Positions 1 to 40,182 are shown, numbered from the stretch's first letter. The stretch is DNA of 40,182 nt from an uncultured Candidatus Saccharibacteria bacterium (GCA_946414345.1 CAMKOB010000011.1:1-40182); one strand, 5' to 3'. Made by a program: numbers and translations. The notes: generated by a model from the letters alone, not told the origin.

Positions 1-767
1 AAACTAAGCAGTACGAGGCCGCTTCTTGGACACCGAGTCGTTCTACTTATGCTACTAACGATACTACCTGGAGGGATTCCTATACTACTCCCGAGTCGTA
101 TGATGTTGGTGATATATATTGGAATGGCAGAATAGTCGACGACTATGATTGGTATAATTATTATGGTACTTGTTGGGATGAGAACAATGAAGCGCAAGAT
201 TGCGATGAATCTATAAATCCAACTTCAAACTATATTTCTTCTACTGGGATTCCACAGTATCACTTAGGTAATTATTATAACTGGACGGCAGCTGTAGCCA
301 TGAATGATAGCTCTGACTATATCGATTATGGTGATTTCCTCGAACAATCTATCTGTCCGGCCGGATGGACCTTGCCACGAGCAGGGTTTATATGGATTAA
401 TGGCGAATTTAGTTTTAATACATTTAACGAAGATTCATATGCTTCATTGTGGTTCTATTACGGTATTGAGGGTTGGTGGATTTCTACCGCTTGGTACGGA
501 GACGGAGTGACACGTTCTGTTTGGGAGGAGCCGCTTTATTTTATACCTGCTGGTGGTTGGGCTGGTAGTTTAGGTTTTGTCGGGCAAGGTGGCGATTTCT
601 GGTCCCCTATTGTGTACTCAAGTGATGAGGCACTTATGGCACCAATAGTTACGGAAGTCTACTTTAACACATTCAATAATGGTGGTGACCGCAGGGGTGG
701 AAGCTCAGTTCGCTGCATCGCTCGCCCAGTTGCGAATACCTGGAACGGTGGTCAAAATTATGATTAA
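1..767 (+). CDS. FISUMP-type surface protein, C-terminal part (5' end outside window)
   Basis: The frame is open from position 3 and ends with a TAA at 765-767, so only the C-terminal 254 codons are present. The sequence is rich in Trp, Tyr, Asn and Gly, as in secreted surface proteins. It carries the landmarks of the Fibrobacter succinogenes major paralogous (FISUMP/TIGR02145) fold: a YHLGNYYNW segment, then SICPAGWTLPRAG, then a final SSVRCIARP segment close to the stop. The same landmarks (GYGNYYSW, SVCPAGWHLP, AAIRCIAD) occur at the C terminus of the minus-strand protein at 7917-11312, so this is a third member of the same surface family, on the opposite strand. N-terminal anchoring cannot be seen. 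Exact ligand or role is unknown. Confidence 0.75.
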   Translation, partial: TKQYEAASWTPSRSTYATNDTTWRDSYTTPESYDVGDIYWNGRIVDDYDWYNYYGTCWDENNEAQDCDESINPTSNYISSTGIPQYHLGNYYNWTAAVAMNDSSDYIDYGDFLEQSICPAGWTLPRAGFIWINGEFSFNTFNEDSYASLWFYYGIEGWWISTAWYGDGVTRSVWEEPLYFIPAGGWAGSLGFVGQGGDFWSPIVYSSDEALMAPIVTEVYFNTFNNGGDRRGGSSVRCIARPVANTWNGGQNYD

Positions 768-842
768 TTTGTGGGTATAACCTTTCTCTTTATTTCTATC
801 CCATGCTACACTTTGATTAAAAAAGAGGAAGAGCAGCTTTAA

Positions 843-862
843 GCCCCGGCGGATGCCGGGGC
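843..862. terminator. GC-rich hairpin between converging genes
   Basis: A perfect 8-bp stem (GCCCCGGC / GCCGGGGC) with a GGAT loop lies between the ends of two convergent genes. It lacks an adjacent U-tract on either strand; the nearest T-run for the minus strand is about 20 nt further on. It may act as a bidirectional 3'-end hairpin. The rest of 768-870 shows nothing else. Confidence 0.4.
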
Positions 863-870
863 CTTGGGGA

Positions 871-1110
871 TTAGTTGCCGGGATGCGAAGCGTTCCATAA
901 GTTGATGACATATTCGTCGAGCTCGCGGCTCGACTGCTTCTTTTGCTGGTAATACGTCTTCGTTTTGTAGTCGCAGCTAGTGCACTGCAACAGTGAAAAC
1001 CTGATTCTGGAATTACCCTTCTTGTACCTACCCAGATTGGGCAGGCCCCTTATTAATTTCATCTTGCCCCCACAGTTGGGGCAGGGTTTGATAGGCTTTT
1101 GCACTCCCAT
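871..1110 (-). CDS. Small Lar-like zinc-ribbon protein
   Basis: A 79-residue protein with two CxxC pairs (KPCPNCGG near residue 9-14 and LQCTSCDY near 42-47) and the closing segment YVINLWNASH. This order, CPxCGG - CxxC - aromatic/Thr - xxxLWN, matches the restriction-alleviation (Lar) type zinc ribbon family, whose members end in a similar EAIEAWN segment. Lar proteins of phages modulate type I restriction, but many members are uncharacterised, so the role is not assigned. The start is ambiguous: GGAGG lies only 1 nt before the ATG but 7 nt before the GTG at 1104-1102, so the GTG may be the real start. A strong promoter lies at 1145-1173. Confidence 0.6.
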   Translation of the reverse strand: MGVQKPIKPCPNCGGKMKLIRGLPNLGRYKKGNSRIRFSLLQCTSCDYKTKTYYQQKKQSSRELDEYVINLWNASHPGN

Positions 1111-1144
1111 TCCTCCCTCTTAAGGTTCGTTTTTGTATCTTTCT

Positions 1145-1173
1145 ATTATAGCACATTTTGCCACAAAAGTCAA
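1145..1173 (-). promoter_or_regulatory. Sigma-70-type promoter of the zinc-ribbon gene
   Basis: Minus strand TTGACT, 17-nt spacer, perfect TATAAT. The predicted start leaves an untranslated leader of about 30 nt with a GGGAGGA ribosome site. Confidence 0.8.
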
Positions 1174-1183
1174 TGTTTACCCC

Positions 1184-1212
1184 TTGCCGAAACACCCGGA
1201 ATATGGTATGAT
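1184..1212 (+). promoter_or_regulatory. Leaderless promoter of der
   Basis: TTGCCG, 17 nt, TATGAT (preceded by TGG, an extended -10), with the box ending 6 nt before the ATG at 1219. There is no room for a ribosome site, so a leaderless message is predicted. It is divergent from, and interleaved with, the minus-strand promoter at 1145-1173. Confidence 0.65.
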
Positions 1213-1218
1213 GGAATC

Positions 1219-2550
1219 ATGAAAAGCAAGCCTATTGTAGCGTTAATTGGACAAACAAATGCCGGAAAATCGAGCATTTTAAATCGGATGGCGCACAAAA
1301 ATATCGCCATTGTGGCACGCGAGGAGGGAACCACGCGCGATAACGTGGTAGCAACGATTGATGATAGCTTTATTTTGATTGATACTGCCGGCTTGAAAGA
1401 CCCGACGGATGATTTTGAAGCTTCAATCCAAGACCAAATACTAGATGCGATTGATACTGCTGATATTATTTTGGTGGTACTTGATTCGACAAAGTATTTT
1501 GACCATCGTGATGCAAAAATCGCAAAGGATGCACTAAGATCCGGGAAGGAAGTGTTTTTGGTACTTAATAAATGTGATTTAGGCGAATCGTTGCCAATCA
1601 CTGAATTCCGTGCACTAGGTATTGCGCCAGAGAAGACTTTTTACGTTTCGGCCACAACGGGACAGGGATTCAACGCATTGAGAGAAATTCTCCCAAAAGC
1701 TAAAATGATTGAAAAAAATGATAAATTAAAGATTGCTTTGATTGGACGACCGAATGTAGGAAAGTCGTCACTTTTTAATACGCTGGGCAAAAAACAGCAG
1801 GCGATTGTATCGAGTCGGCAGGGGACAACGCGCGATATTAATCGGATGGATGTGCGATACAAGGGGCGGGACGTTGAGATTTTGGATACAGCGGGGCTAC
1901 GCAAGCCTGGCAAGCGCGAGGTGGGGATTGAAAAATTTTCGGCGATTCGAACACTCGCCGCGATTGAAGAGGCAAATGTTTGTTGTCTTTTGATTGATTC
2001 GACAGAGCCACATTCTAAATTAGACCAGTCGCTGGCTGGACAAATTGTAGAGGCTGGCAAGGGAATTATTATGGTGGTAACAAAGTCTGATTTGCTCGAG
2101 AATGCAGAACCTACCAATTACTACGGCGAAGAGAACATCAAAAATCGCACGGCGGCGGATTTTTTGTTGGACGCACTGGAAAAAGATTTTGATTTCTTGC
2201 CGTATGCACCGGTGATTTTGACGTCGTCTGAGACTGGTGCCAATGCAACGCAAATTTTTGAGCTCGCGCTTGAGATTGATGTCGCGAGACACACCGAAAT
2301 TAAAACGTCGGAACTGAATAAAATCTTGGCGGCGGCAGTCGTAGAACACGCGCCGGCAGGATTAAAAAACACTCGCCCGAAGCCAAAGTACATCGTACAG
2401 ACCGACACTTGTCCGCCTTGGTTTGTGGTACACGGGCACGATTTGGAGCTTTTGCACTGGTCGTGGAAGCGATATTTGGAGCGCAAAATCCGTGAGAAAT
2501 ATCCGTTTGTTGGGACACCGATTATGTTTTCATATCGAAACGAAAAATAG
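1219..2550 (+). CDS. der: Ribosome biogenesis GTPase Der
   Basis: 443 residues with the diagnostic tandem GTPase arrangement of Der/EngA. The first G domain has GQTNAGKSS (about residue 10), DTAGL and NKCD; the second has GRPNVGKSSLF (about 175), DTAGLRK and TKSD. A C-terminal KH-like domain follows, ending PFVGTPIMFSYRNEK, typical of the family. Der acts in 50S subunit maturation. The first P-loop is GQTNAGKS where most relatives have GRPNVGKS. An upstream in-frame ATG exists, but the ATG at 1219 is chosen because the domain begins KPIVALIG immediately afterwards and because a TATGAT box ends 6 nt before it. The gene is monocistronic or reads into the leader hairpin at 2590. Confidence 0.95.
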   Translation: MKSKPIVALIGQTNAGKSSILNRMAHKNIAIVAREEGTTRDNVVATIDDSFILIDTAGLKDPTDDFEASIQDQILDAIDTADIILVVLDSTKYFDHRDAKIAKDALRSGKEVFLVLNKCDLGESLPITEFRALGIAPEKTFYVSATTGQGFNALREILPKAKMIEKNDKLKIALIGRPNVGKSSLFNTLGKKQQAIVSSRQGTTRDINRMDVRYKGRDVEILDTAGLRKPGKREVGIEKFSAIRTLAAIEEANVCCLLIDSTEPHSKLDQSLAGQIVEAGKGIIMVVTKSDLLENAEPTNYYGEENIKNRTAADFLLDALEKDFDFLPYAPVILTSSETGANATQIFELALEIDVARHTEIKTSELNKILAAAVVEHAPAGLKNTRPKPKYIVQTDTCPPWFVVHGHDLELLHWSWKRYLERKIREKYPFVGTPIMFSYRNEK

Positions 2551-2574
2551 GTTTTTTCGCGATAATTTTTGTGT

Positions 2575-2580
2575 TATACT
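2575..2580 (+). promoter_or_regulatory. Possible promoter of phoH-like gene (TATACT)
   Basis: TATACT lies 11 nt after stretches of T with no good -35. If used, transcription starts just before the hairpin at 2590-2632, which would place a terminator-like structure in the phoH leader. Confidence 0.4.
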
Positions 2581-2589
2581 AAAAATAAG

Positions 2590-2632
2590 TGGGAGCAGAT
2601 TTCGATAAAAATACGAAAAACTCCCATTTTTT
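2590..2632 (+). terminator. Terminator-like hairpin in der-phoH gap, possible attenuator
   Basis: TGGGAG (2590-2595) pairs with CTCCCA (2621-2626), with an inner TTTCG / CGAAA pairing and a six-T run at 2627-2632. This is a classic intrinsic terminator. It either ends der transcription or attenuates phoH from the upstream TATACT. Confidence 0.7.
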
Positions 2633-2667
2633 AGTACCTTAGCGAACTTTAACAAGGAGGGAGATTT

Positions 2668-4287
2668 ATGGCAGACGACCGACCAATCTATGTGATTGAT
2701 ACGAACGTCGTGGTCGACTACGTTGACGTCATACCGTCACCGGGGGGCACGATAGTGGCACACGAGGATCCCACGATTGACCTTTCTTCGGCGCACATTG
2801 TGATTCCGACGGCGGTGATTCGTGAACTGTCGAGTTTTAAGAAGGAAAAGTCAGACCGCGGCAAGGCGGCGCGCACGATTCTGAGGAGAGTGCGCAAAAT
2901 CTCTGAAGGCAAAGTCCGCACGATGCGGGAAATCTACGAGCTTGAGGCCCCGATTGAACTGGAAAACGGTGACCAGACGATTTCGATTTTGCCGGTGCAC
3001 AAGAATTTCAAGAAAGCTTTACCCTTTGCGCCATCCGAAGACGATATGGATGGACAGATTATCTTGGCGGCGCTCACGGTGGCGTTTTTGAGAGCGGGGC
3101 TGCCCGTTGACGGAACAGCCGACCCGGAAAAAGTGCTCGATTTGATGCAAAAAGACATCGTGCTTTTGACCAACGACAATGGGTTGGCGATTCGGGCAAG
3201 GGAACGCGGCGTGTTGACTGCGCGCTACGGCTACAAATTGCCGGAGCCCTACACCGGAAGGCGCGACGTTGTGGTGCCGCTTGAGCTGTTTATGGAATTC
3301 TATAACAGCCGGCGTATCGAATACGCGCTTTGGACCATGATGATGAGCGACGAGCCGCCACTGGTGACGAACGAGTTTATCGTCATGCGTTTGGAAAATC
3401 CCAAAGAATACCCGACGGATTTTATTCCCGAATATTTTGGCAATATTGGGCGTTATGATGCACAAGAAGACGCCATTGTACCACTGAAGTACGCTTCTAG
3501 CTTCCCAGTAGAGGCAAACAATGCTGGGCAGGCAATTTATGCAGAAGCCTTGATGGACCCGAATTTTGCGGCGGTGGTTTGCACCGGCCCGGCAGGTTCC
3601 GGCAAGACCTACATGGCGACAGTTTACGGCTATGAGGCGTGCAAAGCCGGTAGGTTTATCGGTGTCACGGCGGTGCCGTGTGAAAATCACAGCAACCTCG
3701 GCGCTTTGCCGGGTGATTTGGAAGAAAAAATGGACCCGGATTTGCAGCCGCTCAAGAACGCGCTGCGAAACTATCTGCTTTCCAGCAACACGAAACTCTA
3801 CAAGGATCTTCAGTGCTTTCATAAGTTTGGAGCAGACTGGCGAGGTAAAAAAAACGACACTGAGACGAATGACGACGACGCTCCAGAGAAGAAATCTATC
3901 AAGATTAAACTGAAGGACCGCGTGAATATGATTTGGGACAACTGGTTTTCAAGTGTGCCGATTGATAGCGCGCGGGGAAGGGATTTTGCCTATGAGCTCG
4001 CCATTTATGACGAGTTTCAGGACCAGAATATTTCGCAGGCAGACACCTTGATCAAGCGGATTGGTACGGACGGAAAAATCGTCCTGACGGGTGACATTCA
4101 CCAGATTCATGCGCCGTATTTGGATGAAGATAACAACGGGCTGGTCTATGCGGCGCGGATGTTGTACGACAACCCCATGGTGGCACAGGTTTGTTTCACC
4201 GAGGATGAAGTGGTGCGGCACCCGCTGGTAAAGGCAATCGCCCAAAGACAGAGAACCATTGGCAAAGGCGCCTTGGAAGAAATCTAA
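2668..4287 (+). CDS. PIN-PhoH family ATPase
   Basis: 539 residues. Residues 1-200 form a PIN-type domain (IYVIDTNVVVDY at 7-18, conserved acidic positions, LLTNDNGLAIRA near 172). The C-terminal half is a PhoH ATPase: Walker A GPAGSGKT near residue 306, GDLEEKMDPDLQPL near 350, and Walker B-type YDEFQDQN near 447, followed by LTGDIHQI. The PIN-PhoH fusion (PhoH2/YlaK type) is associated in other bacteria with RNA cleavage and RNA helicase activity; the substrate here is unknown. An acidic insert (near residues 393-410) is unusual. A strong AAGGAGGG site at 2654-2661 sets the start, unlike the leaderless neighbours. Confidence 0.9.
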   Translation: MADDRPIYVIDTNVVVDYVDVIPSPGGTIVAHEDPTIDLSSAHIVIPTAVIRELSSFKKEKSDRGKAARTILRRVRKISEGKVRTMREIYELEAPIELENGDQTISILPVHKNFKKALPFAPSEDDMDGQIILAALTVAFLRAGLPVDGTADPEKVLDLMQKDIVLLTNDNGLAIRARERGVLTARYGYKLPEPYTGRRDVVVPLELFMEFYNSRRIEYALWTMMMSDEPPLVTNEFIVMRLENPKEYPTDFIPEYFGNIGRYDAQEDAIVPLKYASSFPVEANNAGQAIYAEALMDPNFAAVVCTGPAGSGKTYMATVYGYEACKAGRFIGVTAVPCENHSNLGALPGDLEEKMDPDLQPLKNALRNYLLSSNTKLYKDLQCFHKFGADWRGKKNDTETNDDDAPEKKSIKIKLKDRVNMIWDNWFSSVPIDSARGRDFAYELAIYDEFQDQNISQADTLIKRIGTDGKIVLTGDIHQIHAPYLDEDNNGLVYAARMLYDNPMVAQVCFTEDEVVRHPLVKAIAQRQRTIGKGALEEI

Positions 4288-4293
4288 CCCCCT

Positions 4294-4323
4294 GATACCC
4301 CGCCTCACACGAGGCGGGGTATC
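4294..4323. terminator. 13-bp perfect hairpin after phoH
   Basis: GATACCCCGCCTC pairs with GAGGCGGGGTATC around an ACAC loop. There is no U-tract; instead the extended -10 of pth begins 8 nt later. Confidence 0.65.
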
Positions 4324-4330
4324 CTATATG

Positions 4331-4339
4331 TGATATAAT
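4331..4339 (+). promoter_or_regulatory. Leaderless promoter of pth (TGATATAAT)
   Basis: Extended -10 TGA-TATAAT ends 6 nt before the ATG at 4346. The -35 position falls in the preceding hairpin and has no match. Confidence 0.7.
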
Positions 4340-4345
4340 TAAGCT

Positions 4346-4861
4346 ATGAAACTAGTAGTAGGACTGGGAAATCCGGAGAATCGTTATAATTTTACAAGGC
4401 ATAATTCAGGATTTCTTGCGCTCGATTTTTATTTTAAGGTTCACGGGCTAAAATGGGGTGAGAAATTTGGCGCCGTAGCAGCGCGCGAGGGTGACGTGTG
4501 GTTTTTGAAGCCCCAGGATTATTACAATGATAGTGGGCGCGCGGTGGCGGAATTTGTGAGGTATTACAAGATTGATTTGAGCGATATATTGGTTATTTGT
4601 GACAATTTTGATTTAGAATTTGGCAAAGTGCGATACCGGTCCACCGGGCTAGCGGGAGGGAATAACGGGCTGAAATCGATTGACGCGGCACTCGGCGCCA
4701 ATGACTATCCGCGCGTAAGAATTGGCACTGGCAACAATGAGCTCAGGCGTAAACTTGGCGATGTGGAATTTGTATTATCGCGATTCACGGATGCCGAAAA
4801 AGAAAAATTACCCGAGATTATGAATGAAGTTTGCGAGAAGATTGACGAGTTCATTAAATAA
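4346..4861 (+). CDS. pth: Peptidyl-tRNA hydrolase
   Basis: 171 residues, somewhat shorter than the usual 185-200. It releases peptides from peptidyl-tRNA that drops off ribosomes. Family landmarks: VGLGNPENRYNFTRHNSGF at the N terminus, including the catalytic His of RHN; YYNDSGRAV; the Asp of DNFDLEFG; and the tRNA-binding GGNNGLKSI segment; then YPRVRIG. The start at 4346 follows a TATAAT box by 6 nt. It converges on the APH-like gene with only 2 nt between stop codons and no terminator between them. Confidence 0.93.
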   Translation: MKLVVGLGNPENRYNFTRHNSGFLALDFYFKVHGLKWGEKFGAVAAREGDVWFLKPQDYYNDSGRAVAEFVRYYKIDLSDILVICDNFDLEFGKVRYRSTGLAGGNNGLKSIDAALGANDYPRVRIGTGNNELRRKLGDVEFVLSRFTDAEKEKLPEIMNEVCEKIDEFIK

Positions 4862-4863
4862 AT

Positions 4864-5685
4864 TTAGAGCTGATTAAGATTGATTTCAGGGAATTTCTTG
4901 CGGATGTGCTCGGCGTAGCCAGCGTCGATATGCTTCCAGGCATCGCGCATACGGGGGACCTCACTGGTGTCGCCATATTGCGCATATTCAGCGAGAAATT
5001 CTTTTTCAAAATCTTCTGGCACGGGGCGGGAAACCATTCGGGCGGCGTCCATTTGTGGGTTGCCGGTGCCAGCGAAACAAAAATCTATTATACCTACCAC
5101 TTTATCGTTCTCGTCTAGTAGGATATTGCCAAGATTCAAGTCGCCGTGAACCAATTTGGTATCATCTTTAGATTTAATATAATCATGATCCGTGTCGATA
5201 TGTTTATCATAATGCTCGTAATCTAGTTCACGCAAGAACTCGCTGAGGGGCATTCTTACCTCCGCTGGAGCACTTTTTAAATCTATCGCGGAAAGCTCCT
5301 TGATGAATTTTGCTACATCGTAAGCTACACCAGTAATGGCAGTATGCGATAAGTGATAGATTCGGTCACCTAGGGTGTAGCCTTCGATTTTTTTGTGCAC
5401 CGAGAACGGCCGGCCTTTGGAATCATAATGAAGCTCCATCTGCGGAGTATAATAACTAGTTTTGCCCTCAACAAAATTGCAGACTTTGGCGTCTTTGACA
5501 ATCATGCGCGACCAAAATGGATTTCTCGGAAATCTAAAAAAGTAGGCGCCCACATCCGTGGTCACCTCAATTACGATATTGGTCCAGCCCGTCAAAATAT
5601 GCTTAGTTTTTAGAATTTGTTTTTCCGGTAGCGTTTCTTTAATAATTTGATCCAATGGATCTTTGGTAGTAAAAAAACTATCCAT
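4864..5685 (-). CDS. APH/choline-kinase-fold phosphotransferase
   Basis: 273 residues with the aminoglycoside phosphotransferase (APH, PF01636) fold: an N-lobe with strands around residues 25-60, the catalytic loop LVHGDLNLGNILLD near 180-193, and the Mg-binding GIIDFCFAGTGNP near 199-211 followed by DAARM. The catalytic Asp is HGD and the metal ligand is the D of IIDF. The substrate is unknown. Many such proteins in bacteria phosphorylate sugars, choline or small metabolites rather than drugs, so no resistance role is claimed. The start (MDSFF) sits 6 nt after TATAAT. Confidence 0.8.
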   Translation of the reverse strand: MDSFFTTKDPLDQIIKETLPEKQILKTKHILTGWTNIVIEVTTDVGAYFFRFPRNPFWSRMIVKDAKVCNFVEGKTSYYTPQMELHYDSKGRPFSVHKKIEGYTLGDRIYHLSHTAITGVAYDVAKFIKELSAIDLKSAPAEVRMPLSEFLRELDYEHYDKHIDTDHDYIKSKDDTKLVHGDLNLGNILLDENDKVVGIIDFCFAGTGNPQMDAARMVSRPVPEDFEKEFLAEYAQYGDTSEVPRMRDAWKHIDAGYAEHIRKKFPEINLNQL

Positions 5686-5691
5686 GTATGT

Positions 5692-5700
5692 ATTATACCA
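5692..5700 (-). promoter_or_regulatory. Leaderless promoter of APH-like gene (TGGTATAAT)
   Basis: Extended -10 TGG-TATAAT on the minus strand, 6 nt before the ATG at 5685-5683. It directly abuts, and overlaps by the TGG, the hairpin at 5698-5732. Confidence 0.7.
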
Positions 5701-5732
5701 CTAATCCCGTCTGGTGGAGGCGGGATTAGTGG
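5698..5732. terminator. 12-bp hairpin after the 5747-7801 gene
   Basis: CCACTAATCCCG pairs perfectly with CGGGATTAGTGG. It lies just downstream of the minus-strand surface gene and has no U-tract; the next gene's TATAAT begins immediately after it. Confidence 0.6.
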
Positions 5733-5746
5733 ATGTAAAATTGAAA

Positions 5747-7801
5747 TTATAAATTATCTTTCACGATTGATTCGTAGAGATCAATTGTCCGACCAGCGAA
5801 CTCGTCATAATAAAGGTCTATAAACATCTTCACGTTTTTCTCGTTGGGAAATGGTATTTCATCAGCAGACCAGAAGAGATGCTGTGCGTGCTCGCGATAG
5901 CTACCAGTCTTCCCAACGATAGTACTCATGTTTACAGGAGTTGTATTCTCGTGCTCGTTGTCGTAAACTGGGTAAAACTTGGCGTCAAATGTAAAATCGC
6001 GACCCTCCACAAATGATTCATCATCGAGCAGCACAAACGTCACCGATCCCCCATCTAGGTAGACCTCTTTGCTTCCGGCAGTCACACCTTTTAACGCGGT
6101 TAATACTGTGAACGGAAGTATCGTGGATGTTCTATTACCAGATACAGATTCCATACCGAGCATTAAACTTACAGCACCAGTATTGCCATTTGCAATCATC
6201 AGCATCATGCCAGGGCTTAGCTCGTAGTCGATTTCCATTTTTATTTTTTCGCTACCAGGAGCAAAAACTTGGCTTGAATAATAATACACCTCATCGGAAA
6301 AGATCCTTTGTGTTAGTTTATCCCATTTACTCTCCATTTCGCTGCTTTTTAGCGAGTAGCAAGTTGTCTCCTCGGCCACTATAGTGTTTTCTGGTTGTTC
6401 GGCAAAGATTGGAAATACTTTGGCATAAAGGCCGTAATCGTAGTCTTCATCTGGCTCATTAAAAACAATGGCAGCGATAGTTACAGTGTCGCCATCAAAA
6501 GAATACTCCTTTCGCCCTTCCATATGTGGGCCATCAAAGAAGGAAAGCATCAGTTGTGACTCTTCGAGTGCGGCAGGATTAATACCGTATTTATTATCAT
6601 CGTCAATTATCTCATCCGCACCCCATTCGCCTTTAAATATCGCTATATATGCATTGGTAATCTTATAATTAATGTTAACTTTTACACCATCGGCGCCTTG
6701 GGCTTTTACGGTGTCAAAGGCAACAACAAATGCCATATCGCCATCTATTTCGATTGGTTCCATAACCGGCGAATACCCTCCATTTTGTACACCATCGTTA
6801 TTAAGATTATTTGTTTTCACAATAGCGGCAGGCTCCGTACCAACATAAGAAGTACCACAATTGTCGCCCATGTAGGCCAGCTCCTGACTCTTGTTATAGG
6901 CAACTGTATTAACAAAATCAGCGCTATCACGCGTATTTCCCCCAACATCTCCAGGCATATGATAATTTACCGTCACATCATCCTCCACCATATTAGCCAC
7001 GGCAATGTAGGTAATAGTAGCACCGGAATAAGCACCAAAGTCTAGGTCTGGAGTGATATAAGTGCTATAGTAAATGGTAGTTTTGTCATTGGCAGTAGTA
7101 GCATCGCTAGCGACTTTAATGGTCATAGCTTCTTTTTCAGTAGTAGGAAGACCACGGAATACGGTATCGTCTTGGCTAGTTGGTTTAGTGATAGCCATAC
7201 CCCAAGTGTTGTCTGTTAAGGCTTGGGAGTGGGTAGATTCTAGCATAGAAATAGTGCTAGTGGATGATGCGTTGGTTTCATTAGTAAGATTCGTAGTAGT
7301 ACTATCTACATAGGCCATGAGTGTGTATCCTGCAGTTGTAGCAGAATCTACTGTTACTGTACTTTCGCCAGTGGCAAAGACTGGTTTGTCATTTAGGTCT
7401 ACGTCTATTTCTATATCACTGGTTGTAACAGTTAGTGTATTATTAGCTGCACTTACATTGTCTTCTTGTTTTACATTATAGTTTAATGCTACAAATGTAG
7501 TAATAAGGATTAAGGTCATAATACCAGTGATTCTAAGGATGGTATGTCCTTTAGAATAGATGGAGAATTTGTTGGTCTTCTTAGACTTATGTTTCTTAAC
7601 TAAACTAATTATTAGTGCTATTAATGCTAACGCTAATACAGAAATGCCAATGATGGGGGTAATCATATTAGAAGTATTATTTACTCCATCATTATGTATA
7701 GTGCTAAATACACCAGTATCTGGCACATTGGTGTCTGCATCAGTGTCTGGCACTACGGTTGGAGTAGCGTCATTGACGTTGATTAGTAGTTTAGAAGACA
7801 T
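5747..7801 (-). CDS. Two-pass-anchored surface protein (shorter paralogue)
   Basis: 684 residues. The N terminus (about 1-30) is hydrophilic and ends in NVPDTGVFS; a membrane segment (about 46-66, ITPIIGISVLALALIALIIS) is followed by VKKHKSKK, then a second membrane segment near 90-108. The remaining ~570 residues are beta-rich, acidic and Thr/Asn-rich, as expected for an exported region. Residues 120-280 (TTSDIEIDVDLNDKPVFATG ... GYTLMAYVDST ... ALTDNTWG ... FRGLPT) align with the 7917-11312 protein, as do later YDYGLYAKVFPIF and YYDEFAGRTIDLYES segments. It stops where the paralogue begins its InlB-type repeats, so it lacks the repeat and FISUMP parts. A ribosome site (AAAGGAT) and a strong promoter precede it. 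Confidence 0.8.
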   Translation of the reverse strand: MSSKLLINVNDATPTVVPDTDADTNVPDTGVFSTIHNDGVNNTSNMITPIIGISVLALALIALIISLVKKHKSKKTNKFSIYSKGHTILRITGIMTLILITTFVALNYNVKQEDNVSAANNTLTVTTSDIEIDVDLNDKPVFATGESTVTVDSATTAGYTLMAYVDSTTTNLTNETNASSTSTISMLESTHSQALTDNTWGMAITKPTSQDDTVFRGLPTTEKEAMTIKVASDATTANDKTTIYYSTYITPDLDFGAYSGATITYIAVANMVEDDVTVNYHMPGDVGGNTRDSADFVNTVAYNKSQELAYMGDNCGTSYVGTEPAAIVKTNNLNNDGVQNGGYSPVMEPIEIDGDMAFVVAFDTVKAQGADGVKVNINYKITNAYIAIFKGEWGADEIIDDDNKYGINPAALEESQLMLSFFDGPHMEGRKEYSFDGDTVTIAAIVFNEPDEDYDYGLYAKVFPIFAEQPENTIVAEETTCYSLKSSEMESKWDKLTQRIFSDEVYYYSSQVFAPGSEKIKMEIDYELSPGMMLMIANGNTGAVSLMLGMESVSGNRTSTILPFTVLTALKGVTAGSKEVYLDGGSVTFVLLDDESFVEGRDFTFDAKFYPVYDNEHENTTPVNMSTIVGKTGSYREHAQHLFWSADEIPFPNEKNVKMFIDLYYDEFAGRTIDLYESIVKDNL

Positions 7802-7844
7802 GTTTTATCCTTTTTGTGTTTGTTTATGACCTTTTATGGTTATG

Positions 7845-7873
7845 ATTATGCACGAAGTAAAGATTAAAGTCAA
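7845..7873 (-). promoter_or_regulatory. Strong promoter of the 684-aa surface protein
   Basis: Minus strand TTGACT, 17 nt, CATAAT. The leader that follows (ATCATAACC...AAAAGGTCATA) is nearly the same as in the 7917-11312 gene. The rest of 7802-7916 holds only this promoter and no clear terminator for the upstream gene. Confidence 0.8.
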
Positions 7874-7916
7874 TGGATGGGCATACTTGCCACAATGTTA
7901 ATTAGCCTGGGAAAAA

Positions 7917-10900
7917 TTAGTCAGCAATACACCTAATTGCAGCGCCCATAAAATCTTTGCTAGAAGTGTGGATGAAAATAGTAGAGCTATCTGAATCAAA
8001 CCAAAAATTGTAGGCACACCGTGCGCCACATGTGGATTCAGGGGATGAGGACGATGACCAGTATTCACCGCTTCCACCACGGCTATTGACGCTCGCGCCG
8101 CCTACATATCCAGAATCTACAAAATTATTTGGGAATCCTCCGAATGTATGTCTTGACCAAGTAACATATGTTGCGTCTTCTTCGGCCACAGGGCCACCAA
8201 GACTAATGTTAAGTTCGTAGAATTCACCAGGTACACCACCAGTGGGCAAATGCCAGCCAGCGGGACAAACTGAGGTGTTAGCCATTTCGGAGCCTTCTTT
8301 GTCTAAATAATTCGTGTTAGCCTTAGCGGCAGCCCAGGAGTAATAATTGCCATAGCCATACACTTGTTGGTTAGGACTAGTCATATCCGTAACATTTGTG
8401 TTGCTGCTAGTGTTAGTATTATAATACCTTGGCATACGATAGCCCGGGTCATTATCTAGCCCAATATCAGAACGGGTAGCGCCATTTATACCAATAATAT
8501 CACCGCTGCCATCATACTTATACAAACTATTCTGGGTAACGGACTCATTAAAATAGCTTTCGGAGTTTGCTAAACCAACAAACGCACCGCCAAACCCTTG
8601 CGATAATGAAGGAGTAAAATCAGCATCGGAGTCCAATCTTAAGTTCTCAATCATCCAACACTTACCGTCTGCAAGTTTTGCTATAGCATATGTATCGTTG
8701 TCGCGTAAATCTGTTAAGGCAGTAACCGAACCTATCGGCATATTATCATCATCTGGGCAGGTCCAGTTCTGTAGATTCCCAGCAGATGGCACCCAGACAG
8801 CGTACAGTAATAACGGAGTAGCTAGATATTGGTTAGTGATAAAACTAATAGTTTGATTTGGGCCATAAATATGATAACCGGCATTTGCTCCAGTACCATT
8901 GCCGTTTATGTCATTTTCTCCTAATGCCCAATTATTTTTATCGGACCAGCCAGCAAATCCATAGCCGGGACGCTTGAAATTGCTGACCCACAGTACGACG
9001 GAGTTGGTGGAGATGGGGATGTATTGAGTCCCCATAGTATCAGTGACGCCGTTGGCATTCGGATAATACTCAATCGTACCGGAATAGGTTATTTCCCACT
9101 GCGCATAAAGCGTAATGGTCTCACCCGGTTGTGCCAAATCTAAGACTACATCATCTGGCTGATACCACGTACCAGTACCGTCGGAGCGCGTATTCCAACC
9201 GATAAACTCGTAACCTGAATTGGTAAACCTATTATAGTAGATAGTTGCATTTGTATGTGGCGACACCCACTGATCATCCGTATTACCGTTTCCATCATTG
9301 GAGTCATAACGGATACTGTAATCATTAAATAGATAAAGATCAATTGTTTTTCCGGCAAATTCATCGTAATAATTTGTTATCGTACTTTTTAATTCATCTT
9401 CATCACGAAACCCTTTTCCACTTATCAAATAACCATCATCGTCAATTACATCATACCAAATCCTTTTTGGAAGTATGGGACCATCATTTCCATACCCTAC
9501 CGGTAAACTATACTCGCCAGACTTATTAGTAAACGAGCAGGCCTGTTCAGGAATAGTATCTTCTTTCTCTTCGTCGTAGATTGGATACAATCTAGCATAG
9601 AAGCCATAATTATAACCACTTACCGGTGGGTCATATGCGCGCATTACAAACGTTAGAGCGTCACCATCAACAACAATTGTTTCTCTGCCAGAAATATTAC
9701 TGCCAGTATCAGACTCTTCGTCCCAAGTTGTAATTTCGTAGACAGGTGATGCTATAATCATTATTGGCCCACTATTATTAATTATTTGCCCCTCGAAGAT
9801 TCTAATCCAAGCCTCGTCCGTCAGGGCATATTCAATCTCTATTTTTATTTTGCTGGCTCCTGGGAGCGTAACAGATTGAGTATAGCGCTCACCGTATGGT
9901 TCTATCATGTTGCCATCATCATCCAAATTATCACTTTTAGCAAAATGACAAGAAGTGTTTTCAATTGTTTCTATATTTTCTGGCTTCTGATAGAAAATTG
10001 GGTAGACTTTGGCATAGAAGCCATAGTCGTATCCCTCACCGGGAGAATTCGCAAACATACCAAACGATGCAGTGTCTCCATTTACTAAATATGTAGTTTC
10101 GCCCTGCATATAAAATTCTTCGAATACCGCGGGTTTATTAATTAAGCTTTCGTTGCCTTGGGCTATAATGACTCCACCATCTAGGTTGTAGATAAGCTCT
10201 ATTCTTAGATAGTCTGCGCCAGGAATACTAGCCATACCAACCTTAGTCTGCGAAGGTATTTCATAAGGTCCATTTTGTGTCCCATCATCACGAATATTTG
10301 GCGTCTTCACGATTTCTGGTTGTTCTGTGGTATAAACTTTGGAACAGTTACCACCTACATAAGCTAGTTCGCAAGATGTACCGTAAACCACAGTGTTTAC
10401 ATCCTTGGTCCCAGCCTGGTCAAAATAATATCCATTACCATGGAAGTTTACGGTTACGTCACCGTCAGTCACGTGCGCCACAGCAATATAATTAATCGTT
10501 ACGCCCTCATAAGTACCATAGTCTAAATCTGGAGTAACATAGGCTCCGTAATAAAGCGTAGTTTCATCATTAGCTTCTGTGGCATCAGAACCAGAGACCT
10601 TTACCACCATAGCATCTTTTTCTGCTGTTGGAAGCCCTCTAAATTTAATCTCATCCTGTGAGTTTGGTCGAGATAGAGCAATGCCCCAGGTATTGTCTGT
10701 GAGAGCTTGGGATTGGCTAGTCTCTAGCATGGTAATAGCATCGTTAGAATCATTAGTTAAATCTGCACTAGTACTATCTACATAGGCCATTAATGTATAC
10801 CCAGTATCTGTAGCGGTAGTAACTTTTACTTTGCTCTCACCAACTCCAAATACCGCTTCGTCTTCCATTTCTATATCAATAGCAGTAATGTCCTCTGTGG

Positions 10901-11312
10901 TAACTGTAAGAGAAGGGCCATCTACGGCTTCTGCACTGGCCATACGTTGATTATCGTTAAACTTGAGAATACCAAAAACACTAACTAGGATAATGAAGGA
11001 TAGCCCAGCTAGTTTTGGAATTAAGTGTTTTTGAGCACCAAGCTTCATAGGAGCATAAGTGCTACTAGGGCCATATACCGCACTTCGTTTTTTATAACGT
11101 CGCACCAAGAGAACAGCAACAATGGCTAGCAAGATCACTAAGCCAATAGCCGCAATAATAAATACACTGTTATTTTGGGCATCGCCTGCGTTTTGCCCGA
11201 TGCTAAAAATACCAGTATCTGGTGTAACGGCGCCATTACTACCGCCACCATCAGTATCTGGTATCACAATTTCGCTGGGGTCAATTAAATTGACCATGAG
11301 TTTGGAAGACAT
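7917..11312 (-). CDS. Large modular surface protein with InlB-type repeats and FISUMP-like C terminus
   Basis: 1131 residues. Order: hydrophilic N terminus with VTPDTGIFS (about 29-37); membrane segment about 52-69 followed by RRYKKR; second membrane segment about 97-113; a domain shared with the 684-aa paralogue (about 130-290); two or three beta units each containing YDYGFYAKVYPIF-like motifs and YYDEFAGKTIDLY; InlB B-type (Listeria-Bacteroides) repeats (IRYDSNDGNG ... GYEFIGWNTRSDGTG ... TLYAQW, then FAGWSDKNNW ... LLYAVW) near 655-840; and a C-terminal FISUMP-like domain near 860-1131 (ADGKCWMIENLRL, GYGNYYSW, SVCPAGWHLP, EYWSSS, AAIRCIAD). The architecture suggests host-cell or matrix contact. 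Start set by AAAGGA and the promoter at 11361-11389. Confidence 0.85.
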   Translation of the reverse strand: MSSKLMVNLIDPSEIVIPDTDGGGSNGAVTPDTGIFSIGQNAGDAQNNSVFIIAAIGLVILLAIVAVLLVRRYKKRSAVYGPSSTYAPMKLGAQKHLIPKLAGLSFIILVSVFGILKFNDNQRMASAEAVDGPSLTVTTEDITAIDIEMEDEAVFGVGESKVKVTTATDTGYTLMAYVDSTSADLTNDSNDAITMLETSQSQALTDNTWGIALSRPNSQDEIKFRGLPTAEKDAMVVKVSGSDATEANDETTLYYGAYVTPDLDYGTYEGVTINYIAVAHVTDGDVTVNFHGNGYYFDQAGTKDVNTVVYGTSCELAYVGGNCSKVYTTEQPEIVKTPNIRDDGTQNGPYEIPSQTKVGMASIPGADYLRIELIYNLDGGVIIAQGNESLINKPAVFEEFYMQGETTYLVNGDTASFGMFANSPGEGYDYGFYAKVYPIFYQKPENIETIENTSCHFAKSDNLDDDGNMIEPYGERYTQSVTLPGASKIKIEIEYALTDEAWIRIFEGQIINNSGPIMIIASPVYEITTWDEESDTGSNISGRETIVVDGDALTFVMRAYDPPVSGYNYGFYARLYPIYDEEKEDTIPEQACSFTNKSGEYSLPVGYGNDGPILPKRIWYDVIDDDGYLISGKGFRDEDELKSTITNYYDEFAGKTIDLYLFNDYSIRYDSNDGNGNTDDQWVSPHTNATIYYNRFTNSGYEFIGWNTRSDGTGTWYQPDDVVLDLAQPGETITLYAQWEITYSGTIEYYPNANGVTDTMGTQYIPISTNSVVLWVSNFKRPGYGFAGWSDKNNWALGENDINGNGTGANAGYHIYGPNQTISFITNQYLATPLLLYAVWVPSAGNLQNWTCPDDDNMPIGSVTALTDLRDNDTYAIAKLADGKCWMIENLRLDSDADFTPSLSQGFGGAFVGLANSESYFNESVTQNSLYKYDGSGDIIGINGATRSDIGLDNDPGYRMPRYYNTNTSSNTNVTDMTSPNQQVYGYGNYYSWAAAKANTNYLDKEGSEMANTSVCPAGWHLPTGGVPGEFYELNISLGGPVAEEDATYVTWSRHTFGGFPNNFVDSGYVGGASVNSRGGSGEYWSSSSSPESTCGARCAYNFWFDSDSSTIFIHTSSKDFMGAAIRCIAD

Positions 11313-11360
11313 TTTTTAGTTTTCCTTTTTTATATTGATATATGACCTTTTGTGCTTATG

Positions 11361-11389
11361 ATTATAAATCACAGGAAACTAAATGTCAA
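11361..11389 (-). promoter_or_regulatory. Consensus promoter of the 1131-aa surface protein
   Basis: Minus strand TTGACA, 17 nt, TATAAT, a full consensus. The leader ATCATAAGCACAAAAGGTC matches that of the paralogue. Confidence 0.88.
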
Positions 11390-11413
11390 TAGGGATAAAA
11401 AGAATTTGTTTTA

Positions 11414-11422
11414 TGTTATAAT
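11414..11422 (+). promoter_or_regulatory. Leaderless promoter of the kinase-polA operon
   Basis: TGT-TATAAT ends 6 nt before the ATG at 11429. Divergent from the surface protein promoter. Confidence 0.7.
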
Positions 11423-11428
11423 ACCTTT

Positions 11429-11995
11429 ATGGACAACGTAAAAATTCTAGCAATTGTGGGCATGAGTGGTAGCGGCAAATCTGTCGTCGTGGATCACTTG
11501 ACAAAAAAAGGCTATCCGAAGGTTTACTTTGGTGGCATGATCTATAAAGAAATGGAAAAGCGGGGCATTCCGCGGAGCGAAAACGGTGAAACCGAAAAGA
11601 AATTCCGCGAAGAAATTCGCGAGAAAGAGGGAAAGGATTGGGTAGTACGTCAGGTGATTGCCGAAGCGAAGGATTTAATTGCGGCAGGACAAAAGCGTAT
11701 TGTGCTAGATGGCGTTTATTCTTGGACAGAGTATAAAACCTTGAAGAAAGAATTTCCAAAAGGACTTTGTTTTGTAGCGGTAGTAGTTGATAAAAAATTG
11801 CGCTATGAGCGCGTAGCGATTCGCCCCGACCGACCATTCGATGGCACAGCGATTCGCGAGCGCGATCGTTCTGAGATAGACAACCTTGAAAAGGGTGGGC
11901 CAATCGCGGCAGCAGATTATTACATTTTGAATAACGGCACTATGAAGGATGCTACAGATCGCTTGGATGAGATATTAAAGGAGATTGAATTTTGA
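11429..11995 (+). CDS. P-loop kinase, dephospho-CoA-kinase-like
   Basis: 188 residues. A Walker A motif (VGMSGSGKSVV, about 10-20) is followed by YFGGMIYKEMEKRG, a central VLDGVYSW strand, a lid-like arginine-rich segment (RYERVAIRPDRPF) and ERDRSEIDNLEKGGPIAAADYYILN near the C terminus. The D-N-E/G-A-D-YYI-NNGT order resembles dephospho-CoA kinase and related small-molecule kinases, but canonical CoaE motifs (DADxIxHxL) are absent, so the substrate is uncertain. It is the first gene of an operon; its TGA stop overlaps the TTG start of polA. The start is 6 nt after TATAAT. Confidence 0.7.
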   Translation: MDNVKILAIVGMSGSGKSVVVDHLTKKGYPKVYFGGMIYKEMEKRGIPRSENGETEKKFREEIREKEGKDWVVRQVIAEAKDLIAAGQKRIVLDGVYSWTEYKTLKKEFPKGLCFVAVVVDKKLRYERVAIRPDRPFDGTAIRERDRSEIDNLEKGGPIAAADYYILNNGTMKDATDRLDEILKEIEF

Positions 11996-14385
11996 AACGT
12001 TTAGTCCTGATTGACGGCAAATCCGTGTTTTATCGGGGCTATTATGCGATGGGAAATCTTAGTCTCTCAGACGGTACGCCGACAGGTGGGGTTTATGGCT
12101 TTGCGGCGATTGCGATGGAAATTGTGAAGCGACTTGAGCCAACTAAAGTCGTAGTGGCTTGGGACTCAAAAACTTCCACTTCGACGCGCCGTGAATTGTA
12201 CCCCGAATACAAAGCTGGGCGAGTTAAGCCGGGTGATGATTTTTATACACAGATTCCGTTGCTTAAAAAATTGGTATTAAGCCTTGGCTGGAATTTTGTG
12301 GAGATTGATAATTTTGAGGCGGACGACATCATCGGTACCTTGAGCCGCGAAGCGGATGAAGCTGGAGATTATGAAACATTTATTATTTCTTCTGATCTCG
12401 ATATGCTTCAAGTAGTTGATGACAATACCCATATGTGGCGGATTGTAAAAGGTTTTTCAAATATTGAAAAAATCGATATTCCAGAGGTTGAAGCAAAATA
12501 CGGCATCCGTAAATCACAGTTTTTAGATTTGAAATCATTAAAAGGTGATTCTTCTGATAATATTCCAGGTGTACCTGGGATTGGCGAAAAGACCGCTGTG
12601 AAGCTATTAAATGAATATGACGATTTGGACGGAGTATATGATAATTTGGACAAGATTAGTGGCTCGACGCGCACCAAACTCGAGGCGGGGAAGGATTCGG
12701 CCCATTTGTCTTATAAACTTGCAAAAATCATGCTTGATGCGCCAGTTCAGCTAAACGATCTAATGGATTTTAATTTTGACCGCAAACGAGTTATCGCTGC
12801 GCTCAAAAAACTCGAGTTTAACTCGCTCGTAAGGAAGTTCGGTTCGTCCGAGCCATCATCCGCGCCAAAATCGCACCCATCCGAACCGTCTTCATTAGTA
12901 GATGATGTTGCCCCACGCACTGTCGCGCCCCAAAATATTCCGACATCAATCACAGCTCCAAATATCCAGGATATTATCATCTCTTGGGATGTTAAGAATT
13001 TAATGCATAGCGACAAAACAACAGCTAAAAAAATTCTAGATGGTGCATCGTTTTGGGATTTGCGCCAGGCGGCATTTTTATTAAATCCGCTTAGCCGCGA
13101 TAATCCGGAGTTGGTTGTGCCAGAAGAAGAATACCAAAAACAACTGGCCGAGCTTGAAACCTTTCCGAAACTTTATAAAGTTTTGACCGAATTAGATCTG
13201 CCATTAATCCCAATTCTCTACAAAATGGAAGAAAAGGGTATGTTGATTGACCGTGATTATTTTAAAACTCTTAGAAAAGAATACATTTACGAGGTGGCTG
13301 AGCTTGAGAAAGAAATTTATAAGCTAGTTGGCAAGGAATTTAATGTTAATTCGCCGATTCAACTGTCTGAAATCTTGTTTACAGACTTACGTTTACCAGT
13401 GAAGGGAATTAAGAAAACCACTAAGGGCTATTCTACCGGGGCAAAAGAGCTTGAAAAGTTGCGGGGCGAGCACCCAGTAATTGAAAAAATCATCGAATAC
13501 CGCGAGGCAGCTAAGCTACTTAGTACCTATATTACACCAATGCCCGAGCTTGCAGATAAGAATGAGCGGATCCATACAACTTTTACCCAGGATGTGACAG
13601 CTACAGGGCGCCTCAGTTCCAAGGATCCAAATCTGCAAAATATACCAGTGCGGACAGAAGAGGGGAAAAGAATTAGAACTGGTTTTGTGGCACCACGTGG
13701 GAGAGTTTTAGTATCGGCAGACTATTCGCAATTTGAATTAAGGCTTGCGGCGATTTTGTCGGGCGACAAGGATTTGATTCAAGATTTTAATAACGACATT
13801 GATATCCATACCAAAACGGCGTCAGAGGCGTTTAATGTGCCGTTTGACGAAGTGACTAAGGACCAACGCCGGGCGGCAAAGGTGATTAATTTTGGCATTT
13901 TGTACGGTATGAGCGTAAAGGGGTTGGCCGATGCGGCAAAAATGTCTGTGCCGGAAGCTAAAAATTTTATGGATAATTATTTCCGATTGCGGGCACCAAT
14001 CAAAAACAAGCTAGAGGAGATTTTGAAACAAGCTAGGGAATTAGGGTTTGTTGAGACTTTTTATGGCCGTAGACGACCAACACCAGACGTAAAGTCAAGT
14101 AATTTTGTAATTCGTCAAGCGGCCGAGCGTGCTGCCATGAATATGCCAATTCAGGGAACAGAAGCAGATTTGATGAAACGCGCTATGATTAGAGTAGATA
14201 AGGCTTTGCCTTCTGGTGCGGACTTAATTATGCAGGTACATGATTCTTTGATTGTGGAATGTGACGAAGCGGCAGCTGACGACGTGGCAGAAATATTGAA
14301 GTGCGAGATGGAGGCGGTCGCACCAGAGCTTGCGGTCAAATTAGCCGTTGAAGTCACTACGGGCAAGAATTGGGGAGAGTTGTAG
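11992..14385 (+). CDS. polA: DNA polymerase I
   Basis: 797 residues. The N-terminal 5'-nuclease domain (about 1-270) has LIDGKSVFYRGYYA, the acidic FEADDIIGTLS and SGDSSDNIPGVPGIG-type segments. The polymerase domain has motif A SADYSQFELRL (about 577), motif B RRAAKVINFGILYGMS (about 625) and motif C MQVHDSLIVECDE (about 745). The middle 3'-5' exonuclease region is shrunk to about 130 residues, contains a Pro/Ser-rich linker, and shows no DTET motif, so proofreading is presumably lost, as in Taq-type enzymes. The start is TTG inside the upstream TGA (TTGA overlap), with AAAGGAG 8 nt before it. It acts in repair and Okazaki-fragment processing. Confidence 0.95.
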   Translation: MKRLVLIDGKSVFYRGYYAMGNLSLSDGTPTGGVYGFAAIAMEIVKRLEPTKVVVAWDSKTSTSTRRELYPEYKAGRVKPGDDFYTQIPLLKKLVLSLGWNFVEIDNFEADDIIGTLSREADEAGDYETFIISSDLDMLQVVDDNTHMWRIVKGFSNIEKIDIPEVEAKYGIRKSQFLDLKSLKGDSSDNIPGVPGIGEKTAVKLLNEYDDLDGVYDNLDKISGSTRTKLEAGKDSAHLSYKLAKIMLDAPVQLNDLMDFNFDRKRVIAALKKLEFNSLVRKFGSSEPSSAPKSHPSEPSSLVDDVAPRTVAPQNIPTSITAPNIQDIIISWDVKNLMHSDKTTAKKILDGASFWDLRQAAFLLNPLSRDNPELVVPEEEYQKQLAELETFPKLYKVLTELDLPLIPILYKMEEKGMLIDRDYFKTLRKEYIYEVAELEKEIYKLVGKEFNVNSPIQLSEILFTDLRLPVKGIKKTTKGYSTGAKELEKLRGEHPVIEKIIEYREAAKLLSTYITPMPELADKNERIHTTFTQDVTATGRLSSKDPNLQNIPVRTEEGKRIRTGFVAPRGRVLVSADYSQFELRLAAILSGDKDLIQDFNNDIDIHTKTASEAFNVPFDEVTKDQRRAAKVINFGILYGMSVKGLADAAKMSVPEAKNFMDNYFRLRAPIKNKLEEILKQARELGFVETFYGRRRPTPDVKSSNFVIRQAAERAAMNMPIQGTEADLMKRAMIRVDKALPSGADLIMQVHDSLIVECDEAAADDVAEILKCEMEAVAPELAVKLAVEVTTGKNWGEL

Positions 14386-14423
14386 TTTTCCACAAGAATT
14401 CCATATTTAGTGTGAAAAAAGTG

Positions 14424-14452
14424 TTGACAACGCTATATGTGGTGTTTATAAT
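14424..14452 (+). promoter_or_regulatory. Consensus promoter of the NrdD-tail gene
   Basis: TTGACA, 17-nt spacer, TATAAT: a full consensus. A leader of about 50 nt follows, with a small TGCC/GGCA hairpin and only a weak AAAGAG ribosome site. Confidence 0.88.
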
Positions 14453-14506
14453 AAAAGTAGGTAATGCTTATAACAAACATAATGCCCGGGTGGCAGAAAG
14501 AGAACC

Positions 14507-14944
14507 ATGAAGAAAATTATCTACAAAAATCCGAATGACGCCGAAAATTTCGATATTAAGCGTTTTTCAAAATCATTAAATCAATACGCTAAGATTTCCG
14601 AAAAGGAAATCCAGGAAGCAATGAAGGATTTTGAGCAATACGAGACGATGCACGTATCTTGCCTCGTGGAGATTGGTATGAAATTGATTTCAGAAAAGGC
14701 CGACGACGAGAAGGCTCACGAATATTTCAATGCCCATGCTGAATACTTTGATGAGGGCAAATTCGAGCGCTTGCGCCGAATTACTGGCTACCTTGTTGGT
14801 ACTTTGGATCGCTGGAATGATGCAAAGAAGGCCGAAGAGGCAGCTCGCGTTAAACATTGCGTGAACTCTGCAATTGATGACGCTGAACGTTTGGCGGCTC
14901 TCGAGACCCAAGCGATGGAGCAAAACATCGCCTACGCCCATTAG
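14507..14944 (+). CDS. Small helical protein with NrdD-like C-terminal tail
   Basis: 145 residues, predicted mostly helical and charged. Residues about 87-116 (FERLRRITGYLVGTLDRWND...AKKAEEAARVKH) closely resemble the extreme C terminus of class III anaerobic ribonucleotide reductases (NRDD family: RITGYLVG...RWN..K..E...RVKH). The four zinc-binding Cys that precede that tail in real NrdD, the glycyl radical loop and the catalytic barrel are all absent; there are only two Cys (residues about 52 and 117). So it is not a reductase. It might be a free-standing regulatory or partner version of the tail. The strength of its promoter suggests high expression. The annotation is by motif memory only. 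Confidence 0.6.
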   Translation: MKKIIYKNPNDAENFDIKRFSKSLNQYAKISEKEIQEAMKDFEQYETMHVSCLVEIGMKLISEKADDEKAHEYFNAHAEYFDEGKFERLRRITGYLVGTLDRWNDAKKAEEAARVKHCVNSAIDDAERLAALETQAMEQNIAYAH

Positions 14945-14948
14945 GGTG

Positions 14949-14957
14949 TGATATAAT
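14949..14957 (+). promoter_or_regulatory. Leaderless promoter of mutM (TGATATAAT)
   Basis: TGA-TATAAT ends 6 nt before the ATG at 14964 and starts only 5 nt after the upstream stop codon. Confidence 0.7.
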
Positions 14958-14963
14958 TGGGGT

Positions 14964-15821
14964 ATGCCAGAGTTACCCGAAGTTGAAACGATTAAACGCG
15001 GTCTGAGCAAGTTTATTATTAATAAAAAACTTACTCAGACCGATATTTTGTGTGAAAAATCCTTTATTGGCACGCCGGTGATGGGAGTAGTGAAGAGTAT
15101 TCGTCGTTATGGAAAAGCATTAATCATTGACTTAAGCGATGACGTGTCACTGATGATACATTTGAGGATGACTGGACAATTGATTTACGATGGCACCACA
15201 AAGCGTTACGCCGCCGGGCACCCCAGCGAGAATTTTGTGGCGACGCTACCAAATAAACAGACAAGAGTGATTTTGAAATTTGATGATGGTGGGGTATTGT
15301 ATTTCAATGACCAGCGTAAGTTTGGGTTTATTAAAGCTTTGCCAACTCAGGAAGTTGAAAACGATACATTTATCAAGAAGTTGGCGCCAGAACCGTGGAA
15401 TATGGGACCAAATGATTTTTACGAGCGGCTAATGCGGCATAAGAATTCTTGTATCAAGGCGACGATTTTGGACCAGAGTGTTGTTTGCGGACTTGGCAAT
15501 ATTTATGCCGATGAGGCATTGTTTATGAGTCACATCCATCCCGAACGAAAATGCGGTGAAATTACTGCCAAAGAAGCCAAAATATTATTAGAGTCTGCTA
15601 GGGCCGTGATGGATCGTTCAATTGATTCGGGCGGCTCGACAATGGCGACCTATGTAAAAGCTGACGGCACGCGCGGTGATTATCTCGAAAAATTTGCGCA
15701 AGTTTTTCGGCGCGAAGGGAAGCCTTGTCCGAATTGTGGCACTAAGATTATTAAGATTCGAGTGGCAGGGCGAGGAACTCATATTTGCCCGTGTTGCCAG
15801 AAGAAAGAGGGTAGCAAATGA
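14964..15821 (+). CDS. mutM: Formamidopyrimidine-DNA glycosylase
   Basis: 285 residues. It excises oxidised purines by base-excision repair. The N terminus is MPELPEVETIKRGL, giving the catalytic Pro-2 and Glu-3 after Met removal. LMIHLRMTGQL, DQRKFGF and the helix-two-turn-helix GLGNIYADEALF are present. The C terminus has a zinc finger (CPNCG ... CPCCQ) with RVAGRGTHICP. Length is typical (270-290). The stop overlaps the holA start (ATGA), which fixes co-transcription. Confidence 0.96.
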   Translation: MPELPEVETIKRGLSKFIINKKLTQTDILCEKSFIGTPVMGVVKSIRRYGKALIIDLSDDVSLMIHLRMTGQLIYDGTTKRYAAGHPSENFVATLPNKQTRVILKFDDGGVLYFNDQRKFGFIKALPTQEVENDTFIKKLAPEPWNMGPNDFYERLMRHKNSCIKATILDQSVVCGLGNIYADEALFMSHIHPERKCGEITAKEAKILLESARAVMDRSIDSGGSTMATYVKADGTRGDYLEKFAQVFRREGKPCPNCGTKIIKIRVAGRGTHICPCCQKKEGSK

Positions 15822-16426
15822 TGCGGATTTTTTATGGCGACGACCGGGTGAGAGCGCAGAAGGAGATTAAGCGAATTCTTGGCGACGACTACGAGATTGT
15901 TGAGGGGGCCGAGTTAGAAATTAATGATTTACCGAGCGTTTTTATGGGTGCGTCGCTGCTAGCCGAAACGCGACATATATTGATTAGAGACATTACGGCG
16001 AATAAGTTGGTTTTTGACGAGCTGCCGAAATATTTAAACACTCCGCACGAAGTGGTGATTTTGGAAGCTAAATTAGATAAGCGGAGCACAACTTATAAAG
16101 CTCTGAAAGACAAAGTAGAAATTCGCGAATTTGCTCTACCAGAAAACACAGATTTTCGCCAGGTATTTGATGTTTATCGAGCTGCAAAGACCGACGGGAA
16201 ACGAGCGCTTCAAATTTTAGAAAAAATTAAGCCTTACGAGGATCCAATTCAATTTACTGGACTCATCGTGTCGCAAGCGATTAAAGATTTCGCCACAAGA
16301 CCTTCGGGCGTAAGGGAACGAAGAATATTAAAAGAACTGGCAAAAGTTGACCTCGATATGAAGTCGACAAAAATCGACCCCTGGTTATTGGTGGAGTCGT
16401 TTTTGTTAAGATTATCTAGCTTTTAA
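15818..16426 (+). CDS. holA: DNA polymerase III delta subunit-like (short HolA)
   Basis: 202 residues, well short of the usual 320-350. The N-terminal part has IFYGDDRVRAQKEIKRIL, LPSVFMGASLLAETRHILIRD and HEVVILEAKLDKRSTTYK, in the order and spacing of the delta-subunit AAA+-like domain (no functional Walker A, as is normal for delta). The helical C-terminal part is reduced and lacks most of the collar domain. Delta opens the sliding clamp in the clamp loader. ATG at 15818 overlaps the mutM stop; a second ATG at 15821 is equally possible. It converges on rpsT with a 1-nt gap. Confidence 0.75.
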   Translation: MMRIFYGDDRVRAQKEIKRILGDDYEIVEGAELEINDLPSVFMGASLLAETRHILIRDITANKLVFDELPKYLNTPHEVVILEAKLDKRSTTYKALKDKVEIREFALPENTDFRQVFDVYRAAKTDGKRALQILEKIKPYEDPIQFTGLIVSQAIKDFATRPSGVRERRILKELAKVDLDMKSTKIDPWLLVESFLLRLSSF

Positions 16427-16427
16427 G

Positions 16428-16685
16428 CTATTTGGCTAGTTTAACTTTGTGCTCTTTGGCGTAGGCAGAAAGTTGTGCTTTGCGACGAGATGCAGTGTTT
16501 TTCTTAAGCAAGTCTTTTTTCACGGCTTTGTCATATTCAGACTGGGCTTTGGACAAAGTTTTTGCCGATGGATTAGCCTTGAAAGCTTTAACAGCAGCCT
16601 TAATGTCCTTCTTAATCTCGACGTTGTGTTCTGTACGTTTTGTCGCCTGACGAGCGGCCTTTTTGGCAGATTTAATAATTGGCAT
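16428..16685 (-). CDS. rpsT: 30S ribosomal protein S20
   Basis: 85 residues, Lys/Ala-rich and helical, with the family pattern: MPIIKSAKKAARQATKRTEHN, IKAAVKAF in the middle and KNTASRRKAQLSAYAK near the end. It binds 16S rRNA in early 30S assembly. A TAGGA ribosome site and a promoter at 16724-16752 precede it. The 3' end faces holA with 1 nt between stops. Confidence 0.95.
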   Translation of the reverse strand: MPIIKSAKKAARQATKRTEHNVEIKKDIKAAVKAFKANPSAKTLSKAQSEYDKAVKKDLLKKNTASRRKAQLSAYAKEHKVKLAK

Positions 16686-16723
16686 TTTTTTCCTATATAG
16701 ATTAAAAATTATTGCTTCATTTG

Positions 16724-16752
16724 ATTATACCGCAAATCTTTCAAAATGTAAA
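16724..16752 (-). promoter_or_regulatory. Promoter of rpsT
   Basis: Minus strand TTTACA, 17 nt, TATAAT, leaving a leader of about 30 nt with a TAGGA site. Confidence 0.75.
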
Positions 16753-16819
16753 GGGGGGACACCGAAAAAAGACTTGTATTTTTTTAGTAGTTATGTTAGT
16801 ATAAAATTAGGAAGTCAAA

Positions 16820-18640
16820 ATGCAAGATCAAAACCAAAATCAAACAGGCGACAATGACGCAAAGGCGGTAGCAACGAGTGATGCTGCTCGCGAAGTTACA
16901 CCTGATGGTGCGACACCGGCTCAATCTAGTGGTGCACCAGATAAAGTAATGGCAGATGTTCGGTCGAAAATTAATGACGCGAACAATATTTTGGTCGCGC
17001 TATCTTCTGACCCGACCGTTGATGATCTTGCTGCTGCAATTGGCCTTTCACTTTATTTGGAACGTTCTGGTAAGCGCGCAGTAGCGATTTATTCTGGTAG
17101 AACACCGAATGCGATGGAATTTTTGAATCCATCTGATACTTTAAAGCCCACTGCCGATACACTCCAGGATTTTGTGATTGCTATTAGCAAGGATAAAGCC
17201 GACCATCTACGCTATAAATTAGATGGTGACTATGTAAAGATTTTTATTACTCCTTACAGAACTCGTATCGCAGAAGAGGATTTGGAATTTTCATATGGTG
17301 ATTTTAATATCGATTTAGTCATCGCGATTAACGTGGCGAGCGAGTCTGAACTAGACAACGCTTTGCGCGAACAGGGGAGAGTACTACATGACGCTACGGT
17401 GGTTAATATTACCACCGGTGAACCTGGTAGTTTTGGTAAAGTTGAATGGACCGATCCCACATCGAGCTCTGTCTCTGAGATGATTGCACAGCTGATTTAT
17501 GGGATGAGCGACGTTACCACCGTTGAAAAAGATGATGCTACGGCACTTCTCACTGGTATTATTGCCGCCACAAACCGTTTTTCTGAGGTTAATACTTCGC
17601 CAGAAACGATGCAGGTTGCTTCAAAATTGATGAGTTCTGGTGCTGATCAAAAATTGATTACCGAAAATATCACTGCTGATTTAAAAGATAAGATACTCGA
17701 GTTGGCCGATAATGTTAAAAAAGCCGAGAGCGCCGCTCCGACCGAGGAAGAACAACCAGCCGATGAAGGTGTTTTAATGATAGAAAAGGATGAAAAGGAT
17801 GTTGCTCCGGTCGCTACTGATGCGCCTGTCGCAGAAGCCGCACCGGCTGCCACCGACACTGCTCCGGCTGAGACCACTTCAGCCACCAATGTCGCTGAGG
17901 AACCAGCCTCCCCCGAAACATCTACACCAGAAGTAGCTACTTCAGATACTTCGGTTGCTCCGGCTACTCCAGAGATTCCTGCTCCAACCGTTGAAGCAAC
18001 GCCCGCACCGGTCGAACCGGCGACGGTTTCCGAAGATAAGCCAGAAACCCCATCCGAACCAACCGCCCCTCCGATGATTTGGCCCGCAAGTGACTCGTCT
18101 TCTGAGACTAGTACGGGTTCCACCGACTCATCTTTGCCAGAAGTCCAGACGCCACTTAGTGCTTTGGGGCTCGCTCCGGAAACTGCTACCGTTAATGAAG
18201 TAAAATCGGAGACTGTTGTGGCACCATCAAGTGATTTTGCCCAAGAAATGAAAGAAAATGATCCAGGCAAATATGGGCAAATGCTAACAGATGCCCTAGC
18301 CGAGCTCGATAGCACGCCGGCTGTCAGTGGCCCAGCTATGCCCGTTGCGCCAGATGTTAGTAATCCTGTTTCATCCGCCGCGCCGGCGGTTGGAAATCCA
18401 GCCATGTCTGCCGCGCCAGCGGTGGCGACAGCGCCGGAAATAAATGGTGTACCAGAAATAAACTATGCATCAATGCCTGGTGATAGTATTCTACCACCAG
18501 CACCTGCGCCAAATGTCGATATGAGCGGTATGCCACCTTCTCTTGATTCGGCCGCCATTCCACCAGCGGCGCCAGCCGTAACAGCACCAGTGATCCAACA
18601 GCCTACTGGCCCGTCTGATTTTAAGATTCCTGGCATGTAG
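16820..18640 (+). CDS. DHH-fold protein lacking catalytic residues, with long disordered Pro/Ala/Thr/Ser tail
   Basis: 606 residues. Residues about 40-310 follow the NrnA/RecJ-type DHH phosphoesterase layout, but the active-site motifs are replaced: the HxxPDGDALGS segment reads SSDPTVDDLAAAIGLSLYL, and the NIDHH metal-binding segment reads VVNITTGEPGSFG followed by DPTSSSVSEMIAQL. From about residue 310 the chain is a low-complexity, acidic Pro/Ala/Thr/Ser-rich region to the end, probably disordered. The role is unknown; a nucleotide-binding or scaffold role is one possibility. AGGAAG precedes the ATG. Its promoter is not clear (TATAAA near 16801-16806). Confidence 0.7.
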   Translation: MQDQNQNQTGDNDAKAVATSDAAREVTPDGATPAQSSGAPDKVMADVRSKINDANNILVALSSDPTVDDLAAAIGLSLYLERSGKRAVAIYSGRTPNAMEFLNPSDTLKPTADTLQDFVIAISKDKADHLRYKLDGDYVKIFITPYRTRIAEEDLEFSYGDFNIDLVIAINVASESELDNALREQGRVLHDATVVNITTGEPGSFGKVEWTDPTSSSVSEMIAQLIYGMSDVTTVEKDDATALLTGIIAATNRFSEVNTSPETMQVASKLMSSGADQKLITENITADLKDKILELADNVKKAESAAPTEEEQPADEGVLMIEKDEKDVAPVATDAPVAEAAPAATDTAPAETTSATNVAEEPASPETSTPEVATSDTSVAPATPEIPAPTVEATPAPVEPATVSEDKPETPSEPTAPPMIWPASDSSSETSTGSTDSSLPEVQTPLSALGLAPETATVNEVKSETVVAPSSDFAQEMKENDPGKYGQMLTDALAELDSTPAVSGPAMPVAPDVSNPVSSAAPAVGNPAMSAAPAVATAPEINGVPEINYASMPGDSILPPAPAPNVDMSGMPPSLDSAAIPPAAPAVTAPVIQQPTGPSDFKIPGM

Positions 18641-18643
18641 AAC

Positions 18644-18672
18644 TTGATTTTAGTTCAAAAGTGCGCTATAAT
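18644..18672 (+). promoter_or_regulatory. Promoter of tRNA-Asp
   Basis: TTGATT, 17 nt, TATAAT, ending 10 nt before the tRNA 5' end. It overlaps the last bases after the upstream stop codon. Confidence 0.8.
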
Positions 18673-18682
18673 ATATATTGTT

Positions 18683-18759
18683 GGATTCGTAGCTCAGTTG
18701 GTTAGAGCGCTGCCCTGTCACGGCAGAGGTCGCGAGTTCGAGTCTCGTCGGATCCGCCA
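18683..18759 (+). tRNA. tRNA-Asp (GTC)
   Basis: 77 nt with the CCA encoded. Acceptor GGATTCG pairs with CGGATCC (one G-T pair), D arm AGCTCAGTTGGTTAGAGC, anticodon loop CTGTCAC giving GTC, T arm with TTCGAGT loop, discriminator G. Confidence 0.97.
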
Positions 18760-18868
18760 TTTTTGTTTCACAAAAACTTCAAAAAGAGAGACATCGGACC
18801 TTCGCCCTGCGGGCTCCGGTGCGAGTCTCGAGGCTTCGCCACCGCCCTTCGGGCGGGCGGATCCGCCA
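18760..18868 (+). repeat. tRNA-Asp 3'-end fragments in a GC-rich hairpin region
   Basis: The last 11 nt of the tRNA gene (CGGATCCGCCA) recur exactly at 18858-18868, and the T-arm piece GAGTCTCG recurs at 18823-18830. The two pieces are separated by a hairpin (CCGCCC TTC GGGCGG). Either an att-like duplication or a decayed tandem copy of the tRNA 3' half. Confidence 0.6.
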
Positions 18869-18869
18869 C

Positions 18870-18895
18870 AAAAAACGCCTAGCGGCGATTTTTTT
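18870..18895 (+). terminator. Intrinsic terminator downstream of tRNA-Asp
   Basis: A-run, CGCC-TAGC-GGCG hairpin, then seven T at 18889-18895. The A-run makes it usable on both strands. Confidence 0.75.
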
Positions 18896-18904
18896 ATTTA
18901 CACC

Positions 18905-19043
18905 AAAATAGCCTCACAATTGAGTATGGGTGGGCACTACTTAATCATGAGGCTATTTTGGCCCTCTAACGCTTCACTACTATACCGGGTGACCCCGGAA
19001 GCGCGACCCACCTCACACAAATTGGGGCCCGCCGGTTAGAGGG
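18905..19043 (+). ncRNA. Structured RNA candidate, family not recognised
   Basis: Two adjacent folded domains. The first is a hairpin of 12 bp (18905-18916 with 18948-18959) continued by 8 bp (18919-18926 with 18938-18945) around a TGGGTGGGCAC loop. The second is closed by CCCTCTAAC (18962-18970) with GTTAGAGGG (19035-19043) and contains CCGGG/CCCGG stacked on CGCTT/AAGCG. The loop GGTGGG (18929-18934) is complementary to CCCACC (19007-19012), a possible pseudoknot. Strand is uncertain because most pairs are Watson-Crick. The stretch has no ORF. It is not tmRNA, RNase P RNA or SRP RNA by their conserved motifs. Confidence 0.45.
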
Positions 19044-19131
19044 ATTGCTAAGCTTTCGAAATTTGTCCTTTCTAAAGTGGAGGTAATACTTAAAACACTA
19101 AACCATGAAGAAATTTAATGCCTGAAAGGTC

Positions 19132-19175
19132 TTTCAAAAGCTCGCAACTTCTGCTATACTAAAAAACAGTATAGC
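19132..19175 (+). promoter_or_regulatory. dprA promoter with palindrome over the -10
   Basis: TTTCAA, 17 nt, TATACT (19155-19160). GCTATACT (19153-19160) and AGTATAGC (19168-19175) form an 8-bp inverted repeat that covers the -10, a possible operator. The stretch 19044-19131 shows a small TGAAAG-GT-CTTTCA palindrome and nothing else. Confidence 0.55.
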
Positions 19176-19197
19176 TGAAATTATAACTTATTTAGGT

Positions 19198-19228
19198 GCG
19201 GTAGGGATTTTTGTCCCTAACTGCTTTT
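19198..19228 (+). terminator. Leader hairpin upstream of dprA
   Basis: GCGGTAGGGA pairs with TCCCTAACTGC (one bulge), followed by TTTT. In the dprA leader this could attenuate transcription, or it ends an RNA from upstream. Confidence 0.45.
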
Positions 19229-19251
19229 AATTATATCACACAGGAGTTTTT

Positions 19252-20307
19252 ATGTCAACACTTTTTTCACACTTTTTTGATAAAATCAACCAAATTTCAC
19301 CCCTAGAAGCCAATTTTACAGAGGTGTTAAGCTCTATTGCGCTTACGCCTAAATTATTGTATTTTTATGGAAAAATGCCGGAAATTGTGGTAAAAAACGG
19401 AAAATTTGGTAGTACAGGGGCAAGATCCATGCGCCCAAAAACTGTCGCGATTGTGGGATCGCGACATAATACTAGATATGGCGAAGACGTTGCATATCGA
19501 TTAGCCTATGAACTGGGGAAGCATAACGTTGTGGTAATAAGTGGGCTAGCCTATGGCATAGATTCAATTGCGCATCGTGGTTGCCTCGATGCGGGCGGAG
19601 TAACAGTGGCGGTACTGGGGACTAGGATTGACGATATTTATCCAAAAGCACATCTAAAAATGGCGCAGGAAATATTGGAGAAGAACGGAGCCATTATAAG
19701 CGAATATGCCAGCCTTGCGGATAAGACAGCTCCACTGGGGCCGGCGGAGGCTGGATCTCGAGATGGCGAATGGGTGAGCTACGAAAAAGAGTTGGCTGGA
19801 GAAGATAAACCACCCTATGATAAGCGTCGCTTGGAACAGAAGTTTAGCTTTCTTTATCGAAATCGAATAATCGCTGGGTTGGCTGACGCTGTAGTAGTAG
19901 TGGAGGCCGCAGAGAAGTCCGGCTCGCTAAACACCGCGACGCACGCCTTGGAACAGGGGAAGGATGTTTTTAGTGTACCGGGAAATATTACTGCACCTTA
20001 TTCACAGGGGTGTAATAAGTTAATACGGCAAGGGGCATTAGTATATACTGAGCCAGATGATATCTTGAGAGAATTATTCCCGGAAGATTATTTGAGAAAG
20101 ACTCGGAAGCAGAAACAGTTACATCTTTTTGGTGATACCGATGTAGAGACACTAGTTTTACAAGCGATAGGGAACGGCTTGCGCACAAGCGAGGAAATAA
20201 TGGACGCAACACATCTACCAGCAGAAGTGTTCAATCAGACTGTGACGCTACTAGAAATCAAGGGGCGCGTGCTGGCGCTAGGGATGGGAAATTGGGGATT
20301 ATGCTAG
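19252..20307 (+). CDS. dprA: DNA-processing protein DprA
   Basis: 351 residues. The Rossmann-like DprA core is clear: TVAIVGSRHNTRYGEDVA, VVVISGLAYGIDSIAHRGCL, VAVLGTRIDDIYP, FLYRNRIIAGLADAVVVVEA, SGSLNTATHALEQGKDVFSVPGN. The C terminus (about 285-350) is a winged-helix segment. DprA loads RecA on incoming single-stranded DNA during natural transformation, so its presence fits competence in this lineage. An inserted charged stretch (near 175-200, DGEWVSYEKELAGEDKPP) separates two core segments. An AGGAG site 5 nt before the ATG sets the start. Confidence 0.95.
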   Translation: MSTLFSHFFDKINQISPLEANFTEVLSSIALTPKLLYFYGKMPEIVVKNGKFGSTGARSMRPKTVAIVGSRHNTRYGEDVAYRLAYELGKHNVVVISGLAYGIDSIAHRGCLDAGGVTVAVLGTRIDDIYPKAHLKMAQEILEKNGAIISEYASLADKTAPLGPAEAGSRDGEWVSYEKELAGEDKPPYDKRRLEQKFSFLYRNRIIAGLADAVVVVEAAEKSGSLNTATHALEQGKDVFSVPGNITAPYSQGCNKLIRQGALVYTEPDDILRELFPEDYLRKTRKQKQLHLFGDTDVETLVLQAIGNGLRTSEEIMDATHLPAEVFNQTVTLLEIKGRVLALGMGNWGLC

Positions 20308-20313
20308 GATGTA

Positions 20314-21642
20314 TTAGTATTGTGGCTTGTAACTAGAAGCGTCATCTGCCCAGAGATTAGGCTCATAGACGGCTCCGATGAACCAAACAGTGTCGTTATT
20401 TTTGTCGCGAATCAAGAAGAGAAATGGATGATCTATATTGATTACTTTAGGTTCGTCTTGAACTGGCGCCATACCTAAGCTCATCGCAATTACAGTAACT
20501 GCGGCAGCCTTGATACCTTTTTCGGAAAAGTCAATCGTGGCTTTGTGCACGGCATCAGAAACGTAGAAGTGGGAGAGTGAAGTTATGTTAGAAAAATCTG
20601 CTTTTTTATTAAAGGCTTGGTTAATACCCATCGTTTTAAGATCGTCAACAAAATTCAATTGGTAATCAAATTTAAATTTGGGGATATTGATGATTAGGCC
20701 GCCTCCAATGGAGCTAGCGGGAGAAGATTCCGCGAGTTTACTTTCAATATCTGTAATGTTAATGTTACCGATATAATCGTTGAGATTGCCAGAAGGCATT
20801 ACTGCAACGAATTCAAGCGCAGAGTCATCAGTGGGGACAAGTGGCATAGAAATCATGGTTGTCTCATCATCTGTATGATATAAAACATCTTCTGCATGAG
20901 TTTCTAGATTCATGGTTGTCGCGATCATTTCAGTGCCATCGTTTTTGAAGAAGGTTTTGCCATAGGTGTCGCTTTCGTCAAAGCGATGTGCCCAATCCAT
21001 TTGAATGGCAAGGGCATTTGCTAGAAACATCTTAGTAGATGGTGTGATTTCGATGTCAACTTTATCAATGAGGTTAAAAGTTTTATTGTTTATCCAATTG
21101 TTTAACATATCAGTGTTTTCAAAACTGTCGTACTTAACTTCTGCTTGGTATTCTTCAGATACTGTGCTGATATATGAAGGAAGGACATCATCGGAGAAGG
21201 AATCTTTTATAAAAATGCCATTTGCAACTGATAGAGTGTCGGCGACGTTTTGATATTTGGGTAGCTCGACGTCACCAAGGACCTTTTCTATCTCGGTCTT
21301 GGTGGTGCCAGCGGCACCGGCATTAAGCATGGAAAGAGCATAATTAATAGATAGTGGACTGTAGATAATATTTTCACCCTTTGGCTCTAGCGCAAAAAAG
21401 CCAGTTGTGACAGAATTAACAACGTTTGAGCAGTTTAATGATTGGGAGCAATCACAATCTTTGCATTTATCCGAATTAAATAACTGCATAATACCAAAAA
21501 TGCCGAGGCCACCAATAATAACCCCAATAATTATCCCGAGTACGCCGAATAGAATTGATGAGCGCGTAATGTTTGGTGAGGCGCTAGATACTTGTGGCGT
21601 AGTAGAAGTTTGACTTAGTGATGCATTATTATTTTCGTCCAT
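20314..21642 (-). CDS. Membrane-anchored serpin
   Basis: 442 residues from the ATG at 21642. Residues about 1-25 are Ser/Thr-rich and cytosolic; a membrane segment (about 28-52) follows, then a Cys-rich neck (KCKDCDC) and a serpin domain: NIIYSPLSINYALSMLNAGAAG, ANALAIQMDWAHRF, FVAVMPSGNLNDY, and the hinge EKGIKAAAVTVIAM leading to HPFLFLIRD. The small residues of the hinge (Ala-Ala-Ala) are typical of inhibitory serpins. The scissile bond is probably in the MSLGMAP region. A longer frame upstream exists but is not used: TATAAT ends 6 nt before this ATG. It may inhibit proteases of a host or its surroundings. Confidence 0.9.
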   Translation of the reverse strand: MDENNNASLSQTSTTPQVSSASPNITRSSILFGVLGIIIGVIIGGLGIFGIMQLFNSDKCKDCDCSQSLNCSNVVNSVTTGFFALEPKGENIIYSPLSINYALSMLNAGAAGTTKTEIEKVLGDVELPKYQNVADTLSVANGIFIKDSFSDDVLPSYISTVSEEYQAEVKYDSFENTDMLNNWINNKTFNLIDKVDIEITPSTKMFLANALAIQMDWAHRFDESDTYGKTFFKNDGTEMIATTMNLETHAEDVLYHTDDETTMISMPLVPTDDSALEFVAVMPSGNLNDYIGNINITDIESKLAESSPASSIGGGLIINIPKFKFDYQLNFVDDLKTMGINQAFNKKADFSNITSLSHFYVSDAVHKATIDFSEKGIKAAAVTVIAMSLGMAPVQDEPKVINIDHPFLFLIRDKNNDTVWFIGAVYEPNLWADDASSYKPQY

Positions 21643-21648
21643 GCTTAT

Positions 21649-21654
21649 ATTATA
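21649..21654 (-). promoter_or_regulatory. Leaderless promoter of the serpin gene
   Basis: TATAAT on the minus strand ends 6 nt before the ATG at 21642. Confidence 0.65.
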
Positions 21655-21701
21655 TATTAATTTTTGGCTTTGTTGGAAATTTGAGTATTTTGGCGGGAGT
21701 G

Positions 21702-21710
21702 TGGTATTAT
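21702..21710 (+). promoter_or_regulatory. Leaderless promoter of topA (TGGTATTAT)
   Basis: Extended -10 TGG-TATTAT ends 7 nt before the ATG at 21718; TTGAGT lies 18 nt upstream. Divergent from the serpin promoter within 75 bp. Confidence 0.6.
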
Positions 21711-21717
21711 AATATAT

Positions 21718-24030
21718 ATGTCTAAAAATTTGGTGATAGTAGAGAGCCCGGCGAAAGCACATACAATTGAGAAGTATCTCGGGGCGGATTTTAAGGTGTT
21801 AGCGAGCGTGGGGCACATCCGAAAGGATACAAAAGTAGATAAATCTACTTTTGATGTAACTTACGAAATTGATCCAGGGCATAAATCTATCATTACTGAG
21901 TTGAAAAAAGCTGTGAATAATTCCGACCGCGTATGGCTCGCGACGGATGAAGACCGCGAAGGAGAATCGATCTCGTGGCATCTTTGTGAGGTTTTGAAAT
22001 TGCCAAAAAATACGGCGAGAATTACTTTTCATGAGATTACTAAGCCGGCGCTAGAGGCTGCAATCAAGAATCCACGAACGGTGGATATGGACATGGTGGC
22101 TTCACAACAAGCACGGCAGACGCTTGATATGCTTGTAGGCTACGATTTATCCGACATGGTACGCAAAAAAGTGCCTGGGGCAATTTCGGCAGGGCGTGTA
22201 CAGTCACCTGCACTGCGTTTAGTAGTGGAGCGTGAAAAGGAAATTGAAAAATTCGAAGGAAAATCATCCTTTAAGGTGACAGGGGAATTTTTGCCAGTGG
22301 GTTCTACCAAGGACGATTCTTTTATTGCTGCATATGATGGCACTGCTCCCGCGGACGAAGAGGCGGCAAAGGGGTTGTTGGAGAAATTAGCTCCAGCAGA
22401 TTTTAAGGTTGCAGAAGTCGAAGAAGCTGAGGGCACAAAAGCCAATCCGGTGCCTTTCACCACTGCTGCGTTGCAGATTGAGGCAAATAGCAAACTAGGT
22501 TTTTCGTCGCGCACTACAATGAGCGCAGCGCAGGGTTTGTACCAATCTGGTTCAATCACCTACCACAGAACCGACTCCCTCAATCTTAGCTCGCAAGCAG
22601 TAGCTGCAATTGCGTCATTTATTGAGAACAAATTCGGTAAAGAATACTTAAAGGTGCGGCACTTCAAGACAAAGGACGCCCAGGCACAGGAAGCACACGA
22701 AGCAATTCGCCCGACCGATATTTTGCGAGCAACAGCAGGGAAAAACGAATATGAGAAACGACTTTATCATTTGATTTGGACGAGAACAGTTGCGACACAG
22801 ATGGCGAGCGCACGCGTAGCAAAAACCACCATTAAATTGTCCACAAATGCCGCAAAGGATGCCACTTTCACCGCTAAGGGTGAAGTGGTGATATTTGATG
22901 GGTTTTTGAAAGTTTATGGCAAAAGTAAGGATTTGGAACTGCCAAAACTCACAAAGGGCGACACGGTCTCTTGTCTTTCGCTAACCGCACGCCAGAACTT
23001 TGGAAAACCGCCAGCTAGATATACTGAGGGCTCATTAGTTAAGAAGTTGGAAGAGTTAGGGATTGGCAGGCCATCTACATACGCTTCGATCATGACCGCA
23101 ATTCAGGCGCGCGGATACGTAATAAAGGGCGAAAGTGAAGGTAGTGAGCGTGAAGTTGTGGAACTGACTTCACAAAAAGGCAAGATTTCGCGCGCGGTAG
23201 TTAGAGAAAAATATGGGGCGAACAAAGGGAAGTTAGTACCTACGCCAATTGGCGAGCTGGTAGCTGGGTTTTTGACGGATAACTTTAAGAATATTGTTGA
23301 TTATAAATTTACCGCAAACATCGAGAAAGATCTAGATTTGATTGCCGATGCAAAACTAGAGCGAGTCAAGATGCTACGCGATTTTTATGGGCCATTTCAC
23401 GATACGGTTCTGGTTGCACAGGGCGTGGAGCGGTACAATAATGCCAGACTGCTTGGTCACCATCCGGATGACGGCAAGCCAATTTATGCAAAAATTGGCA
23501 AAAACGGTGGTTTTATCCAGCTAGGAGACAACGAGAAGTCTTCTGGGGAGAAGCCAAGGTTTGCACCACTGCCAAAGAGGAAGTCTGTAAAAACCGTGAC
23601 GCTCGAGCAAGCGCTAAAGCAATTATCGTTGCCGACTTTGCCAAGGTCCCTAGGATTTGCGCCGGATAAAACCGAGTTAATAGCCGCAAATGGACCATTC
23701 GGGCCGTATCTTAAGGGCGGCAAGTACAATATTCCGATGAAGGATTTTGATCCGTATACGGTAACACTCGAGGAAGCTTTGCCGTTGTATCAGAAAAAAG
23801 TCGATTCAATGATTGCTGATTGGGGAGAAATACAGATTATCAATGGCGCTTATGGACCATATATTAAAGGCCCGGGTAGGCGCAACAATGTGAAAATTCC
23901 AAAAGAACGCGACCCGAAGACGATTACCGAGAAAGAGGCACGAGAAATGCTAGAAAACAAGCCAAAAGCTACCAAGACTAAAGCCCGCCGTGGGACGCGC
24001 GGCAAGCATAAAAAGACAACGAAAAAGTAG
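21718..24030 (+). CDS. topA: DNA topoisomerase I
   Basis: 770 residues. Toprim domain LVIVESPAKAHTIEKYLG and TDEDREGESISWH; catalytic-tyrosine region ITYHRTDSLNLS near residue 282; QEAHEAIRPTD; GIGRPSTYASIM. It relaxes negative supercoils. The C terminus carries no CxxC zinc fingers but has three or four repeats of the kind GPFGPYLKGG / GAYGPYIKGPG, then a Lys/Arg-rich tail, as in topoisomerases of several Gram-positive and CPR bacteria. It ends 4 nt before the convergent stop at 24035, with no terminator. Confidence 0.96.
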   Translation: MSKNLVIVESPAKAHTIEKYLGADFKVLASVGHIRKDTKVDKSTFDVTYEIDPGHKSIITELKKAVNNSDRVWLATDEDREGESISWHLCEVLKLPKNTARITFHEITKPALEAAIKNPRTVDMDMVASQQARQTLDMLVGYDLSDMVRKKVPGAISAGRVQSPALRLVVEREKEIEKFEGKSSFKVTGEFLPVGSTKDDSFIAAYDGTAPADEEAAKGLLEKLAPADFKVAEVEEAEGTKANPVPFTTAALQIEANSKLGFSSRTTMSAAQGLYQSGSITYHRTDSLNLSSQAVAAIASFIENKFGKEYLKVRHFKTKDAQAQEAHEAIRPTDILRATAGKNEYEKRLYHLIWTRTVATQMASARVAKTTIKLSTNAAKDATFTAKGEVVIFDGFLKVYGKSKDLELPKLTKGDTVSCLSLTARQNFGKPPARYTEGSLVKKLEELGIGRPSTYASIMTAIQARGYVIKGESEGSEREVVELTSQKGKISRAVVREKYGANKGKLVPTPIGELVAGFLTDNFKNIVDYKFTANIEKDLDLIADAKLERVKMLRDFYGPFHDTVLVAQGVERYNNARLLGHHPDDGKPIYAKIGKNGGFIQLGDNEKSSGEKPRFAPLPKRKSVKTVTLEQALKQLSLPTLPRSLGFAPDKTELIAANGPFGPYLKGGKYNIPMKDFDPYTVTLEEALPLYQKKVDSMIADWGEIQIINGAYGPYIKGPGRRNNVKIPKERDPKTITEKEAREMLENKPKATKTKARRGTRGKHKKTTKK

Positions 24031-24034
24031 TTGA

Positions 24035-25294
24035 TTACATCTTTAATTCTTTGTGAGCTTTTTCAAGAACGGCTAGGAGTTCGGCGTAGTCGGCTTCAGT
24101 GATGTTTTTGACGTTCGCGAAGATATAGATTACATTATCAACAACTTCTAGGTTGTAGTTGAGGTTTTTATCGTAGAGATACTCCATGAATTTCGGATTC
24201 AGAAGCTCGAATGCCGGCAGGGCATCACGCTTGGCAGCGTAAACCTCGTAACGCTCATTGAAGTCTGGCCATTCCATTTCGAATTTCTCATAGGATTTGT
24301 CTGGCTTGCGATTGGCTTTGTATTTCAATGATTTAACGATAACACCAAGATAATCCTTTGGCACATTAATCTGCCCAACAAGATAATAAGAAGATGGCAC
24401 GCTTGGAATTTCGGCATAAGTATAGAGTTGAATTAGGAGGTCACCCCATTTACCGATGATGTGATTATTAATATCTGAAACAGACATACTAGATTTACCA
24501 AAGATGAGCCCGCGAGCTGGCAGGGCATAGCGTCCCCAGTCTGGGCTGTAAAACAGTTTATTTTCTTGAGCGAAGTCTGCAAGAGATTTGATTAGGTGTG
24601 GAGCGGATTCGGTAGGCTGTGAAATGCCAGAGAGCTTCAAAGTTTTACCATCATAGATAAAATTCCATGTTTCGTTGACGCTGGCAGCGTAGCTTTTATA
24701 CAAGTTTTTATTGTTTGAAGTATCGATTACTTCGTCTAGGCCGCTAAAGCCAAACTCAACGCGAATGTTGGCTGGTAAAGAAGTTTTTTCGCTCACGGGG
24801 TTTAGGAGACAAACGTAATTAACTTTTAATTTGCTGACTTTATTAACGCGATGAAGGTCTTTTAAGAGCTCCAGCATGTAGCTTGCGTGCTGATAGTAGC
24901 CAGGCGTAGTGTAGCTTTTAATGCTTGCCAAATTAAATTCTGTCCAGTCTTTTTGATACTGCTCGAAAATGCGTTGGCCTTCGGTATGAATCCATTTCTC
25001 TTGCTCGGTAGAGTTGTTGCGGGATTTTTTCTTCTTAATGGCGTTTTTGTCTGCCCTGAAGCCAGCTATCATAATAATCACAAAAATGGCAAGAATAACC
25101 AACGAAATCCATGGATCATCTTCTTCGGAGGCATAGTTTGAGCTTGAGCTGCTGTGACTTGAGCCACCAGAAAAGCCGCCCCCTCCGCCTCCGCCACCAC
25201 CGGAGCTTGAGCCGCCGCCACCGGCGAAACCAAAATCCGGAACCACGCCAAATATTACAATTGCTAAACTAATAATCGTAGAAATGATATTCAT
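24035..25294 (-). CDS. Membrane protein with Gly/Ser linker, Tim44-like and DUF3137-like parts
   Basis: 419 residues. An N-terminal hydrophobic segment (about 2-24) is followed by a Gly/Ser-rich linker (about 25-55), a second membrane segment (about 62-80) and a basic stretch (KKKKSR). Residues about 90-200 (FEQYQKDWTEFNLASIKSY ... YMLELLKDLHRVNKV) resemble the Tim44/mL45 fold that binds lipids or partners. The last ~100 residues (PDFNERYEVYAAKRDALPAFE ... NPKFMEYLYD) resemble DUF3137. The function is unknown. The Gly/Ser linker between two membrane segments is common in bacterial Tim44-like proteins. Start: 6 nt after TATAAT. Confidence 0.6.
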   Translation of the reverse strand: MNIISTIISLAIVIFGVVPDFGFAGGGGSSSGGGGGGGGGFSGGSSHSSSSSNYASEEDDPWISLVILAIFVIIMIAGFRADKNAIKKKKSRNNSTEQEKWIHTEGQRIFEQYQKDWTEFNLASIKSYTTPGYYQHASYMLELLKDLHRVNKVSKLKVNYVCLLNPVSEKTSLPANIRVEFGFSGLDEVIDTSNNKNLYKSYAASVNETWNFIYDGKTLKLSGISQPTESAPHLIKSLADFAQENKLFYSPDWGRYALPARGLIFGKSSMSVSDINNHIIGKWGDLLIQLYTYAEIPSVPSSYYLVGQINVPKDYLGVIVKSLKYKANRKPDKSYEKFEMEWPDFNERYEVYAAKRDALPAFELLNPKFMEYLYDKNLNYNLEVVDNVIYIFANVKNITEADYAELLAVLEKAHKELKM

Positions 25295-25300
25295 GATTAT

Positions 25301-25306
25301 ATTATA
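25301..25306 (-). promoter_or_regulatory. Leaderless promoter of the Tim44-like gene
   Basis: TATAAT on the minus strand ends 6 nt before the ATG at 25294. Confidence 0.65.
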
Positions 25307-25319
25307 CTATATACCACCA

Positions 25320-25364
25320 TATAATTCATCACATCTCAGGAGCTCCGCGGTGTGATGAATTATA
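25320..25364. repeat. 14-bp perfect inverted repeat in a divergent intergenic region
   Basis: TATAATTCATCACA pairs with TGTGATGAATTATA; the 17-nt loop holds the palindrome GGAGCTCC. It lies between two divergent genes, so it is not a 3' terminator for either. Operator or small RNA element. Confidence 0.5.
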
Positions 25365-25445
25365 CGTTATAAAAACTTATGTTTATACATTTTTTTCCGT
25401 AATTGTAAAAAATGTGATACAATAGTGTTGTAAAGTACTAAATAT

Positions 25446-25479
25446 CATAGTTGACAGTTTTATAAAACTATGGTATTAT
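25446..25479 (+). promoter_or_regulatory. Promoter of the HARE-HTH regulator with embedded operator-like palindrome
   Basis: TTGACA (25451-25456), 17 nt, TATTAT (25474-25479). The spacer contains the perfect 14-bp palindrome AGTTTTATAAAACT (25456-25469), nested in CATAGTT (25446) / AACTATG (25466). A second candidate, TGATACAAT, lies near 25417-25425. Confidence 0.7.
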
Positions 25480-25525
25480 AAGTAAAAGCAATAATATTAA
25501 CAGAGACGGGACAAGGAAAGTATCG

Positions 25526-26554
25526 ATGAATAAAAATTCTGAAATTCTTAAAAAAGCAATCTCCGGCAGCCTCAAAATTGTTGAGCAAGAGCGCGAGAGG
25601 GAAATAATTTCGCGGCGGTTCGGACTTGCTGGCCCCAAAGAAACACTAGAACAAATCGGAGAAAGCTTGTCGATTACACGCGAAAGGGTACGACAGTTAG
25701 AAAAAGCAATTATTATTCATCTACAGATTACAGCTGAGGACAACAATATTCCTGAACTTCCCCCAGCTGAAAAAATACTAGTTCGTAATTTGGCCGAAAT
25801 GGGACGTGTTGCGAAGCTCTCTTCTCTAAGTGATAAGGTCTATGAAAAAAAGTCTACTCCAGAAGAACGTTCTGGAATTAATTTTATCGCTACTTTTGCT
25901 AAAGGATTGACCGTTATAGAAGAGAATGATTCCTATTATCCAGCGGTGGGAATTGCTGATTTTGGTAATACCGAGGCTCTTAAGAAGATGGTGGACGAGA
26001 TTGTTGGGGTTATCAAAAAGAACGGTAAACCGATGACAATTGATGAGCTTGACAATGTGCTAAATTATGAGCATCCTGATAATATTCGAGCCGTTGCGTC
26101 AATTTCTAAGTTGCTCGCTTCTCTTAATGGCCTCTGGGGACTAACTAAATGGCCGTCCGTCAATCCACGCAATATTCGCGATAAGATTTTTGTGATTTTG
26201 GAATCACATAAAAAACCAATGCACTTCTCAGAGATTGCAAAGGAGATTAAAGAGTCTGAATTTAAGCGTAAAAACGTTACGGTCCAAGCTATTCACAACG
26301 AATTAATTAAGGATCCTCGATTTGTTCTGATTGGACGGGGGATTTACGCTCTTTCATCATGGGGGTACAAGAAGGGAACTATTTCAGAAATTATCACCTC
26401 TATTTTGTCAGAGGCAGAAAAACCACTTAGCCGGGAAGAGATTGTGCGCCAAGTTTTGAAAACTCGTCGTGTTAAAGAGACTACAATCCTATTAAATTTG
26501 CAAAACAAAAAGCTATTTAAGAAAATTGACCGAAATCTATACACTAACGCTTAG
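25526..26554 (+). CDS. Regulator with sigma-70 region 4-like HTH and HARE-HTH modules
   Basis: 342 residues. Residues about 20-65 (REREIISRRFGLAGPKETLEQ ... ESLSITRERVRQLEKAI) are a sigma-70 region-4 helix-turn-helix, which binds -35 elements. The C-terminal half has HARE-HTH winged helices (KPMHFSEIAKEIKESEF ... VQAIHNELIKDPRFVLIGRGIYAL, then KPLSREEIVRQVLKTRRVKETTI), related to the N-terminal domain of the Firmicutes RNA polymerase delta subunit. No region 2 is present, so it is not a complete sigma factor. A transcription regulator that touches RNA polymerase is inferred. AAGGAAAG precedes the ATG. The palindrome in its promoter suggests self-regulation. Confidence 0.8.
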   Translation: MNKNSEILKKAISGSLKIVEQEREREIISRRFGLAGPKETLEQIGESLSITRERVRQLEKAIIIHLQITAEDNNIPELPPAEKILVRNLAEMGRVAKLSSLSDKVYEKKSTPEERSGINFIATFAKGLTVIEENDSYYPAVGIADFGNTEALKKMVDEIVGVIKKNGKPMTIDELDNVLNYEHPDNIRAVASISKLLASLNGLWGLTKWPSVNPRNIRDKIFVILESHKKPMHFSEIAKEIKESEFKRKNVTVQAIHNELIKDPRFVLIGRGIYALSSWGYKKGTISEIITSILSEAEKPLSREEIVRQVLKTRRVKETTILLNLQNKKLFKKIDRNLYTNA

Positions 26555-26556
26555 TG

Positions 26557-26565
26557 TGATATAAT
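26557..26565 (+). promoter_or_regulatory. Leaderless promoter of the HerA/TraG-like gene
   Basis: TGA-TATAAT ends 7 nt before the ATG at 26573 and starts 3 nt after the stop codon of the upstream gene. Confidence 0.65.
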
Positions 26566-26572
26566 ATATAAT

Positions 26573-29557
26573 ATGGACGCAGTTATACACTTTGTTTTAA
26601 TGCCCATATTCTGGATACCCCTGGTATTATTATTGGCTTTTTTGACTTATCGAAATTATAAGAAGCTTAACACCTTGAAGGTGCTAAATGTAGACTCTGT
26701 TCTTTTGATGCTAGAAATACCACGCGCCAATGATAAAAAGGAGTTGGCAGCAGAACAGATGTTCGCATCTTTGCATGGCATTCTTCGCGACAAGTCTGAG
26801 TTGAAAAACTCTGGTGGGGTGCAAGAACACTTGTCTTTCGAAATCGTATCCACGGCGGGGCAAATTAGATTTTATGTTTGGGTGCCAAAAGTATTGCAAA
26901 GTTTCGTGGAGGGGCAGATTTATTCACAATATCCGACAGTGCAGATTTACAAAATGGACGAAGATTACGTTGATGGACGCGATAAATACCCTGTACAATA
27001 TTCTGCGGAGCTTGGATTGGTTGACAACAGTGCCTTACCAATTAAAACATTTGACACATTTGAAGTCGACCCACTAGCTGGCATTACCGGCACCTTAGCT
27101 AAGCTAGATCCAGACAACAACGAAGAAATGTGGATTCAAATATTGACACGACCGATTCCAGATGATTGGCACAAGAGTACGACCGACACCTGGGTGCAAC
27201 GTGTAAAGTCTGGGAGACGTTCGATCCTGTCGAACATTGGTATTGATTGGACCTACCTGGTGGAAATATTGGGCGCCTTATATCGCCCGCCAGCTGGTGG
27301 CACCAATTCGGACGCACCAGCCGTAGAGCTCTCCGAAAGAGCTAAAACGCAGATTAGCAAGGCTGAAGAAAAGGCCACCAAACTTGGTTACGAAGTAAAA
27401 ATTCGTTTAGCTTATCTTGGACAATCTGACGTGGACGCTAAACTTAACATGCAGGCTTTAGTTGGTACATTTAAACAGTTTAACTCAACAAATCTGAATG
27501 GATTCAAACAGATAGGTGGATCGTTCAATAAAAAAGATTTGGACGCCTATATAATTCGACAATTCTCAGACCATGGGTTTATTTTAAATATTTCCGAGTT
27601 AGCTTCAGTTTATCACTTACCGCACACCTCGGTGGAAACGCCCAATATCGTATGGGCATCGTCTAAGACGGCCGAGCCGCCTGCCAAATTGCCAGTATTG
27701 ACCGGTAATCCGGTGACAGATGAGAATATTTCTGCATTTGGTTTAACCAATTTTCGCGGAATCAATCACCAGTTTGGATTAACTCGACGAGATCGTTCGC
27801 GCCACGTATATATTATTGGTCAAACTGGGGCAGGTAAGAGCGGTCTTCTTGAACTGCTAGCGCTGTCTGATGTTTTTTATAATCAGGGTTATTGCATTAT
27901 TGACCCGCATGGTGATTTTGCGATTGATAATCTCAAATTCGTACCGAGCGCAAGGATTTCGGATGTGGTTTATTTCAACCCTGCCGATACAGCTTACCCA
28001 GTAGCATTTAACCCTCTAGAGGTTTCAGACCCAGCTAAAAAACCTAATGTCTGCTCTGAAGTTATTGGTGTTTTGAAAAGAATGTTTGGCGACTCATGGG
28101 GCCCAAGACTTGAGCATATTCTGCGTTACACTTTGCTTGCGTTGCTCGATAGGCCTTCAACGACTTTACTTGATATTTCTAGGATGCTTACCGATAAGGA
28201 CTTCCGCAAGGAAACTTTGGATTATTGTCACGACGTGACTGTTTTGCAATTCTGGAAGCATGAGTTCGGTCAATGGAACGAGAAGCAAGTTAATGAATCT
28301 ATCGCACCAGTACTAAACAAGGTGGGCGCATTTACGGCAAACCCAATTATTCGTAATATTATTGGGCAGCCCAAATCATCGTTTGATATCCGCAAGATTA
28401 TGGATGAGGGAAAGATTTTGGTGGTTAATTTGTCTAAAGGGTTAATCGGTGAGGACAATGCAGGAATTCTGGGTGCATTCCTTGTAACTAAGGTGCAGCT
28501 TGCCGCAATGAGTCGCTCTGACATACCTGACGTTAAAGATCGTCGGCCATTTTATCTTTACGTGGATGAGTTCCAGAACTTTGCTACCGATTCGTTCGCA
28601 GTAATTCTGTCCGAAGCGCGTAAATACGGCCTTAATTTGACTGTGGCCAACCAATATGTGGCACAAATGACAGAAAGTGTGCGCGATGCGGTATTTGGTA
28701 ACGTTGGTACTACTATTTCTTTCCGTGTATCCGCAGATGATGCTCCGGTACTAGTAAAGCAATTTGAGCCAACCTTTGAAGCATCTGATTTGTTGCAGCT
28801 TAATAACCGCCATTTTATAATTTCAATGATTATTAATGGTGAAAAAGTGCCGGCATTCTCGGCTACCACTTTGTCAATTCCAGATTCGCCATCGGATAAC
28901 TTTGATGCCATAATTGAGGCCTCTCGTGAAGCCTACGCTAGACCACGTACCGAGGTTGAAGCTGAGATACGTGAGACTATCGAACAGAGCGAAAAATATA
29001 AGCAAGAATTATCGGATTCTGGCCGAGAGGCTGGTTCTAGGCCGGTATTTGCGCCAATATCGCGCCATAACAGTGCGCCCGTTAGTGTTGCTAATCCACG
29101 AAATACCGGTGCCATTACCGAACAAAAACCGAACTTAAAGTACTCCCCGACCCCACAGGAAGATTTGCGCAAGTCCGGATTGAGTCCAAATGCCGCCGAA
29201 GGCAAAGAGAGATTAGGATTAAAAGATTTGGCGAAACTGGTAGCGGAGAATCATTCAGCAGGGAAAAAATCGGCAGAGAAACCTGCAGAGAAGAAAATAG
29301 AGAAAAAGACGGTAACAGAGAAGCAAGTTGTTACAAAAAAGCAGCCAAAACCTAGCAAAAAGGGAAATAAGGACAAAAATTCCACCCCTGTTGCTTCCCC
29401 TGTTAGTTCCCCTGTCGAAGTCGAATATCAGGAAAAGTCACCAGTACAGATAGACACCTCTGAAAAACAGATAGATCTGAAGACTCCGGTTGGTCGTTCA
29501 GATAGGTTTGCATCAAAAGACAACTCAGCAGACGGATTCTTGGCGATAAAGCATTGA
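26573..29557 (+). CDS. Membrane-anchored HerA/TraG-type ATPase
   Basis: 994 residues. A hydrophobic segment at about 5-24 anchors the N terminus. The N-terminal ~380 residues are alpha/beta without clear motif. The ATPase domain has Walker A IIGQTGAGKSGLLE (about 414-427), CIIDPHGDFA, VVYFNPADT, Walker B FYLYVDEFQNFA (about 660), SEARKYGLNLTVANQY and GNVGTTISFRVS, the order of TraD/TrwB/TraG-like and DUF87 ATPases. The last ~200 residues are low-complexity, Lys/Ser/Pro-rich. In conjugation such ATPases couple DNA or protein to a secretion channel; here no other type IV secretion gene is adjacent, so the substrate is unknown. It is a recurrent lone gene in CPR genomes. Confidence 0.85.
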   Translation: MDAVIHFVLMPIFWIPLVLLLAFLTYRNYKKLNTLKVLNVDSVLLMLEIPRANDKKELAAEQMFASLHGILRDKSELKNSGGVQEHLSFEIVSTAGQIRFYVWVPKVLQSFVEGQIYSQYPTVQIYKMDEDYVDGRDKYPVQYSAELGLVDNSALPIKTFDTFEVDPLAGITGTLAKLDPDNNEEMWIQILTRPIPDDWHKSTTDTWVQRVKSGRRSILSNIGIDWTYLVEILGALYRPPAGGTNSDAPAVELSERAKTQISKAEEKATKLGYEVKIRLAYLGQSDVDAKLNMQALVGTFKQFNSTNLNGFKQIGGSFNKKDLDAYIIRQFSDHGFILNISELASVYHLPHTSVETPNIVWASSKTAEPPAKLPVLTGNPVTDENISAFGLTNFRGINHQFGLTRRDRSRHVYIIGQTGAGKSGLLELLALSDVFYNQGYCIIDPHGDFAIDNLKFVPSARISDVVYFNPADTAYPVAFNPLEVSDPAKKPNVCSEVIGVLKRMFGDSWGPRLEHILRYTLLALLDRPSTTLLDISRMLTDKDFRKETLDYCHDVTVLQFWKHEFGQWNEKQVNESIAPVLNKVGAFTANPIIRNIIGQPKSSFDIRKIMDEGKILVVNLSKGLIGEDNAGILGAFLVTKVQLAAMSRSDIPDVKDRRPFYLYVDEFQNFATDSFAVILSEARKYGLNLTVANQYVAQMTESVRDAVFGNVGTTISFRVSADDAPVLVKQFEPTFEASDLLQLNNRHFIISMIINGEKVPAFSATTLSIPDSPSDNFDAIIEASREAYARPRTEVEAEIRETIEQSEKYKQELSDSGREAGSRPVFAPISRHNSAPVSVANPRNTGAITEQKPNLKYSPTPQEDLRKSGLSPNAAEGKERLGLKDLAKLVAENHSAGKKSAEKPAEKKIEKKTVTEKQVVTKKQPKPSKKGNKDKNSTPVASPVSSPVEVEYQEKSPVQIDTSEKQIDLKTPVGRSDRFASKDNSADGFLAIKH

Positions 29558-29771
29558 CGACGAGGGAAATGCGTCGTTAAAAATGGAGTCTACTTAAATT
29601 TGGGTGTTTTTTGGACGATTTGTCATATGGCTTTTTGTGATAGTTTTAATGTCGCACAATATAGATTTTAAGACATTACAGGTAAATTCAAAAGACGGTA
29701 AATCCATGCGTCTAAACTAGCACGTAATGCTTATGGTTTGTCTGAACCAGCTAAAAGTCGGGAATCATGTT

Positions 29772-29956
29772 GGCGTTCCAATCAGTGTTTTTAGCTTGCA
29801 TAAAGCAAGCCCAGGATATTTTCACAAATATTAGGAAATTATCTCGCGCGAACCGTGAAGACAGCCGTGAGACGCGAGTAATTTCCGTTAAAATATTTGA
29901 GAAAATATTCCTGGCGCGAAGCGTAAACGTAAGCTAAAAATACTAATTGGAATGCC
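29772..29956 (+). ncRNA. Long bulged hairpin RNA, 6S-like layout
   Basis: From outside to inside: 11 bp (29772-29782 / 29946-29956, one G-T), 5/5 internal loop, 10 bp (29788-29797 / 29931-29940), a bubble of 13 nt opposite 16 nt, 13 bp with one bulge (29811-29823 / 29901-29914), A/A mismatch, 8 bp (29825-29832 / 29892-29899), 8 bp (29834-29841 / 29879-29886), 6 bp (29843-29848 / 29873-29878), and a 24-nt loop with CCGTGA twice. Closing stem, central bubble and long terminal stem are the layout of 6S RNA, but sequence signatures were not recognised. A strong terminator lies downstream on the plus strand. The 29558-29771 part shows an ACGACG/CGTCGT hairpin just after the stop of the ATPase gene, and no convincing promoter. 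Confidence 0.5.
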
Positions 29957-29975
29957 CGTTGACGCCCATTTTTGG

Positions 29976-30025
29976 CTTCACCCCTGTAATTTGTGAAGTT
30001 TTCCACAATTTGTGGCTCTTTTTTT
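29976..30025 (+). terminator. Tandem terminator hairpins after the long-hairpin RNA
   Basis: CTTCAC/GTGAAG (29976-29998) followed by TTTT, then CCACAA/TTGTGG-type hairpin (30003-30015) followed by a T-run (30019-30025). Plus-strand direction. Confidence 0.75.
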
Positions 30026-30122
30026 CAAATTTGACATTTCCCCGCTTTTGTTTCCCTTTTTATTGTTTTTCCCTGTTTCTGGTTGAGTTTGATGTTAATT
30101 TGAATTGAGCTATTCCCTAAAA

Positions 30123-30176
30123 CCGAACTAAAACCGAACAAAAAGAGCACTAAATCTGACCGAACAAAAACCGAAC
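30123..30176 (+). repeat. Two pairs of CCGAAC direct repeats
   Basis: CCGAAC at 30123, 30134, 30160 and 30171; within each pair the spacing is exactly 11 bp, about one helical turn. Similar motifs occur at 38073-38135. Possible protein-binding sites. Confidence 0.6.
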
Positions 30177-30182
30177 ATTCCT

Positions 30183-30788
30183 CTATTTCCAATAGGCTTT
30201 GTTATCTATTCGGAGGTCGATATACTGAAAATCACCAACACCGATAGAGGCAAGATAGCGAAGCATGCGCTCAGCATCTTCGGCGGTGACACCGGAACCA
30301 CGGTCAATAATAGTCTTGAGGTAACCTGTGTACCCCTCAATATAGATGTCAACTTCTCGGATTGAGCCAGTGGGGACGACAGCCTTAGTTGGCGTAATTC
30401 CAAGAGCGCGAAGATCTTCTTCGAGCATGCCGATATATTCTTTCATTCGGCTAGAAAGGTAACCACCCGTTGCGGTCGCATCTTCATCTATTATTTCGAT
30501 GCTTGGCTGATAACTAACTACTGTGGTAGCAATGGTTGGAGCTTCATCTTTTTCGCCAATAAAAAATATACCAATATAGAATAGTATGAGCGCAACAACG
30601 ACGAATCCAAGAACAGTAAAGATAAATCGTGAAATTTGGCGCCGTCTAATTTTCTTGTGAGCTGCAGTGCGCTCGGAATTTGTTTCGAGTCTTTCCCTTT
30701 TTTCACCAATGGTGCGACCGAGACGGATGGTGGATTTTTTATTTAATCTGCGGCGCGCAATTTTGGGTGGATCATTTTCATTTTCCAT
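30183..30788 (-). CDS. ftsQ: FtsQ/DivIB-like division protein (short)
   Basis: 201 residues. A strongly basic cytosolic N terminus (about 1-52), one membrane segment (about 53-76) and an extracytoplasmic part that ends QYIDLRIDNKAYWK, a segment like the YIDLR strand near the C terminus of FtsQ/DivIB. It sits after murG, the usual ftsQ position in dcw clusters. The extracellular part (~120 residues) is too short for both POTRA and beta domains, and no clear POTRA was recognised. The ATG overlaps the murG end by 11 nt. Assignment is by context and topology. Confidence 0.6.
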   Translation of the reverse strand: MENENDPPKIARRRLNKKSTIRLGRTIGEKRERLETNSERTAAHKKIRRRQISRFIFTVLGFVVVALILFYIGIFFIGEKDEAPTIATTVVSYQPSIEIIDEDATATGGYLSSRMKEYIGMLEEDLRALGITPTKAVVPTGSIREVDIYIEGYTGYLKTIIDRGSGVTAEDAERMLRYLASIGVGDFQYIDLRIDNKAYWK

Positions 30789-32019
30789 TGGTGGTGGCTT
30801 CCTCGATGATTAGTTCGGCGAGGCGGCGAGCAGCACCAGAACGGGCTTCATCATGTAAGCGCGTTGCTAGGCTGGAGCGAAGCTTTGGTGAATTGATAAG
30901 ATGACGAATTTCGTTTAATAATTTGGTGGGGGCTTTCATCATGTCGGCATCATTTAGGACTATGGCAGCATTCAAATCGCCAAGACGCTCAGCATTACGA
31001 ACTTGGTGTGAGCCAGGAAGTTTTTCGAACGGCACGAGAATGACGGCTTTTTTGAGCGAGGCAAGTTCGGCAATCGTGGTAGCACCAGCGCGTGAAACCA
31101 CGATATCGGCAGCACCCATTAACTCATTCATGGTAGTATTGAATTCCCACATTCTAAAATCCGATTCAAGCTTGGCATGATCCCAGTTTTCATAGCGTTT
31201 CAAATCTACCATTTCTTCATAGTGACTACGACCGGCGACTAAACCAACGGAGGCAATTTTAAGTAATTCCGGCAAGATGATCCTAGTGGTTTCGTTAAGG
31301 TTTTCGGAGCCTTGCGAGCCACCAGTGATTACTACTAGTGGCTTATTTTCGCTGAACGAAAAGGCTTTTTTAAGTGAGCGGGCACGAGATTCAGTAATGG
31401 CACGATATTCTGCACCGACCGGAATACCGGTCCAGATAAAATTCGGGTTGGCTTTTTTAACATCGTCTGGGATTGGCATACCAAAAGCAACTTTTTTCGC
31501 GCGCTTCATAAGGAGACGGTTCGCAAGCCCAGCAACTGCATCGGATTCATGAATAACATATGGGATTTTAAACAATTTGGCAATTAGGCCGACCGGCAGA
31601 CTGACATAACCACCCTTTAGAAAAATGATATCTGGACGGTTGGATGGACGAACTAGGCGAAAGAAGCTCGTAATAATTCCCCCAATAAAGCCTAGGAAGC
31701 CGAGGATATTGCCAATAATAATATCTTTAAGCGTAATGTCGAAGTGCTTAAAATAGGTACTAAGTTTCCAACCCGAATAACGGTGGAACTTCCCCGCTAA
31801 AATGCGACGAACACGCACGGATGTGCCCTTGCGAGATTCACGACCATCCACCCACGATAAGCTTAGCTCGGTACAAAGTTTAGTAACGTTTTTGTAATAC
31901 TTAAAATCAGTCCAAAACTCAATTTGCGCGCGAGGACGCATTTCTATAATTTCACGAACGACGGCGACGGCTGGCGTGATGTGTCCACCCGAGCCGCCCC
32001 CTACCACTAATATCTTCAT
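30778..32019 (-). CDS. murG: UDP-GlcNAc:undecaprenyl-PP-MurNAc-pentapeptide GlcNAc transferase
   Basis: 413 residues, longer than the usual ~360. It makes lipid II from lipid I on the inner membrane face. Landmarks: VGGGSGGHITPAVAV at the N terminus, FLKGGYVSLPVGL, HESDAVAGLANR, ITGGSQGSENLNE and the donor-binding SRAGATTIAELASLKKAVILVP. The extra length is in an insert around residues 60-115. The start, within the end of ftsW, is fixed by the Rossmann beta-strand MKILVVGGG and by GAGGAAA 8 nt upstream. Confidence 0.95.
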   Translation of the reverse strand: MKILVVGGGSGGHITPAVAVVREIIEMRPRAQIEFWTDFKYYKNVTKLCTELSLSWVDGRESRKGTSVRVRRILAGKFHRYSGWKLSTYFKHFDITLKDIIIGNILGFLGFIGGIITSFFRLVRPSNRPDIIFLKGGYVSLPVGLIAKLFKIPYVIHESDAVAGLANRLLMKRAKKVAFGMPIPDDVKKANPNFIWTGIPVGAEYRAITESRARSLKKAFSFSENKPLVVITGGSQGSENLNETTRIILPELLKIASVGLVAGRSHYEEMVDLKRYENWDHAKLESDFRMWEFNTTMNELMGAADIVVSRAGATTIAELASLKKAVILVPFEKLPGSHQVRNAERLGDLNAAIVLNDADMMKAPTKLLNEIRHLINSPKLRSSLATRLHDEARSGAARRLAELIIEEATTNGK

Positions 32020-33178
32020 TTTTGATTTCCTCTCTACTAGTATAGCACGAAATTTGCAAAACTAGGCCTAAAGCATAAGCTAAAAACACCATACTAGTGC
32101 CACCATAAGAGAGAAGCGGAAGAGTAATACCCGTGACCGGCACGAGGCCAGTCATCGCCATAATATTGACTGCAACTTGAGCAAGAGTCCAAGAAAAAAC
32201 TCCGACAACGATTAATCTTTCCTCCATAGCGGCCGTATGACCAGCTACTTTTAACATACGAAGGAGCATAGCACCAAAAACCAGGATAATAATGAAGAGC
32301 CCGACGAAGCCGAAAGTTTCGCCCATAATAGCAAAAACAGAGTCGTTAATAGATTCTGGTAAGTAGCCAGTGGCTTGTACGGAATTACCAATACCGACGC
32401 CAGTAAGTCCACCGGTGCCAATAGCGAGAATGGCGTTTTCGATATGATAGGTAGAGTCAGAAGACGCGTTGCCGGATATAGTATCGAGCCAGGCGTCGAT
32501 ACGGGCACGACGATGCGAGGATGTAGCAACCGCACCTACTGCCACCAAGACGACTATAACAACCATGGCAATATATTGCTTAGCGGGCACTTCGGCAACG
32601 AGTAATGTGCCAAAAATGATGGCCATTAATGCTACACCGGTGCCAAGATCTCCTTGTGCAACCACAACTAGACCAAGTGAGGTACCGGCCACAATCATCA
32701 GAGGAATCCAGAATTCCCTAAGCTTGCCGACTTCACCTTGTTCCCTTTTGCGGGCAAGAAAGTCGGCGAGATAAATCGCGAGAGCTAATTTTAAGAACTC
32801 GGCAGGCTGGAAGCTGACTGGTCCGAGATTATACCAACGACACTCACCTAGCTCGCACTTGGCAAGTGAGGAGCCGCTCATGGCGAGAATCCAAAGCAAG
32901 GCAGAAAGTGCTATGGCCACGATCATAATTGGGCGCGCAAATTTTTGTACTATTTTGAATGGAATAACTTTGAAAGCAAGAAAAAATGCCACTAATGACA
33001 CCAATACAGAGCGAAGTTGCCCCATGAAAAAATAATTTGAGTCATAATTTGCGCCATAGATTGAATTTAAGACATTAGCCCGCATCGGACCAATGGCATA
33101 GATAACAATTAAACCAAGCGCCATTAAACCGAGCACTGAAAAAAGAATTACGATGTCAGATTTGTGTTTACGATTCAA
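31952..33178 (-). CDS. ftsW: Peptidoglycan polymerase FtsW
   Basis: 408 residues, SEDS family, about ten membrane segments. Landmarks: KCELGECRWYNLGPVSFQPAEF, GDLGTGVALMAIIF, AIGTGGLTGVGIGNSVQATGYLPESINDSVFA and GITLPLLSYGGTSM. SEDS proteins polymerise glycan strands from lipid II together with a class B PBP such as the FtsI here. The start is TTG (33178-33176) inside the mraY stop (TTGA overlap) with GGAGG 6 nt before it. The C terminus runs 68 nt past the murG start in another frame, ending in a basic ASRRRRS tail. Confidence 0.94.
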   Translation of the reverse strand: MNRKHKSDIVILFSVLGLMALGLIVIYAIGPMRANVLNSIYGANYDSNYFFMGQLRSVLVSLVAFFLAFKVIPFKIVQKFARPIMIVAIALSALLWILAMSGSSLAKCELGECRWYNLGPVSFQPAEFLKLALAIYLADFLARKREQGEVGKLREFWIPLMIVAGTSLGLVVVAQGDLGTGVALMAIIFGTLLVAEVPAKQYIAMVVIVVLVAVGAVATSSHRRARIDAWLDTISGNASSDSTYHIENAILAIGTGGLTGVGIGNSVQATGYLPESINDSVFAIMGETFGFVGLFIIILVFGAMLLRMLKVAGHTAAMEERLIVVGVFSWTLAQVAVNIMAMTGLVPVTGITLPLLSYGGTSMVFLAYALGLVLQISCYTSREEIKNEDISGRGRLGWTHHASRRRRS

Positions 33179-34206
33179 ATTGCGCCTCCGGCTGCAGCGA
33201 GAAAGATTCCAAGAATAGCAAAGACACCAGCAACAATCCAGAAGCGCATGACAATTTTAGCTTCACCCCAGCCTGTGGCTTCTAGGTGGTGGTGAAGCGG
33301 TGCAGATATAAAGACTTTTTTGTGAAAGAACTTCTTAGAAGCAAGTTGAATTAGCGAGGAACCAGTCTCAATGACAAACACTAAGCCAATAACTGGCAGA
33401 AGTAAAAACGAGTTGGTCATCATGGCGACTACGCCAAGTCCAGCACCAAGAGCAAATGAGCCGGTGTCCCCCATCATAAAACGAGCAGGCGGTACGTTGA
33501 ACCATATGTATGAAAGTAGCCATCCAACCACAGTCATACAGAAGCCAAACAAAAGCATGTTCCCCTGAAAAAGAGCTATAACGCCAAATGCACCATATGA
33601 GAGCATGGCAAGCCCACCAGAGAGCCCATCTAAGCCATCAGTGATGTTAACAGCGTTGCTTGTAGCAACGACGGCGAAAGCAAAAACAAACATCATCCCA
33701 GCAACGCCCAACTCGATATCGCCCACAAATGGGATCAGCATAGTAGTCCAGCCGAGTTTGGATGCGAAAAACCAGCCAAGCAACAAACCAACGACGGTAA
33801 TGAGGAAGAATTTGACTGGACCACGTAAACCAGCGGCGCCACGACCGGAGCCAAAAATATTAATCGAATCATCAATAACACCCACAAGTGAGCCGCCCAG
33901 AAAACCGACCAACGGTAGCCAGGTTTGTCCACGGTCTAGATTAAAAATCCAGGTTACTAGAGTAACTGCGACAACACCAACGAGGCCTGCCATGGTCGGA
34001 AAAGCACGTTTAAATTTGTGGGCGTGAAGTTTGGTCATGACTGGCAAAGCTTTACCATCAACGGTGGTTTTTTTCTGTTTTTTCCAAAAATGATACTTGT
34101 AGGCAAAATGAGTATAAAAAGGTGTTAGAAGCATCGAGAATAGGAATCCGGCTAGAGCGAGTAAAAGTCCGTAAAACATCTCGTTGCTGATAAATTCAGT
34201 ATTCAT
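33175..34206 (-). CDS. mraY: Phospho-MurNAc-pentapeptide transferase MraY
   Basis: 343 residues, ten membrane segments. It links phospho-MurNAc-pentapeptide to undecaprenyl phosphate to make lipid I. Motifs: GVIDDSINIFG, NAVNITDGLDGL, MGDTGSFALG and the cytosolic APLHHHLEATGWGE. The promoter shares its TATAAT with the stop codon of ftsI, and the ATG follows 6 nt later. Confidence 0.96.
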   Translation of the reverse strand: MNTEFISNEMFYGLLLALAGFLFSMLLTPFYTHFAYKYHFWKKQKKTTVDGKALPVMTKLHAHKFKRAFPTMAGLVGVVAVTLVTWIFNLDRGQTWLPLVGFLGGSLVGVIDDSINIFGSGRGAAGLRGPVKFFLITVVGLLLGWFFASKLGWTTMLIPFVGDIELGVAGMMFVFAFAVVATSNAVNITDGLDGLSGGLAMLSYGAFGVIALFQGNMLLFGFCMTVVGWLLSYIWFNVPPARFMMGDTGSFALGAGLGVVAMMTNSFLLLPVIGLVFVIETGSSLIQLASKKFFHKKVFISAPLHHHLEATGWGEAKIVMRFWIVAGVFAILGIFLAAAGGAI

Positions 34207-34212
34207 AAGTAT

Positions 34213-34221
34213 ATTATATCA
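34213..34221 (-). promoter_or_regulatory. Leaderless promoter of mraY inside the ftsI stop
   Basis: Minus strand TGATATAAT; the TAA at 34216-34214 is the ftsI stop. The box ends 6 nt before the mraY ATG. Confidence 0.7.
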
Positions 34222-36031
34222 CTCCCGGCTTTATCTTCAAATAGTCTATCATATAGTTAGAAATACTATCGAATAAATCCATGGCATCGCCGCTGCCGAC
34301 CGCTTCCCCTTCGCCCCACATTCTAGTCATCACGACATAAGAAGGCATTTCCCCACTAGGGCCAAAGAAACCAATATACGAGCCGACGAGTGCGCCGTAA
34401 GTATCGTCATAGGCGCCGTTCACAATAACCTGTGCGGTACCGGATTTGCCACCAACAGCATAGCCTTCGCGATCTATACCCCAACGGACCTTATAGTCAC
34501 GATTGTTAATAAGCATGTCGCGCATGGTGGCCGAGGTATCGTCGGATAAAATTTTGTCTTCTATGCGGAGCGGGTCCTGTCGGGCACATTCCTCCCCCAC
34601 GTCACAAGCTCCGTGGGGGGCCCCCTCCGTGCCCACCACCCGCTCCGTGGATAGAGGCGTGATTTCACCATTATCTTCGAGAATACCTTTGACGATTGTG
34701 GGAGTGCGCCAGTAGCCACCATTTATCACTGCGGAGAAGGCGGTGGCAGTCTGAATCATGGTGATGCCGAGATTTTGGCCAAAGGTCATGTTGGCATAAG
34801 TTGAATCACGACCCCAACCAACGTTCGGATCTTCGATGTAGCCTTCTGCTTCAATTATTTCAATACCAGTAGGATGGCCGAGACGGAATTTATTATAATA
34901 ATAGTCGAATAATCTTTCCCTGCCTTGTTGATTAATGTTATTGGGGTCGTCGCCGAGGAATTTGAGTGCCTGAATCGAACCAGAGTTAAGTGACCAATAA
35001 AGAGCTGTCTTCATATCAATTTCGCCATATAAAAAATCCCGAACTTCAGCATTTTCAATTTTCCAGCCATCAACATAGACGTAATGTTCGTTAAAATAAG
35101 TGCTGTCGGCGGTCATTTTACCCTCATTAATAGCCGCAGAATAGGCAAAATTTTTACAGATGGAAGCTGGTTCGTATGGTACTTCGGTAACTTGATTAAT
35201 ATATGTAGCTGCTGAAGCAACATTGCCATAATTGGCTGGATTATATCCTGGAATACTGGTCATAGCGAGCACTTCACCTGTATTGGGGTTCATAACGAGT
35301 ACGGCAGCATTAGTAGCGTTAGAGTTTGCTATTTTTTCGATGGTTATTTCCTCGACACCTTTTTCAATATTGCGATCAACGGATAAAACGATATTCTTGC
35401 CGTCTTCAGCTGGAATTTTAATGTTATCATTACCAATCGAGAGAGCAACATTATTAATATCTGAAACCGTTTTTAAAAGTCCGTCCTTGCCAGACAAAAT
35501 ATTATTTAGCGAACCCTCTACGCCATACTGGCCGAGCCCATCAGCATTAACGAAACCCAACAAAGTGGAGCCAAGTTCCCCTTCTGGATAAACGCGCTGG
35601 TTACCAGATTTAAGCCAGACGCCTTGAAGACCAGCTTCGGCAATTTTAGTGGCGATACTATAGGGGAGGTTTTTGGCAACGACATAATAGCGTAAACCCT
35701 CGATTTTATAAATCTCGTCGATATCAGCAGAGATGTAATCTTTGGCAACCCCATTAAGTAATTTGGTGATTTCCTCTTTATCAGTGATGGCGGGGTCGAT
35801 AATGACTGCGTAGGTAGTTTGATTCATTACAACGGCGGTTGGAGTATCGCCATCCATCATATAGATTTCGCCGCGTTTGGCGGTGATGGTTTCGAGTAGG
35901 GTATGCTGGTCGTTAGCCTTTGCCACCCAATTGTCGTGTTCGATAATCTGAATCGCAAAAAGCCGCACAGTGATGATACCCAGTGCGGCGATGGTTAAAA
36001 ATTTGAGAATCTTGATGCGACTAATAAGCAT
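34214..36031 (-). CDS. ftsI: Class B penicillin-binding protein (FtsI/PBP2-like)
   Basis: 605 residues. One membrane segment (about 8-26), a dimerisation-type domain (AKRGEIYMMDG ... NADGLGQYGVEGSLN) and a transpeptidase domain. Active-site triad: EPASICKNF (SxxK, Ser about 288; most relatives have EPGSTFK), SLNSGS (SxN, about 349) and KSGTAQV (about 525). It cross-links septal peptidoglycan with FtsW. Residues about 462-489 (the VVGTEGAPHGACDVGEEC region) are encoded by the palindromic element at 34566-34647 and break an otherwise normal segment before LSDDTSATMRDML; they include two Cys rare in this protein. Start 7 nt after TATAAT. Confidence 0.95.
   Translation of the reverse strand: MLISRIKILKFLTIAALGIITVRLFAIQIIEHDNWVAKANDQHTLLETITAKRGEIYMMDGDTPTAVVMNQTTYAVIIDPAITDKEEITKLLNGVAKDYISADIDEIYKIEGLRYYVVAKNLPYSIATKIAEAGLQGVWLKSGNQRVYPEGELGSTLLGFVNADGLGQYGVEGSLNNILSGKDGLLKTVSDINNVALSIGNDNIKIPAEDGKNIVLSVDRNIEKGVEEITIEKIANSNATNAAVLVMNPNTGEVLAMTSIPGYNPANYGNVASAATYINQVTEVPYEPASICKNFAYSAAINEGKMTADSTYFNEHYVYVDGWKIENAEVRDFLYGEIDMKTALYWSLNSGSIQALKFLGDDPNNINQQGRERLFDYYYNKFRLGHPTGIEIIEAEGYIEDPNVGWGRDSTYANMTFGQNLGITMIQTATAFSAVINGGYWRTPTIVKGILEDNGEITPLSTERVVGTEGAPHGACDVGEECARQDPLRIEDKILSDDTSATMRDMLINNRDYKVRWGIDREGYAVGGKSGTAQVIVNGAYDDTYGALVGSYIGFFGPSGEMPSYVVMTRMWGEGEAVGSGDAMDLFDSISNYMIDYLKIKPGVI
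34566..34647. repeat. Palindromic element, copy A, in frame within ftsI
   Basis: 82 nt. Outer stem CGGAGCGGGT / ACCCGCTCCG, middle stem GGGCAC / GTGCCC, apical stem CCCCCAC / GTGGGGG. It aligns end to end with copy B at 39272-39351 (about 75% identity by eye), with both sides of stems changed together at four positions. It does not break the ftsI frame. Confidence 0.8.
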
Positions 36032-36038
36032 ATAATAT

Positions 36039-36044
36039 ATTATA
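36039..36044 (-). promoter_or_regulatory. Leaderless promoter of ftsI
   Basis: TATAAT on the minus strand ends 7 nt before the ATG at 36031, 8 nt after the ftsL stop. Confidence 0.6.
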
Positions 36045-36052
36045 CTATAATT

Positions 36053-36397
36053 CTATTCGGTGGCGTAGCCGGTAACAGTGGATGTTTCCATGTTAGCTGC
36101 TACAGTACTGTTTTTGGCGGTAGCAATAGAAGTTAGACGAGCTTTTTCGACAGCGAGATCATCGCGGCGAGCAGTCATTTCGGATATTTCAGATTCTACA
36201 GCAGATATTTGATAATCAAAACTAGTGGCCTTGGTGCCTTCAGCGACGTATATTAAACCAAATACTAAAGTAATAAGACTGATAATGACGACCTGTGAGA
36301 TGGAACCTAGGCTACGTTTTGTATATCTTACCGTATTGCGGCCTCTTACAAAGCTAGCTCCACTTGCCCTTCTTGTCACGTATGTTTGATTTAACAT
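36053..36397 (-). CDS. ftsL: FtsL-like septum protein
   Basis: 114 residues. A basic cytosolic N terminus (about 1-33), one membrane segment (about 34-52, VVIISLITLVFGLIYVA) and a short coiled coil (about 58-95, heptads of hydrophobic residues between charged ones). Topology, size and position between rsmH and ftsI match FtsL/DivIC, which are poorly conserved in sequence. The stop is 8 nt before the ftsI promoter. GAGGAAAA precedes the ATG. Its upstream 260-nt region (36398-36659) is structured. Confidence 0.75.
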   Translation of the reverse strand: MLNQTYVTRRASGASFVRGRNTVRYTKRSLGSISQVVIISLITLVFGLIYVAEGTKATSFDYQISAVESEISEMTARRDDLAVEKARLTSIATAKNSTVAANMETSTVTGYATE

Positions 36398-36659
36398 TTT
36401 TCCTCGCTTTTAGTTTTTATGTTCAGTTTTCATTTTGTTTTTTTGTTTTCACAGATTAGCTATCTTAGTCCGGGGGTCCTTTCTAGGCAGAGCTATAAGT
36501 GCTCTAGAAAGGCCGCCCGGTAAGGTCATACACTTCACACTCCTGTGAAAACTCTAATTGGTGGACTTCGAGATGAAGTCCATATCGCAGTAAAGTTTTC
36601 TTTTTACTAGGTGGTGGGGCCACTGTGGAGGCCCCACCTACAAACCCGCTTGCTCCCTT
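36398..36659 (-). promoter_or_regulatory. Structured leader between the small ORF and ftsL-like gene
   Basis: Minus-strand hairpins in order: GGACTTC/GAAGTCC (36563-36581), TTCACA-GGAG-TGTGAA (36534-36549) with a ribosome-site-like loop, and a long hairpin CCTTTCTAGAGC / GCTCT+AGAAAGG within CCGGG/CCCGG (about 36470-36520). A possible 26-codon ORF (36449-36529, beginning MTLPGGLSRALIAL) starts 8-9 nt after the GGAG. Either a small protein or a regulated RNA leader. Confidence 0.45.
36614..36637 (-). terminator. Hairpin after the 21-codon ORF
   Basis: GTGGGGCC / GGCCCCAC, 8-bp perfect stem with 8-nt loop, about 22 nt after the ORF stop on the minus strand; no U-tract. Confidence 0.5.
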
Positions 36660-36725
36660 TTAGCGGAAGTTGACTTTTACAGTCTGCTTGCGCGATTTGT
36701 TAGCTACTAGTATTTGTTTTGGCAT
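36660..36725 (-). CDS. Very small basic protein (21 aa) between rsmH and ftsL
   Basis: 21 codons starting MPKQILVANKSRK and ending KVNFR, net strongly positive, with no hydrophobic segment. The strongest ribosome site in this part of the window (AAAAGGAGG, 4 nt before the ATG) precedes it, and a hairpin follows. Since it lies 32 nt after the rsmH stop it is probably co-transcribed. It resembles no family I know; it could be a leader peptide or a small ribosome-associated protein. Translation is inferred from the site, not from homology. Confidence 0.55.
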   Translation of the reverse strand: MPKQILVANKSRKQTVKVNFR

Positions 36726-36757
36726 AATGCCTCCTTTTATGTTTAGTTTTTGTTTTA

Positions 36758-37630
36758 TCAATTCCGCTTAGCTACTCTCAGTTTTGCACTCCGGCTACGC
36801 GGGTTGATAACTAATTCATCCGGTTCCGCAACAATGGGTTTTTTGGTCACCTGGGTTAGTTCAGATTCCTCACCATGACTTGAGGCTTCACTAATGAAGT
36901 TTTTCACCAAACGGTCCTCAAGACTGTGAAAGGTGATAAATCCGAGACGTCCATTCTGATTCAGCAGTTTCGGAAGAAGCGGCAAAGTTTTTTCAATTTG
37001 CTCTAGTTCTCCATTCACTACAATTCGGATGGCCTGAAAAACTTTGGTAGCAGGATGAATACGACTATATTTCGAATAATGCGCAATTAAATCAGCAAGC
37101 TCCTTGGTGGTATTAATCGGGCGATGGTGCACAATTTGTGCTGCTAGCATTTTCGCACGACCAGGGGTTTCCTCGCCGTATTTTACGAAAATTTCCGCCA
37201 GATTTCTTTCACTGTACTTATTTACTATTTCACTTGCCGTAAGTGGTTGACGTCGGTCCATCCGCATATCGAGGGGACTTGATGATTTGAACGAAAAACC
37301 ACGCTCCTCGTTGTCCAGTTGCGGAGAAGAAACACCAAAGTCTGCCAGTATTATATCGAAAGTCTTTCCACACTCTAAAAGTTGTAGCGTAGCACTATAA
37401 AAATCCGTATTGATCAAAGTGATATCCTGCGAAAATTTGCTTTTTAGATAACTAATCGCAAATTCGTCGCGGTCCACGAGAACAGAATTCTTATAATCCT
37501 GCGTCACATCCAAAATAGATTCGGCGTGCCCTCCGTATCCTGCAGTGAGATCTAAATACGATTCGTTCGGCTGCGGTGAGAGATACGCCAAGACTTCGGA
37601 TAATAACACCGGTATATGATGATTCTTCAT
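36758..37630 (-). CDS. rsmH: 16S rRNA (cytosine1402-N4)-methyltransferase
   Basis: 290 residues from the ATG at 37630. SAM-binding YLDLTAGYGGHAESIL near residue 25, ILADFGVSSPQLDNEERGFSF, DMRMDRRQPLTA, and HPATKVFQAIRIVVN with GFITFHSLEDRLVK near the end, all RsmH signatures. It methylates C1402 in the decoding site. The frame is open 11 codons further, but the leaderless start at MKNHHIPVLL fits both the family and a TATAAT 7 nt upstream. First gene of the division cluster; mraZ, the usual preceding gene, is missing. Confidence 0.95.
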   Translation of the reverse strand: MKNHHIPVLLSEVLAYLSPQPNESYLDLTAGYGGHAESILDVTQDYKNSVLVDRDEFAISYLKSKFSQDITLINTDFYSATLQLLECGKTFDIILADFGVSSPQLDNEERGFSFKSSSPLDMRMDRRQPLTASEIVNKYSERNLAEIFVKYGEETPGRAKMLAAQIVHHRPINTTKELADLIAHYSKYSRIHPATKVFQAIRIVVNGELEQIEKTLPLLPKLLNQNGRLGFITFHSLEDRLVKNFISEASSHGEESELTQVTKKPIVAEPDELVINPRSRSAKLRVAKRN

Positions 37631-37637
37631 TACCTTA

Positions 37638-37643
37638 ATTATA
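37638..37643 (-). promoter_or_regulatory. Leaderless promoter of rsmH
   Basis: TATAAT on the minus strand ends 7 nt before the ATG at 37630. Confidence 0.65.
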
Positions 37644-37730
37644 CTACGTTTGAGACCGTTCAACTAGAAATTTCTGCGGGTTTGTTTTTTTTGATTTTTG
37701 TTTAGTTAACACAATTAATCTACTACGATT

Positions 37731-37758
37731 TTGCTTTGCGCAAAGCAGAGCATATAAT
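37731..37758 (+). promoter_or_regulatory. Promoter of a candidate small RNA
   Basis: TTGCTT, 16 nt, TATAAT (37753-37758). A GCTTTGC-GCAAAGC palindrome covers the -35 and spacer. Confidence 0.5.
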
Positions 37759-37764
37759 CATAGC

Positions 37765-38005
37765 CGTTGAGAGACTTATTGTGCATTTAGGGTCATATAG
37801 ACCATAGAGTTTTATTGGGAGGTGTGTTTAGAACAATGTGCGCACGATTTTTTTGTCGCATCTCGTTTAAAATTTAATGCGCGCTGAAACTCCTAGTTGG
37901 TCGGCCTCAAACTATGTTAATGTTCATTTTTTGTTTGTGGTTTTTATTATTTTTTCCACTGACTCTAGTTTATTATAATTTTTCAAAAAAAGCAAGAGCT
38001 TTTTT
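37765..38005 (+). ncRNA. Candidate small RNA, unassigned
   Basis: No ORF. A promoter (37731-37758) and an intrinsic terminator (AAAAAAGC-AAGA-GCTTTTTT, 37985-38005) bracket about 240 nt. Inside, GGTC-ATATA-GACC, CATAG-TTT / AAA-CTATG (about 37802-37918), GGAG/CTCC and CGCAT/ATGCG can pair in a nested order. No signature of tmRNA, RNase P or SRP RNA was seen. Confidence 0.45.
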
Positions 38006-38072
38006 GGACTTTTTTTGACTTTTTTATATTGGGGAGTTTTCCACAGCTGGTGGAAAAGATCTCTGTTTTTTT

Positions 38073-38135
38073 CCGAACAAACCACCGAACAAACACTCCT
38101 TGCATTCGGCCGGTTTTGTGTTTTAATAACCGAAC
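38073..38135 (+). repeat. CCGAAC direct repeats, second site
   Basis: CCGAAC at 38073, 38085 and 38130, with a partial copy at 38138 and an inverted TTCGG near 38105. Comparable to 30123-30176. A nearby TTTTCCAC / GTGGAAAA palindrome (38037-38057) and the TTCCCTGTTT motif near 38190 also have counterparts in 30000-30090. Confidence 0.55.
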
Positions 38136-38246
38136 AACCGATTCATGCTTGTGCTATTGACTTTTCTTTGAATTATATTATTACCTAGTTTTATTCCCTG
38201 TTTTTTGGCTACGTAGGTGCGATTTTTGTCTTAATACGAAATGTGG

Positions 38247-38252
38247 TATAAT
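38247..38252 (+). promoter_or_regulatory. Promoter of the KwaB-like gene
   Basis: TGG-TATAAT with a weak TTTTGT 17 nt upstream; the leader of about 17-20 nt includes GAGAGG 5 nt before the ATG, so this gene is not leaderless. Confidence 0.65.
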
Positions 38253-38275
38253 GGTTTAAAAGAAGAGAGGATAAT

Positions 38276-39268
38276 ATGGATAATAATGAAAATTCGGGGG
38301 AGTCGTTTGACGTTTTCTTGTGGGCGAACGAAATTGACGAGATAAAAAACAATGTTTCTGCGGAGTTGTTCTTATTTAATAAGAATTACACTCCCTACAA
38401 GATAAAGTATTCCGATAAACTGACCGGTGCGGTAAAATCTATGTTTATGCAAGAGGCCGTTTCTTTCATAATCAAGGAGGCCGATAAAGGTTTGGAGTGC
38501 CGTGAATATGAACGAGCCGATGGTGAAGAAAAAGTTATCTATCACACTTCCCTTTCTAAGGTTGGGCGGGCCGAAACTCTGATTCACTTGATTGAAAAGG
38601 AATACAAAGATATTGATTATTTCACCGAAAACGAATACGATTTCAAAAAAGTTAAAGGTATTATTGCGAAATTTACCTACCCTGGTGATACTGGAATGAA
38701 AACTTTTTACATCGCGAAGCTTTTGCCAGCGTCTTCGGCGCTAAAAGGCGCCTCATCTTGGGAAATAAATGGTGAGAGTTTTGAGCCGTTCTCTGCTGAA
38801 ATTGCGCTTAAAATGCCTGACGATAACCAAGTTGCCATTATTGACGGAACAATAATTGTATTTAATCAAGCAAAATTCGAAAACTTATTCCAATATGATT
38901 TTAAATCACAGGTTCTAGCTGAAGCAAAAGCAAAAGAGATTTGCGAGAAATACAAGTTGTCCTTTTCTGAAGGCTTAACACTCGATGGTTTGCTAGCCGA
39001 CAAGAAGCCACTACTGAAGAAAGTGCAAGCAATGGATATCGCGGAAGAGATGCCACAAGATAAATTGTTGGATTATGCAGACGAGATGCAGTTAGAGCTC
39101 ATGACGGACGACGATGGCTCAATCATCATTATGGACGACAAAGATTTAACCATGTTTGTAAATCTTTTGAACGAGGATTATTATGTGTCGCCGGTGAATG
39201 GAAGACGGTACGAAATCAAGTCTAAAAAATTACTCGGCGAACCAGACGGCGAACCGCCGAGGGGATAA
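38276..39268 (+). CDS. KwaB-like (DUF4868) protein
   Basis: 330 residues, soluble, acidic. The central block (FSAEIALKMPDDNQVAIIDGTIIVFNQ...FENLFQYDF, about 180-215) and the ending YYVSPVNGRRYEIKSKKLL resemble DUF4868, the family of KwaB from the two-gene Kiwa anti-phage system. In Kiwa, KwaB works with a four-pass membrane protein, KwaA. No KwaA-like membrane protein occurs in the window, and the upstream 640 bp is gene-free. Solitary DUF4868 genes are common, so a defence role is only a possibility. The match is from pattern memory, not from a search. Confidence 0.55.
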   Translation: MDNNENSGESFDVFLWANEIDEIKNNVSAELFLFNKNYTPYKIKYSDKLTGAVKSMFMQEAVSFIIKEADKGLECREYERADGEEKVIYHTSLSKVGRAETLIHLIEKEYKDIDYFTENEYDFKKVKGIIAKFTYPGDTGMKTFYIAKLLPASSALKGASSWEINGESFEPFSAEIALKMPDDNQVAIIDGTIIVFNQAKFENLFQYDFKSQVLAEAKAKEICEKYKLSFSEGLTLDGLLADKKPLLKKVQAMDIAEEMPQDKLLDYADEMQLELMTDDDGSIIIMDDKDLTMFVNLLNEDYYVSPVNGRRYEIKSKKLLGEPDGEPPRG

Positions 39269-39355
39269 AAACGGGACGGGTCCTGCCGGACATTCTCCTC
39301 CCCCACTTCGCAAACTCAGTGGGGACCCCCTCCATGTCCGTCACCCGTCCGGTTT
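39269..39355. repeat. Palindromic element, copy B, between convergent genes
   Basis: Outer stem AAACGGGACGGGT / ACCCGTCCGGTTT (one mismatch), middle stem GGACAT / ATGTCC, apical stem CCCCCAC / GTGGGG. It fills the whole 85-nt gap between the KwaB-like stop and the CYTH stop and may serve as a bidirectional 3'-end structure. Homologous to copy A within ftsI. Confidence 0.8.
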
Positions 39356-39884
39356 ATAATTCTGCGTAGGGGAGTTCGATGAAGTCGGCCTCGCCGAGGG
39401 TTTCGAAAGTTTTCTTAAGATCTGTTTTAGCTTCCAGGATGGAGTCGCCATCTACGAGGACGGATTCCATTTTGGCATAGGTATCTTCTTTGCCATCGAT
39501 TTCGTCTAGATAGATTTTTGTTCCCTCACCCATTTCTAGTTCTTGGCGACGGCGCGAAACTTCGCCTGCGGGCTTGAAACCAAGTTGCAGAATAATATTC
39601 ACCGTGGTAGCATAGTCGGTAACTGGTGTTTCTTCAACAATATCAGTACCAGAATCTTCAATGTGACGACGCAAAATGAGATTATATGTGGGTTTTTCAT
39701 CTACGGCGTGCATGGTGGTACGCATCACAAGTCTAGGATAATTCATATTTTTCTTATAACCACGTGGCACATAAACACGATCATGCTGCCAATAGATTGG
39801 ACCAAATTCTAGATCAATATCTTCCAATTTCTGCTCAAAACCGTCACGATTCTTTAACTTACATTTTAGAATTGCTTTTTTCAT
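39354..39884 (-). CDS. CYTH-domain phosphohydrolase/cyclase-like protein
   Basis: 176 residues. The family's alternating charged strands are visible: MKKAILKCKLKNRDGFEQKL, VMRTTMHAVDEKPTYNLILRR, VSRRRQELEMG and TKIYLDEIDGKEDTYAKMES. CYTH proteins (class IV adenylyl cyclase CyaB, thiamine triphosphatase, tripolyphosphatase) bind triphosphate inside a beta tunnel lined by Arg, Lys and Glu; the canonical N-terminal ExExK motif is not clear here (KCKLK instead). The substrate cannot be told. TATAAT ends 6 nt before the ATG. Confidence 0.8.
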   Translation of the reverse strand: MKKAILKCKLKNRDGFEQKLEDIDLEFGPIYWQHDRVYVPRGYKKNMNYPRLVMRTTMHAVDEKPTYNLILRRHIEDSGTDIVEETPVTDYATTVNIILQLGFKPAGEVSRRRQELEMGEGTKIYLDEIDGKEDTYAKMESVLVDGDSILEAKTDLKKTFETLGEADFIELPYAEL

Positions 39885-39890
39885 AGCTTA

Positions 39891-39899
39891 ATTATATCA
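39891..39899 (-). promoter_or_regulatory. Leaderless promoter of the CYTH gene
   Basis: Minus strand TGATATAAT, 6 nt (TAAGCT) before the ATG. The 6-nt segment is identical to that of pth. Confidence 0.7.
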
Positions 39900-39925
39900 T
39901 ATTAAAACAAAGCTTTCATAGTGTA

Positions 39926-40085
39926 GGCGGGAGTTAGCCTCGCTTCGCGGGAGTTTGCCCACTGCGTTCGCAATACTGGCGGGAGTTAGCCTCGCTTCGC
40001 GGGAGTTTGCTCACTACGTTCGCAATACCTCGCTTCGCTCGGTGCGAACCCGCTTCGCAGGTTCCGGTCCCCCTGTCGGGGACCG
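39926..40085 (-). repeat. Tandem repeats composed of tRNA-Glu 3'-half pieces
   Basis: A 52-bp unit occurs twice (39926-39975 and 39978-40027, two differences), each with two GCGGGAGTT sub-copies. GGCGGGAGT, CGAACCCGC and TTCCGG, which lie consecutively in the tRNA-Glu T arm and acceptor (plus-strand reading), recur here in separate places, joined by GCTTCGC-type linkers. A GGTCCCC/GGGGACC hairpin closes the region near the tRNA. Confidence 0.65.
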
Positions 40086-40130
40086 CCAGAATAAAAAATA
40101 TGACCCTTCGGGTCTTATTTTTTATTCTGG
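40086..40130 (-). terminator. Terminator hairpin that includes the tRNA-Glu CCA
   Basis: A 15-bp arm CCAGAATAAAAAATA pairs with TATTTTTTATTCTGG around a GACCC-TTCG-GGGTC-type inner hairpin. The first paired bases on the minus strand are the encoded CCA of the tRNA. Confidence 0.75.
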
Positions 40131-40182
40131 TGATTCCGGCGGGAGTCGAACCCGCGATTTTCTGGATGAGAACCAGACGTCC
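40128..40182 (-). tRNA. tRNA-Glu (CTC), 5' part beyond window
   Basis: Read on the minus strand: anticodon arm TCTGG-TTCTCAT-CCAGA giving anticodon CTC, 5-nt variable loop, T arm GCGGG-TTCGACT-CCCGC, acceptor CGGAATC, discriminator A and encoded CCA. The D arm and 5' acceptor are cut by the window edge. Confidence 0.88.

What the first reader, a model, noticed from the sequence alone, without database searches (positions are those of the whole stretch)
34566..39355. Covarying palindromic element inserted in frame in ftsI and between two convergent genes
Copy A (34566-34647) and copy B (39272-39351) align along their length. Stem differences are compensated on both sides: A-T to G-C and G-C to A-T in the outer stem, G-C to A-T and C-G to T-A in the middle stem. 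Copy A adds ~28 residues between the SxN and KSG motifs of ftsI without breaking the frame. In-frame palindromic elements in coding genes are known from Rickettsia (RPE); I am not aware of them in this lineage. Paired changes mean the fold, as RNA or single-stranded DNA, has been selected. The added segment has two Cys.
Basis: seen in the sequence. Interest (0 to 1): 0.8.

Follow-up and report, generated by a model that had tools for sequence, protein, structure and literature searches.

The report
Mobile in-frame hairpin elements in Saccharibacteria
A tiny mobile piece of DNA that folds into a hairpin has been copied many times into the genomes of ultra-small Saccharibacteria, often straight into the reading frame of essential genes without breaking them, and related hairpins turn up in several distant bacterial phyla with no known enzyme to move them.

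Summary
Copies A and B belong to an ~80-nt hairpin family with at least 9 copies in this genome. A covariance model finds at least 582 copies in 88 of 174 same-genus genomes, which named records show to be Ca. Saccharibacteria, many from ruminant guts. About half of 163 copies examined lie inside open reading frames, in either orientation, within variable loops of conserved genes (FtsI, IleS, PriA, TGT, MurB, MnmA, YchF, ArgS, UvrB). Many others start just after a stop codon. The FtsI segment is absent from many orthologues and decayed in others, so it is an insertion. The fold covaries strongly, including a non-canonical A.G/G.A pair. Copies with identical inner parts differ by 72 fully compensated pairs, one one-sided change and one broken pair. 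The same basal module (GGGTGR...RCAGGACCC) occurs in Melainabacteria, Bacillota, Omnitrophota and Actinomycetota, sometimes at the centre of larger MITEs. It matches no Rfam family, no Y1/RAYT transposase accompanies it, and reverse transcriptases do not correlate with it. Best reading: a non-autonomous mobile hairpin moved in trans by an unknown enzyme that recognises the folded strand; it works like Rickettsia palindromic elements.

The parts
34566..34647 (-). Element copy A, inside ftsI, in frame, in the sense orientation of the gene. P1 arms 34638-34647 / 34566-34575, G.A mismatch column, AGG bulge 34576-34578, P2 arms 34629-34635 / 34581-34587, inner internal loop and P3 hairpin between them
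   Evidence: (CM 87.9 bits)
39272..39351 (-). Element copy B, between two convergent ORFs; may also serve as a bidirectional terminator-like hairpin
   Evidence: (CM 87.1 bits)
34214..36031 (-). ftsI/PBP host gene of copy A (605 aa); insert TERVVGTEGAPHGACDVGEECARQDPLR lies in a linker of variable length between SxN and KSG
38276..39268 (+). 330-aa ORF upstream of copy B, KwaB-like by Pfam; its stop codon is about 4 nt before copy B
39354..39884 (-). 176-aa ORF convergent with the previous one; no Pfam hit at 1e-3; its stop codon abuts copy B

Best explanation
A and B are copies of a non-autonomous mobile element of ~80 nt. SHOWN: the element is dispersed, lineage-specific subfamilies are amplified, and it is inserted at many sites. 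It has a conserved basal module: variable outer stem, GGGU/ACCC, AGG bulge, a covarying purine-purine mismatch, then a variable stem. It carries conserved flanks ACA...GAG. Copies inside genes keep the frame open; copies elsewhere cluster within about 10 nt of stop codons. INFERRED: a trans-acting enzyme recognises the folded single strand (ssDNA at the replication fork, or RNA) through the basal module and inserts it. Purifying selection then leaves only copies in variable protein loops in an open phase, or just outside genes. The inserted peptide is tolerated rather than needed. The fold is kept because only foldable copies are remobilised, with stems shuffled or corrected between copies.
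For: At least 582 copies in 88/174 genus genomes, up to 25 per genome. Covariation far above shuffles and slid controls: 72 both-side cells, score 0.502 vs 0.154; 305 cells, 0.694 vs 0.161 on the broad set. A..G <-> G..A covariation 128/20 vs 5 mixed. 77/163 copies inside open frames; of 51 sense-oriented ones 50 are in phases 0/2 and 1 in phase 1. Host genes confirmed by Pfam. ftsI orthologues lack the insert or carry decayed relics. The same gene sites carry different subfamilies in different species, which is recurrent insertion. Flank consensus ACA...GAG. Two identical copies 430 bp apart in G004 share only CA/GA beyond the stems.
Against: No mobilising enzyme was found: Y1_Tnp 6/174 and IS110 3/170, neither in this genome; reverse transcriptase shows no association. 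No target-site duplication could be defined in Saccharibacteria, because even the closest pair used differs too much or holds another palindromic element at the site. Sense-strand bias (51:26 in genes, 32:13 downstream of genes) hints at a role of the transcript that a purely selfish DNA element would not need.
Confidence: 0.6

Rival explanations
1. It is a functional RNA module (protein-binding, processing/stability or terminator element) that spreads as cargo of mobile DNA and is kept because its transcript does something for the host or for the carrier element.
For: Basal module conserved across phyla while the inner hairpin and the carrier DNA differ; it lies at the centre of three unrelated TIR-bearing MITEs in two genomes. 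Sense-orientation bias, p about 0.007 downstream of genes. Purine-purine pair covariation typical of a specific tertiary contact.
Against: Many copies are antisense to their gene and equally well folded. Half of same-genus genomes have none. No consistent position relative to genes. No Rfam match.
Confidence: 0.2
2. REP/REPIN-type elements moved by a RAYT/TnpA(REP) Y1 transposase.
For: Imperfect hairpins, high copy number, inverted pairs 12-20 nt apart in an Omnitrophota genome.
Against: No Y1 transposase in this genome or in element-rich G048/G050. Where a Y1 gene exists it is not flanked by the element. No GTAG or CGTC tag is seen; the conserved flanks are ACA...GAG. Nearly half are inside genes, whereas REPs are extragenic.
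Confidence: 0.08
3. Element is removed from the message or skipped in translation (mini-intron or translational bypass, like mobile byp elements), which explains survival in essential genes.
For: Sits in highly conserved essential genes; compact hairpin with conserved flanks.
Against: Frames are open through nearly all intragenic copies, in both orientations and nearly only in stop-free phases; bypass or splicing would relax this. Sites are loops of variable length that tolerate insertions.
Confidence: 0.05
4. Apparent covariation comes mostly from template switching or arm correction during replication (quasi-palindrome correction) rather than from selection.
For: Between copies with identical inner parts, 72 changes hit both arms, 1 is one-sided and 1 breaks a pair; stepwise compensation would leave intermediates.
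Against: Correction across the whole arm would erase the conserved asymmetric internal loops (AGG bulge, GGAGGGGG/AGGA), which persist across phyla; copying one arm does not by itself create new sequence.
Confidence: 0.07

Closest known systems
Rickettsia palindromic elements (RPE; Ogata 2000/2002, reviewed in PMC10969869)
   Same: Short palindromic elements inserted in frame into unrelated conserved genes in reduced genomes; also found between genes; no known transposase
   Different: Another phylum; ~80 instead of ~150 bp (size from PMC10969869). No sequence similarity was tested directly. Here strong fold covariation with conserved asymmetric loops, and a core shared with distant phyla, is shown
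REP / REPIN-BIME elements with RAYT (PMC3116915, PMC3733652, PMC8266576)
   Same: Imperfect hairpins in many copies, inverted pairs in one genome
   Different: No RAYT, no GTAG/CGTC tag, nearly half intragenic and in frame
MITEs
   Same: Non-autonomous, dispersed, palindromic; in Bacillota and Melainabacteria the core is inside classical TIR MITEs, one type with 9-bp direct repeats
   Different: In Saccharibacteria no conserved TIR or TSD beyond the hairpin itself; both stem arms vary together
Insertion sequences targeted to palindromes, e.g. ISPpu9 inserted into REPs (PMC8450116)
   Same: Several copies sit in the loop of a longer palindrome (L042, L053, L064, L065)
   Different: No transposase gene is carried

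Membership tests
Rickettsia palindromic elements (works like) | In-frame insertion into unrelated protein-coding genes, absent from orthologues | tested here: met
Rickettsia palindromic elements (works like) | Sequence similarity to an RPE family | not tested
REP/RAYT | Y1 transposase (PF01797) in the genome | tested here: not met
   6/174 genus genomes; none in G000, G048, G050
REP/RAYT | GTAG or CGTC tag at one end | tested here: not met
   Flank frequencies: ACA / GAG, variable outer stem
REP/RAYT | Mostly extragenic | tested here: not met
   77/163 inside open frames
MITE | Terminal inverted repeats | tested here: inconclusive
   The outer stem is a perfect but copy-specific inverted repeat; real TIRs only in the other-phylum carriers
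MITE | Target-site duplication | tested here: inconclusive
   9-bp direct repeats flank one Melainabacteria carrier type; none definable in Saccharibacteria
Known structured RNA family (Rfam 15) | Match to a covariance model | tested here: not met
   no match at the element
Retro-element dependent on RVT_1 | Co-occurrence with reverse transcriptase | tested here: not met
   Fisher p 0.54; 8 genomes with 10 or more copies lack RVT_1

The most novel reading that the evidence does not exclude
The GGGTGR...RCAGGACCC hairpin is a previously undescribed, cross-phylum mobile nucleic-acid module with its own unknown mobilising or binding machinery, whose variable stems are rewritten on both arms in one step (for example by self-templated synthesis or hairpin-tip exchange during transposition), giving a new way for a mobile element to move and to add peptides to essential proteins.
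Probability: 0.2. Interest if true: 0.92.

Novelty: new variant of a known kind. Interest (0 to 1): 0.74.

Why it matters
In-frame palindromic elements were known to me mainly from Rickettsia. This shows the same evolutionary route, peptides added to essential enzymes by a tiny hairpin element, on a large scale in one of the smallest-genomed bacterial lineages, with a fold conserved across several phyla. It supplies hundreds of natural insertions, orthologous empty sites and decayed relics, so questions about tolerance of inserted peptides, targeting, and the enzyme that moves such elements become testable. The en-bloc replacement of both stem arms between near-identical copies is unexplained.

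Tried and rejected
Y1/RAYT, IS110 and reverse transcriptase (86, 89) as mobiliser: absent or not associated. Viral carriers: all IMG/VR pattern hits are unstructured chance matches. Rfam: nothing. Literature: no paper on palindromic repeats in Saccharibacteria among those held, and text search for core strings listed only unrelated papers. Exact target-site duplication: the ten-locus junction query and the G164/G154/G165 comparison gave diverged linkers or other elements at the site, so boundaries remain ACA|...|GAG by consensus only. A kink-turn reading of the AGG bulge was considered; by eye the required tandem G.A geometry does not fit. GU-versus-AC counts to decide RNA versus DNA were uninformative in P1 (23 vs 24) and confounded in P2 by one subtype. 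Several isolate hits (Streptomyces, Nocardia, Kitasatospora, Nonomuraea) are chance: no CM match.

Full report
OBSERVATION. Copy A lies at 34566-34647 and copy B at 39272-39351; both are read best on the minus strand. BLAST of copy A against its own genome gives six places with E 2e-69 to 3e-9, copy B at 6e-11. Both copies fold as one long hairpin as RNA and as DNA, with z-scores of -3.3 to -4.8 against dinucleotide shuffles. Copy A is translated in frame in a 605-aa penicillin-binding protein, between SLNS and KSGTAQ, adding a 28-aa segment with two cysteines. Copy B fills the gap between two convergent ORFs.

HOW MANY AND WHERE. A covariance model built from 16 copies (R1) finds 9 copies in this 861-kb genome and at least one in 88 of 174 same-genus genomes, at least 582 in all and up to 25 per genome (a lower bound, because only 26 candidates per genome were scored). 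A pattern scan of named genomes shows that the genus is Candidatus Saccharibacteria, many records coming from ruminant gut: for example record DBWP01000002.1 of UBA1235 and contig G004:C11 have the same length, 25720, and the same hit position. Other families of the same order carry divergent copies with the same basal module.

THE FOLD. Canonical strand: ACA-[YNRRC]-GGGT-G-R-[P2, 7 bp]-GGAGGGGGN-[P3 hairpin]-AGGA..-[P2']-R-C-AGG-ACCC-[GYYNR]-GAG. On the 16-copy set 95% of cells pair; 72 cells changed on both sides against 20.6 in shuffles, and the covariation score is 0.502 against 0.154 shuffled and below 0.08 for slid partners. On a 42-copy set that spans phyla the score is 0.694 against 0.161 (that alignment was fitted to the model, so it leans towards it). 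One non-canonical position covaries too: GGGTG-A goes with G-CAGG in 128 copies and GGGTG-G with A-CAGG in 20; mixed combinations number 5 (Fisher p 7e-20, without correction for relatedness).

INSERTION AND FRAME. Of 163 distinct copies, 77 lie within long open frames (51 sense, 26 antisense) and 52 lie next to a stop codon, most within about 10-20 nt. Among sense-oriented intragenic copies 50 are in phases 0 or 2 and 1 is in phase 1, the phase in which GGG-TGA would stop translation. ORF calling was mechanical, but Pfam confirms the hosts tested: class-V aminotransferase, IleS, PriA, TGT, MurB, MnmA, YchF, ArgS, UvrB, a pseudouridine synthase and FtsI. In 30 ftsI orthologues the segment is absent from many, intact in some, and present as a decayed relic in others, always between the VKG..DGEI and EDKILSDET blocks. 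Junctions compared for mnmA and a pseudouridine synthase likewise show orthologues without it. The sites are linkers of variable length, so survivors sit where extra residues are tolerated. The same sites are hit repeatedly: tgt, ileS, murB, priA and others carry copies of different subfamilies in different species. In the roughly 94%-identical set G164/G154/G165 the site that holds our element in one genome can hold another palindromic family in the other.

STEMS CHANGE EN BLOC. Twenty pairs of copies have an identical inner part (41-50 nt); three of these pairs are identical throughout. Across the 12 outer and middle pairs compared there are 72 changes on both sides that keep pairing, one one-sided change, and one that breaks a pair. 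The pairs of copies are not independent. The model favours paired copies, but a single broken pair would cost a few of roughly 80-100 bits and would not hide a copy. Stepwise mutation with later compensation does not predict this. Candidate causes are gene conversion of the inner part combined with selection for pairing, exchange between folded arms, or synthesis of one arm on the other during transposition. None is proven.

OTHER PHYLA. Structured matches occur in Melainabacteria, Solirubrobacterales and other Actinomycetota, Acidimicrobiales, Omnitrophota and one Bacillota MAG, with up to 39 copies per genome. In the Bacillota genome the core is at the centre of a MITE with ~27-bp TIRs. In the Melainabacteria genome it is at the centre of two different MITEs, one flanked by 9-bp direct repeats (ATTATTTTA, CTTTTGTAT, GGATGGGAT). 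In an Omnitrophota genome, copies of two subtypes form inverted pairs. These are metagenome bins, so single assignments could be binning errors; repeated copies with genome-specific subtypes make that unlikely overall. Viral-contig hits are unstructured chance matches.

MECHANISM. Shown: dispersal, fold, frame, recurrent sites. Inferred: movement by an enzyme supplied in trans that reads the folded strand. Tested and not supported: Y1/RAYT, IS110, reverse transcriptase. The sense-strand bias in genes and downstream of genes (p 0.006 and 0.007) is weak support for a role of the RNA strand; part of the in-gene bias follows from which phases are free of stops.

COMPARISON. It works like Rickettsia palindromic elements, which are ~150 bp and often in frame (PMC10969869), but it was not compared with them by sequence. 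It fails the defining features of REP/RAYT systems tested here. No Rfam family matches, and no paper in the library describes such elements in Saccharibacteria. I therefore file it as a new variant of a known kind, with an unexplained stem-replacement pattern that could make it more than that.

Noticed in passing
window 38276-39268 (+): 330-aa ORF matches Pfam KwaB (Kiwa anti-phage defence) above the curated cut-off (32.9 vs 26.3 bits); no KwaA was looked for.
   Followed up: no
window 39926-40028: Two 51-nt direct repeats (96% identical) GGCGGGAGTTAGCCTCGCTTCGCGGGAGTTTGCCCACTGCGTTCGCAATAC next to a tRNA at the contig end; looks like another repeat family.
   Followed up: no
window 29117-29140, 30122-30182 and about 38077-38130: Clusters of CCGAACAA(A/C) repeats, possibly a regulator binding site.
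   Followed up: no
G164 loci L430-L460 (C2:34385-34558, C4:62350-62510, C1:60850-61030, C4:13718-13849): At sites where sister species carry our element, G164 carries at least two other palindromic families (one with GGGGCGCGTCC..CCTGTCGCCACAGG..CACCCCC, one with CCCATAACGATGGG / CCGTAACGACGG tips).
   Followed up: partly
G359 (L342, L352, L360, L368) and G357 (L380-L385): TIR-bearing MITEs with the same hairpin core at their centre; one Melainabacteria type has 9-bp direct repeats at its ends.
   Followed up: partly
L070, L074, second copy in L068, second copy in L127: ~50-nt variants that lack the inner P3 hairpin but keep P1, P2 and the basal module.
   Followed up: no
same-genus genomes: RVT_1 reverse transcriptases are common (94 of 170 genomes, often several per genome), possibly diversity-generating retroelements; unrelated to element presence.
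   Followed up: partly
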